Positions 1-49,579 of a DNA stretch of 49,579 nucleotides are shown piece after piece; positions within the stretch are counted from its first letter, which is position 1, and every line of letters begins with the position of its first letter. Source of the DNA: Alphaproteobacteria bacterium (GTDB lineage Bacteria; Pseudomonadota; Alphaproteobacteria; Rs-D84). Below the pieces are notes generated by a model. The model was not told where the DNA came from and made no database searches. It saw only the letters and a list, made by a program, of their open reading frames with translations. The position numbers were made by a program, and so were the translations under genes. The DNA is taken from assembly GCA_015062545.1 (NCBI GenBank), contig SUUL01000001.1, positions 160,375-209,953 of the forward strand, in the 5' to 3' direction.

Positions 1-1
1 C

Positions 2-1153
2 GCCCTGAAATTTATATGGCGCAAAAAATGGTGGATACTGCTGATTGGTGCCGCGTTGATTGTTGTGAAAATCTTGTTCGGAACAAATACAGAAAAACAG
101 TCCGACTATGTAACCTTGAATATATCACATGGCGATTTAAGACAAGTTGTCAGTGCAACTGGTGAAATTCAACCTGTAAATACTGTAAATGTTGGTTCCC
201 AGGTGTCCGGGACGATTGATAACTTGTATGTGGATTTTAACACCAAAGTAAAAAAAGGTGATTTGTTGTTAACAATCGAACCATCCGTTTTGCAAGCATC
301 GGTTGATGAAGCCAAGGCATCTTTGGACAGTACAATATCACAGCGTAATTTTACAAAAAGCGAATACGAAAGAAACAAAACATTATATGATGAAGGCTTT
401 ATTTCACGCGCAGAAATGGAACAATCACAAACACAATACGAACAAGCAGAACAATCTGTAAAACGCGCACAATCAACATACGACCGCGCAGTAACAAACC
501 TGGGGTATGCAACCATTGTATCACCTGTGGATGGCACGGTTATATCGCGCAAGGTTGATGTTGGACAAACGGTTGCCGCGTCTTTCCAAACACCGGATTT
601 GTTTGAAATTGCCGAAGACCTGACAAAAATGCAGATTGAAACCGCCGTATCAGAAGCAGACATTGGTGTTATTAAAGAAAATCAAAACGTTTCCTTTACG
701 GTTGACGCATATCCAACAGAAACGTTCCAAGGTAATGTACGTCAAATAAGATTATCGCCAACAACCACTTCAAACGTTGTCGTTTACACGGTTGTTATTG
801 ACGTAGATAATACAGACCTGCGTTTGATGCCGGGAATGACCGCATTTGTAACTATTATTATTTCAGAACGTGAAAATGTATGGAAGGCCCCAAACGCTGC
901 TTTCTTGGTGCGTAATTTTAACAATATCACAGAAGATGCAAATGGTGCAACACCATCAACGCACTTGGCATTATTGCGTGAAGGCGATTTGATTTTCGTT
1001 CCTTATGAAAAAGGATTGTCAACCGCGACAGAAACAGAAATTATTTCCGATGAAATTGAACAAGGGGATAAAATTGTCGTTGGAAAATCTGGTGGAAAAA
1101 CCCCATCAAATAATCAACAAAAAATGAATCCTATGCGTGGTCCAAGAATGTAA
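2..1153 (+). CDS. HlyD/MacA-type efflux periplasmic adaptor (5' end cut by window edge)
   Basis: Periplasmic adaptor (membrane fusion) subunit of an ABC or RND exporter, bridging an inner-membrane pump and an outer-membrane channel. The frame is open to the first base, and the residues before the TTG at 56 form the rest of a membrane anchor (WWILLIGAALIVVKILFG), so the gene starts outside the window. Visible parts in order are the anchor, a biotinyl-lipoyl half (VGSQVSGTIDNLYVDFNTKVKKGD type), a coiled-coil hairpin rich in Glu, Gln and Arg, the second lipoyl half (ATIVSPVDGTVISR), and a beta-barrel domain. This order fits MacA or HlyD_D23 proteins. The C-terminus is basic and ends near the terminator. 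The next gene runs on the other strand, so any pump partner must lie upstream. Confidence 0.88.
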   Translation, partial: ALKFIWRKKWWILLIGAALIVVKILFGTNTEKQSDYVTLNISHGDLRQVVSATGEIQPVNTVNVGSQVSGTIDNLYVDFNTKVKKGDLLLTIEPSVLQASVDEAKASLDSTISQRNFTKSEYERNKTLYDEGFISRAEMEQSQTQYEQAEQSVKRAQSTYDRAVTNLGYATIVSPVDGTVISRKVDVGQTVAASFQTPDLFEIAEDLTKMQIETAVSEADIGVIKENQNVSFTVDAYPTETFQGNVRQIRLSPTTTSNVVVYTVVIDVDNTDLRLMPGMTAFVTIIISERENVWKAPNAAFLVRNFNNITEDANGATPSTHLALLREGDLIFVPYEKGLSTATETEIISDEIEQGDKIVVGKSGGKTPSNNQQKMNPMRGPRM

Positions 1154-1190
1154 AAAAAAAAACACCGGTGAATACCGGTGTTTTTTTAAC
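1154..1190. terminator. Bidirectional rho-independent terminator
   Basis: Nine-base stem AACACCGGT (1161-1169) / ACCGGTGTT (1174-1182) with loop GAAT, flanked by an A run on the left and a T run on the right. It can end both the adaptor gene (+) and pheT (-). It belongs to the CCGG-N6-CCGG hairpin type seen again at 13346 and 16287. Confidence 0.9.
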
Positions 1191-1194
1191 TTTT

Positions 1195-3498
1195 TTACTT
1201 ATCGCGAATTTTTGCGTTACATTTCTTTTCAACCGCACTGATAACCTTGGATTGCAATTCTTGCAAGTCTGAATCAGACATATTATCCGTTGGTTGAATT
1301 GTTATTGTAAACGCAATCGATTTATTCCCATCCGACAAATCAAACGCATCAAAGACAACAATATCTGTGATACGATTATCCGCAGAACGCGCAACCGATG
1401 TTAATTTTTCGGCCGGTGTATCAGAATCTACGATAAACGCAAAATCACGTGTTATTGGTTGAAAATCAGACAACACGGGCTGTTTACCCTGGCGGCGTGA
1501 TGGTAAATTTGTAATATCATCAACGATTGCAATAACAACGTTTGTTTTAATACGTAATTTTTTCGCAACAGATGGATGCAATTCACCAAATTCTGCAATC
1601 TTCTTTTTGCCTTGATATAACGCACCATAACGGAACGGATGTGCCCACAATGGCGCATTATCAGACGATACGGTAAAACGTTGGCCTGACATTAATGCAA
1701 TCAGGTCAGATTTCACGTCATATATATCAACATTGCGATTGCGCGCCGACCAATGCTTTGGCGATATGGCACCTGTGCGCACAATTACAATTTGCGTGTG
1801 TTGTTGACCCGGCATATCACCATCAAATACAGGCCCCAATTCAAATAAATTTAAATCTGGGTATCCGCGTTTTTCATTGTTTGATACCGCAATCAACAGA
1901 TTTCCCAACAAACAATTACGCGCCGTATTCAAATCAACAATTATAGGATTCGCAACAGGTATAATTGGTTTATCTGTTAACAATTCTTCGACAACAGAAT
2001 TACCAAAACCAAAAGTTATCGTTTCATTTAATCCACGATTTGCCAAACGTTGTTTTAATTCTAAATCAATTTCTTGGTTTGGGGTTTGTGTTACGCTGTC
2101 CGAGATTTCTTTCAGCCCAACCTTGTCATACCCATAAATACGCACCAAATCCGCAACAATCGTTTCTGGGATTTCAACATCAACACGTCCAGGACGTGGT
2201 GTAACCGTCCATTTATCGCCGTTGATTTTCAATGTGTATCCCAAGCGTTCCAATATAGATTTTTGCGTATCCGCATCCATATCAAAACCAATCTTTTGTG
2301 CAAAATATTTTGGCGTGTATGCGATTTTTATATCTGGGGCATCATCCGAACCTGCAGCACACGCACCAACAATTTTTCCACCGCATGCATCCATAATAAT
2401 CTGGGCAGCACGCATTGCCGCACGACCTGTCATTGTCGGATCGATTCCGCGTTCATACCGGTATGAAGAATCTGTGGATATACCCAATCTTTTCGCAGAT
2501 TTACGAACAGATACAGGATTAAAATACGCAGATTCCAGGATGATATTTTTTGTGTCATTTGTTGTTGCACCACGTGCACCACCAATTACACCTGCCAATG
2601 CCAAAATGCCAGAATCATCAGCAATAACCATATCGTTTTCGGTCAATTCGTGTTCACCACCAAACAGGTCTGTGAATTTTTCGCCAGGTGTCGCCATACG
2701 TACTGTGATATCGCCATTGATTTTATCTGCATCAAAACAATGCATTGGTTGCCCCATGTCATAACAAATATAATTCGTTGCATCAATCGCCGCATTTTTC
2801 GGATTAATTCCAATCGCCGTTAAACGTGACGCAATTATTTTATTGCTGGGTGCCATATTGATACCATGAATTTCGACCATCTTATATGCGCCACATTTAT
2901 CAGTATTCAGATTCACATGACGCGCGCCAGACACAGATTTAAATTCAGTATCTGTTGGCACGATATATTCACCAACGCCAGCCGCTGATAAATCAAGTGC
3001 AATTCCACGAACAGATAAATAGTCCGGACGGTTTGGGGTAATACCTGCATCAAAAACTGTTTTCGTTTCCAATACAGGCGCACCAATAACCGTATCGGAT
3101 GGCAATTCAATAATACCATCATGGTCATCGTTTATGCCTAATTCTTTACCAGAACACATCATACCGTTTGACATAACGCCACGCAATTTCCCAGGGATAA
3201 TTTCATGTCCACCAATAACACACCCCGGTAATGCCAATGCAGAAATCAGGCCAACACGCGCGTTTGGCGCACCACACACAACCTGACGCAAAGTGCCTGT
3301 ACCGTCATCCACCATTAACACATGCAAATGATCACTGTTTTCATGTGGTTTACACTCAACAATTTTTGCCGCAATCGGGGATATTGGCGCACAAACATCT
3401 TCGACCTCTAGCCCGATATGCGTCAGTGTATCTGCGATAACATCGGGCGATACATCTGTTTTCAAATATTCTTTTAACCAATCATTTGTCCATTTCAT
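1195..3498 (-). CDS. pheT: Phenylalanine--tRNA ligase beta subunit
   Basis: Beta subunit of the alpha2-beta2 phenylalanyl-tRNA synthetase, which binds and edits tRNA-Phe in the cytoplasm. At 767 aa it is close to the usual ~790. In order it shows an N-terminal MKWTNDWLKEYL start, the EMAP-like tRNA-binding domain (about residues 40-150, including VVCGAPNARVG), B3/B4 editing domain, B5 domain, a catalytic-like core, and a C-terminal ferredoxin-fold anticodon-binding domain (FQPITRDFAFIVD onward). It lies 15 bp downstream of pheS and is clearly cotranscribed with it. Confidence 0.97.
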   Translation of the reverse strand: MKWTNDWLKEYLKTDVSPDVIADTLTHIGLEVEDVCAPISPIAAKIVECKPHENSDHLHVLMVDDGTGTLRQVVCGAPNARVGLISALALPGCVIGGHEIIPGKLRGVMSNGMMCSGKELGINDDHDGIIELPSDTVIGAPVLETKTVFDAGITPNRPDYLSVRGIALDLSAAGVGEYIVPTDTEFKSVSGARHVNLNTDKCGAYKMVEIHGINMAPSNKIIASRLTAIGINPKNAAIDATNYICYDMGQPMHCFDADKINGDITVRMATPGEKFTDLFGGEHELTENDMVIADDSGILALAGVIGGARGATTNDTKNIILESAYFNPVSVRKSAKRLGISTDSSYRYERGIDPTMTGRAAMRAAQIIMDACGGKIVGACAAGSDDAPDIKIAYTPKYFAQKIGFDMDADTQKSILERLGYTLKINGDKWTVTPRPGRVDVEIPETIVADLVRIYGYDKVGLKEISDSVTQTPNQEIDLELKQRLANRGLNETITFGFGNSVVEELLTDKPIIPVANPIIVDLNTARNCLLGNLLIAVSNNEKRGYPDLNLFELGPVFDGDMPGQQHTQIVIVRTGAISPKHWSARNRNVDIYDVKSDLIALMSGQRFTVSSDNAPLWAHPFRYGALYQGKKKIAEFGELHPSVAKKLRIKTNVVIAIVDDITNLPSRRQGKQPVLSDFQPITRDFAFIVDSDTPAEKLTSVARSADNRITDIVVFDAFDLSDGNKSIAFTITIQPTDNMSDSDLQELQSKVISAVEKKCNAKIRDK

Positions 3499-3513
3499 CG
3501 TTTATCCCCTGTA

Positions 3514-4467
3514 TTAAAACCCTGCACTTTTTAACCAGCGCACATCAGAATCTGTAAATGCGCGTATATCATTTAATCCGTATTTAATCATCACCAGGCG
3601 CGCCCAACCAAATCCAAATGCAAAACCTTGGTATTTATTTGGGTCAACACCGCAATTTTTCAACACGTTTGGATGAACCATACCGCCACATAATAATTCC
3701 ATCCATTTTCCGCCAAACTTCATATCAATCTCTATGGATGGTTCCGTAAACGGAAAGTAAGATGGACGTATTCTTAATTCAATATCATCCTTGTTGAAAT
3801 AGCGGGACGCAAATGTACGCATTGTCGCCAACATATCGGATAAGTTTATACCTTTGTCAATCGTGTCGATATGTAAACCTTCGATTTGACCAAACATGGC
3901 AGAGTGTGTCGCATCCAGTTCTTTGCGATAACATTGGCCCACAGCGAACATTTTAATTGGCGCACCATGTTTTTCCAAGGCGCGAACCTGGACCGCAGAC
4001 GTTTGTGTGCGTAACACATTACCATTTGGTAAAAAGAATGTATCTTGCATATCGCGCGCAGGATGATGCATCGGTGTATTCAATGCCGTAAAGTTATGCC
4101 AATCATCTTCTATTTCTGGACCAGTCATCAATGTATATCCCAAAGATTCAAAAATACTTACAACTTCTTTGAAACTTTGCGTCAACGGATGAATTGTTCC
4201 GCGATTTTCAGGCATTGGATTTAATGACACGTCTAATTTCTGACCTGCCAAAGCCGCCATCATTACCGCATTTTCTATTTCCGTCTGACGTGTTTTAAAC
4301 AATTCACGCAGTGTTGTGTTTTCTTGATTTAATGCCGCACGTGCATCGTTATCTAAATCACGCATCTGTTTAAGGCGTGCCGTCATTGTACCGTTTTTTC
4401 CAAACACAGATGCATACAATGCCTGTAATTCTTCCAGTGTGTTTATATTTTTTATTTGTTCTTGCAT
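3514..4467 (-). CDS. pheS: Phenylalanine--tRNA ligase alpha subunit
   Basis: Catalytic alpha subunit of PheRS (317 aa), a class II aminoacyl-tRNA synthetase charging tRNA-Phe. Motif 2 (FAVGQCYRKELDATHSAMFGQIEG) and motif 3 (GFAFGFGWARLVMIKYG) are visible, preceded by a short N-terminal coiled coil. I chose the ATG at 4467 (MQEQIKNI) over an upstream TTG at 4500 because GAAGG lies just before it and the TTG overlaps a candidate promoter. It sits downstream of rplT, separated by a terminator-like hairpin, so it may have both read-through and its own transcription. Confidence 0.96.
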   Translation of the reverse strand: MQEQIKNINTLEELQALYASVFGKNGTMTARLKQMRDLDNDARAALNQENTTLRELFKTRQTEIENAVMMAALAGQKLDVSLNPMPENRGTIHPLTQSFKEVVSIFESLGYTLMTGPEIEDDWHNFTALNTPMHHPARDMQDTFFLPNGNVLRTQTSAVQVRALEKHGAPIKMFAVGQCYRKELDATHSAMFGQIEGLHIDTIDKGINLSDMLATMRTFASRYFNKDDIELRIRPSYFPFTEPSIEIDMKFGGKWMELLCGGMVHPNVLKNCGVDPNKYQGFAFGFGWARLVMIKYGLNDIRAFTDSDVRWLKSAGF

Positions 4468-4488
4468 AACTTTCTTACCTTCAAATAC

Positions 4489-4494
4489 ATTATA
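4489..4494 (-). promoter_or_regulatory. pheS: Candidate -10 box for pheST
   Basis: A perfect TATAAT on the minus strand 21 bases before the pheS ATG. No good -35 is visible at the right spacing. With the hairpin just upstream it suggests pheST can be transcribed apart from rpmI-rplT. Confidence 0.4.
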
Positions 4495-4526
4495 AAACAA
4501 AAGCCGTCATCTGACGGCTTTTATTA
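4495..4526 (-). terminator. Intrinsic terminator or attenuator between rplT and pheS
   Basis: Perfect hairpin AAGCCGTCA (4501-4509) / TGACGGCTT (4512-4520) followed on the minus strand by a T-rich stretch. It sits in the rplT-pheS gap where enterobacteria carry the pheM attenuator. I see no Phe-rich leader peptide in the ~60 bases before it, so simple termination is more likely than pheM-style attenuation. Confidence 0.7.
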
Positions 4527-4556
4527 TGACAAAACATATACCCTGCCGACAAGGGA

Positions 4557-4925
4557 TTATTTCGCTTCGGCAGTGATAAATCGTTTCGCTGTATCAACCA
4601 ATTTTGTGAAGTTTGCATCGCCTGCATACGCCATTTCGGCCAAAACCTTGCGGTCCAGGGCAATACCAGCTTTCTTCAAGCCGTTCATAAATTGGCTGTA
4701 AGTCATACCATTTGCGCGCACAGCTGCATTGATACGGACAATCCACAAACCACGAAATTCACGTTTTTTAACGCGGCGATCGCGATATGCATACTGACCC
4801 GCTTTTTCTGTCTTTTCGCGTGCAGCGCGATATGTTGAATGATGACGGCCCAAATAACCTTTGGCGCGCGCCAAAATCTTGTTGTGCTTTTGTTTAACGG
4901 TTGTTCCACGTTTTACTCTTGCCAT
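4557..4925 (-). CDS. rplT: 50S ribosomal protein L20
   Basis: Large-subunit ribosomal protein L20 (122 aa), which binds 23S rRNA early in assembly. The sequence is the classic basic N-terminal helix ([20 protein letters not shown]) followed by the globular RNA-binding part with [20 protein letters not shown]. Length is normal. It is cotranscribed with rpmI, which lies 16 bp upstream. Confidence 0.98.
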
Positions 4926-4941
4926 GACTGTACCCCCTTAA

Positions 4942-5145
4942 TTATTTCAAACCATATGGGGCCAGGATTTTCGCCTGTCCAACCATGTTTTCGTTCAAAT
5001 ACTGTGGCTTTGCCCCCGCCTTGTTGGCGCGTGCAGATTTTTTGCGCAACAGCTTCTTATGAGAGTTACGTGCAACACGGATTTTACCAGTTGCAGTCAT
5101 AGACGCACGTTTCTTTAAGTACGACTTTGTCTTTAATTTTGGCAT
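4942..5145 (-). CDS. rpmI: 50S ribosomal protein L35
   Basis: Large-subunit protein L35 (67 aa), small and strongly basic, starting MPKLKTKSYLKKRASMTATG and ending in a typical YLNENMV...LAPYGLK tail. It is the first gene of rpmI-rplT-pheST here. The gene upstream is divergent mreC, so infC, which often leads this operon, is absent at this locus. Confidence 0.97.
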   Translation of the reverse strand: MPKLKTKSYLKKRASMTATGKIRVARNSHKKLLRKKSARANKAGAKPQYLNENMVGQAKILAPYGLK

Positions 5146-5286
5146 TTTATATCCTCTTGTTTTAATGGATTAGTTTATGGTCTGATGGCAATGCCTTGCC
5201 ACTTTGACCGACTGTATTTTGGCACAAATAAACGAAAAATCAAGTTTTTATTGAATATCCGCTTTTTTAGGATTAAAGTAAGCCCG

Positions 5287-6111
5287 ATGAACCAAAATAA
5301 ATTATCTTCCAAATTATATCCTTTGATAAAGGCGGCAACGACAGCGGCTTTGTTGCCGATACTGTTTATTTATGTGATGATTGCCAAGCCTGACTATCAT
5401 TTAATGAACGCTTTGGGACATGTGGTCGTACCTGTGGCACAATGGGTTGGCGATGTTGTTACATGGCCAATTCGCGTTGTCGGTGGCGCAATAGATGGAA
5501 TAACCGATGTGTCCGCCCTGCGCGCAGAAAACGAAGAATTGCGCGCCAGACTGGATGCGGCACTGATAAATAAAAACGCATGCGACATAGCGATTGCAGA
5601 AAACAAAAAACTGTCGCAGGAATTAGACCTGGTTAATGCACAACCACGCGATACTGTTATTGCAGATATTATTCATGATAACAGCGCGTTGGGGCATAAT
5701 ACATATATTGTTAATCGTGGCGCGGCGGACGGCATTGAATCTGGAATGGTCGTAACAACAACAGATATGGTGTTGGCAGGCGTGATTATTGATGTAGGTG
5801 CGCACTTTGCACGCGTGCGCGCACTGACAGATGCAGACACAAATATCGCGGTGCGTGTTGTTGGGACCGAGATTTATGGTTTTATGACAGGAAATGGTAC
5901 TTCAAGACCAACAATGGGGTTCTTTAGCGACCCAGAATTCCAACCAACCAAAGGTATAAAACTTATCACCAGCAATATTTCTGGGGTTTTACCCGCAGGA
6001 TTGGTGGTTGGCGAAACGATAGATGAATCAGACGTTAACGTTGTACAGCCCGCACGATTGTCACGTGTGCTGATTCTGAAATTTGATACACACAAAAACG
6101 AATATAGATGA
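5287..6111 (+). CDS. mreC: Rod shape-determining protein MreC
   Basis: Inner-membrane scaffold of the elongasome linking cytoplasmic MreB to periplasmic peptidoglycan synthases (274 aa from the chosen start). A short cytoplasmic N-terminus leads into one membrane helix (TTAALLPILFIYVMIA), then a coiled coil (ALRAENEELRARLDAALINKN), then the two-lobed beta domain carrying GAADGIESGMVVTTTD. I prefer the ATG at 5287 (MNQNKLSSK); the frame stays open upstream but those residues do not resemble MreC. mreB is not in this window. The stop overlaps the mreD start (ATGA). Confidence 0.94.
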   Translation: MNQNKLSSKLYPLIKAATTAALLPILFIYVMIAKPDYHLMNALGHVVVPVAQWVGDVVTWPIRVVGGAIDGITDVSALRAENEELRARLDAALINKNACDIAIAENKKLSQELDLVNAQPRDTVIADIIHDNSALGHNTYIVNRGAADGIESGMVVTTTDMVLAGVIIDVGAHFARVRALTDADTNIAVRVVGTEIYGFMTGNGTSRPTMGFFSDPEFQPTKGIKLITSNISGVLPAGLVVGETIDESDVNVVQPARLSRVLILKFDTHKNEYR

Positions 6112-6563
6112 AAGACAATTTTATAACCTTTTTGCGGCACGCATTCCCATTTCTTGTTGCAGTGGGGTTGTGGCGACTGTCGGGTCCATGGTGGAACCCA
6201 GGGGGAATACTGGCAATCATTCCGATATTTTTTTGTACATTTGTACGTCCAACCGATTGGTTTGTGATTTTTTCTGTGCTGATGTGTATATTAATAGATT
6301 ATAATTTTGAAACTGTTTGTTTCTGGTTGGCAATGTATTGCTTGATATATTCTGTAAATGGTTTTCAAAACTTGGTTGATATAAAAAGAATGGATTTTGA
6401 CGGAATTAACGCATTTATGATTTTTATTGGGTTGGCTGTTCTGATTCAAATACTGGCAAATTTTACATGGGTTAATATCGTTCGCGGAATGTGGATTTTC
6501 GCATGGACGAATATAATGTATATACCCATTACAACAATTATAAAAAAGGTGCAAAATGATTGA
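6108..6563 (+). CDS. mreD: MreD-like rod-shape membrane protein
   Basis: Small all-membrane protein (151 aa) in the mreD position between mreC and mrdA. About five hydrophobic helices are visible, with the early PWWNPGGILAIIPIFF stretch, a later LIDYNFET turn, and a charged C-terminal tail. MreD proteins diverge strongly, so the name rests on size, topology and the mreC-?-mrdA-mrdB order. The start overlaps the mreC stop by four bases and the stop overlaps the mrdA start by eight, so translation is probably coupled. Confidence 0.8.
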   Translation: MKDNFITFLRHAFPFLVAVGLWRLSGPWWNPGGILAIIPIFFCTFVRPTDWFVIFSVLMCILIDYNFETVCFWLAMYCLIYSVNGFQNLVDIKRMDFDGINAFMIFIGLAVLIQILANFTWVNIVRGMWIFAWTNIMYIPITTIIKKVQND

Positions 6564-8325
6564 TACAGAAGTTTCACGCACCTTTGACAGACGCAGCGCA
6601 TTATTCTTGACCGGGGGGGCGGTACTGACATCCGCATTGGTGTTGCGTATGCTGCAAATGCAACTGTTCAGTTATCGTACATATAAAAAGAAAAGCGAAA
6701 GCAACTTGTTCAGAATTCAGATTAATATTCCTGAACGTGGAAAACTGTTGTCACGAAATGGAACACCAATATCGCGCGATGTTCCAATATATCGTATATA
6801 TATCATCCCAGAAGAAACAAACGACATAGATAGTCTGATAAATACAATTCAACAAGAACTGCATCTGAAGCAAAAAACGGTTGATAAAATTCGTAAAAAA
6901 ATAAAAAAACAATTAAAATTCCAACCTGTTTTGGTCAGCGAAAACACAGATTGGAAAACCCTGGCAAAATTACAGGCAAAAAACTTGCCTGGGTTGCACG
7001 TAGAAAGCGGATATGGGCGTGTGTATGAACTGGGGCCGGCGGGCGCACAAATATTTGGATATGTTGGCGACCCCGCAAATCCTGTGCCAAACGCACCGTT
7101 TTTAACAACAGGTATAACTGGTCTGGAAAAACGTTTTAACGAAGAAATGAAGGGGTTGGCCGGACAAACCGTACTGATTACAAATGCGGTCGGTCGTGTT
7201 ACAGGTGAAGATAAAGACCAATATATTCCACCAATCGTTGGCGGAAATATTCTGACCACCATTAATGAAAATATTCAGCGCGTTATGTACGATGCATTAA
7301 CACAACACAGGTCTGGATGTGGGGTGGCATTGGAAATAAACACAGGGGATATATTGGCAATGGTTTCAACCCCCAGCTTTGATCCAAATATTTTCAGACA
7401 AGGCGATGGTGATGAATACATAGATACACTGCGTGAAGATATTGCAAAACCGTTTATGAACAAAACCATCGAAGGTTTATACCCACCTGGTTCTACATTC
7501 AAAATTGTTGTCGCGTTGGCCGCATTGGAATCAGGGGCAATTACACCAAAAGAAAAAATACACTGCCCAGGATATTGGGATTACGGCGACCGCAGATACC
7601 ACTGTTGGGAAGACAAAGGACATGGATGGGTTGATTTAGAGGGTGCGCTTAAACATTCTTGCGACATATATTTTTATCAGATTGCGCTGCGCATTGGTAT
7701 TGATGCAATCAAACAAATGGCGATTAAACTGGGGCTGACAGAAAAATATATGGATGACATTCTGGCACGCGAAATGTCTGGGATTATGCCAGACAGACAT
7801 TGGAAACCCCGTAAAATCGGCGCAGGATGGGTTCATGGTGACACAATTATTTCCGGGATTGGACAGGGCTTTATTTTAACAAATTGTTTACAGTTGGCAA
7901 CCATGATGGCACGCGCAGCATCTAATAAAAAAGTTGTTCCCAGACTGATTATGCGTGATGAATACCCCAGATTTGAATCTTTGAAACTGCAAGATAAAAA
8001 TATAAAATCTGTGTTAGGCGGATTGGAACAAGTATTAAAAAAAGGCGGAACCGCCGCAGGCAGTGCAATTAATGTTGATGGTAAAAAAATGGGCGGCAAA
8101 ACAGGAACTTCACAGGTACGTAGTATTTCTAAGAAAGAACGCGAAAGCGGGGTGTTAACAAACGAACAATTAAAATGGAGCATGCGAAATCATGGTCTGT
8201 TTGTTGGATATGCACCAACAGACAAACCAAAATACGTTGTTTGCGTAATCACAGAACATTCTGGGTCCAGTGGACCTGCGGCAAGAACCGCTGCCGCCGT
8301 TATGAAGGAATTATTGAAAAGGTAA
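6556..8325 (+). CDS. mrdA: Penicillin-binding protein 2 (peptidoglycan D,D-transpeptidase)
   Basis: Class B PBP of the elongasome (589 aa) that cross-links lateral-wall peptidoglycan in the periplasm. A single N-terminal membrane anchor (residues ~13-32) is followed by a dimerisation domain and the transpeptidase domain. The active-site motif is STFK with Ser313 and Lys316; the second motif is SCD (368-370), an SxD variant as in E. coli PBP2; the third is KTG (515-517). It lies between mreD and mrdB and is a beta-lactam target. Confidence 0.96.
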   Translation: MIDTEVSRTFDRRSALFLTGGAVLTSALVLRMLQMQLFSYRTYKKKSESNLFRIQINIPERGKLLSRNGTPISRDVPIYRIYIIPEETNDIDSLINTIQQELHLKQKTVDKIRKKIKKQLKFQPVLVSENTDWKTLAKLQAKNLPGLHVESGYGRVYELGPAGAQIFGYVGDPANPVPNAPFLTTGITGLEKRFNEEMKGLAGQTVLITNAVGRVTGEDKDQYIPPIVGGNILTTINENIQRVMYDALTQHRSGCGVALEINTGDILAMVSTPSFDPNIFRQGDGDEYIDTLREDIAKPFMNKTIEGLYPPGSTFKIVVALAALESGAITPKEKIHCPGYWDYGDRRYHCWEDKGHGWVDLEGALKHSCDIYFYQIALRIGIDAIKQMAIKLGLTEKYMDDILAREMSGIMPDRHWKPRKIGAGWVHGDTIISGIGQGFILTNCLQLATMMARAASNKKVVPRLIMRDEYPRFESLKLQDKNIKSVLGGLEQVLKKGGTAAGSAINVDGKKMGGKTGTSQVRSISKKERESGVLTNEQLKWSMRNHGLFVGYAPTDKPKYVVCVITEHSGSSGPAARTAAAVMKELLKR

Positions 8326-8328
8326 CCA

Positions 8329-9474
8329 ATGGCAAATCAAACCCGTGTTTCTAATGCTAATATGATGCGTTTCTCAGAAAAACTGGGGCGTTTTTCATGG
8401 GGTATGTTTGTGCCAATGTGTATGGTGTTGGCGATATCTATCGTTGTGTTATACTCTGCGGGCGGTGGTAATTGGCGACCGTTTGCACTATCCCAATTAA
8501 TGAAGATTGTTTTGGGTTTGATCGTTTTCTTTACCGCCGCATTTATGAACATTAAAACATGGATTAAATCAGCATATCTTATTTATGCGATTGCACTGAT
8601 TATGATTGTGTTAGTTACCTTTGTTGGGCATACCGGCATGGGGGCGCAAAGGTGGCTTAATCTGGGGATTATACATATACAACCGTCTGAACTGATTAAA
8701 ATTGCGCTGGTGTTGGCGTTGGCGCGTTATTTTGCATGGTTTAATTCTGTTGAGTTGGGACAATTCAAGAATTATCTGGCACCTGGATTAATGTTGTTGG
8801 TACCGTTTGGATTAATTGTTGCACAACCTGATTTAGGCACAGCATTATCTTTGGGGATGATTACTGTGGGAATCTTTTATATTGTGGGTGCAAATAAAAA
8901 ATGGTTTATTATTGCCGCAATTTTGGGACTGATGGCGGCACCTGTGGTGTGGTATGGCGGTTTGCACGATTATCAGCGCGGACGCATTATTACTTTCTTG
9001 AACCCAGACAGCGATATAACAGGCGCAGGATATCAAATAAATCAGGCCAAAATCGCATTCGGCAGTGGCGGAATGACAGGTAAAGGATATATGAAAGGGT
9101 CACAATCTCAACAGTCTTTCTTGCCAGAAAAACAAACCGATTTTATATTCACAATGCTGGGTGAAGAGTTCGGTTTTATGGGCGCGTTCGGGTTACTGAT
9201 GATATACACTTGGATTGTTGTAGTGTTGTTCTGGTGCGCAAAAATGTGCCGCAACAGATTTGGACAATTAATTTGTTTTGGTTTTATGTTGAACTTTTTT
9301 GTTTATTACTTTATAAATATCTCTATGGTTTTGGGACTGTTACCAACCGTTGGTGTGCCGCTGCCTTTGATGTCTTTTGGTGGCAGCAGTTTGTTATCAC
9401 TGATGTTTGGGTTCGGTCTGTGTCAAAACGCATATATACACAAAGATCAACAGTTGTCTGCAAAGGGTAGTTAA
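8329..9474 (+). CDS. mrdB: RodA, SEDS-family peptidoglycan glycosyltransferase
   Basis: Polytopic SEDS protein (381 aa) that polymerises lipid II together with PBP2 during elongation. About ten membrane helices are visible. Family hallmarks include GAQRWLNLGIIHIQPSELIK, AQPDLGTAL, a long periplasmic loop with QINQAKIAFGSGG and LPEKQTDFIFTMLGEEFGF, and the C-terminal GVPLPLMSFGGSSLL. It begins three bases after the mrdA stop and completes the mreCD-mrdAB unit. Confidence 0.97.
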   Translation: MANQTRVSNANMMRFSEKLGRFSWGMFVPMCMVLAISIVVLYSAGGGNWRPFALSQLMKIVLGLIVFFTAAFMNIKTWIKSAYLIYAIALIMIVLVTFVGHTGMGAQRWLNLGIIHIQPSELIKIALVLALARYFAWFNSVELGQFKNYLAPGLMLLVPFGLIVAQPDLGTALSLGMITVGIFYIVGANKKWFIIAAILGLMAAPVVWYGGLHDYQRGRIITFLNPDSDITGAGYQINQAKIAFGSGGMTGKGYMKGSQSQQSFLPEKQTDFIFTMLGEEFGFMGAFGLLMIYTWIVVVLFWCAKMCRNRFGQLICFGFMLNFFVYYFINISMVLGLLPTVGVPLPLMSFGGSSLLSLMFGFGLCQNAYIHKDQQLSAKGS

Positions 9475-9491
9475 AAGGGGAAGGTAAAGAT

Positions 9492-11732
9492 ATGAATTTG
9501 TTAATCGTGGAATCACCATCAAAAGCAAAAACGATTGAAAAATACTTGGGCGCGGGGTGGCGTGTCATCGCATCTGTTGGACATGTACGTGATTTAGTCC
9601 CCGAAAACGGCAGCGTTGATACAGAAAATAACTTCAAGATGAAATGGCAAATTATGCCAGGTAAAGAAAAACAAATAAAACTGATTACAGATGAATTGAA
9701 AAAAGCAGATGCAATATATCTGGCAAGCGACCCGGACCGCGAAGGAGAAGCCATTGCATGGCATTTATTGGATATATTGAAAGCAAAAAAATTACTGAAA
9801 GACAAACAGGTATATCGTGTTGCTTTTCATGAAATCACAAAGAAAGCCGTGACCGAGGCTATACAAAACCCACGTGAAATTGATAAAAATTTGGTTGATG
9901 CTTATTTGGTAAGACGTGCATTAGATTACCTTATCGGTTTTGGTATTTCACCATTATTATGGCGCAGAAATTTAGGTAAATCCGCAGGACGCGTTCAATC
10001 TGTGGCCGTTAAATTGGTTGTTGATCGCGAAAAAGAAATCGAAGGTTTTACACCTGTTGAATACTGGTCGTTGGATGCGCTGTGTACGGCGAATTCCGCC
10101 GAATTCAAGGCGGCACTGAATAAATTCAATGGACAGAAAATTGAAAAAATGACCATTGAAAATCAAGAACAAATTGATAATATTTTAGGCAAAATTGGCA
10201 CCCCTGTTATTGGTGCATCTGTTATTAATGTTGAAAAGAAAAAAACACAACGTAAACCTGCCGCGCCATTTACAACATCAACCTTGCAACAAGAGGCAGC
10301 GCGTAAATTATATTTCGCATCAAAGCGCACAATGAGTGCGGCACAACACCTGTACGAACAAGGGTTGATTACATATATGCGTACGGACGCAACAAACTTG
10401 AACGCAGATGCCGTTAATGAAATTCGTGGTTTTATTGCACGCGAATATGGGGATAACTTTGTTCCAAAAACACCAAATATTTATGCAACAAAATCAAAAA
10501 ACGCCCAAGAAGCACACGAAGCAATTCGTCCAACACACTTTGATGCGCCTGCAAAAAACCTGTCTGGGGACGAGGCAAAGTTATACGATTTGATTTGGAA
10601 GCGCACAATCGCATGCCAAATGACAAATGCAGAATTTGATTCTGTTGTGGCAGATATTGAAACAGACAATCAGATTGCCGTGTTCCATGCGGTTGGTTCT
10701 ACGCGTACTTTTGACGGTTTTATGAAGGTATATACCGAAGACAAAGATGATGAAGAAGATAAAAAAGAATCCAAACTGCCCGTATTAAATATTGGGGATA
10801 AAATTAATATCTCGGAACTGATTCCAGAACAACACTTTACACAAGCACCACCAAGATATACCGAAGCGTCACTGGTAAAAAAACTGGAAGAACTGGGGAT
10901 TGGGCGGCCATCTACATACGCAACAATTATGTCAACAATCGTTGACCGTGAATATGTGTCACAAGATAAACAAAGACGTTTTCACCCAACAAATGGCGGA
11001 TGGGTAATCGCATCTTATCTGAACAAATACTTTACCGATTTGGTTGATGTAAACTTTACTGCAAAAACAGAAGACACGTTGGACGATGTGTCAAACGGAA
11101 AGCAGGGAAAAATTACCGCGTTGGAAAACTTCTGGGAACCTACCAGCAATATGATTGAAGGTGCACGTGGAATAAAAACAAGTGACATTATTGATGAAAT
11201 AAACGAATTTATGCATCAACACCTGTTTGCAGATGGAAATGACTCTTGCCCAGAATGTGGAAAAAAACTGGGGATAAAATTGTCTAAGTTCGGTCCATTT
11301 ATTGGTTGTTCTAATTACCCAACATGTAGTTACACAAAGCAATTAAATAAATCCGACAAACCTGTACAAGCCGCAGAAACCGCCGTACAGACAATAAAAT
11401 CTGATGCGGTTGAATTGGGGGATGGAATAGAATTTCGCGTTGGAAAATTTGGTCCATACGTCACAGATGGCGCAAAAAATGTTGCCGCCAAACAATACAG
11501 TGCCGAAACAATAACATTGGAAATCGCGCGCGAATTATTGGCCAACGCCGGCAAAAAAGCAGAACCTGTAAAAATCGGCGAAAACCCAGCAACAAAAAAA
11601 ATGATTTACTATTACCCAACTGGGCGGTATGGTGCGTATATATCTTCTAATCGGGTAAACGTTTCTGTCAAAGAAATGCCCGATTTAGATACGGCAATAA
11701 AACTGATAAATAACAAAACAAAGAAGGCTTGA
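9492..11732 (+). CDS. topA: DNA topoisomerase I
   Basis: Type IA topoisomerase (746 aa) that relaxes negative supercoils by single-strand passage. The N-terminal Toprim domain has LIVESPSKAKTIEKYLG and the acidic cluster SDPDREGEA. The catalytic tyrosine is Tyr295 in ITYMRTDAT. The C-terminus has one four-cysteine zinc finger (CPECGKKLG...GCSNYPTC, around residues 590-615) and one or more repeat domains with KFGPYVTDG. An AAGGGGAAGG-rich ribosome site precedes the ATG. The stop overlaps the dnaG ATG by one base. Confidence 0.97.
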   Translation: MNLLIVESPSKAKTIEKYLGAGWRVIASVGHVRDLVPENGSVDTENNFKMKWQIMPGKEKQIKLITDELKKADAIYLASDPDREGEAIAWHLLDILKAKKLLKDKQVYRVAFHEITKKAVTEAIQNPREIDKNLVDAYLVRRALDYLIGFGISPLLWRRNLGKSAGRVQSVAVKLVVDREKEIEGFTPVEYWSLDALCTANSAEFKAALNKFNGQKIEKMTIENQEQIDNILGKIGTPVIGASVINVEKKKTQRKPAAPFTTSTLQQEAARKLYFASKRTMSAAQHLYEQGLITYMRTDATNLNADAVNEIRGFIAREYGDNFVPKTPNIYATKSKNAQEAHEAIRPTHFDAPAKNLSGDEAKLYDLIWKRTIACQMTNAEFDSVVADIETDNQIAVFHAVGSTRTFDGFMKVYTEDKDDEEDKKESKLPVLNIGDKINISELIPEQHFTQAPPRYTEASLVKKLEELGIGRPSTYATIMSTIVDREYVSQDKQRRFHPTNGGWVIASYLNKYFTDLVDVNFTAKTEDTLDDVSNGKQGKITALENFWEPTSNMIEGARGIKTSDIIDEINEFMHQHLFADGNDSCPECGKKLGIKLSKFGPFIGCSNYPTCSYTKQLNKSDKPVQAAETAVQTIKSDAVELGDGIEFRVGKFGPYVTDGAKNVAAKQYSAETITLEIARELLANAGKKAEPVKIGENPATKKMIYYYPTGRYGAYISSNRVNVSVKEMPDLDTAIKLINNKTKKA

Positions 11733-13342
11733 TGGCGGGATGGAATCGCAACTTTACTGACGAATTACGCGCAAGATTATCGGTCGTGGATGTCGTTGGG
11801 CGCGTTGTGCCATTAACCAAAAAAGGACAAAATTATTGGGGGTGTTGCCCGTTTCACAATGAAAAAACCCCCAGTTTTTCCGTCAATGAAGAAAAGGGTT
11901 TTTACCACTGTTTTGGATGTGGCGAACATGGTGATATTATATCTTTTACCATGAAACACAATAATATGGATTTCCGCGCAGCAATCCAAGAACTGGCCAA
12001 TATGGCAGGGGTAAAAATGCCCGATTATAAACCGCGCGATCCCAATATTGTAAAACGTGAAGAAAGCCTGTTTGATATCTGCGAAAAAGCCGCACAACTT
12101 TACAGTGAAAAATTATTTACCCCAGATGGTGCACACGCGTTGGAATATGTACGCAAACGCGGTTTTGATGATGATATGATAAAAAAATATCGTATTGGAT
12201 ACGCACCAAAGAACAACGTTATCGCAAACAAATTTTCAACGTCCAAGCATTTAATTGATTCTGGACTTTGTCGCCGTGGTGATTACGGGATGTATGACTT
12301 TTTCCGCGATAAATTAATGTTTCCTATATTTAACGCACGTGGAAATATTGTGGCATTTTCTGGTCGTTCGTTGGATGGCAGTGAACCAAAGTATATAAAC
12401 ACAACAGACACAGATATTTTCCATAAACGTAAAACTGTGTTCGGGTTGAATTTTGCACGCGATGCAATTCATCGTGCAAATCGCAGCATTGTTGTCGAAG
12501 GACAAATTGATGCAATAAAAATGCAATGTGGCGGATTTCCAGAAACCGTTGCGCCCTTGGGGACGGCCTTAACCGAAGACCATATTGCGCTACTGTGTAA
12601 ATCGAATCGCAATATAATATTTTGTTTTGATGGCGATGGGGCAGGATTAAAGGCGGCACAACGTGCATGCAGTATTGTTTTGCCTTTCTTGCGCGATACT
12701 TCTGATGTTAAGTTTGCATTTGTAACAGGTGGTAAAGACCCAGATGAAATACTGAAAACCGCCGGCGCAGATGCCATGAAAAAAATTATTGATGACGCAT
12801 TGCCTTTGGTTGATTTCCTGTGGCAGATAACAAATAACAATTTCTTGGTTGGAACGCCTGGGGGGCGCGCACAGGCAGAAAAATTCTTGAAAAAAGAGTT
12901 GGATAAAATTACAGATTCAGACCTGAAATCAGAATTTGATAAAGAATATAACAAACGTAAATTTAATTCATGGCATCGCTGGAAACGCAATGATTCCGCC
13001 GTACAGATAAAATTACCAGATATTGATTTGGTTACCAAAAATACGTTGGTATATATCGTTAACACATACCCCGAACTGGCAGAAAAGTATTTAGATTTCT
13101 TGGGAACATTGGGGGTTGATTTTGGGGCAACTGCGCCCGAATTGAATTTGGATGCGGGTGCATCAGAAAAATATATCGTATCATTGAAATTACAAAGACA
13201 TTTGGCAAAACTGAACGCAACAAAAAAAGAACTGACCAATAGATTATTGGATGGCGATGAAGACGCGCGCGAAAAAATTAAACAAATCGATGAAGATATT
13301 GCCAAATTTAATGAAAAATTAGAAATCTTGATTTCAATATAA
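11732..13342 (+). CDS. dnaG: DNA primase
   Basis: Replication primase synthesising RNA primers at the fork. The N-terminal CHC2 zinc domain has Cys39-x2-His42 and Cys60-x2-Cys63. The Toprim catalytic core follows (VVEGQIDAIKMQ and FCFDGDGAGLKAAQ). At 536 aa it is shorter than the ~580-650 aa usual for the family, with a reduced helicase-binding C-terminus. I start at the ATG at 11732, which shares its A with the topA stop codon; a TTG lies one codon earlier. rpoD, a frequent neighbour, is absent. Confidence 0.95.
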   Translation: MAGWNRNFTDELRARLSVVDVVGRVVPLTKKGQNYWGCCPFHNEKTPSFSVNEEKGFYHCFGCGEHGDIISFTMKHNNMDFRAAIQELANMAGVKMPDYKPRDPNIVKREESLFDICEKAAQLYSEKLFTPDGAHALEYVRKRGFDDDMIKKYRIGYAPKNNVIANKFSTSKHLIDSGLCRRGDYGMYDFFRDKLMFPIFNARGNIVAFSGRSLDGSEPKYINTTDTDIFHKRKTVFGLNFARDAIHRANRSIVVEGQIDAIKMQCGGFPETVAPLGTALTEDHIALLCKSNRNIIFCFDGDGAGLKAAQRACSIVLPFLRDTSDVKFAFVTGGKDPDEILKTAGADAMKKIIDDALPLVDFLWQITNNNFLVGTPGGRAQAEKFLKKELDKITDSDLKSEFDKEYNKRKFNSWHRWKRNDSAVQIKLPDIDLVTKNTLVYIVNTYPELAEKYLDFLGTLGVDFGATAPELNLDAGASEKYIVSLKLQRHLAKLNATKKELTNRLLDGDEDAREKIKQIDEDIAKFNEKLEILISI

Positions 13343-13398
13343 TCACCGGTATTTGCCGGCTTTTTTTAACATTTTTATTAAAAAGACCGGTAATTTTC
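13343..13398. terminator. Terminator with compound CCGG palindrome
   Basis: First hairpin CCGG TATTTG CCGG (13346-13359) with a seven-T run ends dnaG transcription. A second, larger pairing joins CCGG-plus-T run (13356-13367) with AAAAAGACCGG (13380-13390). A ~30-base part of it (13355-13384) recurs in the SufD-like gene at 15829. Confidence 0.75.
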
Positions 13399-13425
13399 AA
13401 CAAATTGATTCGGATTATTAATAAT

Positions 13426-13453
13426 TTGACATATTTTTATTTTGTATTAATAT
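13426..13453 (+). promoter_or_regulatory. Promoter of the radical SAM gene, probably leaderless
   Basis: TTGACA at 13426-13431, 16-base spacer, TAATAT at 13448-13453. The expected start site falls at or next to the ATG at 13461, and no Shine-Dalgarno-like stretch lies between, so the mRNA may lack a 5' leader. Confidence 0.55.
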
Positions 13454-13460
13454 ATCAAGT

Positions 13461-14417
13461 ATGAGCAGATTATTAACCGCCCAAGAGTTTTATTATTATA
13501 TGGATAATAACTTTACATGGGCACCTTTTTTCAAGATTACAAATTTGTGCAATTATCGTTGCGCACATTGTTGTGAACGCAGTGGGCCAGATGCCACACC
13601 AACTTTTATCCCGTTGGCGGATGTTTATACCATTATAGAAAAATTCAAAACTGTAAAGAATACCATGCCGGTGGCTTTTATCAGTGGTGGCGAACCAATG
13701 ATGGCATACAATACTATGTCTTATTATATTCCACAAATTATGAAAAGTTTGGCGCGCGCTGGTTTTGCTGTTGAAATAAAAACAAATGCAGGATGGGTAT
13801 TAGGCGACAAAGCTGAAACAATTTTCAAAGATTTAACTTACATGTCTTTCAAATTTCCAAAAACATTTGTTTCGTACCACCTGTCTTTGGACAAGTTTCA
13901 TCCACAATCACACAAAACTGCTATGGAATTTTTACGCTGGTATTACAACAATGATGTTTTATCAGAACGCGCAAATATTCACTTGTTTTTTGATTTACCA
14001 GAAACTGTCACCAAACTGTTTGTGGATTTAGATCAACAATATAATATCCATCTGGACTTACAAGCACCACAATCACAAGAATGTGCAATGGTTGGTGCGA
14101 ACATGTTTGCGGGCAAAAATAAATATATAAAAATTGAACCTTATCACGGTATTACAAATCGCGGTCGCGCATCAGATAACAAAATCGCAACACGTGACGC
14201 GCCGTCTGTTGTGCAAAACTTTGGCACACCCGGCGAAACACATGCAATCGCATTTGATAATAACGGCATGGCATATTTTGATTGCGCGGGTGACGTGGTA
14301 AAAACACCTTATAAAAACGAACGCGGCAAAATCAAACAAATTGAACAGATAAAAAAAGAACTGTTCAAGATGCTGTATGATAAATATATTTCCGAAAATA
14401 CAAAATATACAAAATAA
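13461..14417 (+). CDS. Radical SAM protein of unknown substrate
   Basis: 318-aa radical S-adenosylmethionine protein. The cluster-binding CxxxCxxC motif is clear (CNYRCAHC, residues 30-37, followed by Cys38) and the SAM-contacting GGEP motif is ISGGEPMMAY. The C-terminal part has few cysteines and no obvious SPASM seven-cysteine set, although FDCAGD near residue 274 might ligate something. It stands alone between dnaG and ychF, with terminators on both sides, so context gives no substrate. It has its own promoter. Confidence 0.8.
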   Translation: MSRLLTAQEFYYYMDNNFTWAPFFKITNLCNYRCAHCCERSGPDATPTFIPLADVYTIIEKFKTVKNTMPVAFISGGEPMMAYNTMSYYIPQIMKSLARAGFAVEIKTNAGWVLGDKAETIFKDLTYMSFKFPKTFVSYHLSLDKFHPQSHKTAMEFLRWYYNNDVLSERANIHLFFDLPETVTKLFVDLDQQYNIHLDLQAPQSQECAMVGANMFAGKNKYIKIEPYHGITNRGRASDNKIATRDAPSVVQNFGTPGETHAIAFDNNGMAYFDCAGDVVKTPYKNERGKIKQIEQIKKELFKMLYDKYISENTKYTK

Positions 14418-14473
14418 AAATCCCGGCTTTTTTGATAAAAACACTCAAAAAGGCCGGTAATTTTTTTCAACAA
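14418..14473. terminator. Bidirectional terminator between radical SAM gene and ychF
   Basis: CCGGCTTTTTT (14423-14433) pairs with AAAAAGGCCGG (14447-14457) with one bulged G. T runs follow on both strands. It serves the two convergent genes and resembles the second palindrome at 13356-13390. Confidence 0.75.
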
Positions 14474-14482
14474 TTTTATTTA

Positions 14483-15562
14483 TTAGTTATTAAATAAGAA
14501 GTGACAGATGTCGCCGGGTTGCATCACATAATCACGACCAACCAGGCGCATTTTGCCAGCTTCTTTGACCGCAACTTCACCACCCAAGGCAATAAAATCA
14601 GATGGTGAAATTACTTCGGCACGAATAAAACCTTTCTCAAAATCAGTATGAATTTTGCCCGCCGCCTGGGGCGCAGTCATCCCAACCGTTATTGTCCAAG
14701 CGTGCGCTTCCTTTGGGCCGATTGTGTAATACGTTTGCAACCCAAGTGTCTTGTACCCCGTCTTGATAACCTGATCCAAACCGGATTCGGACAACCCCAA
14801 ATCTTCCAAAAACATTTTGCGTTCATCCAAATCAACAATCTGTGAAATTTCCATTTCAATCTTGGAAGAAATTATTAACACATCATTTGTTGCACCAAAT
14901 TTCTGCTTTACCATATCAGAATATTCGTTGCCCGATGCTGCAGATGCTTCGTCAACATTACATACATAAATAACCGGCTTTGTCGTCAGCAAATTAAACG
15001 GCGTAGAATCCACATCGCCTAAACGTGCCGGAATTGAGTTTTCCAAATTAGCCTTGATAACATTGGCATCCGCCAATAATTTAATCGCATCCTTGTCCAG
15101 ACCGCGCGCTTTCTTTTCCAGATTTTTTATCTGTTTATCAATACTTTCAAGGTCCGCCAACATTAATTCTGTTTCAATCGTTTCAATATCACCCAATGGG
15201 TCAATACGACCGTTTACATGGACGATATCATCATTCTCAAAACAACGAACAACATGAATTATCGCATCTGTTGATAATATATTGCCCAAGAATTTATTCC
15301 CAAGTCCTTCGCCGTTTGATGCCCCTTTGACCAAGCCTGCAATATCAACAATTTCCAGTTGTGTTGGTATTATTTTCTGAGAACCCGCCACGCGTGCCAA
15401 TTCATGAAGCGTTGCATCCGGTACAACAACGCGGCCCGTATTCGGTTCAATCGTACAGAACGGATAATTTTGCGCATCAGCCGCCGCACTTTGTGTCAAA
15501 GCATTAAACAATGTAGATTTACCAACATTTGGCAAACCAACAATCCCACAGTTGAATCCCAT
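14483..15562 (-). CDS. ychF: Redox-regulated ATPase YchF (Obg/OLA1 family)
   Basis: P-loop NTPase of the Obg superfamily that associates with ribosomes and prefers ATP. At 359 aa it has the usual length. Motifs are G1 (GLPNVGKSTLFNALT), G3 (DIAGLVKGASNGEGLGNKFL), the altered G4 NVDE (YVCNVDEA) and a C-terminal TGS-like domain ending GDICHFLFNN. The start is close to the divergent SufD-like gene, 27 bases away. Confidence 0.96.
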   Translation of the reverse strand: MGFNCGIVGLPNVGKSTLFNALTQSAAADAQNYPFCTIEPNTGRVVVPDATLHELARVAGSQKIIPTQLEIVDIAGLVKGASNGEGLGNKFLGNILSTDAIIHVVRCFENDDIVHVNGRIDPLGDIETIETELMLADLESIDKQIKNLEKKARGLDKDAIKLLADANVIKANLENSIPARLGDVDSTPFNLLTTKPVIYVCNVDEASAASGNEYSDMVKQKFGATNDVLIISSKIEMEISQIVDLDERKMFLEDLGLSESGLDQVIKTGYKTLGLQTYYTIGPKEAHAWTITVGMTAPQAAGKIHTDFEKGFIRAEVISPSDFIALGGEVAVKEAGKMRLVGRDYVMQPGDICHFLFNN

Positions 15563-15589
15563 ATCAAAATCCTTTATAATGGTGACAAT

Positions 15590-16258
15590 ATGTCATACAT
15601 GTGGAACGAATTCAACATAAAAACTTTCCCGGCGGAAACTATTGTTTACCGCGATGGGGTGTTTTGTCCGGATTTATCAACTTTGCCAGATGCAACGATT
15701 AGCAAAAAATACGACTTGCCCGTTCATATTATTTACGTTGGTGAAATTGCCGGTAAATGCCGGTTGAATATTGAATCTGGGGTACAAAATCAAAAAATTA
15801 TAATCAGTGTAAATATAAAAATACAAAAGCCGGCTTTTTTGAACATTTTTATTAAAAATGCTGGGGAAAATTCTGAAATTCGTGGAACTGTATTAGTACA
15901 AAATTCTTCTGAATTTACATACGATTGTGTGGCGCAACATTTGAATAAAAATACGTCAGTAATAATAAAAAACAAGTTATTGGCTTATAAAAATTCTGTT
16001 TCCAAATTATCGGGGGTTGCAATCATTAATCCAGATTGTCCAGATTGTGAATCTGATATTTCTTTTTCTGCGATGGCAGATCAAGGGGCAAAAATAGATT
16101 TTATGCCCGCACAACGTATTTCATCAGAACCGATTTCTGCTGAACACAGTGCCAGTATATATAAACCAACAGATGCACAAATTTTATATTTGCGCGAGGC
16201 AGGGCTGTCCGGTGCCGAAGTTGATAATGTTATAAAAGAAGCGTTTTTAAGCGAATAA
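15590..16258 (+). CDS. Short SufB/SufD-family protein
   Basis: A 222-aa protein resembling the C-terminal core of SufD, part of the SUF iron-sulfur cluster scaffold. The beta-helix region and the end are recognisable: SAEHSASIYKPTDAQILYLREAGLS, then a GAEVDNVIKEAFL tail typical of SufD. SufD is normally ~400 aa, so this is a minimal or shortened form. I use the ATG at 15590, preceded by GGTG; the frame is open upstream but overlaps ychF. No other suf gene is nearby. A CCGG-palindrome (15750-15763) and a 30-base repeat shared with the dnaG terminator (15829-15858) lie inside the coding frame. Confidence 0.7.
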   Translation: MSYMWNEFNIKTFPAETIVYRDGVFCPDLSTLPDATISKKYDLPVHIIYVGEIAGKCRLNIESGVQNQKIIISVNIKIQKPAFLNIFIKNAGENSEIRGTVLVQNSSEFTYDCVAQHLNKNTSVIIKNKLLAYKNSVSKLSGVAIINPDCPDCESDISFSAMADQGAKIDFMPAQRISSEPISAEHSASIYKPTDAQILYLREAGLSGAEVDNVIKEAFLSE

Positions 16259-16275
16259 AAAACAGTTTTTATATA

Positions 16276-16305
16276 ATAAAAAAAAACCGGCGATTGCCGG
16301 AATTT
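16276..16305. terminator. Bidirectional terminator, SufD-like gene and rpmJ
   Basis: CCGG CGATTG CCGG (16287-16300) with an A tract on the left and a T-rich right side. It can terminate both the plus-strand SufD-like gene and the minus-strand rpmJ. Confidence 0.8.
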
Positions 16306-16440
16306 TTATTTCTTCTTGAAGCCCTGTTTCGCTTTGAATTTTGGATTAGCTGGGTCAATCAAGATAACTTGTTTACCACGGCGGATTTGTTTTACATTAC
16401 CGCGTTTCTTCCAAGCCTTTAATGAACTTAAAAATTTCAT
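16306..16440 (-). CDS. rpmJ: 50S ribosomal protein L36
   Basis: 44-aa basic protein beginning MKFLSSLKAWKKRGNVKQIR and ending in NPKFKAKQGFKKK. This matches the cysteine-free form of L36 seen in many proteobacteria (SLK...NPRFKARQG). Being small, it is easily overlooked. An AAAGGATAAAAC stretch precedes the ATG at 16440. It stands alone, outside the ribosomal protein operons. Confidence 0.9.
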   Translation of the reverse strand: MKFLSSLKAWKKRGNVKQIRRGKQVILIDPANPKFKAKQGFKKK

Positions 16441-16817
16441 GTTTTATCCTTTTTACAAAGCCGATTATAAACATATTTTTTCAAAAATCAAATATTATTA
16501 TCATATTTATGTAATAGATTGCTTTTACCAATATGCTAAACTAAATTCTTTAGAAGAGATTTCTGATATTGAAAATATGTGTTTTTAACAAAAATCAAAA
16601 AATAATCCTTTATTTATATATTTTTAGTTGTTGTTGTAGGGGCTGTTTAATTTGTTGAAAAGTATTTTCAAGAAATATTTAACAGTTTTTTAACAAAAAA
16701 TTCCATGTTTTCTGCGGGTGTGCATAAAAATGTTAAAAAAATAACCAAATAATTAACAGTTGATAAAAACACTGTTTTTAACACTTTTAACAAAAATTTA
16801 ATAACATCTTTTTATGC
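16441..16817. other. AT-rich intergenic region without a gene
   Basis: About 375 bases with no credible coding frame. It is very AT-rich and full of TTAACA and TGTTAA motifs (for example around 16681, 16759, 16789). AACAGT near 16757 and ACTGTT near 16772 form an inverted repeat. One exact DnaA-box 9-mer, TTATGCACA on the minus strand, lies at 16719-16727. It separates divergent rpmJ and virB3. Confidence 0.6.
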
Positions 16818-16846
16818 TTGTTGAAAATTGTTGAAATTGTTATAAT
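16818..16846 (+). promoter_or_regulatory. Promoter of virB3-virB4
   Basis: TTGTTG at 16818-16823, 17-base spacer, perfect TATAAT at 16841-16846. The GGGGGGAG ribosome site at 16857-16864 follows before the ATG at 16867. Confidence 0.6.
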
Positions 16847-16866
16847 TCATTTATCTGGGGGGAGTT

Positions 16867-17163
16867 ATGAAACAGCAAGTATTAAAAGCATTGGCAAATC
16901 CATCGCATATATTTTATGTGCCGTATTCGTTGGCGGTGCTGAATTTTGCGGTTTTGTTTTTGTGTTATATGGTGGCCTTTGTTGTTTCGTTGATTTTGTC
17001 CAAGGGGATGAAGCCAGTCAGTCCAATGTTTTTTATATTTGGGGTAATTGGGGTACATTCTGTGTTGGCGTATTTTTCAAAAAAAGACCCACAACTGGGG
17101 CAAATAGTAATCGCCAAGTTTAATTTAATGAAAAGAAAAATACCAAGGAAGTTGGCTGCATGA
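16867..17163 (+). CDS. virB3: Type IV secretion inner-membrane protein VirB3
   Basis: 98-aa protein with two adjacent membrane helices (about residues 20-45 and 50-68) and a short basic C-terminus. VirB3 is a small inner-membrane subunit of the type IV secretion machine that works with the VirB4 ATPase. Identification rests on length, topology, the LANPSHIFYVPYS N-terminus and the ATGA overlap with virB4, the standard virB3-virB4 order. Confidence 0.85.
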   Translation: MKQQVLKALANPSHIFYVPYSLAVLNFAVLFLCYMVAFVVSLILSKGMKPVSPMFFIFGVIGVHSVLAYFSKKDPQLGQIVIAKFNLMKRKIPRKLAA

Positions 17164-19586
17164 TAGAGTGGGACAGATTTTTTGATTATTTTGCCGGCAG
17201 TGGTTTTGTCGTGTCTTTGGCTGTTATAGTGATAGCAGTGCTGTTTTTGTTTGTTTTTATGTTAATTTATGTACCAACATTAACAAAGAAAATTTTTCCT
17301 CGTTTCGGTTATGCCAGATATTCTGCTTATTTACCTTTCAAAAGTGTGCAGAAAAATAACTCTATGCAACTGACCAGTGGGGGATTGGTGCGCGTATATA
17401 GGGTTGCAGGGGTGCAAACCAGTATGCAAGATGAACAAACCAAGGCAAAATTCTTGGATTTAAGAACGCATTTGTTTAATCAGATAAATGACCCTTATGC
17501 GATTTTGCGTTTTTATACAATCCGTGATGCGGCAGATGAAAATACAGATTATGAATTTGGACAACCTGTGTTGCAGCGTATATATGACAAGTGGCAAAGT
17601 CAGGGATTGAAGATTTTCTTGAACAATTTCTATATAGTTTTGTCTGTTTATGGCCCAGATGCACAGGCGAAATTGGATCAATATGGTAATTATATAGAAT
17701 CTATATTGGCGGCATATAAACCGCAATTATTGAAAAACGATTCAAAAGATAATATGGCACGTTTCTTGGGAAGAATATTGTCGCCAATAACCAAGCCTGC
17801 ACCAAAGTATGCGGATGATAATATCGCAAATATGGTTACTGTTGACGATGTTGAATTTATGAAAGATGGAATCGTTAGATATTCCAGTGGGGCGCAACAG
17901 TCATTTGCAGCAATGTTGTCTTTTAAGACCGCACCAGATTATTTAGATGAAGAATTTTTTGATACAGTATCCACAATTCAGACAGAAATGATTTGTATGA
18001 ATGCTTTTCGAATTATGGGCGCATCAGATGTCGAGAGCACAATCAGACAACGCAGGGCAACCGCAGATGAAAAGAAGGCTTCGACTGAAGAACAGATTTC
18101 TGTGATGCAGACCGCAATGGATGAAAATATTTCAGGAAATCAGACATTGGTTAATTATTATCCGTTGTTTGTTTTGTTTGGTGCAACACGCGATGATTTG
18201 CAAAAATCAATAGATGAATTCAAAAAAATAGCTGCTTCATTTGGGGTGCCGCCGATTGTTGAAACATTTGCATCCAAGGTTTCTTGGTTTGCACAAATCC
18301 CAGGGTTTGATGTTTTTCCACGTACTTTCAAAATGTTATCTAGGACGGCGGCAATCAGTATTACAATGTCGTCACAGCCACGTGGTGTTGAAAATTCTGA
18401 CTGGGGGCCGGGGCCACTGGTTGTTTTCCCAACAGCGCAAGGTACACCATATCAATTCCAATTCCATGTTTCTGATAAACCGGTTGCGGTGGGACATACC
18501 ATGACAATCGGGCCAACAGGTGGTGGTAAAACAACATTGTTCTCGTTCTTAATCGCGCAAAGTTTAAGACATAAAAAACTGAAAGCGTTCTTCTTTGATA
18601 GAAACAAGGGGGCGGAAATCTTTACTTTGGCCGTTGGTGGTAAATATGTCACTATGCAAGGAAAAGAAAAAAAAGAAGATGCGATAGAACAAAGTTTCTT
18701 GGCGCGTTTGAATCCGTTGAAAATGCCAGACAGTGCGGCAAATCGTGCGTTCTTGCGCCGTTGGTTTGCGATTATTTCTGGACAGACAGATACACAATCT
18801 GCGGATGAAATCGCGCGTGCAGTGTCTGTTAATTTTGACTATTTGTCAGACAAGGACAGATTATTGAAAAACCTGTGGGAGAGCTGTTTTTCATCAAATG
18901 GTAATATGCGCCCCGCACTTAAAAAGTGGGTTGATCCTTTACAATATGGTGACATGTTTAATGATGTATCTGATACTTTGGATTTACATTCCAGACTGAC
19001 GACATTTGATTTTACAGATATTTTACAAGACGAGGTTTTATCACCAGCGGTTATTTCTTATATATTACACAGGATTAATAATATAACCGTGTCGGGTGGA
19101 AATCCATCACTGATTATGATTGACGAAACGGCACCAATGTTGGAAAACAAAATGTTCCGTGATAATTTTATCGCAGGATTGCAAGAGGGGCGTAAAAATC
19201 GTCAGGCATATATGGTGGCGTTCCAACGTGCAAATGTGTTGGATAAATTGGGGATTGGGGATGTTGTGCGTGGACAAGCACAAACGGTATTGTTTTTCCG
19301 TAATCCGGCGGCTGATGCCAAGGATTATGCAAACTGGAATTTGAATCCGTTGGAAATGGCGTTTATACAAGGCAAGGCGTATCCAAACCTGAAGCGTGCA
19401 GTGTTGTTGTCGCGACCTGTTAATGGGGAATCTGTGATTTTGAATACAGAATTAGGCGGATTAGGAAATATGTTACGGCTGTTTGAATCTGGGCGTTCTT
19501 CGGTGTTGTTGGCAGAAGAACTGTACAGTATGTACGGAACAGAGTTTGTTGATCAGTATTTGAAAAAGCAGGGCGCATTAGATTAA
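17160..19586 (+). CDS. virB4: Type IV secretion ATPase VirB4
   Basis: 808-aa VirB4/TraC-type ATPase that powers assembly or substrate transfer at the inner membrane. The N-terminal hydrophobic segment (residues ~12-40) is followed by the CagE/VirB4 domain and the ATPase domain. Walker A is GPTGGGKTT (451-459) and Walker B is LIMIDE (651-656). A later QEGRKNRQAYMVAFQ stretch is typical. Its length equals rickettsial VirB4. virB6, which follows virB4 in Rickettsiales, is not next; a secreted zinc-motif protein takes that place. Confidence 0.94.
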   Translation: MIEWDRFFDYFAGSGFVVSLAVIVIAVLFLFVFMLIYVPTLTKKIFPRFGYARYSAYLPFKSVQKNNSMQLTSGGLVRVYRVAGVQTSMQDEQTKAKFLDLRTHLFNQINDPYAILRFYTIRDAADENTDYEFGQPVLQRIYDKWQSQGLKIFLNNFYIVLSVYGPDAQAKLDQYGNYIESILAAYKPQLLKNDSKDNMARFLGRILSPITKPAPKYADDNIANMVTVDDVEFMKDGIVRYSSGAQQSFAAMLSFKTAPDYLDEEFFDTVSTIQTEMICMNAFRIMGASDVESTIRQRRATADEKKASTEEQISVMQTAMDENISGNQTLVNYYPLFVLFGATRDDLQKSIDEFKKIAASFGVPPIVETFASKVSWFAQIPGFDVFPRTFKMLSRTAAISITMSSQPRGVENSDWGPGPLVVFPTAQGTPYQFQFHVSDKPVAVGHTMTIGPTGGGKTTLFSFLIAQSLRHKKLKAFFFDRNKGAEIFTLAVGGKYVTMQGKEKKEDAIEQSFLARLNPLKMPDSAANRAFLRRWFAIISGQTDTQSADEIARAVSVNFDYLSDKDRLLKNLWESCFSSNGNMRPALKKWVDPLQYGDMFNDVSDTLDLHSRLTTFDFTDILQDEVLSPAVISYILHRINNITVSGGNPSLIMIDETAPMLENKMFRDNFIAGLQEGRKNRQAYMVAFQRANVLDKLGIGDVVRGQAQTVLFFRNPAADAKDYANWNLNPLEMAFIQGKAYPNLKRAVLLSRPVNGESVILNTELGGLGNMLRLFESGRSSVLLAEELYSMYGTEFVDQYLKKQGALD

Positions 19587-19612
19587 TACTGTCGTTATAG
19601 TATCAAAGATAA

Positions 19613-20227
19613 ATGAAAAAGTTTCTGTTCTGGATTTTTTGCGTAATGTCTTTTTATCCTGTTTGGGCGGATGAGTGTTTGCAATACAAGATAACCCCAA
19701 AGGTGTCTTTGGATGTGCCAAATGCAAGTATTAATGTTTCGCGACCCACAGAAAAAATGAGTTTTTGGCATGGTAATGTGTTGGCGACTTTGGTGGATAA
19801 TTATGAATTAATTACAGATATGAAAAATGTTGATGGCGGTACGTGTGTGTGGCTAAAAAAGGTAAAAGCGCAAGTTGGATATAAAGATTTTTTAGTACAT
19901 ATAGATGCCAGACATACACCAGAATCATGCGGGTATAATGCAATCTTGAATCATGAAAAAAAACATATTGCTGCATATATGTCTGTCATGGATGATATGA
20001 AAAAAGATATCAAGGTGGCAATAGCAGATGCAGCTGATTTTGTTATGCCTGTATTTGTGCCATACGGTGGTAATTTTGCAAAGGTTATTGATGGTATGAA
20101 TATGGAATTACGTGCCCATCCGAATTTAATACTGATGAAACAAAGAATTCAAGCCGCACAGGAAATACGTAATAATCAAATTGATATTTATGAATCTGGG
20201 GCAGATTTAACAAATTGCGTAAAATAA
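19613..20227 (+). CDS. Secreted protein with HEKKH motif (putative zinc peptidase, DUF922-like)
   Basis: 204-aa protein with a clear signal peptide (MKKFLFWIFCVMSFYPVWADE). The mature part contains NHEKKHIAAY, giving His114-Glu115-x2-His118, the HExxH arrangement of zincins. Several cysteines could form disulfides in the periplasm. Overall form resembles the DUF922 family of predicted zinc proteases, but I am not certain of the family. It lies 26 bases after virB4 and may belong to that transcript, which would suit a periplasmic helper of the secretion apparatus. The third zinc ligand is not identified. Confidence 0.55.
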   Translation: MKKFLFWIFCVMSFYPVWADECLQYKITPKVSLDVPNASINVSRPTEKMSFWHGNVLATLVDNYELITDMKNVDGGTCVWLKKVKAQVGYKDFLVHIDARHTPESCGYNAILNHEKKHIAAYMSVMDDMKKDIKVAIADAADFVMPVFVPYGGNFAKVIDGMNMELRAHPNLILMKQRIQAAQEIRNNQIDIYESGADLTNCVK

Positions 20228-20289
20228 ATGGTTGATTTTCTAGGCTTTTTATTACTATGATGTATTGTAGTTAATAAAAAGGAACGCGT

Positions 20290-21177
20290 ATGAAAGGTAT
20301 TATTTTAGCAGGGGGCAGTGGCACCCGTCTTTATCCGCTTACAAAAATAACTTCTAAACAATTATTACCTGTGTATGACAAGCCGATGATTTATTATCCG
20401 CTGTCAACATTAATGCTGTTTGGAATTCGTGATATTTTGATTATATCAACACCACAAGACACACCAAATATTGAAAAACTGTTCGGTGATGGATCAAAAA
20501 TAGGGCTGAATATTCAATATGCTGTTCAGCAAGAACCAAAAGGTATTGCCCAAGCGTTTACCATTGGGGCGGATTTTATCGGCGAAGATGATGTATGTTT
20601 AATCTTGGGCGATAATATCTTTTATATGGGCGGACAATTATCAGACTTTCGCAAAGAGGTTGAGAAAAACAAAGGAAAATGCGCAACAATATTTGCGTAT
20701 CATGTATCTGACCCTGAAAGATTTGGTGTGGTGGAATTTGATAAAAATCGGAAAGCTGTATCCATAGAAGAAAAACCAAAACAACCAAAATCTAATTATG
20801 CATCCGTTGGGTTGTATTTCTATCCAGGCGATGTCGTTGCCAAAGCCAAGGCTTTGACACCATCTGCGCGTGGGGAATTGGAAATTACAGATTTGAATAA
20901 TCAATATTTACAAGAAGGGCGCATGTCTGTTATGCCAATGCAACGTGGAAACGCGTGGTTGGATGCAGGTACACCAGACAGCTTGATGGAATCTGGTCAA
21001 TTTGTGCAAATTATTGAACAAAGACAAGGGCTGAAAATTGCGTGCATTGAAGAAATTGCATATAAACGCGGCTTTATCAATGATGAGCAAATGTTGACGT
21101 TGATAAATGAATTAAATGCAGGTAAATATAAAGACTATTTGCAAAAAGTGTACGAGGAAAAACATGAACTTTATTAA
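20290..21177 (+). CDS. rfbA: Glucose-1-phosphate thymidylyltransferase
   Basis: Makes dTDP-glucose from dTTP and glucose-1-phosphate, the first step of dTDP-L-rhamnose synthesis. 295 aa, normal length. The nucleotidyltransferase signature GGSGTRLYPLT is at the N-terminus, and LILGDNIFYMGG and WLDAGTPDSLMESGQFV are typical of RmlA. A plain ribosome site (AAAGGAACG) precedes the ATG. It is the first gene of a four-gene overlapping operon in the order A-C-D-B. Confidence 0.97.
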   Translation: MKGIILAGGSGTRLYPLTKITSKQLLPVYDKPMIYYPLSTLMLFGIRDILIISTPQDTPNIEKLFGDGSKIGLNIQYAVQQEPKGIAQAFTIGADFIGEDDVCLILGDNIFYMGGQLSDFRKEVEKNKGKCATIFAYHVSDPERFGVVEFDKNRKAVSIEEKPKQPKSNYASVGLYFYPGDVVAKAKALTPSARGELEITDLNNQYLQEGRMSVMPMQRGNAWLDAGTPDSLMESGQFVQIIEQRQGLKIACIEEIAYKRGFINDEQMLTLINELNAGKYKDYLQKVYEEKHELY

Positions 21178-21715
21178 AACAGAACTTGACGGTGTTGTTA
21201 TCGTAGAACCGCGCGTGTTTGAGGATGCACGTGGATATTTCTTTGAGAGTTATAACGAAGCAGAATTTGTCGCAAATGGTATCACGAACAAGTTTGTGCA
21301 AGATAACCAATCAAAGTCTTCTTATGGGGTGGTGCGTGGATTACATTGTCAGTTGGGAGAACATGCACAGGCAAAATTGGTTCGGGTTTTGCAAGGCAAG
21401 GTTTTAGATGTCGCAGTTGATATCAGACCTGGGTCGCCAACGTTCGGTAAACATGTGGCGGTGGAATTGTCTGATGAAAATAAACGTCAGTTGTTTATTC
21501 CACGTGGTTTCTTGCATGGCTTTTCAGTTTTATCAGATGAAGCGGTTTTTGCGTATAAGTGTGATAACTTGTACTGTAAAGATGCAGAATTTGGTATCAG
21601 GTTTGATGATCCGGAAATCGGGATAGATTGGAAAGTGCCGGCAGATAAAGTGATAACTTCGGATAAAGACAGAATTGCAAAAGGATTGAAAGATGTACCT
21701 AATAACAGGGGCTAA
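21164..21715 (+). CDS. rfbC: dTDP-4-dehydrorhamnose 3,5-epimerase
   Basis: Epimerises dTDP-4-keto-6-deoxyglucose at C3 and C5. 183 aa from the ATG at 21164, chosen because GAGG lies just upstream and MNFIKTELDGVVIVEP is the family N-terminus. Catalytic-site stretches are VRGLHCQLG and the cupin segment RGFLHGFSVLSDEA. It overlaps rfbA by 14 bases and rfbD by 23. Confidence 0.96.
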   Translation: MNFIKTELDGVVIVEPRVFEDARGYFFESYNEAEFVANGITNKFVQDNQSKSSYGVVRGLHCQLGEHAQAKLVRVLQGKVLDVAVDIRPGSPTFGKHVAVELSDENKRQLFIPRGFLHGFSVLSDEAVFAYKCDNLYCKDAEFGIRFDDPEIGIDWKVPADKVITSDKDRIAKGLKDVPNNRG

Positions 21716-22514
21716 GGGACAGTTGGGAACAGAATTGGCGGCACGTTTGCCAGATGCAATTTGCGCAGATGTTGATGTGTTGGATATTACAGATGCAGAT
21801 GCGGTTGCAAAATTCGTTTCGGAAAATAATGTTGATGTAATTATAAATTGTGCCGCATATACCGCTGTTGACAAGGCAGAAGAAGATGTTGCGTTGGCCA
21901 CAAAAATTAACGTTGATGGTCCGCGTAATTTGGCAAAGAGTGGGGCAAAAATTATTCATATATCAACAGACTATGTGTTTGATGGTACTGGACATCAGCC
22001 ATATAAGACAGATGATGAAACATGTCCTGTGTCGGTATATGGAAAAACAAAACGCGCAGGTGAAATAGCGGTACTGGAAAACGCAAAATGTGCGGTAATT
22101 ATTCGTACGGCATGGTTGTATTCTGCACACGGAAACAATTTCGTTAAAACAATGCGCAGACTGGGGGCAGAAAAAGAATCTTTGAATGTTGTGGCAGATC
22201 AAATCGGCAGCCCAACTTTTGCAGGTGATTTGGCAGATGCGATTGTTGAAATTATTCCACAAATGACAGAACAAAATTCAGGTATATATCATTTTACAAA
22301 CGAAGGTGTTTGTTCTTGGTATGATTTTGCGTCAGAGATTATGGAAATGTCGGGATTGGCGTGTGTGGTTAATCCGATAAAATCATCACAATATCCAACG
22401 CCGGCAAAAAGACCGTTCTATAGCGTTTTGGATAAAGATAAAATTAAACAAGTTTTTGGTATTAATATTAAACATTGGAAAAAAGGTTTGGAAAAATGCA
22501 TAAAACAATTCTAG
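21693..22514 (+). CDS. rfbD: dTDP-4-dehydrorhamnose reductase
   Basis: NAD(P)H-dependent reductase making dTDP-L-rhamnose. 273 aa with an N-terminal Rossmann motif TGAKGQLGTEL, the STDYVFDG segment and the catalytic YGKTK (YxxxK) typical of extended SDR enzymes. The gene overlaps both neighbours, indicating coupled translation. Confidence 0.96.
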   Translation: MYLITGAKGQLGTELAARLPDAICADVDVLDITDADAVAKFVSENNVDVIINCAAYTAVDKAEEDVALATKINVDGPRNLAKSGAKIIHISTDYVFDGTGHQPYKTDDETCPVSVYGKTKRAGEIAVLENAKCAVIIRTAWLYSAHGNNFVKTMRRLGAEKESLNVVADQIGSPTFAGDLADAIVEIIPQMTEQNSGIYHFTNEGVCSWYDFASEIMEMSGLACVVNPIKSSQYPTPAKRPFYSVLDKDKIKQVFGINIKHWKKGLEKCIKQF

Positions 22515-23503
22515 TTACAGGTGGGGCAGGGTTTATTGGTTCTAATTTTGTGCCTTATTTTTGTGAAAAACATCCAGAATACAAAGTTATCAATCTGGAT
22601 AAATTAACGTATGCAGGTAATTTGGATAATTTGCGCGAATGTGAAAGTATGGAAAATTATACTTTTGTTCAAGGGGATATTTGTGATGCAGAACTGATTG
22701 AAAAATTATTTGCAGAAAATGATATTCGTGGCGTAATTCACTTTGCCGCGGAAAGTCATGTGGATAATTCTATCAAAGGGCCACGTGCGTTTATAAATAC
22801 AAATATCGTGGGGACGTTCAATTTGCTGGATGCGGCGCGCAAGCACTGGATGGATGCGCCAGGCAAGGTTAAGGCGGGGTATGAAGATTGTCGTTTCCAT
22901 CATATTTCAACAGACGAAGTGTATGGCGCGTTGGGCGAAACAGGTATGTTCCGCGAAGATACACCTTATGCACCAAACAGTCCTTATTCTGCATCCAAGG
23001 CATCTTCTGATTTCTTGGTGCGCGCGTATCATCATACGTTTGGTATGAATGTAACAACATCAAACTGTTCAAATAACTATGGGCCAAAACAACATAACGA
23101 AAAACTGATTCCGCATATTATCAGCAAGGCTTTATCGTTGCAGCCATTACCAATTTATGGCAAGGGTGAAAATGTGCGCGATTGGCTGTATGTGTTGGAT
23201 CACTGCAAGGCGATAGATTTGATTTTTCATACCGGACGCAGCGGTGAAACATACAATATTGGTGGACGTAATGAACGCAACAATATTACAATCGTAAAAA
23301 CAATATGCGCAATATTGGATGAAAAACAACCACGCGCGGATGGCAAAAAATACGAAGATTTAATTACTTTTGTTGCCGATCGTGCCGGGCATGATTTCAG
23401 ATATGCAATCGATGCAACCAAGTTGGAAAATGAACTGGGGTGGAAAGCAGACGAAACGTTTGATACGGGTATCGTCAAAACTGTTGAGTGGTATCTGAAA
23501 TAA
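22496..23503 (+). CDS. rfbB: dTDP-glucose 4,6-dehydratase
   Basis: Second enzyme of the rhamnose pathway, oxidising and dehydrating dTDP-glucose. 335 aa from the ATG at 22496 (MHKTILVTGGAGFIG), which gives the standard N-terminus; another ATG lies seven codons upstream. The NAD-binding GGAGFIGSNFV, HFAAESHVDNSI, STDEVYG and YSASKASSD (YxxxK) motifs are intact. It ends the operon and is followed by a strong terminator. Confidence 0.97.
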   Translation: MHKTILVTGGAGFIGSNFVPYFCEKHPEYKVINLDKLTYAGNLDNLRECESMENYTFVQGDICDAELIEKLFAENDIRGVIHFAAESHVDNSIKGPRAFINTNIVGTFNLLDAARKHWMDAPGKVKAGYEDCRFHHISTDEVYGALGETGMFREDTPYAPNSPYSASKASSDFLVRAYHHTFGMNVTTSNCSNNYGPKQHNEKLIPHIISKALSLQPLPIYGKGENVRDWLYVLDHCKAIDLIFHTGRSGETYNIGGRNERNNITIVKTICAILDEKQPRADGKKYEDLITFVADRAGHDFRYAIDATKLENELGWKADETFDTGIVKTVEWYLK

Positions 23504-23508
23504 TCTTA

Positions 23509-23536
23509 TAAAAAAAGCCCCAAACGGGGCTTTTTA
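23509..23536. terminator. Bidirectional terminator after rfb operon
   Basis: GCCCC (23517-23521) / GGGGC (23526-23530), loop AAAC, with A and T runs on either side extending the stem. It serves rfbB and the convergent outer-membrane protein gene. Confidence 0.9.
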
Positions 23537-23537
23537 T

Positions 23538-24125
23538 TTAGAATATATATCGCGCGCCAACCGAAAATTCAGACATTGTATTAATCAAAACATCGTTTAT
23601 GGGGATGTATTGATACTGTAACATCATTGATACATTATCATTTGGGAGGGTGTACATAACACCAATTCCAAAACGTGTGGTTACGTTGTTTTCAGATTCT
23701 GTTGCGGATATTTCTTCAAATGGGGAAATGTATTCATATTTGTTATATACTTTATAATTACCAACACCGAATGAAGTAAAGAAATCAAAATCTTGGTTGA
23801 TTGGGTAATACGCAAAAACATCAAAGCCGTATGCCATGTAATAAATTTCGTGGTTTAGTGCATCAACTGTTGATATGTATTCCAAATCGTTTGCGCTGGA
23901 ATGTGAAAAGAATAATTCAACACCAAAATTTCTGGCGATTCTTGCCCCTGCATTAATTGTTGCGGAATAATATTGATCGTCCAGTTTTGTTTCTACGGTA
24001 TAATCTGCGATATTTAACCCAAAATCTATGCCAACATAAGGACGAAAGTTGTTTGTATTTGTGTAAATTCCCGCAAAAGAAGAAAATGGGAACAATAGTG
24101 AAAATGCAAATAAAAATTTTTTCAT
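23538..24125 (-). CDS. Outer-membrane beta-barrel protein (OmpA/Opa-like porin family)
   Basis: 195-aa protein with a signal peptide (MKKFLFAFSLLFPFSSFAG) and alternating amphipathic strands rich in Tyr and Phe. It ends in VGARYIF with a C-terminal Phe, the signal for BAM-mediated insertion. Its small size suggests an eight-stranded barrel. Specific function cannot be told. It is the last chromosomal gene before the integrated element. Confidence 0.75.
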   Translation of the reverse strand: MKKFLFAFSLLFPFSSFAGIYTNTNNFRPYVGIDFGLNIADYTVETKLDDQYYSATINAGARIARNFGVELFFSHSSANDLEYISTVDALNHEIYYMAYGFDVFAYYPINQDFDFFTSFGVGNYKVYNKYEYISPFEEISATESENNVTTRFGIGVMYTLPNDNVSMMLQYQYIPINDVLINTMSEFSVGARYIF

Positions 24126-24187
24126 AGGATTAGTCCTTGGATGTTAATTGTATTTTATAAAATAATAACTGTTTTTTCAATGCATCT

Positions 24188-24400
24188 ATAACAAAAAATG
24201 CACCACAGGGGTGCATTTCTCGTTAAACTGGTTGCGGGGAGTGGATTTGGTTTCACTCCATCTGCGCAAATCAACCGTTGGTTGACCGGCGTATTCCATC
24301 CGCCTTTTGCTGGCTGTGAACCAACTTTACTCGTTGGTTCAAATCCGCCACAACACACGTATAACAAAAAACGCACCAAAAGGTGCGCCTTTCGTTAAAC
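24188..24400. repeat. Duplicated terminator/tRNA-end flank beside attL
   Basis: Two copies of a module: a GCACC/GGTGC hairpin, then (C)TCGTTAAAC, then the TGGTTGCGGGG of a tRNA 3' end. The first starts near 24188 and its tRNA part (from 24229) is degenerate; the second starts near 24362 and leads into the exact attL. On the minus strand each reads as tRNA end followed by its terminator. Between them are hairpins TCAACC/GGTTGA and GAACCAA/TTGGTTC, the latter beside a plus-strand copy of the tRNA T-arm. It looks like relics of earlier tRNA copies or insertions. Confidence 0.55.
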
Positions 24401-24437
24401 TGGTTGCGGGGGTTGGATTTGAACCAACGACCTTCAG
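24401..24437 (-). repeat. attL: 37-bp copy of the initiator tRNA 3' end
   Basis: Identical over 37 bases to 33207-33243, the 3' part of the initiator tRNA gene. Identity stops within the anticodon stem. Together the two copies bound the integrated element. The integrase gene starts 1.3 kb inside. Confidence 0.9.
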
Positions 24438-24681
24438 TTAACGGGTCAAATATTTAATAATGTTTAATGTTGTTTAATTTTTCTTGATTTTCTGCGTATT
24501 GTGTCGCATAATAACTTTAACAAGATTTAATAAAAATTGGTAGCAAAATGTGAAAATTTGTGATATTAGTAGCAAATAGGTAGCAAAAAAATATAACGGG
24601 TCATAATAAATTTATTGTGATTTGTGTAAATTTAAGTTGTACGATTTATTCGTATGACTGAATAAAGAAAAGGTGTATTTG
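24438..24681. other. Left end of the element: arm-type sites, no gene
   Basis: AT-rich non-coding stretch with GGTAGCAAAA at 24539-24548 and the 19-base TAGCAAATAGGTAGCAAAA at 24570-24588, repeated near the right end. The repeats probably bind the integrase arm domain. TTTAATGTTGTTTAA-type repeats near 24454-24480 are also present. Confidence 0.6.
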
Positions 24682-25719
24682 ATGACGGAAAATATAAATT
24701 TACCAAAGGTATTTTTTTTATATAATCAAGATGGAAAACCAGCTATTAATGTTCAAGCGGGTGAAAATACTTTATGGCTTAGTCAAAAACAGATAGCGGA
24801 ATTATTTGAAACCAATGTTCCGAATATAAATGAACACATAAAGAATATATACTCTTCTGGAGAATTGGCGGAAAACACGACGATTCGGGATTTCCGAATA
24901 GTCGTAAACCGTGGCTTTCGTGGAGAAGTAGAAGAACCTATTTTGCACTATAACCTAGATATGATAATTGCGGTTGGTTATCGTGTTAATTCTAAAAAAG
25001 CAACACAATTTCGTATATGGGCGACCAAGGTTCTGCATGAATATATTCAAAAGGGGTTTGCGCTGGATGACGAACGTTTTAAGCAGGGAAATAAATTTGA
25101 TAAACAATATTTTAAAGAACTGCGTGAACGTATCAAAGATATTCGTACATCTGAAAAAATGTTGTATCAACAATTAAAAGATATTTATGCTTTATCTGCA
25201 GATTATAATCATGATAAGTTAATGACAATTATGTTTTTTGCCACAGTTCAAAACAAGGTGCATTATGCTATTACGGGGCAAACGTCGGCAGAATTAATAA
25301 AAAGTCGTGCAGATTCCACTAAAGAACACATGAATTTACAAACATGGGATAATATGGCAAAGGGTGATATTACAAAATCAGATATTGCTATTGCGAAGAA
25401 TTATTTGACTGCACCAGAATTAGAAGAGTTAAAATATATTATAAATATGTTCTTGGATTTTGCAGAACATAAGGCGAATGCAGAAGAACCTATATTTATG
25501 AAAGAATGGGAAGAAGAATTAAATTCATTTTTGACATTCAATAAAAAACGGATTTTAACAAATGCTGGCAAGGTATCTCGTATAGAAGCTTTGCGACACG
25601 CCAGTGCGGAATATGTAAAGTATAAATTACGTATAAAACAGGAAGAAAAAAACATTGCTGTTGAAGAATACAAATCTGACATCAAGGAATTGGAAAAACT
25701 GTTAAAAAATGGCAACTAA
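24682..25719 (+). CDS. RhuM-family protein
   Basis: 345-aa member of the RhuM family, named from a Salmonella pathogenicity-island gene and common on mobile elements and next to restriction systems; molecular role unsettled. The N-terminal part (NTLWLSQKQIAELFETNVPNINEHI) is a helix-turn-helix-like segment and GYRVNSKKATQFRIWATKVL is the family signature. The C-terminal half is mostly helical and charged, with a predicted coiled coil. I start at the ATG at 24682, eight bases after AAAGG; a GTG lies three codons earlier. The stop overlaps the integrase start by 11 bases. Confidence 0.85.
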   Translation: MTENINLPKVFFLYNQDGKPAINVQAGENTLWLSQKQIAELFETNVPNINEHIKNIYSSGELAENTTIRDFRIVVNRGFRGEVEEPILHYNLDMIIAVGYRVNSKKATQFRIWATKVLHEYIQKGFALDDERFKQGNKFDKQYFKELRERIKDIRTSEKMLYQQLKDIYALSADYNHDKLMTIMFFATVQNKVHYAITGQTSAELIKSRADSTKEHMNLQTWDNMAKGDITKSDIAIAKNYLTAPELEELKYIINMFLDFAEHKANAEEPIFMKEWEEELNSFLTFNKKRILTNAGKVSRIEALRHASAEYVKYKLRIKQEEKNIAVEEYKSDIKELEKLLKNGN

Positions 25720-26887
25720 TCGTATAAATTTTACAGAACGGGCGTTGGAAAGTTTGGCCGTTCCCACATCGGGTCAGGCGGTGTATTATGATACAGGCAG
25801 TCATGACGGTCTATGTGTTATAGTGACCTATGGCGGGGCAAAGACTTATTATGCATATATGAAATTCCAAGGCACACCAAAGCGGATTAAAATAGGTCGT
25901 GTGGGGCTGACTAAATTACATGATGCACGGCGTCAGGCACATACATTGAAAGAAATGGCAGATAATGGACAAGACCCGACTTTGCAACGGCGTGAAAATT
26001 TGAACGATATAACCTTTCGTCAGTTTTATGAAAATATATATAAACCCGAATATTCGCTGATTTATAAAAAGCGGCATTCGGTGGAAAATGATGACAGTAT
26101 ATTTAAACATCGGCTTAGTCAATTTCATAATCGCAAGTTGTTAAGCATTAAAATAGATGAAATTGAACGTCTGCATGTGGAAACTTGTAAAACACACAGT
26201 CCGTATACGGCCAATCGGGTTTTGTCGCTGATTAAGCATATGTATGTTATTGCGGTGAAAAAAGGGTTAATGGGGTTGCGTGAGAACCCTGCTATGGGTA
26301 TACGTAAATTTGCAGAACAAAGTAGAGATAGGTTTTTAAGTGCAGATGAGTTAAATAGATTTTTTAAAGTATTGATGGATTGTAAAAACGATGTGTTTAA
26401 GAACTATGTGATGATATCGCTATTCACGGGGATGCGGCGTAATAATGTTTTGACTATGCGCTGGGAACATGTTGATTTTGTATCTGACTTAATATATTTG
26501 CCGGAAACGAAAAACGGTCAATCTCAGTATGTGCCAATTGTAAACCAACTGCGAAATTTATTGTTAAAAATCAACTGCGGCAAGAAAAGCGGATGGGTAT
26601 TGCCAAGTAAAAAAAGTGCTAGCGGGCATTTGGAAGACCCAAAACGTCCGTGGCAATCTTTGTTAAAGGCGGCAAATATCACAGATATGCGGATTCACGA
26701 TTTGCGTCGCACGATAGCTTCATGGCAAGCAATGATAGGTAATTCTGAAGTGATTATAGGTAAGTCGTTAGGGCACAAATCGTTAAGCTCGACAATGGTG
26801 TACGCTCGTTTAAATGTTGAACCTATTCGTGCTTCTATGCAATCCGCTACAGATAAAATGATGGGGTTTGTTAACCATAATTTGTAA
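25709..26887 (+). CDS. P4-type tyrosine recombinase (element integrase)
   Basis: 392-aa integrase that should excise and insert this element at the tRNA. It has the N-terminal arm-binding domain of P4-like integrases (GLCVIVTYGGAKTYYAYMKF ... IKIGRVGLTKLHDAR), a core-binding domain, and the catalytic domain. Catalytic residues visible are Arg243 (TGMRR), His330 and Arg333 (HDLRR), His356 (GHKSL) and Tyr365 (VYARL). All are present, so the enzyme is probably active. It lies close to attL, the usual position. Confidence 0.95.
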   Translation: MATNRINFTERALESLAVPTSGQAVYYDTGSHDGLCVIVTYGGAKTYYAYMKFQGTPKRIKIGRVGLTKLHDARRQAHTLKEMADNGQDPTLQRRENLNDITFRQFYENIYKPEYSLIYKKRHSVENDDSIFKHRLSQFHNRKLLSIKIDEIERLHVETCKTHSPYTANRVLSLIKHMYVIAVKKGLMGLRENPAMGIRKFAEQSRDRFLSADELNRFFKVLMDCKNDVFKNYVMISLFTGMRRNNVLTMRWEHVDFVSDLIYLPETKNGQSQYVPIVNQLRNLLLKINCGKKSGWVLPSKKSASGHLEDPKRPWQSLLKAANITDMRIHDLRRTIASWQAMIGNSEVIIGKSLGHKSLSSTMVYARLNVEPIRASMQSATDKMMGFVNHNL

Positions 26888-27140
26888 AAAAACGAATCGA
26901 AAATCGGCTAAAAACAGTCAAAAAAACACACAAAATACACGTTTGTGTTGTTTTGTGTTGTTATATCCGATTCTGTTTTCTGGCTGTATGTGGCGGAAAA
27001 TCCCCTTTGTGAAAAGTAAAGCGAAAAATACAAAAAATTCAGTATTTTCTGTGTTGATAGAAAAAAGAAAAAACAATACATTTAGTATTGTTAGTTAGAA
27101 TTTATATACTATATATAGTATTAAATACGAATTAACAAAA
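26888..27140. other. Intergenic region after the integrase, with palindromes
   Basis: No credible gene. It holds a GTGTTGTTTTGTGTTGTT repeat near 26945, a hairpin AACAATAC (27072-27079) / GTATTGTT (27085-27092), and a perfect 16-base palindrome ATACTATATATAGTAT at 27106-27121 that could be an operator or promoter element for the downstream cassette. Confidence 0.45.
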
Positions 27141-27239
27141 AAGTGCCCACCGAGAAAATTGAGGTTTTTCCCAGTGGGAAAATATGAACATCGGAGATTA
27201 AACCGATTACATATATACGCACTTGTGATTGTATCACAA
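27141..27239 (+). ncRNA. Candidate structured leader RNA upstream of the HNH gene
   Basis: Nested complementarity consistent with a three-way junction: outer stem AAGTGC (27141-27146) / GCACTT (27219-27224); arm 1 CCCAC/GTGGG (27146-27150 / 27074+100 to 27178) continued by GAAAA/TTTTC (27154-27158 / 27166-27170) across a symmetric 3x3 loop; arm 2 ATCGG/CCGAT (27190-27194 / 27203-27207). A separate perfect hairpin TTGTGAT/ATCACAA (27223-27229 / 27233-27239), followed by A residues, overlaps the closing stem and could compete with it. It ends 56 bases before the HNH start. I match it to no known RNA class. Confidence 0.35.
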
Positions 27240-27295
27240 AAAAAAGATAAATGTAACTGGTTTTTTCTCCTTGCTATAAAATAAAGGAGGAAAAT

Positions 27296-27550
27296 ATGGC
27301 AAGTAGATGTTTAAATACAAAAGAATTAGAAGTTCATCATATCCGTATTGATGGTGGTAATGATTTGGATAATGCGATGGTTCTTTGCCACCGTTGTCAT
27401 GTGAATACAGATTCATATGGCGATTCAAATCACAAATCACCACCGGCTTTTTCAGAAACCACAAAAATACTTGCTTTGGCACGTGCGGGGAATCGCTGTG
27501 AATGCACCAAGGGAACTTGTTGTAATACAGGAGGTTTGTTATGGCGGTAA
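27296..27550 (+). CDS. Short HNH-endonuclease-like protein
   Basis: 84-aa protein preceded by a strong AAAGGAGG ribosome site. LEVHHIRIDGGNDLDNAMVLC followed by HRCHV is the HNH core with its paired histidines and CxxC-type zinc ligand. A second metal-like site (RCECTKGTCC) sits near the C-terminus. It is much shorter than full HNH nucleases and lacks the usual N-terminal CxxC, so nuclease activity is uncertain. It overlaps the next small gene by 10 bases. Pairs of this kind occur on mobile elements in other bacteria. Confidence 0.7.
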   Translation: MASRCLNTKELEVHHIRIDGGNDLDNAMVLCHRCHVNTDSYGDSNHKSPPAFSETTKILALARAGNRCECTKGTCCNTGGLLWR

Positions 27551-27714
27551 ATAAACCATATGGTGATAATAGTCGAATTGGGGCTGTTAAAGAACGGTCG
27601 CAATGTTTTAACCCAATGAATGGCTGCTATGTTAAACGTAACAGTGAAACGGGGCGGTTTATGGATGTAAAATCCGATGGAACACCGTTCAAAGGGGTTA
27701 GAAAGGAAAAGTAA
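27541..27714 (+). CDS. Conserved 57-aa protein paired with the HNH gene
   Basis: Short gene with a perfect AGGAGG (27529-27534) seven bases before its ATG, inside the end of the HNH gene. It encodes a 57-aa basic protein starting MAVNKPYGDNSRIGAVKERS, with CFNPMNGCYVKRNSETGRFM and ending in KSDGTPFKGVRKEK. I recall similar small proteins (KRSQ...NPxTGxYVKRD...GKFMDVKSDGxPFKGV) of unknown function in many genomes, often on accessory regions. A hairpin terminator follows directly. Confidence 0.75.
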   Translation: MAVNKPYGDNSRIGAVKERSQCFNPMNGCYVKRNSETGRFMDVKSDGTPFKGVRKEK

Positions 27715-27718
27715 AATA

Positions 27719-27753
27719 ATCCAACTGGTCGTAAGGCCAGTTGGTGTTTCTTT
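27719..27753 (+). terminator. Terminator after the HNH pair
   Basis: CCAACTGG (27721-27728) / CCAGTTGG (27737-27744), an eight-base perfect stem with an eight-base loop, followed by TGTTTCTTT. Confidence 0.8.
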
Positions 27754-27768
27754 GAATGGCGGTGTGTT

Positions 27769-28530
27769 ATGTGGGAAATGAAAACACTGAAAGATTTAGC
27801 GATTATTAAAGCGTTCGTGCCAGAAAAAATTCCAAATTTTGTCGGAACAGAATCAATGTTTGATTTTGTTGTATGGAATCTGTATGACAGAATTGCAAAT
27901 GGGCTGAAGTCGTTTGATTTGTTGTGTGATAACAGACGATTTTATGATGCGTTTCTGGTTGCGGGAAATGTGTTAGAAACGTGTGCTGTGCTTAGTTATA
28001 TCAAGGATAAACAAACCGAAAAAGAACGGTTGGAAAATCTGAATAAATATCTAGCACGTTCAGCGGCAGGACAATTAATTAAAACATTATCTTGGTCGGA
28101 TGATTTGAGTAAGGAAGTGGTTTGGAAAGCTTATGAATCAGGATTAAAGTTATTTGCCCCAGTTGGTGATTCAATAATAAAAAAACAAAAAAGTGACAAA
28201 ACAGACAAGGAAATTCATTGGGATATTTTAGATAAATTGAAATATCGTGATGGTAGTAATGCTGATAAAAAATCGTTGATATATTCTAATTATGTGCGGC
28301 CAGACCCGCAGGGATACGTTAGAGCTTTTTCAAAAACGTTTGATAGGTTAGATAACGGTAATTTTGAGCGAATGTATGATAAATATTGTGATTTTAAACA
28401 CGTTAATATAATGTCAAATGGTGTTGCAGCTGAAACAATGGAAGAAGATATTGTTGATTGGGCGATAGAAATTATGGCGGCTGTGGTTTTATATTTACAG
28501 CGATACGGATTAAAACCGATGGATGATTGA
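27769..28530 (+). CDS. Unknown 253-aa element protein
   Basis: Soluble, mostly helical protein with no signal peptide or membrane helix. I do not recognise its family with confidence; the pattern of helices with RFYDAFLVAGNVLETCAVLSYI and a later YDKYCDFKHVNI recalls DUF5677-like proteins, which carry a similar substrate-free helical bundle. The start could be the ATG at 27769 or 27778; neither has a strong ribosome site. It lies alone between a terminator and the C4-like RNA region, in a typical cargo position. Confidence 0.6.
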   Translation: MWEMKTLKDLAIIKAFVPEKIPNFVGTESMFDFVVWNLYDRIANGLKSFDLLCDNRRFYDAFLVAGNVLETCAVLSYIKDKQTEKERLENLNKYLARSAAGQLIKTLSWSDDLSKEVVWKAYESGLKLFAPVGDSIIKKQKSDKTDKEIHWDILDKLKYRDGSNADKKSLIYSNYVRPDPQGYVRAFSKTFDRLDNGNFERMYDKYCDFKHVNIMSNGVAAETMEEDIVDWAIEIMAAVVLYLQRYGLKPMDD

Positions 28531-28604
28531 TATTTAATTTTTGCAATTATTGGTATTTGTTGTTATCATAGGTAGTGAATCCAATAGGAAGTTGGGTTTG
28601 GGCT

Positions 28605-28776
28605 GTCGTAAGCTCTGATAAAATCCGGTGCGGTTTGCATCGTTTCTGACATGGTGTGGACTGCACCGATGTTTAACCCTGGTCGTATGGTCGGGGAGCT
28701 GGTGGTGTATAAAATACGGGAAACCGAAAGACCAACAGAATCTTTTGATTTTATCAGATTTACGAACTCCCCGACC
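28605..28776 (+). ncRNA. Candidate C4-type antisense RNA and its target sites
   Basis: Two long complementarities are arranged A-B-A'-B'. A is TCTGATAAAATC (28614-28625), A' is GATTTTATCAGA (28747-28758), 12 of 12 paired. B is GGTCGGGGAG (28689-28698), B' is CTCCCCGACC (28767-28776), 10 of 10. Between A and B lie local stems CGGTGC/GCACCG (28626-28631 / 28663-28668) and the GGTGTGGACTGCACC hairpin. In phages P1, P7 and P4 a short RNA carries two such segments and pairs with closely spaced targets downstream to silence the operon. Here A' and B' are eight bases apart and 48 bases before the next gene. Confidence 0.5.
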
Positions 28777-28823
28777 GTCAATATTCCAATTGGCGGTATT
28801 TTGATAAAACAAAGGGGTGTAAA

Positions 28824-29177
28824 ATGAAAATAGGTGATAGGGTTGTATGTAAAAATTGTGGAACAGGGTTTGTATGGGGTAAAAAACGTAAGTTATCTGA
28901 TGGGCAACAAGTAGAATTATTTGTATGTAGTATACTGGAAATATGTATTGTATTTATTGCGATTGGATATAGTACTTATGCTTTTGACATTCCTCGTTCG
29001 TTACCTTTTTTCTTTGATGATATTTCGTGTGTTTTTGGGGTGTTGTGTATATCGCTTTTATGGCCGATTATCAAATTGTGTTATATGAAAAATGGTGTTT
29101 GTTGCCCAAAATGCCAAAGTTATAAATGTGTTCCGAGTAATACGCCCGTTGCAAAGCAGTTAGCAGATAATAAATAA
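28824..29177 (+). CDS. Small membrane protein with two zinc-ribbon-like CxxC pairs
   Basis: 117-aa protein. An N-terminal CKNC (residues 9-12) and a C-terminal CPKC pair enclose two membrane helices (about residues 35-55 and 70-90). If the helices form a hairpin, the two CxxC halves would meet on the cytoplasmic side and could bind one zinc ion. Family unknown. It is first in a three-gene unit directly downstream of the C4-like RNA. AAAGGGGTG is its ribosome site. Confidence 0.6.
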   Translation: MKIGDRVVCKNCGTGFVWGKKRKLSDGQQVELFVCSILEICIVFIAIGYSTYAFDIPRSLPFFFDDISCVFGVLCISLLWPIIKLCYMKNGVCCPKCQSYKCVPSNTPVAKQLADNK

Positions 29178-29187
29178 GGAGATAAAT

Positions 29188-29553
29188 ATGAATTGGAAAG
29201 TGTTGTTTATGTTTGTTTTTTTATTTGGTGGTGCGGGCTTGGTAGTTACTGTGATTGAAAATGATTCTTTTTCAGAATTTTTTAAAGTATTTAGTTATGT
29301 AAATAAGGAAGAAAAAGCAATTCGTGTGCTAAAAAAAATTTGTTTGAGCGAGGGTAGTGGAAGTAGGTTTTGTGATTGTATGGAAGCAGAATTGCTAGAT
29401 ATTGGATTACATGAAAGTGATATAGATGCAATATTGGATGGGTATTTGCCATCACATCCTCGGTTTAATATGAGTATAATGGGTGCAAGGTTGCGTTGTA
29501 TGTGTAATGTTTATCCAGAAAAAGTAAAAATGTACGGTTTGTCATGTGATTAA
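29188..29553 (+). CDS. Membrane-anchored or secreted cysteine-rich small protein
   Basis: 121-aa protein with an N-terminal hydrophobic segment (WKVLFMFVFLFGGAGLVVTVI) that acts as an anchor or uncleaved signal. The rest should lie in the periplasm and has six cysteines (ICLS, FCDCME, RCMC, SCD), likely forming disulfides. AAGGAG precedes its ATG. Ten bases separate it from the previous gene and about 20 from the lipoprotein gene. Family unknown. Confidence 0.6.
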   Translation: MNWKVLFMFVFLFGGAGLVVTVIENDSFSEFFKVFSYVNKEEKAIRVLKKICLSEGSGSRFCDCMEAELLDIGLHESDIDAILDGYLPSHPRFNMSIMGARLRCMCNVYPEKVKMYGLSCD

Positions 29554-29574
29554 GAAATAAAAGAGGTGTTAAAA

Positions 29575-30405
29575 ATGGGAAAGATGTTGATTGTATTAAC
29601 CTTGTGTGTTTTAACGGGGTGTGTTTCTCTGTCAAAAACAGAAGTAGAACAGATGGAAATCAATAAAGACCCGATAGAAGCGGTAAATTTGTTTCATAGA
29701 TATAATTCAACACTAGAAGGGGATATGGAAGATAATTGTGTTTCTGCTATACTATCCTCAATTGGTACTTTAGGATTGGCACTTCCTGCTGTGCCTTATT
29801 ATTGTTTTTCTTATGATGTTGAAAAATTATCTGTTCCAGGAACTAGGTTTGATTGTGTTAATGGTAGTGATTCAGATGAATGTATTGTGTATCGTAGGAC
29901 GATGAAGGAATCCAAGATAAATTATTTTGATTATAAAAGATTTTTGCCGGAAGACACAGCTATAAAGACAGAGACTGATTTTTTAGCCATGGTTAATTAT
30001 TATGAATTAAGATATTTGTGTGACAAATTAGCAGAAAAAACAACAGAAGAAAAACAACAATGTAAGGATTTGATTGAAAATAATACGCGTATGATGGCGA
30101 CTAAAAAGCCAAAGTGTAAAGATTTGTATGTTACTGATGTTAGCAAGGATTATGAGGAACTGTTACAAAGAGTTGCTTCTGGGTATAATTGGATGATAGA
30201 CCATGACCCTTATGGGTATGTTGATGTATTGATAGAATCCGGTTATACTAATAAATCTATATTACAAAGTGCATATCAACCTGTATTATCAAAACGGGAA
30301 GCTTTAGAAGAGTCTTTGCAGCGTTTACGGGTTTTTGCAGATGAAAAATTTTGTGATATTGGTGATTGGAAGTCTGATTTAAGAAAAGTTGGTGCGTATT
30401 TATAA
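29575..30405 (+). CDS. Putative lipoprotein, element cargo
   Basis: 276-aa protein from the ATG at 29575 (MGKMLIVLTLCVLTGC), preceded by GAGGTG; a GTG lies three codons upstream. LTGC is a good lipobox, so the mature protein would begin at the cysteine and be lipid-anchored. The body is charged, cysteine-containing and helical, with no recognised family. Third gene of the membrane/lipoprotein cassette. A role at the envelope, such as superinfection exclusion, is a guess from location only. Confidence 0.65.
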   Translation: MGKMLIVLTLCVLTGCVSLSKTEVEQMEINKDPIEAVNLFHRYNSTLEGDMEDNCVSAILSSIGTLGLALPAVPYYCFSYDVEKLSVPGTRFDCVNGSDSDECIVYRRTMKESKINYFDYKRFLPEDTAIKTETDFLAMVNYYELRYLCDKLAEKTTEEKQQCKDLIENNTRMMATKKPKCKDLYVTDVSKDYEELLQRVASGYNWMIDHDPYGYVDVLIESGYTNKSILQSAYQPVLSKREALEESLQRLRVFADEKFCDIGDWKSDLRKVGAYL

Positions 30406-30429
30406 AAAATCCCCAAATGGGGATTTTTA
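30404..30429. terminator. Bidirectional terminator between lipoprotein gene and second recombinase
   Basis: Ten-base stem AAAAATCCCC (30405-30414) / GGGGATTTTT (30419-30428) with loop AAAT, giving T runs on both strands for the two convergent genes. Confidence 0.9.
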
Positions 30430-31956
30430 TGTTTGGTTTAGTTCTTGTTCTATTTTGTTTAGTTCAAGACCGATTTGTGATGTTGGTATTTTACCGTAGT
30501 ATTCGGCTGTGGTATAAACATCTGAATGTCCCAATGATTGACTGACGGATGTAAAAGCGGCTTGGGAATGCATTGCGGCCCATCGTGCAATAGTGTGGCG
30601 GAAAGAGTGTGGGTTTATATATCTTAATCCAGCGTTGGTAAAAGATTCTTTGAATATGTTTCTGATTGTTTTGTTGTTGTTTATGCCTGTTTTGGTTAGC
30701 TTGCTGACACCGGTATTTAATGCGATATATTTACTTTCTGTGGTCGGAAATAAAGGGTCTTTGTTTTTATATCCCATAGAAATCAATTTGTTTCGCCAAT
30801 TTATTACATTTTCTACCCATTCTTTATCAAACGGCATAAAGTATGCAATACGATGTTTGGCGAATTTTACATCCATCATTTTTGGGTTTATGTCTATAAA
30901 CCAGCGGCCAGAAACAGGGTCTTGTTTCAAATTCTGAATTTTTACAGTGCGGATTTCAGAGTTTCTTAAGCCACATAATGCCATCAAGGATACGATTGCT
31001 AAATTGCGTTGTTCTTTATCTGTGGTTCGTGGCATTTTGTTGATGGCGGTACGTATTTCTTCCAGTGTATAGCTTTCTTGATAGGCTTTTGAGCGTGCTG
31101 TTTTGCGCTGGTTGTTTGTAAGGTTACAAAAAGCTATAATTGCAGTGTTTGATGCGTTTTTGTATTTTGGTTGGGTTTGTAGCCATTTAAAGAATTCTCG
31201 TAAAGTGCTGGTACAACCTTCACAGAAAGAAACGCTATGTGTGCTTGTTGTGTGGTTTATATATTCACAAACAGTTTTTTGTTTTGGTTTATGCAGGTCT
31301 GTAAAGTTGCAATATTTTTCATATTGTCTTAGAAGTTGCATGTGGGTGACAGATGTTTTGTGGTCAAATCCTTTGTGATTGGTTAGATATATTCTGAATT
31401 TGTATTTCAGATATTCGTTTAACGGATTTGTTTTAAGAAAATCTGGTGAAATTCTATTGTTATTTTGCGATGTTGCATTTTGTGGTACAATGTTAGTGTT
31501 ATCGCTAGGGGTTTCAGAAACACATAATCTTGGTATGCCGTTCACGTTGAATATGCGATAAAGTGTGTCAAGTGTAGATATACTATAGTTTCTTAATATT
31601 GTTTTTTGACAGTGTGGGCATGTTGCGTGTGCGATAATTACGTTGCCTTGTTGTTCTGTTGTAATGTTGTTGTCTTGTGGTGTTACAGGTTGGTTACATT
31701 TCAAGCAAAGGAACTCGTTTGTTTTTAATTTTCGTGGTTGTTTGAGTTTTGCTTTTTTATTTTGTAAAAACACAATTAGTGCTGCGCCATTGATAAGTAT
31801 GGGTTTGCCATAATAACAGATAGGTAGTCCTTCTTTTATCCATGAGCGAACGGTTTGTTCGTGTAGTTTTTGTGGTTTTAATAATGTGCATATTTCGCTG
31901 ATAGTGTAACTTGTTACAGGTGAAATTGGACGTGTGTCATATTTTTGTTTACTCAT
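30427..31956 (-). CDS. Atypical tyrosine recombinase with N-terminal HTH and zinc-ribbon region
   Basis: 509-aa protein. The C-terminal half is a tyrosine recombinase: Arg331 in LCGLRNSEIR, His450 and Arg453 in HSFRHTIARW, then LGHSDVYTTAEYYGK with the nucleophilic tyrosine. A SAM-like core-binding domain precedes it (about residues 180-280). The N-terminal ~150 residues are unusual: an excisionase-like helix-turn-helix (YTISEICTLLKP...TVRSWIKEG) followed by two CxxC pairs (CLKC, CPHC) suggesting a zinc ribbon. It starts inside the end of the AlpA-like gene, so the two are translationally coupled. Confidence 0.85.
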   Translation of the reverse strand: MSKQKYDTRPISPVTSYTISEICTLLKPQKLHEQTVRSWIKEGLPICYYGKPILINGAALIVFLQNKKAKLKQPRKLKTNEFLCLKCNQPVTPQDNNITTEQQGNVIIAHATCPHCQKTILRNYSISTLDTLYRIFNVNGIPRLCVSETPSDNTNIVPQNATSQNNNRISPDFLKTNPLNEYLKYKFRIYLTNHKGFDHKTSVTHMQLLRQYEKYCNFTDLHKPKQKTVCEYINHTTSTHSVSFCEGCTSTLREFFKWLQTQPKYKNASNTAIIAFCNLTNNQRKTARSKAYQESYTLEEIRTAINKMPRTTDKEQRNLAIVSLMALCGLRNSEIRTVKIQNLKQDPVSGRWFIDINPKMMDVKFAKHRIAYFMPFDKEWVENVINWRNKLISMGYKNKDPLFPTTESKYIALNTGVSKLTKTGINNNKTIRNIFKESFTNAGLRYINPHSFRHTIARWAAMHSQAAFTSVSQSLGHSDVYTTAEYYGKIPTSQIGLELNKIEQELNQT

Positions 31957-32167
31957 TTTGGCCTCCTGTGGCGATTGTGTTTTTCTTGTTAGCTTTAATC
32001 CAAGCGTCTAAATCTTCTTTTTGATATTTGATGCGGTTACCCCAGCGCAAATATGGGATTGTGTCTTTACCATAATGTCGCCAGGTGTTTAATGTGCCAA
32101 CAGTTGTACCAAGATATTCGGCGGCTTCTTTTTGTGAAAGAAGCACAGGTGTGTTGAATGAATACAT
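31949..32167 (-). CDS. AlpA/excisionase-like helix-turn-helix protein
   Basis: 72-aa DNA-binding protein of the HTH_17 type. LLSQKEAAEYLGTTVGTLNTWRHYG is the helix-turn-helix and IPYLRWGNRIKYQKEDLDAWI the wing-like end. Such proteins act as excisionases or as activators of integrase genes on P4-like islands. A strong AAGGAG site precedes the ATG. It overlaps the recombinase gene by eight bases and probably helps control it. Confidence 0.85.
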   Translation of the reverse strand: MYSFNTPVLLSQKEAAEYLGTTVGTLNTWRHYGKDTIPYLRWGNRIKYQKEDLDAWIKANKKNTIATGGQNE

Positions 32168-32297
32168 ATTTTTCTCCTTGTTAATTTAGTTGTGATAAAC
32201 GTGCATCGTGCATGTTTGTTGAGAAAAATATGTGATGAATTAATGAGAAAGTCGAATGTATTAATTGTATAAATTTGTATAAATTATTATACTAATT

Positions 32298-32951
32298 TTA
32301 GTGTGTTGATTTTAGGCTGTTTATGTATTTTCTTGTGCCTTCGTATGAGATGTTTATTCCTAGGGTGTTTTTTATGTAATCTTGTGCATCTATGTACAAT
32401 TCTTTATCTACTGTGTAGTTATGAGAGTTTATAAATTCTTTTAATTTGTCTTGGGCTTCTAATGATAGAATAGATTTCCTTCCACGTTTGGAGACAGTAT
32501 CAAACAATGATTGTAAATCTTTTAATTGAATTTGTATATCTGTGTATTCGTGAATTTCATTGTTTAAGGCAAGTATTTTATTGTGCTGTAAGTCTAGGCT
32601 ATGAGTAACGGGAATTGTTGTATGAGATTGTGATTCTTGTCGTAGTTTTTTTATGTTGTTATCGTATTCTTGTTTTGCGTGTTTGTCGCAGGGGATGAAG
32701 GCAGAATTTGTATCTAGGTAGAATAGTTCTGTAAAATATGGTTTGCCAGTGGCGGTAATTTGTTTTTCTTGTAGTAACTTTAGTAATGTGTTTGCTGCAT
32801 TTGTGATTTCTGTATGGTATTCAGAAGAGTTGCGTGTTTGATAACGTTTTTCCTTGTAGGCGTTTATGGTTGAAAGGGGTAGCCACTTAAAAGCGATATA
32901 TTCGCAAGCTTGAATTAGGTTGCATGTATCAAGATGTTTTGTGTTTTTCAT
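32298..32951 (-). CDS. Unknown 217-aa element protein
   Basis: Soluble, very charged protein without signal or membrane segments. A central coiled-coil-prone region (LQHNKILALNNEIHEYTDIQIQLKDLQSLFDTV) precedes a C-terminal KRGRKSILSLEAQDKLKEFIN segment that resembles a DNA-binding helix-turn-helix. GAGGT lies before the ATG. About 130 bases without a gene separate it from the AlpA-like gene. Family not recognised; a regulatory or replication-control role is possible. Confidence 0.55.
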   Translation of the reverse strand: MKNTKHLDTCNLIQACEYIAFKWLPLSTINAYKEKRYQTRNSSEYHTEITNAANTLLKLLQEKQITATGKPYFTELFYLDTNSAFIPCDKHAKQEYDNNIKKLRQESQSHTTIPVTHSLDLQHNKILALNNEIHEYTDIQIQLKDLQSLFDTVSKRGRKSILSLEAQDKLKEFINSHNYTVDKELYIDAQDYIKNTLGINISYEGTRKYINSLKSTH

Positions 32952-33206
32952 AGCTTATACCTCGCTACCCCCCCGTCCCCTGTGTGTATTTGAAGTTGGG
33001 TTAGGTATTGTTAGAAAAATAAGAATTCTTTTGATTATGCTTGAATTCTAGTATGTTCAAATCAGATGTCAATTCTTAATAATGTATGATTTTGTTTATC
33101 TTTAATAGTTGTTCTTGGTAGCAAATAGGTAGCAAAAGGGTGAAAGTAGGACTGTTTTTATGGTGTGAAAAAGTATTAAAAAAGCCCAGAAAACTGGGCG
33201 GAATCT
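32952..33206. other. Right end of the element: arm site and tRNA terminator
   Basis: Non-coding. It contains a C7 run near 32967, the 19-base arm repeat TAGCAAATAGGTAGCAAAA at 33119-33137, and a hairpin GCCCAG/CTGGGC near 33183-33199 with a T run on the minus strand. The hairpin serves as a new terminator for the initiator tRNA, replacing the original one left at the other end (24363-24387). Confidence 0.65.
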
Positions 33207-33283
<77 letters not shown>

Positions 33284-33429
33284 ATAAAGCGTATGTATTA
33301 TATATTAAATATATTATTAGTCAAACAAAAAATGTTTTGTGGTGTTTTTTGAAAGTTTTCCTGTGTTGTCTTGAATTATGTTTTTTTTATTGCTAAGATA
33401 ATCTGGATTATTAAACGTAAGAGGCTGAT

Positions 33430-34230
33430 GTGATTCAGAATAAGACTTTCAGAAAAGCGTGGAAAAAGTTTTGGGAACCTGTTTTGGGTATGGGAATTAT
33501 TCAATGGATTGTCGCTGTGTTTATGGCGATTCCAATTTGGTTTGTGTATTTTACATCGGTAAAAAAAATTACTAATATAGAAGTGTTTCAGAAATATCGC
33601 AGAAAACCCGCTATTTTCATTATGTGGCATGGGCGCACAATGATGTTAAGTCCAATGATTTGTTTGGGTGGAATGCGGGCTTATGTTGTGGCAAGTCGGC
33701 ACAAAGATGGGCGTATGATGGCAAAGTTGCAACGGTTATTCGGTTTGCGTGCTATATACGGTTCTAGTCATAAGGGTGGGGTATCTGTCTTGCGCAAAGG
33801 GGTTAAGGTTTTGGCGCGTGGTGATCATGCGTTATGTATTTCGCCAGATGGACCAGGTGGACCGTCTTTGCGTATCAAAGATGGGGCATTGTATTTCGCA
33901 CAGATGTCTGGCGCGCCAATTATTCCGGTTTCTTATTCTGTGTCGCGGGCATGGATTCAGGAACGTTGGGACAGATATCTGGTGGCGTTGCCGTTCACAA
34001 AGTTGAATATTAATATTGGAAATCCTGTGTTCGTCCCCAGAAAGGCAAGTGCAGAAGATATTGAAAAATATCGCGCAGATTTGGAAAAATTTATGGTCGC
34101 ACAAATGCGTGAATTAGATGCAGAATGTGGTATAGAAAGCCCTGAACAAGATTTAACTGCATCTGAATTCAAAAGACAAAAACGTGAAGTGGCGGCTGCA
34201 AAAAAGGCTGCAAAGCGCAAGAAAAAATAA
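33430..34230 (+). CDS. DUF374 lysophospholipid acyltransferase-like protein
   Basis: 266-aa protein of the DUF374 family, related to lipid A and phospholipid acyltransferases. An N-terminal membrane helix (IIQWIVAVFMAIPIWFVYF) is followed by the domain with FIMWHGRTMM, SRHKDGRMMA, and CISPDGPGGPSLRIKDGA. WHGR and DGPGGP are the family hallmarks. A lysine-rich C-terminal tail is present. It starts at a GTG with GAGG just upstream; no better ATG exists. It precedes lpxK by 15 bases, so a role in lipid A or outer-membrane lipid synthesis is likely. Confidence 0.85.
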   Translation: MIQNKTFRKAWKKFWEPVLGMGIIQWIVAVFMAIPIWFVYFTSVKKITNIEVFQKYRRKPAIFIMWHGRTMMLSPMICLGGMRAYVVASRHKDGRMMAKLQRLFGLRAIYGSSHKGGVSVLRKGVKVLARGDHALCISPDGPGGPSLRIKDGALYFAQMSGAPIIPVSYSVSRAWIQERWDRYLVALPFTKLNINIGNPVFVPRKASAEDIEKYRADLEKFMVAQMRELDAECGIESPEQDLTASEFKRQKREVAAAKKAAKRKKK

Positions 34231-34245
34231 AAAAAGAGATTAGAT

Positions 34246-35172
34246 ATGAAAACACCACAATGGTTTTTACGCAAAGGCCCAACAGCTTTTTTATTAATGC
34301 CGATTTCGTGGTTGTATTTTGCAGTGGGGCGTGTTGTGTATTGGGGGCGTACGTGGCGTGCAATAAAATCACGCAGACCAATTATATGTGTTGGAAATAT
34401 TTTGGCGGGCGGCGTTGGTAAAACCCCTGTGGTGCGTGCGATTGCGAACTATTTCGGTGCGCCGGTGGTTATGCGTGGATATAAAAAAAGTGACAAAACA
34501 GGTAATGTGGGGGATGAGGCGACCATGTTGGCGCGTACCGGATTGGCGGTACATGTCGGTGACAGAAAAAGTAATATTATTTTGTTGAACAAGCAATTAA
34601 ATGAAAAGGGACCAATCGTTATGGATGATGGATTGCAAAATCCTACAATCAAAAAAGATATTTCGCTGTTGGTTTTTGACGAAGGATTGGGGTATGGAAA
34701 TGGTTTCTTGTTGCCGTCTGGGCCGTTGCGTGTGCCAAAAAGTGCAGCAGAAAAAGCGGATGCAATAATTGTTATTAAAAACAAAAAGCCAAATAAAAAG
34801 TTTGTTTTGCCGGTTGGTGTGCCTGTGTTCTTTGCAAAAAATCAAACTGTATCACCGTATGACGATGATGAAAAGTTGGTTGCTTTTGCGGGAATTGGTT
34901 ATCCAAAAAAATTCTTTAATTCTTTGCGTAATGTGGTGGCAAGACGCGCGTTCGCAGATCATTATGAATATACGGATGAAGATTTGAAAAAGTTATTCGC
35001 GTTGGCAGAAAAAAAGAAAGCAAAGTTAATCACTACGGAAAAAGATTGGGTTAGATTACCTGTGGAAATACGTGATAAAATAAAATATGCGCGATTGGAT
35101 ACAGTTATAGATAATAATTTCTATGATTGGTTAAAGGAGAAAATAAAATGCCTACATTCAAACAAGAAATAA
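34246..35172 (+). CDS. lpxK: Tetraacyldisaccharide 4'-kinase
   Basis: Membrane-associated kinase that phosphorylates the lipid A disaccharide at the 4' position. 308 aa. An N-terminal membrane helix (PTAFLLMPISWLYFAVGRVVYW) precedes the P-loop GNILAGGVGKTPVVRAIA; DDGLQNP and the C-terminal ITTEKDWVRLP are family motifs. It overlaps lpxC by 25 bases, an arrangement that couples two steps of the lipid A pathway. Confidence 0.95.
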   Translation: MKTPQWFLRKGPTAFLLMPISWLYFAVGRVVYWGRTWRAIKSRRPIICVGNILAGGVGKTPVVRAIANYFGAPVVMRGYKKSDKTGNVGDEATMLARTGLAVHVGDRKSNIILLNKQLNEKGPIVMDDGLQNPTIKKDISLLVFDEGLGYGNGFLLPSGPLRVPKSAAEKADAIIVIKNKKPNKKFVLPVGVPVFFAKNQTVSPYDDDEKLVAFAGIGYPKKFFNSLRNVVARRAFADHYEYTDEDLKKLFALAEKKKAKLITTEKDWVRLPVEIRDKIKYARLDTVIDNNFYDWLKEKIKCLHSNKK

Positions 35173-36080
35173 AACTGACTGGGGTTGGAATTCATTCTGG
35201 CGAACCTGTTAATATTTTAATTCATCCATCAGAAGAAAAGGGGATATTTTTTCAGCGTGTTGATATGGTAGGTAATTTAATACGCGCAACATTTGATAAT
35301 GTTGGTGATACAAAAATGCGTAATACAACCATAGGTTCTTTGGCTGGGGCGCATGTGAAAACAATAGAACATTTGATGGCGGCTTTGTTTATGGTTGGGG
35401 TTGACAGTGCTGTGATAGAAATTGATGGACCGGAAACACCAATCCTGGACGGCAGTGCAGCACAATTTATTGATGCGTTTATAGCGGCGGGTGTTACAGA
35501 TGGTAAAATGAAGCGCATTATTGTAAAACGCGAGGTTGTTGTTGATGTGCGCGATCAAATGCGTGAACTGCCGGTCTTGATACGTATGAAATTATGGTTG
35601 ATTAATAAAATTGCAGGGCGCAAGCAGGATGGTTTTGTAAAATTAAGTCCAAATAAAGGCAAATCTTTGGATGTGTGTGCAACGTTGGTTTATCCCGAAA
35701 AAATCATAGGAAAACAGTCTTGTTGTTATTCTTATGATGGTACGAAAAAATCAATACAGAATTTTATTAAAAACTTTGCACGGGCGCGTACGTTTGGTAA
35801 ATATTCTGAATGGGAATACTTGAAAAAACGTGGTATGGGACGTGGTGCAAACGAAGGGAATGTTATTGCGCTGAATGATGCAGGCGATGGTACGTTAAAT
35901 GAATTAATCTGGAAGGACGAATTTGTGCGTCACAAGATTATTGATGCGGTTGGTGATATGTTTACCAGTGGTGGATTTGTTTGTGGAAATTTAGAATCTT
36001 ACAAGGGAAGCCATGCAATGAATAACTTGGTTTTGAAAAAGTTATTCAGCAACCCAGCGAACTATGATATAATTGATTAA
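35148..36080 (+). CDS. lpxC: UDP-3-O-acyl-N-acetylglucosamine deacetylase
   Basis: Zinc enzyme that commits UDP-acyl-GlcNAc to lipid A synthesis. 310 aa from the ATG at 35148, chosen for its AAAGGAG site. GVGIHSGEP opens the fold; zinc ligands are the His in KTIEHLMAAL and the His and Asp in RHKIIDAVGD, and the catalytic His is in GSHAMNNL. All are intact. Confidence 0.96.
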   Translation: MPTFKQEIKLTGVGIHSGEPVNILIHPSEEKGIFFQRVDMVGNLIRATFDNVGDTKMRNTTIGSLAGAHVKTIEHLMAALFMVGVDSAVIEIDGPETPILDGSAAQFIDAFIAAGVTDGKMKRIIVKREVVVDVRDQMRELPVLIRMKLWLINKIAGRKQDGFVKLSPNKGKSLDVCATLVYPEKIIGKQSCCYSYDGTKKSIQNFIKNFARARTFGKYSEWEYLKKRGMGRGANEGNVIALNDAGDGTLNELIWKDEFVRHKIIDAVGDMFTSGGFVCGNLESYKGSHAMNNLVLKKLFSNPANYDIID

Positions 36081-36103
36081 CAAGTAAGAAAAAAGGAAGG
36101 AAA

Positions 36104-36502
36104 ATGAAAAAGATTTTTGCGTTGATTGCTGTTTTGGCAACTGTGTCGGGGTGTGGCGGTTTGGTCAAAAATGAAAATGGCAGTGAAAAACTGGTCAAAT
36201 TAAAAGCTGAACCGGTTGGGTGTACTTTCTTGTATAAATTGGAATCAGAAGTTTCTGTATATGATATTGATGATGCGCGCAGATACCTGGAAAATCGTAT
36301 TGTTGATCAGGCGCGTCCAGGAAATGCATATTGGATTACAAGTCAACGTACCAAACCTAATGAATGGGTAATCTTTGGGCCAGAACGTGCGTTTGTTTTG
36401 GTGGCAAATGTTTATGATTGTCCGCATCCAACCATGGTTAAAACTGCGGCGGATGTGTCAGTGCAATCTGGGGAAACATGTTCGTATGGGAACTGTTATT
36501 AA
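36104..36502 (+). CDS. DUF4156-like lipoprotein
   Basis: 132-aa protein with a lipobox signal (MKKIFALIAVLATVSGC), so likely an outer- or inner-membrane lipoprotein. The domain VGCTFLYKLESE...ARRYLENRIVDQARPGNAYWIT resembles DUF4156, in which two cysteines are conserved. Function unknown. AAGGAAGG precedes its ATG. Last gene of the lpx unit, followed by a terminator. Confidence 0.7.
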   Translation: MKKIFALIAVLATVSGCGGLVKNENGSEKLVKLKAEPVGCTFLYKLESEVSVYDIDDARRYLENRIVDQARPGNAYWITSQRTKPNEWVIFGPERAFVLVANVYDCPHPTMVKTAADVSVQSGETCSYGNCY

Positions 36503-36532
36503 AAAAAATCCCGCAATGCGGGATTTTTTATT
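36503..36532 (+). terminator. Terminator after the lpx unit
   Basis: ATCCCGC (36508-36514) / GCGGGAT (36518-36524) with loop AAT, preceded by eight A and followed by six T. Confidence 0.9.
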
Positions 36533-36553
36533 GTTGCAGGATGCTTAAACCAT

Positions 36554-36583
36554 TTGCGTTGATTTATTTTTTTGTGTTATAAT
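36554..36583 (+). promoter_or_regulatory. Promoter of the pil cassette
   Basis: TTGCGT (36554-36559), 18-base spacer, perfect TATAAT at 36578-36583. The AGAGAGAGA stretch at 36599-36607 is the only ribosome site candidate before the TTG start at 36615. Confidence 0.5.
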
Positions 36584-36614
36584 TGCATAAAGATATCTAG
36601 AGAGAGAATTTTAG

Positions 36615-37874
36615 TTGGCCAGTCAAGTTATATCTGTTAACAGAAAAAAGTACGCCGTTGGTTTGTTTTGGCAACCAATGGGGGTGGGAAATGTGCGTAA
36701 TAATGCACGTTCTTTGGCGCGCAGTGTTGATAAAAAATTAAACCTTTATACAGAATATCGTGCAATGATTGGGTTGGGGGCGCGTAAATTCGGACAGCGG
36801 GTCGGAATGTTAAGTGCCGCCGCAGAGGTAATGGAAAGTTTTTCTGAATATACTTCTTTCTTGGCGGTGTTTCAGGTTGATAAAAAATTTTATTTGGTCG
36901 CGTCCAGAAATGGTATAATTTTGGAAGATAAATTATTTGATTCCGAAGATGCAGCACGTGAAGAGTATGTGGGGCTGTCCAAGATACCTGATTGGGGGGC
37001 GTTTTTTGCGCCGGGTGCATGGGGTATGCCGCGTGCGTCAGAACGTAATTTCGCAGATTTGTTAAATGGACGTTCGCATGCGGTGTTACATTCGGTCAGT
37101 CATGTTTATGCATTGGTGGTGTCGGCGGCACTGATTGGTGTGTTTGTTTTGGGGCTGGGGTTGATTTTTTATGATTCTTTGATGCAGGCAACCCATGACA
37201 GACCCCAAGTACAAGATTTAGATCCGGAATTGGTTGCGGAATATAAACGGCAAATTGAAGAAAAAAGTAAAGAATTGGATGCGCAATATGAAATAGAAAA
37301 GGTTGCGCCGCCAGAACCAATAGTTCTGCCTTATGATATTTTACCGGGTGTTGCAGAACGTGCGTATCAGTGTTATCAAGCAATCGCTTTCTTGATGCAA
37401 CCGGTGCCTGGGTGGAATCAGGTTTATGCAACTTGTGGCGAGGCACATGCAGTTGCAGAATTGCGCCGCAGTTTTGGTACTTTGGGGGATTTTTATGCGT
37501 TGGCCGGTGAATTAATGCCGGGTGTTGGTGTGGAAGAAGTTGGCGAGGATGTTATTCGTATCCAGGCGGCGTTACCAAAATTGGGGGTTGTTGCATCGCA
37601 AGATGAACGTGATGCGCAGACAGTGGTTCGTGATGTGAATACACTGTTTCAGACGGTTGATATGGATGTAGATACGCAAATTGTGGTGGATACATTAACA
37701 AATGGTGTGGATGTTGTGAATCTGAATGTTGTCGAAGTTGCGGCGGAATCAAAACTGGTTCCAATGCAGTTTATGGAAATCTTTGACGATTTCGGTGGGG
37801 TTTATTTGGTGCAAGCATCGTGGGATGTGGCATCGCGTTCTTGGAGCTATGAGGTGATTATCTATGCAAAATAA
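36615..37874 (+). CDS. Type IVb pilus accessory protein PilO2-like
   Basis: 419-aa protein similar in form to the PilO of IncI plasmid thin pili. The N-terminal cytoplasmic part (KKYAVGLFWQPM, MIGLGARKFGQRVGML, YLVASRNGIILEDKLF) is followed by a membrane helix (residues ~175-195) and a periplasmic region with a short coiled coil. It uses a TTG start with AGAGAG upstream; no ATG fits. The last codons overlap the start of the pilP-like gene by 11 bases. Part of the inner-membrane platform. Confidence 0.75.
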   Translation: MASQVISVNRKKYAVGLFWQPMGVGNVRNNARSLARSVDKKLNLYTEYRAMIGLGARKFGQRVGMLSAAAEVMESFSEYTSFLAVFQVDKKFYLVASRNGIILEDKLFDSEDAAREEYVGLSKIPDWGAFFAPGAWGMPRASERNFADLLNGRSHAVLHSVSHVYALVVSAALIGVFVLGLGLIFYDSLMQATHDRPQVQDLDPELVAEYKRQIEEKSKELDAQYEIEKVAPPEPIVLPYDILPGVAERAYQCYQAIAFLMQPVPGWNQVYATCGEAHAVAELRRSFGTLGDFYALAGELMPGVGVEEVGEDVIRIQAALPKLGVVASQDERDAQTVVRDVNTLFQTVDMDVDTQIVVDTLTNGVDVVNLNVVEVAAESKLVPMQFMEIFDDFGGVYLVQASWDVASRSWSYEVIIYAK

Positions 37875-38556
37875 AAAATTGTTCTTGGGTGTGTTATTTG
37901 GTGCGATGTTTATTGCCCAATCTGTTCGTGCAGAAGATGTTCTGGTCGAAGAAGTCGCAGTGGTTGATGAAGTGGCGGATATGGAACAAATGTCTGCAGA
38001 TGCGGTGGAAAATTACCAAGTAGAAGGGTCTTTGTTTCAGCAAATCACAGATTTAGAACAAGAAAAAATATTGATGCAGCTGGAAAAAGAACGCGCACAG
38101 TTGGATTTGGAACTGGACAGATTGGCGGCAGAAAAAATAAAACTGCATATGGAAATTGATACGTTGTCTGGACGTGCAGAACAACAACAACAGGAAATCG
38201 AAACACAAAAAGCCAAACTGGAAGCAGAAGCTGCACGTATAGAAAAAGAAAAACAATCGTTGCTGAACGAAACATTGGCAGAAGAAGTGATGCGTGAATC
38301 CACAGGGGTAAAAAAAGTCGCAGAACCAAAACCAGAAACAGATATTACAAAAAAATATCGCCTGGTAAATGTTATTGGGGCGGGGGCGCAACTGCAGGCA
38401 ACAGTTGAAGATTTAAGTAGTGGACAAAGCAAACGTATTAGTGTTGGCAAAGTCTTGGATGGGTTGACAGTGAAATCAATATCCTTGGATGATGGGGTTG
38501 TACTTGTCGGGGAAGATGGAATAGAGCAAAACTTGAACGTAAGTAACGGAAAATAA
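37864..38556 (+). CDS. Type IV pilus biogenesis protein PilP-like
   Basis: 230-aa protein with a signal peptide (MQNKKLFLGVLFGAMFIAQSVRAE). A long coiled coil (about residues 60-140, Glu, Gln and Lys rich) leads to a C-terminal beta domain (YRLVNVIGAGAQLQATVEDL ... GLTVKSISLDDGVVLV) of the PilP type. Located in the periplasm, where it should link inner-membrane and outer-membrane parts of the pilus machine. Confidence 0.75.
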   Translation: MQNKKLFLGVLFGAMFIAQSVRAEDVLVEEVAVVDEVADMEQMSADAVENYQVEGSLFQQITDLEQEKILMQLEKERAQLDLELDRLAAEKIKLHMEIDTLSGRAEQQQQEIETQKAKLEAEAARIEKEKQSLLNETLAEEVMRESTGVKKVAEPKPETDITKKYRLVNVIGAGAQLQATVEDLSSGQSKRISVGKVLDGLTVKSISLDDGVVLVGEDGIEQNLNVSNGK

Positions 38557-38559
38557 AAC

Positions 38560-40194
38560 ATGACCAGTGCAAAAGATGTCTTTGATAGTGTTGATTTTGA
38601 AAGCACGCCTTCTGTGCCAGCGGGGTTGGAAAACGCAGAATCCAAAGATGTTATTGATTATCTGTTCGAAAATGGCAATCGTTTGTTGACCGCAACAGGG
38701 GCAATGTTGGAATTGCCGCGTGATACACAAAGTTTAATTGCTTATTTTACAGGTGGTGAAATTATAATTTCACGGACACACAGGTTTGATGGGCGTGTGT
38801 TGGCTTTCTTGGATTTGTTAAAACGGCGTGGACGCAAAATGCGTGAACCGTTTTATTCTGATTTGGGACTGATTTCAAATATATATAAATCTAATGATAT
38901 GCGTTTGGGGGGCGCGGTACGTACACGCCAAGATTTTGATAACCAAATGCAAAAAGACTTTGTGGATATTATCGCCAAAGCTGCCGCGCAAAAAGTTTCT
39001 GATGTTCATATAGAAGTGGCAGACCAAACGACAATATATTTCCGTGTCGATGGCAGTATGCAGCCAGTTATGGAATATAATTCCCAATGGGGGGAATCTT
39101 TTGTGCGTGCTGCATTTGCATCGTCTGATATGTCAAATGCGAACTATGCGCAAAACGAATATCAGTCTGCACAAAAAGATGGGCGCACCCCATTGCGTGG
39201 TACCAAGGATTTGTATTTGCCTTCTGGGGTCTTGGGTGTGCGTATGCAATTTAACCCAATCGCGTTCGGCAGCAGATATGTTGTTATGCGATTGCTGTAT
39301 GATAACCCGTCCGAAGGTATAAAAACAGAACAAGAATTTGGTTTGTATGAACAAAGATTGTTGGCGCGTATGCGTTCTTTTCCAACAGGGTTGGTGATTG
39401 TGGCGGGGCCCACCAGTTCGGGAAAATCAACAACATTGGTACGTAATATGTCCATGATGTTGAAAGAACGTAACTATGAAATCAATATGATTACGGTGGA
39501 AAATCCTGTTGAACAAAAAATCTTTGGCGCACGACAAATGCCAGTGGTAAACACAACTAATGAAGAACAACGTGATGAAAAATACGTAGAAGCATTGGCG
39601 GCGGCGTTACGAAGTGACCCAGATACGTTGATGGTGGGGGAAATTCGTACATTGGCAGCGGCCGAATTGACGGTGCGTGGCGCACTGTCGGGGCATAATG
39701 TGTGGACAACATTACATGCGAACTCTGCAATGGCGGCGTTGACACGTCTGTTGGACCTTGGCGTAGAACCGTTTAAGTTAAAAGAAGAAACACTGATGCG
39801 TGGTCTGGTTTCTATGCGTTTGTTCAAAAAAGTATGCCCGCATTGTCGCGAGCCGTTGGCAAATCATCCAGAACGTGGTGCGTATCGCCGTGTTATGGAT
39901 ATGTATGGCGAAGTGGGATTGCGTCAGGTGTATCAACGTGGACCTGGGTGCGAACATTGTCGCGGAACAGGTAATGTTGGGCGTATCAAGGCCGGTGAAA
40001 TAATTATAACAAACAGTGAATTTTTACGTTTGGCATTGTCTGGAGATACAGATGCAGCGGTGCGGTATTGGTTGGAAAATATGGATGGACGTACACTGAA
40101 AGAAGCGGCTGTGTCTTTGATGTTGCAAGGGATTATTAGTATAGATGAATTGGAACGTTGGGTTGGACAGTTGGATCAGCCGGGGGCATACTGA
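38560..40194 (+). CDS. Type IVb pilus assembly ATPase PilQ (GspE/PilB family)
   Basis: 544-aa hexameric ATPase powering pilus extension, corresponding to PilQ of IncI plasmids. Walker A is GPTSSGKS (283-290), an Asp-box is TVENPVEQ, Walker B LMVGEIR and the His-box is HNVWTTLHANS. A CPHC...CEHC tetracysteine zinc site near the C-terminus is typical of GspE enzymes. It begins three bases after the pilP-like stop. Confidence 0.92.
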   Translation: MTSAKDVFDSVDFESTPSVPAGLENAESKDVIDYLFENGNRLLTATGAMLELPRDTQSLIAYFTGGEIIISRTHRFDGRVLAFLDLLKRRGRKMREPFYSDLGLISNIYKSNDMRLGGAVRTRQDFDNQMQKDFVDIIAKAAAQKVSDVHIEVADQTTIYFRVDGSMQPVMEYNSQWGESFVRAAFASSDMSNANYAQNEYQSAQKDGRTPLRGTKDLYLPSGVLGVRMQFNPIAFGSRYVVMRLLYDNPSEGIKTEQEFGLYEQRLLARMRSFPTGLVIVAGPTSSGKSTTLVRNMSMMLKERNYEINMITVENPVEQKIFGARQMPVVNTTNEEQRDEKYVEALAAALRSDPDTLMVGEIRTLAAAELTVRGALSGHNVWTTLHANSAMAALTRLLDLGVEPFKLKEETLMRGLVSMRLFKKVCPHCREPLANHPERGAYRRVMDMYGEVGLRQVYQRGPGCEHCRGTGNVGRIKAGEIIITNSEFLRLALSGDTDAAVRYWLENMDGRTLKEAAVSLMLQGIISIDELERWVGQLDQPGAY

Positions 40195-40195
40195 T

Positions 40196-41257
40196 ATGAA
40201 TAAATTAGAACTGTTGTATGCAAAGTGGGTGTTTAGAACTAATACGGAAAAACGTATGTCAATTTGTCGTAAATTGGCATCTTTGTTGAGAAATGACTTT
40301 ACATTGATTGATGCCTTGGAACGTTTGGAAATGATTGAGTCCAAAGGTGGTAAAAAACCAAATGAACCGTATGCAATAGTTATGCGTGAATGGCAAAAAA
40401 ACTTGGAACGCGGGATGACTTTTTCCGAAGCAACCAAGGGGTGGGTGCCCGCAGAAGAAACGTTGTTGGTGACATCGGGAAATCTTTCTAATTTGGTGGT
40501 TGCATTGGAAAATGTTGGACGTGTAGTGGATGGAACGCAACGTATAAGACGTGCAATGACAACGGCGGTTGCATATCCATTGTTTTTGTTGGCGTTGACG
40601 TTTGGAATTATAATTATGGTTGGGGTCTTTTTGGTGCCGCCATTGCGTGAAGTAGCCGGTAATGATATTGTGTGGCGGGGTACAGCGCAATCTTTGATTT
40701 GGCTGTCTGATTTTTCAATAAAATACTGGTATGTCTTTTTGGTGGTTTTTGCGACATTTGTATCAATCGTTTGGGTCAGTTTGCCAAATTGGTCAGGGCG
40801 GATGCGGGCGCGATTTGATAATTTGCCGCCATGGAATGTTTATAAAATTCAGGTGTCTGTTGGTTGGTTGATGAGTTTGGCCGCCATGGTGCGTGCGGGT
40901 GTAACAATCCCAGATGCCATGCGAATGCTTGCAGATAATGCAAATCGGTATTTGCGCAAGATTCTGGACAGTGCATTACATTATATTGCCAATGGTGATA
41001 ATTTAGGGGTGGCATTAACACATACAAATCGTAACTTTCCAGATTCGGAAATCATAGGTGACTTGACCATTTATGCAGACATGAATGGCTTTGATGAAAA
41101 CTTGAATCAGGTTGCAAATGATTATTTGAATGAATCTGTACGTAAAATGGAAAAAATATCCAATACATTAAACAGTTTGGGGATTTTGTTGGTGTCCGCA
41201 ATAATTGCATGGGTGGTGTTAGGGACGTTCCAAATGCAAGATCAGATTATAAATTAA
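40196..41257 (+). CDS. Type IVb pilus inner-membrane protein PilR (GspF family)
   Basis: 353-aa GspF-type platform protein. It has two cytoplasmic helical domains, each followed by membrane segments: helices at about 140-165 and 180-200, then one at the C-terminus (LGILLVSAIIAWVVLGTF). I start at the ATG at 40196, one base after the ATPase stop. It corresponds to PilR of the IncI thin pilus and is the last gene of the cassette. No prepilin or peptidase gene follows, unlike plasmid pil operons. Confidence 0.88.
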   Translation: MNKLELLYAKWVFRTNTEKRMSICRKLASLLRNDFTLIDALERLEMIESKGGKKPNEPYAIVMREWQKNLERGMTFSEATKGWVPAEETLLVTSGNLSNLVVALENVGRVVDGTQRIRRAMTTAVAYPLFLLALTFGIIIMVGVFLVPPLREVAGNDIVWRGTAQSLIWLSDFSIKYWYVFLVVFATFVSIVWVSLPNWSGRMRARFDNLPPWNVYKIQVSVGWLMSLAAMVRAGVTIPDAMRMLADNANRYLRKILDSALHYIANGDNLGVALTHTNRNFPDSEIIGDLTIYADMNGFDENLNQVANDYLNESVRKMEKISNTLNSLGILLVSAIIAWVVLGTFQMQDQIIN

Positions 41258-41276
41258 ATCTAATGGCATATCTACA

Positions 41277-41733
41277 GATGGGGGCAACATCTTATGTACC
41301 GTTATGTACACTGCGATGTTGCCCCCATCCGTATCTATACCATTATCTTTAATTTATCGCATCTCTAGGGGTGGGTGTCACATCTTATGTACCGTTATGT
41401 ACACTGCGATGTTGCCCCCACCCGTATCTATACCATTATCTTTAATTTATCGCATCTCTAGGGGTGGGTGTCACATCTTATGTACCGTTATGTACACTGC
41501 GATGTTGCCCCCATCCGTATCTGTGCCTTTATCTTTAATTTATCGCATTTCTAGGGGTGGGGTGTAACATCTTATGTACCGTTATGTACACTGCGATGTT
41601 GCCCCCATCCGTATCTGTGCCTTTATCTTTAATTTATCGCATTTCTAGGGGTGGGGTGTCGTCTTATGTACCGTTATGTACACTGCGATGTTGCCCCCGG
41701 CCCGTATCTGTGCCTTTATCTTTTTTATACCAT
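41277..41733. repeat. Five tandem ~93-bp hairpin repeats
   Basis: A 36-base core recurs without change from 41291, 41384, 41477, 41571 and 41663 (periods 93, 93, 94, 92). Each core has the direct pair TTATGTACCG TTATGTACAC and the arm GATGTTGCCCCC. In copy 1 this arm and its neighbours form a perfect 15-base stem (41277-41291 / 41315-41329); in copies 2-5 the left arm is eroded to GGGTGGG..ACATC-type sequence. The AT-rich spacers (CTTTAATTTATCGCAT...CTAG) are alike too, so this is no CRISPR. The last copy runs into the stop of the RusA-like gene. Confidence 0.92.
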
Positions 41734-42294
41734 AAACGGCAGGTTTTCCAATGTGCCTTCGGCAACACGAACGTTTACGTCAAGCATCATAAAGACTGAA
41801 TCTGGGGTGCGTGCGGCATGATTGGCAAATATCCCATCATCAAGCAAGTGACTGGTGTTGACAGACAATTTTGTTATCAGGTGGTCGTCATCCAGTAATG
41901 TATAAATCGGTCCAATGTCACGCGGTGTGTTTGCACCAATTTCATGTTCGTTCTGGGGACAACGCAGACCGTCCATAATCGTTTTTACGCGATTGTCTAT
42001 ATCACTGCGTGGAACACCAACAATTTCAGGGTGTAACATTTGTATGTCTATTTCAGCAAGCAACTTTAAGTTTGGTGTAATAATTGGATTCCAGTCAATG
42101 CCACCAACATGTCTTGTGGTAATAGGGCTTTTTGTTGGGTTTGGTACCATGTACTGTGTCAAGTTATTCCATGGACTGTGTTCAATTAATTTTTTTAACT
42201 GTGGGTGAAACTGCATGCGGATATCGGCAATATGTTGCGCACGTTTCTTTGGATTAATTAAAATATCCCCAAAATATAATAATTTGAATTTCAT
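41725..42294 (-). CDS. RusA-like Holliday-junction resolvase family protein
   Basis: 189-aa protein. The segment PRSDIDNRVKTIMDGL followed by a later LLDDDHLITKLSV matches the RusA pattern (D-x-DN-x2-K...DD), where acidic residues bind the metal for cleavage. RusA proteins are usually ~120 aa and phage-borne; this one has extra N-terminal sequence and an insertion between the two motifs. It starts one base after the stop of the small upstream gene, so the pair is coupled. Confidence 0.65.
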   Translation of the reverse strand: MKFKLLYFGDILINPKKRAQHIADIRMQFHPQLKKLIEHSPWNNLTQYMVPNPTKSPITTRHVGGIDWNPIITPNLKLLAEIDIQMLHPEIVGVPRSDIDNRVKTIMDGLRCPQNEHEIGANTPRDIGPIYTLLDDDHLITKLSVNTSHLLDDGIFANHAARTPDSVFMMLDVNVRVAEGTLENLPFMV

Positions 42295-42295
42295 A

Positions 42296-42574
42296 TTATT
42301 TTCCTTTTTCTAAATATTCTTGAAATTTCTGAATACCCAATGGGTGTAAACGTAAAGAAGGGTGTGTGCCTGCTTTGTGTATGTGATTCCATTTGGCGGT
42401 ATAAATTATTGGACGTGGCAAGTTGTTTACCGTAATGGTTACATGTTTGCGCAACAGTTCGCGCATCGCGCGGTCAATGGTTGCTTCGTCATATTTGTTG
42501 CCCAGAATACCAACCAAATCAGATGCACGCTTGAAGTCGTCTTTGGTAAAAGTTTGTGCTGTAATATTTGTCAT
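42296..42574 (-). CDS. Unknown 92-aa protein, partner of the RusA-like gene
   Basis: Small soluble basic protein from the ATG at 42574, with AAAGGGA upstream; a longer upstream frame exists but would overlap gyrB and the promoter. The helical N-terminal half (KDDFKRASDLVGILGNKYDEATIDRAMRELL) is followed by IIYTAKWNHIHKAGTHPSL. Family not recognised. It is divergent from gyrB with 75 bases between starts, and a minus-strand TATAAT (42599-42604) can drive it. Confidence 0.55.
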   Translation of the reverse strand: MTNITAQTFTKDDFKRASDLVGILGNKYDEATIDRAMRELLRKHVTITVNNLPRPIIYTAKWNHIHKAGTHPSLRLHPLGIQKFQEYLEKGK

Positions 42575-42592
42575 GTTTTTATCCCTTTTTCC

Positions 42593-42621
42593 TTGATAAT
42601 TATACCAGAAATTGCTATGTT
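42593..42621 (+). promoter_or_regulatory. gyrB: gyrB promoter region (divergent)
   Basis: TTGATA (42593-42598), 17-base spacer, TATGTT (42616-42621) for gyrB. The minus-strand TATAAT at 42599-42604 overlaps it, so the two divergent transcripts compete for the same DNA. Confidence 0.4.
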
Positions 42622-42649
42622 TTACACAGAAAAAAGAAAGGAATATTAA

Positions 42650-45049
<2,400 letters not shown>

Positions 45050-45054
45050 TATTT

Positions 45055-45084
45055 GTGGCGCGGTTTTCCGCGCCATGGTTTTAT
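45055..45084 (+). terminator. Terminator after gyrB
   Basis: TGGCGCGG (45056-45063) / CCGCGCCA (45068-45075) with loop TTTT. The T tract after it is short (TGGTTTTAT), so termination may be incomplete. Confidence 0.65.
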
Positions 45085-45097
45085 CGTAGGTATAATT

Positions 45098-45769
45098 ATG
45101 GCTGATATGTTAGATGCTTTGAAGAGGGCGCAGATAGATGTGAAAAATAAAAGTCGATTGTTAGATAATCGCTTTGGTGATAATTCGCCTGTTAATAATG
45201 ATTTATTGCCAAATATGCCAAAAGGTAGTGCTGTAATCGTTTCCGAAGATGTTGGAAAGATTATGAAAGAAATACAAAGATTGACAAGCGTTCATGGCAA
45301 AGAGATACCTTTTTTGCTGCTTGGAAGAGATGAAGATCCGCTGGTGTTCTTTGATAAAATTATTGTAGATATGGATGTCAAAGATATGAAGTATGCCGAG
45401 GCGAATTTTGCAAAATTATTACCCCGTTTAGAACAGTTTGTACAACAATCAAAAAAAGACGGAACAGATATTGTTGCACATGGACATTCGCACCCAAAAA
45501 GCATAAATAATTATCATCGTAATTTTTCGCTGGGGGATATGGATGCGTATAAAAATTTTAGGTTAGATAATAATGTTTTTAGAACAGGAAAAATAGAATT
45601 GTGTTCTTGTTTGTTGACAGATGGAAATTATAATTTTCTGTTTTTTGACGGTAATGATTATTACAAATTTAATGATGTTTTTGTGCAGAATAAAAATGGT
45701 GACTTTGTAGAAAAATTACCATGTTATAAACAAGGTATGCAATATACATATGCTTTGGAACGAGAATAA
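45098..45769 (+). CDS. JAMM/JAB-domain-like putative metalloprotein
   Basis: 223-aa protein from the ATG at 45098. The motif AHGHSHP followed by FSLGD gives His130-x-His132-x11-Ser144-x2-Asp147, with an upstream Glu69 in the first strand. This is the JAMM (MPN+) zinc-isopeptidase arrangement, with a longer gap than the classic seven residues. Such proteins remove ubiquitin-like tags or trim C-termini in prokaryotes. No ubiquitin-like or E1-like gene is visible. The next gene follows after 13 bases. Confidence 0.6.
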   Translation: MADMLDALKRAQIDVKNKSRLLDNRFGDNSPVNNDLLPNMPKGSAVIVSEDVGKIMKEIQRLTSVHGKEIPFLLLGRDEDPLVFFDKIIVDMDVKDMKYAEANFAKLLPRLEQFVQQSKKDGTDIVAHGHSHPKSINNYHRNFSLGDMDAYKNFRLDNNVFRTGKIELCSCLLTDGNYNFLFFDGNDYYKFNDVFVQNKNGDFVEKLPCYKQGMQYTYALERE

Positions 45770-45782
45770 AAAAGGAAGAAAA

Positions 45783-46061
45783 ATGTCTGAAGCGTTATCC
45801 ATTATAAAACATGGACCAACAAAAGAAGAAATTATCCAAAGAGAAATTGATCAGTTGGAAAAAGAGTTGATGGAACTGGGGTCTGTGGCTGAATCGCAGG
45901 TCGCATATAAGAAAGCTGCAATAGAGAAACTGAAAGAACAGTTGGAAGAAGAAAGAGCCAGAAAAACCAAAGGCTTTAATAATGCAAAAATGGGATTAGA
46001 ATCCAAAATGGCAGAAAATGATATGTTTGCCGCGATGGCACAAGGACAGGGGCGCGGTTAA
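45783..46061 (+). CDS. Small coiled-coil protein
   Basis: 92-aa protein from the ATG at 45783 with AAGGAAG upstream. Residues ~15-65 form a strong coiled coil (Glu, Lys, Leu heptads). The C-terminus ends MAQGQGRG, a flexible tail with a terminal glycine. It lies between the JAMM-like gene and the glycosylase-like gene, overlapping the latter by one base. Family not recognised; a substrate or adaptor for the JAMM protein is only a guess. Confidence 0.6.
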   Translation: MSEALSIIKHGPTKEEIIQREIDQLEKELMELGSVAESQVAYKKAAIEKLKEQLEEERARKTKGFNNAKMGLESKMAENDMFAAMAQGQGRG

Positions 46062-46732
46062 TGGATTTTACACGTGACTGGTTTTTTGCACTGGATAAAG
46101 AATTGCGTGCGCGTGGCCTGGATAGTGACGCACAGAGTTTTGATGAAATATTGGAAAATTTGCGCGCAAGAAAAATGTATTCTGCAGATGAATTTTTTTC
46201 ACATTGTGCTTATGTAATTTTGGCGGGTGGTTTTTCACAAAAAACAGCGAAAAAAATTCATGAAAAAATAGTCTCTTTGATTAAAAAAAATGGCGCAAAT
46301 TTTGATGCGCTAATTGAAATCTTTAATAACAAAAATAAAATAAATGCAATTTGTAAAATTTGGAAAAATCGCCAGACGTTTCGTGATGGATATTATGTCT
46401 TGGAATCTTTGGATGACAAATTGAAATATCTGCAGAAATTACCGCATATTGGAAAAATTACTGCAAATCATTTGGCGCGTAATTTGGGCGAAGATGTTGT
46501 AAAGTATGATATTTGGATTCAACGTTTGGGATGTGTGTTTGCAAATAAAAATTTACCAGTTGATAATGGAAAATTATCGTCAGAAATAAAAGATGTCTGT
46601 GATGCGATGTTCGCACATCTGAAGCGTGAAACGGGATTGCCACGGGGGTATATTGATGTGGTTTTATGGAAGTCTTGTCAACAAAAATTAATTTCTATGG
46701 ACGATTACTTGCATAAACCGCCGGTCATGTAG
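46061..46732 (+). CDS. Helix-hairpin-helix DNA glycosylase-like protein
   Basis: 223-aa helical protein. LQKLPHIGKITANHLARNLG is a helix-hairpin-helix and the following DVVKYDIWIQRLG carries an Asp in the place of the HhH-GPD catalytic aspartate. It lacks the four-cysteine iron-sulfur site of EndoIII or MutY. This fits a base-excision glycosylase, subfamily unclear. It shares one base with the preceding gene and lies upstream of ung, giving a repair-flavoured neighbourhood. Confidence 0.65.
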   Translation: MDFTRDWFFALDKELRARGLDSDAQSFDEILENLRARKMYSADEFFSHCAYVILAGGFSQKTAKKIHEKIVSLIKKNGANFDALIEIFNNKNKINAICKIWKNRQTFRDGYYVLESLDDKLKYLQKLPHIGKITANHLARNLGEDVVKYDIWIQRLGCVFANKNLPVDNGKLSSEIKDVCDAMFAHLKRETGLPRGYIDVVLWKSCQQKLISMDDYLHKPPVM

Positions 46733-46835
46733 CAACATGTACACTCCCTTTGGTTTATGTGGCGCACTCGTCTCATATAAATTAATTTTGCGAAAAGGTA
46801 TGGACGATTACTTGCACAAATCAAAGGGAGTATAG
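46696..46835. repeat. Partial 22-base duplication and inverted repeat between glycosylase-like gene and ung
   Basis: The last codons of the previous gene (46696-46717) are repeated at 46799-46820 with one change (ATAAA to ACAAA). ACTCCCTTTG (46743-46752) pairs with CAAAGGGAGT (46822-46831); further bases extend the pairing with a mismatch. The result is a large imperfect hairpin that may serve as terminator or as a slippage product. Confidence 0.6.
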
Positions 46836-46854
46836 CGTATTATAAGGAAATACT

Positions 46855-47517
46855 ATGAATGTGAAAATTGAACAATCTTGGAAGGAAGCGTTAAGTGCAG
46901 AATTTGATAAAGAATATTTTATCAAGTTAACAGATTTTGTGCGTGGGGAATATTTGTCTGGTAAAACTGTTTATCCGGCACCACAAAATATTTTTAATGC
47001 GTTCAATTTGTGTCCGTTAAATCAGGTAAAGGTTGTTATTATTGGACAAGATCCATATCATGAACCAGGGCAGGCGCATGGTTTGTGTTTTTCTGTGTTG
47101 CCACCAACGCCAAACCCGCCCAGTTTACAAAATATTTACAAGGAAATAGAATCTGATTTGGGACGAAAATCTGTAACAAATGGTGACTTGACGTATTGGG
47201 CAAATCAGGGTGTGTTGTTATTAAATTCAACATTAACTGTTCAGGCGCATCTGGCTGCATCGCACAGTGGACGCGGATGGGAACAATTTACAGATGCGGT
47301 AATTCGTGCGGTGTCTGCACGTGATAATATTGTATATATGCTGTGGGGATCGTTTGCGCAAAAGAAAGCCGCGATTGTTAACCCAGAAAAAAATCTGATA
47401 TTGAAAAGCGCACATCCGTCACCATTGTCTGCATATCGTGGATTCTTTGGTAATAAACATTTTAGCAGTGCAAATGACTATCTGATAAAGTGTGGCAAAA
47501 CACCGATTGATTGGTAA
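46855..47517 (+). CDS. ung: Uracil-DNA glycosylase
   Basis: Family 1 uracil-DNA glycosylase, removing uracil from DNA. 220 aa, normal length. The water-activating motif GQDPYH contains Asp66 and the catalytic HPSPLSAYRGFFG has His187. AAGGAAAT precedes the ATG. All key residues are intact. Confidence 0.97.
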   Translation: MNVKIEQSWKEALSAEFDKEYFIKLTDFVRGEYLSGKTVYPAPQNIFNAFNLCPLNQVKVVIIGQDPYHEPGQAHGLCFSVLPPTPNPPSLQNIYKEIESDLGRKSVTNGDLTYWANQGVLLLNSTLTVQAHLAASHSGRGWEQFTDAVIRAVSARDNIVYMLWGSFAQKKAAIVNPEKNLILKSAHPSPLSAYRGFFGNKHFSSANDYLIKCGKTPIDW

Positions 47518-48075
47518 TCAGAAGTTGTACGTTATACCTGCACCAAAAAATGCATAAGAATGATTTTCTGGGGCGGTGTTTCCGTTGGAATAATGCTGGG
47601 CAAACAATTCCAGATTTGTACATTCTGACAATTTATAGCCGCTGCCCAATTTGAAGCCAAATAATAATTTAGATCCAATTCTTTCGTTCTGTTGTAATTG
47701 CATGCCAACGGCCAAGCCAGAATAAAAATACCAGTTTTTGCCATGTGCCAATATTACATCTTCTGATAATGTCACAATTGGAATGGTGTATTTGTCCCAA
47801 TGCCATCCGCGTGATTTCCCAGAACCCAAGGTTTGGATTATGTTTAACGACTTTCGCGCAGGCAGACGAAAGAATTCGGTTGGTTGCGAATACTGTGCAT
47901 GCAGCATAATAAATGGTACCCAACGAACAGGCGCAGGAATTAAAAATCCATCGTCAACACCCCAACCAAAATTGATGGCAAATTGGTTGTCGTATCCGTT
48001 GAAAAACGGGTTTGTTTCTGCCTTGGCGGTTGCCATCACAGAAGATATTAATAAGGCACATAAGATTTTTTTCAT
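47518..48075 (-). CDS. PagL-like lipid A 3-O-deacylase (acyloxyacyl hydrolase)
   Basis: 185-aa outer-membrane barrel with a signal peptide (MKKILCALLISSVMATAKAE). The C-terminal LFAQHYSNGNTAPENHSYAFFGAGITYNF carries the His-x-Ser-Asn motif and a following Glu, as in the PagL catalytic triad, and ends in Phe. PagL removes the 3-O acyl chain of lipid A. I start at 48075; another ATG lies three codons upstream. It is convergent with ung, with adjoining stops. Confidence 0.75.
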   Translation of the reverse strand: MKKILCALLISSVMATAKAETNPFFNGYDNQFAINFGWGVDDGFLIPAPVRWVPFIMLHAQYSQPTEFFRLPARKSLNIIQTLGSGKSRGWHWDKYTIPIVTLSEDVILAHGKNWYFYSGLAVGMQLQQNERIGSKLLFGFKLGSGYKLSECTNLELFAQHYSNGNTAPENHSYAFFGAGITYNF

Positions 48076-48162
48076 GCCGCCCATGGTATCATAAAAAACA
48101 GTTTATTACAAATGATTTTATTAAAAAACATAATCATTGTAAATAAGAATAATGTCATCTGT

Positions 48163-48191
48163 TTGTTTTGAGTGAAAAAATATGGTATAAT
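48163..48191 (+). promoter_or_regulatory. Promoter of the MFS gene, probably leaderless
   Basis: TTGTTT (48163-48168), 17-base spacer, TATAAT (48186-48191). The predicted start falls on the ATG at 48198. No Shine-Dalgarno sequence fits between. Confidence 0.5.
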
Positions 48192-48197
48192 ATTCCT

Positions 48198-49415
48198 ATG
48201 CTGAAAAAAATATTTCCATCTGTTTCTGATAGTGTTGCGTTACACTTGTTAAAGTGGAGTGAATTTTTTTACTATTTTTTAATCATATTGCCTGTGATTT
48301 TAATCTTGTATCAAAACAAGGGGATTACGGTTGGTGATTTCTTTTTAATTCAAGGAATTTCACGTATTGCCACATTTTTGTTGGAAATCCCCAGTGGGTA
48401 TTTGTCTGATGTATTCAGTCGGCGCAAAGTGTTGGTGTTGGGGGCGTTGTTTTTCTTGGCGGGTAATATATGGCTGTATTTGGGGTATGGTTTTTGGAAT
48501 ATCGCGATTGCAGAAATTATTATCGGTTTTGCAGGTGCGTTATTTAGTGGTACTAAGGAAGCGTATGCGTACGATTTGTTGAAACGTATGAGACGTGAAA
48601 AGGACTTTTTGAAAGAAAACGGTTCTTTGTCTTCGTACTGTCAGGCGGCGGGGTTTGTGGCCTCTGTTTTGGGCGGGTGGCTGTATTCTTATATTGGCGA
48701 TGGTATAATTGCGGTGGAATGTGGCACGGCTTTGATTGCGTTAATCATGATTGCGATGTTGCCAGAAATAAGCGAAGTTAAACGAAAAATTGCCCCAGAA
48801 ACAAGTCCGCTGAAGGATGTTATGGGGTTGGTAAAAATGTCTGTGCGGCATCCGGAAATAAAATGGTTTATGTTATTCCCGTCTGTGTTTGGATCTTTTA
48901 CATTGATTATTTTGTGGTTGTTTCAGCCAGTTATGGAAAGTGTCGGTATGGCGGTTGCATTATTCGGGGTATTTATGGGGTTGAATCAATTTTCGCGGTT
49001 GGTTTTTACCAAGTTTGCAAACAGAATATTTGACTTCTTTGGTGCGGGGCGATTGTTAAAGTTAATATGCATATTGATGTTTATTGTGTTGTGGATGGTG
49101 CTGATATGCGTTAATGTGCCGCTGGGGTGGTGGTCGTATATGTTGATGACGTTTATTGTGATTTGTCCGGCATTACAGAAAATGTGCAGTTTGGTGTTTT
49201 CGTCCTTTATTCATAAACGTATAAAGTCAAGTGAACGCGGAACGGTTGTATCATTGAATTCAATGTATATGACGGCATTGAACGCGTTGGGGATGTTTGT
49301 GATGAAACCGCTGTTAGATGGGTGGGGGATAAGTTGGTCTGTGTGCGTGGTTTTGTGCATGTTTGTGGTGCTGTTGTGGCCGTTAAAGAAAGTTTTAGAA
49401 ATTGAAAACTTGTGA
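48198..49415 (+). CDS. MFS-family transporter
   Basis: 405-aa inner-membrane protein with about twelve helices. Between helices 2 and 3 is GYLSDVFSRRKVLVLG, the MFS signature (G-x3-D-x2-[GS]-RR). The opening helices (EFFYYFLIILPVILILYQNKG) and long central loop are typical. Substrate cannot be told. I use the ATG at 48198; a TTG ten codons upstream is in frame but overlaps the promoter. Confidence 0.85.
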   Translation: MLKKIFPSVSDSVALHLLKWSEFFYYFLIILPVILILYQNKGITVGDFFLIQGISRIATFLLEIPSGYLSDVFSRRKVLVLGALFFLAGNIWLYLGYGFWNIAIAEIIIGFAGALFSGTKEAYAYDLLKRMRREKDFLKENGSLSSYCQAAGFVASVLGGWLYSYIGDGIIAVECGTALIALIMIAMLPEISEVKRKIAPETSPLKDVMGLVKMSVRHPEIKWFMLFPSVFGSFTLIILWLFQPVMESVGMAVALFGVFMGLNQFSRLVFTKFANRIFDFFGAGRLLKLICILMFIVLWMVLICVNVPLGWWSYMLMTFIVICPALQKMCSLVFSSFIHKRIKSSERGTVVSLNSMYMTALNALGMFVMKPLLDGWGISWSVCVVLCMFVVLLWPLKKVLEIENL

Positions 49416-49443
49416 TTGCATTTTGGAAAATAGGTGTTATAAT
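49416..49443 (+). promoter_or_regulatory. Promoter of the tRNA-Met gene
   Basis: TTGCAT (49416-49421), 16-base spacer, perfect TATAAT (49438-49443), 11 bases before the tRNA 5' end. Confidence 0.6.
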
Positions 49444-49454
49444 GCATGTCGCTT

Positions 49455-49496
49455 GGCAGCGTAGCTCAGTGGTAGAGCAGAGGAATCATAATCCCC
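49455..49496 (+). tRNA. Elongator tRNA-Met (CAT), 5' half only
   Basis: Acceptor 5' strand GGCAGCG, D-arm GCTC/GAGC, anticodon stem-loop GAGGA ATCATAA TCCCC with anticodon CAT at 49487-49489 and one mismatch (A81:C95 of the last hundred). After 49496 the sequence does not form a T-arm, and no CGCTGCC acceptor partner appears in the remaining 83 bases. The gene is therefore broken, interrupted by an insertion or intron, or artificially joined. Confidence 0.65.
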
Positions 49497-49579
49497 AGCC
49501 CTAGATTTGTATTGAGTGCTGTTGAGTATGAATAACCTAGGTTTTCCGCAACATTGACCGAGGTTAGGATTTGTAAAAT

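Follow-up and report, generated by a model that had tools for sequence, protein, structure and literature searches.

How does a stretch of DNA that carries two perfect, interleaved complementary pairs act on the genes that follow it? The window analyzed here, that is, the whole stretch of 49,579 nt (Alphaproteobacteria bacterium, Rs-D84; assembly GCA_015062545.1, contig SUUL01000001.1, positions 160,375 to 209,953 of the forward strand), poses this question ahead of a cassette of three plus-strand genes for membrane, exported, and lipoprotein-like products that begins at 28824. The first gene (28824-29177) encodes 117 amino acids with zinc-ribbon-like cysteines and hydrophobic segments and has no Pfam match, the second (29188-29553) encodes 121 amino acids with an N-terminal hydrophobic segment, and the third (29566-30405) has a lipoprotein-like N terminus (LTGC). 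The host genome is 0.94 Mb in size and 97% complete, and its group's named records include Candidatus Enterousia and many gut alphaproteobacterial metagenome-assembled genomes (MAGs). The cassette sits within an integrated island, in which two integrase (tyrosine recombinase) genes, at 25709-26887 and 30427-31956, and a RhuM-family gene surround it (24673-26887 and 30427-31956 in all), and a tRNA-Met gene lies at 33207-33283 on the minus strand. The gene 5' of the leader (27769-28530) is DUF5677-like (E = 1.4e-4, under the curated cutoff), and such a gene and the leader are conserved jointly in copy L224. A retron and a type III toxin-antitoxin system were also considered and dropped, as neither a reverse transcriptase nor a tandem-repeat antitoxin lies beside the window copy.

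A preliminary description had proposed a C4-type antisense RNA switch on the basis of the two pairs, and the pairs are real: A (TCTGATAAAATC, 28614-28625) matches A' (GATTTTATCAGA, 28747-28758) over exactly 12 bp, and B (GGTCGGGGAG, 28689-28698) matches B' (CTCCCCGACC, 28767-28776) over exactly 10 bp, in the non-nesting order A-B-A'-B'. Both recur in relatives, and the region 28570-28830 folds 5.4 standard deviations below dinucleotide shuffles, none of 200 being as stable, with pseudoknots and cotranscriptional order ignored in the folding. Across 30 diverse copies, A/A', B/B', and a further helix, C/C', jointly reach a covariation score of 0.493, versus 0.163 when shuffled (0 of 500), and lose it once the strands are slid; the nested structure of the leader is likewise supported by covariation. 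For A/A', 91.9% of the cells of the covariation alignment are paired, versus 35 to 51% once the strands are slid by 1 to 3 columns. The covariation expected of relatives is present in A/A', and B/B' is almost invariant (95.7% of cells paired). Shuffle folding, covariation, and the cognate-only pairing described below exclude chance repeats.

These helices belong to a plus-strand leader RNA of about 225 nt (28576-28803; our covariance model R1 matches over 1-224, E = 2.8e-43) that contains more than the preliminary description had recognized: C/C', an alternative partner of B, a terminator, a promoter, and membership in a many-copy family had all been missed. Reading 5' to 3', a sigma70-type promoter (28541-28569) consists of a -35 element TTGCAA (28541-28546), a 17-nt spacer, and a -10 element TATCAT (28564-28569); in 163 copies, TTG... 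and TATAAT-like motifs precede the leader at a constant distance. The P1 hairpin (GAATCC/GGGTTT, 28577-28599, 89% of cells paired) lies where the transcript is expected to begin, and the P2 hairpin (GGGCT/AGCTC, 28600-28615, 92%) bears in its loop the hypervariable segment C (CGTAA, 28607-28611). Next come A, also hypervariable, and immediately 3' of it the P4 hairpin (CGGTGC/GCATCG, 28626-28642, 98%), followed by B'' (28677-28684), which can hold B in an 8-pair helix (90%), and B itself. A conserved core with a hairpin (TATAAAATACGGGAAACCGAAAGACC, 28699-28746), visible in the conserved alignment columns and in the alignment to the sRNA-Xcc1 model, leads to A', C' (TTACG, 28760-28764), and B'. 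An intrinsic terminator (ACCGTC/GGCGGT with a T-rich tail, 28774-28803, 98.9%; a tail of four or more T's follows in 153 of 164 copies) precedes a Shine-Dalgarno-like AAGGGG (28812-28817) and the start codon. The B''/B and B/B' pairings are mutually exclusive, as are B/B' and the terminator: ACC at 28774-28776 is common to B' and the terminator stem, and alignment columns 249 to 251 serve both helices. The leader thus has the arrangement that defines an attenuator, an intrinsic terminator overlapping an alternative helix ahead of a gene.

How widespread is this leader? Within the genus, it is found in 46 of 59 genomes by blastn and in 57 of 59 with R1; within the order, in 107 of 114 genomes and 12 of 17 genera; and across the class, in 24 of 240 genomes. 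Counts that come from one scan of the genome contigs stand as "at least"; copies were segmented by fuzzy anchors, with some dropped, and most of the genomes are MAGs, in which contamination of single contigs is possible. Four close relatives hold 53, 39, 38, and 26 matches each (E<=1e-7). The host genome itself has about a dozen copies, some strongly diverged; those inspected keep the plan with different sequences, as in L250, where CTAATTCAGCAAAAC pairs with GTTTTGCTGAATTAG and GAACA pairs with TGTTC. Short forms of about 150 to 235 nt in the same genome (L244-L250 and L008), strongly diverged with the plan unchanged, are probably further leader subfamilies. Two genuine copies lie in viral contigs of IMG/VR (L236 and L237). 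One adjoins methyltransferases and a gene for the large terminase subunit; the other has a serine recombinase and a gene with a reverse-transcriptase domain nearby. Blastn found no homologues in named phages and plasmids. Copies also occur in contigs labeled as other phyla (L181, a Prevotella MAG; L207, Endomicrobiia), by either binning contamination or transfer. In the JAFSDI01 contigs (G013), several copies lie near contig ends, as if repeats broke the assembly. Four further candidates from pattern scans (L182, L197, L235, and L238) look like chance matches.

The promoter and leader are exchangeable between unrelated genes, mostly for exported proteins. Two copies from different species with unrelated genes on both sides (L027 and L005) are 98.5% identical over a block whose exact limits are 29 nt upstream of the leader and 3 nt past its end; therefore, either the promoter and leader move together or genes are exchanged behind them. 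A signal-like N terminus is encoded by 111 of 148 downstream genes, versus 12 of 130 controls, and the 148 genes fall into 87 clusters, 65 of them singletons. The cargo, which includes a few outer-membrane barrels, autotransporters, methyltransferases, and glycosyltransferases, has no common pathway. Might the element then be simply a mobile repeat or recombination site, in which folding matters at the DNA level and the RNA is incidental? The many dispersed copies, some of them viral, and the near-identical promoter and leader before unrelated genes are what such an element would leave behind. We nonetheless regard this explanation as very improbable, given that the copies are oriented to an adjacent start codon and have a promoter at a fixed distance, a terminator, and crossing helices that covary.

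What distinguishes the copies from one another is the sequence of A and C, which acts as a private code. In a set of 164 copies, A scores 18.7 with its own partner versus 8.0 with foreign partners (maximum of 5,000 permutations, 8.8), and the C helix scores 13.9 versus 7.7 (permutation maximum, 8.5); crossed pairings, A with C' and C with A', gave nothing comparable to the cognate signal in these copies. There are 123 distinct A 8-mers among the 164 copies, and the codes are replaced block by block at a pace that the backbone does not match: of 8 A positions, 0.08 differ between copies whose remaining sequence is at least 95% alike and 3.3 between copies in which it is 90 to 95% alike. Of particular relevance is the comparison of copies at least 80% alike, in which 0 of 144 same-genome pairs but 30 of 214 between-genome pairs are mutually readable at both codes (Fisher P = 8e-8, with the pairs not independent and orthologues inflating the between-genome count). 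Code avoidance appears among related copies only; for A alone, with relatedness disregarded, there was no signal of within-genome avoidance (11 observed, 11.2 expected). Because same-genome duplicates should otherwise share codes, we read this as selection for orthogonality among co-resident copies. Such selection would make sense only if the code were read in trans, and the pattern therefore argues for such reading.

Could the leader nonetheless be a purely cis-acting attenuator, similar to a riboswitch, in which the core senses a metabolite, a protein, or translation while A/A' and C/C' merely drift with compensation? Such a device would account for the strongly conserved core, for a terminator that overlaps an alternative helix, for the presence of all parts in a single transcript, and for a default fold that uses A/A'. 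It would not lead one to expect A and C to evolve, in blocks, far faster than the other helices of the same RNA, nor related co-resident copies to avoid sharing both codes, as a cis-only switch needs neither, nor cargo with no common pathway. On balance, we consider it an unlikely account, albeit one to be taken seriously.

We slightly favor a model in which the leader is a C4/Xcc1-like, self-recognizing RNA and the cassette is silenced by its own code via termination. In this model, transcription would start near 28576, and the 3' half of the leader, from B to B' and up to the terminator (28689-28776), would constitute an antisense RNA of the C4/Xcc1 type. Its loop A' and its strand C' would recognize, in cis, the private code that C and A form in the 5' half. 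Once free, this small RNA would presumably also read transcripts of the same code elsewhere. With C-A paired to A'-C', B would be held by B'', B' would be left free, and the terminator at 28774-28803 would form; transcription would stop, and the cassette would be silent. If the B/B' closing stem formed instead, it would take ACC from the terminator stem and favor read-through into 28824-30405. With fast-changing codes, each cassette would silence itself and same-code copies and leave tens of others undisturbed.

Does folding bear out these states? Over 146 copies, the mean equilibrium probabilities are 0.93 for A/A', 0.85 for the terminator, and 0.01 for B/B', such that the entire leader, at equilibrium, prefers a fold other than the one with B/B'. 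When A and C are occupied in silico, B/B' in the window copy rises from 0 to 0.93 and the terminator falls from 1.0 to 0.14; across the family, B/B' exceeds 0.5 in only 8% of copies under the same treatment. Occupation of A and C as a general switch thus holds for the window copy and fails in most copies, and the switch as drawn may likewise fail in most copies. We chose an OFF-by-default leader because equilibrium favors A/A' and the terminator and because most copies are unswitched upon occupation of A and C; recognition of C-A by A'-C' would then accompany termination. The opposite sign deserves mention: a free B-to-B' RNA might occupy C-A of another transcript, allow that leader's own B/B' to form, and abolish the terminator, a positive feedback. 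The flip of the window copy is what this would require, and IsrK, a homologue of the phage P4 seqA, gives read-through in Gifsy-1 when expressed in trans (PMC4825925), an observation that counts against silencing. However, the switch fails in silico in most copies, and C4 and CI RNA are repressors (PMC5320573, PMC4825925); we judge trans activation to be quite improbable.

Returning to the self-silencing leader, is it a C4 RNA, as the preliminary description had it? No Rfam family matched the leader at gathering thresholds, and the C4 model (RF01695) matched nothing even at E<=10 in the window leader and nothing in 13 further host-genome loci at E<=1 (6 loci) or E<=0.3 (7 loci). C4 proper is rejected on this ground, and what stands of the class assignment is the fold: the B-to-B' segment has the closing stem and two hairpins of C4, with A' in hairpin 2 (the place of C4 loop a) and C' in the strand before B' (the place of strand b). 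The suggestion that antisense and target lie in one leader upstream of 28824 also holds, with a topology and an order identical to those of b1-a1 and a-b in phage P4; C-A corresponds to b1-a1 and is cognate in 164 copies. The preliminary description therefore has the class right and the roles, with A and B as antisense and A' and B' as targets, for the most part reversed. B and B' form the closing stem, and by phage P4 logic, A'-C' would be the antisense side and C-A would be the target. Likewise, the small RNA of about 70 to 100 nt once predicted to end near 28700 would, by analogy to C4 and Xcc1, extend from B (28689) as far as B' or the terminator.

If this reading is correct, what would it mean? 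Each cassette is probably silenced individually, without cross-talk, via its private pairing code. More tentatively, and with somewhat less than even confidence, we propose that tens of swappable promoter-leader modules across a genome make up a self-silencing system of orthogonal immunity groups, which serves accessory genes for exported proteins in Alphaproteobacteria and in the phages of these bacteria, and that, together with Xcc1 loci and phage P4, they represent one widespread architecture of self-recognizing antisense leaders. Antisense immunity of the P1/P4 type would then no longer be confined to a few phages; it would also exist on chromosomes, where a 1-Mb genome would hold up to about 50 orthogonal copies. 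The family would also offer a large, naturally occurring collection of orthogonal RNA-RNA codes, the specificity of which is directly testable.

How do known systems compare? One of them is sRNA-Xcc1 (RF02221), a stable, experimentally seen 88-nt RNA (PMC2996969) that is located upstream of symE in integron cassettes of Xanthomonas (PMC12444791); available parts of PMC12189769 name Xcc1 and C4 side by side without drawing a connection. A permissive scan of 501 bases with the window leader yielded a full-length match below threshold (36.7 bits versus a cutoff of 53; E = 7e-5), with B/B' as the closing stem, A' placed in hairpin 2, and C' located in the single strand after it. The alignment is consistent in six host-genome copies, which score 32.5 to 42 bits and thus do not reach 53, and absent in diverged copies. 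The two appear to share the B-to-B' fold and the core sequence (below cutoff), and both have an upstream hairpin-loop C and A. In Xcc1 loci of other Pseudomonadota (L254-L283), a hairpin-loop/strand code lies upstream and is repeated in the start region of the gene that follows, in the plan [C A] - Xcc1 [A' C'] - [C* A*]. The own-versus-foreign signal is clear for upstream versus C' (20.3 versus 15.2; permutation maximum, 17.5) and for downstream versus A' (17.1 versus 13.8; maximum, 15.6); in broad windows, it is marginal for downstream versus C' (16.0 versus 14.1; maximum, 16.0) and only suggestive for upstream versus A' (17.3 versus 15.7; maximum, 17.9). Judged by sequence, Xcc1 loci thus appear to share the three-part plan of phage P4, and we propose as cis partners for this widespread RNA the upstream code and the second one at the gene start region. 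Unlike these loci, 22 of 28 of which have a T5 run upstream, where phage P4 has its terminator, the gut leader has, as a rule, neither the second code nor the upstream T run.

The immunity region of phage P4 (RF01695; a1-b1, RF03163) resembles the gut leader in its target-antisense order, in its topology, in the presence of both parts in one leader, in recognition by a loop and an adjacent strand, and in a closing stem with two hairpins. Its C4 RNA scores 74.9 bits (loop a, CCTGTGAA; strand b, TTCTCAC), and relative to it, b1 lies at -160, a1 at -144, b2 at +5, and a2 at +36, on the Shine-Dalgarno sequence; CI RNA brings about termination via pairing with seqA and seqC (PMC4825925). The plan is [b1 a1] - C4 [a b] - [b2 a2] in phage P4 and [C A] - [A' C'] - terminator in the gut leader, in which, unlike in phage P4, the terminator lies 3' of the antisense module rather than before it. 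The gut leader also differs in having no sequence-model match, in occurring in tens of chromosomal copies with private codes, and in having no general second target on the Shine-Dalgarno sequence (family scores of 11.34 cognate versus 11.14 noncognate). A second-target reading of TGATAAAA at 28803-28810, which repeats part of A before the Shine-Dalgarno sequence, lacks family support. IsrK/seqA leaders (RF01394; PMC4825925) are likewise prophage operon leaders with a homologue of the phage P4 target, a terminator, and read-through, although they occupy a single locus, differ in sequence, and form no family of private codes. Finally, the Group 1 small RNAs of Acinetobacter baumannii, as described in the available part of PMC5320573, provide many C4-derived RNAs per genome with variable recognition loops; unlike the gut leader, they match the C4 model, and that part reports no matched target. 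Multicopy C4-type RNAs are therefore not new; a matched target in each leader and an orthogonal set of such leaders are, as far as we have found.
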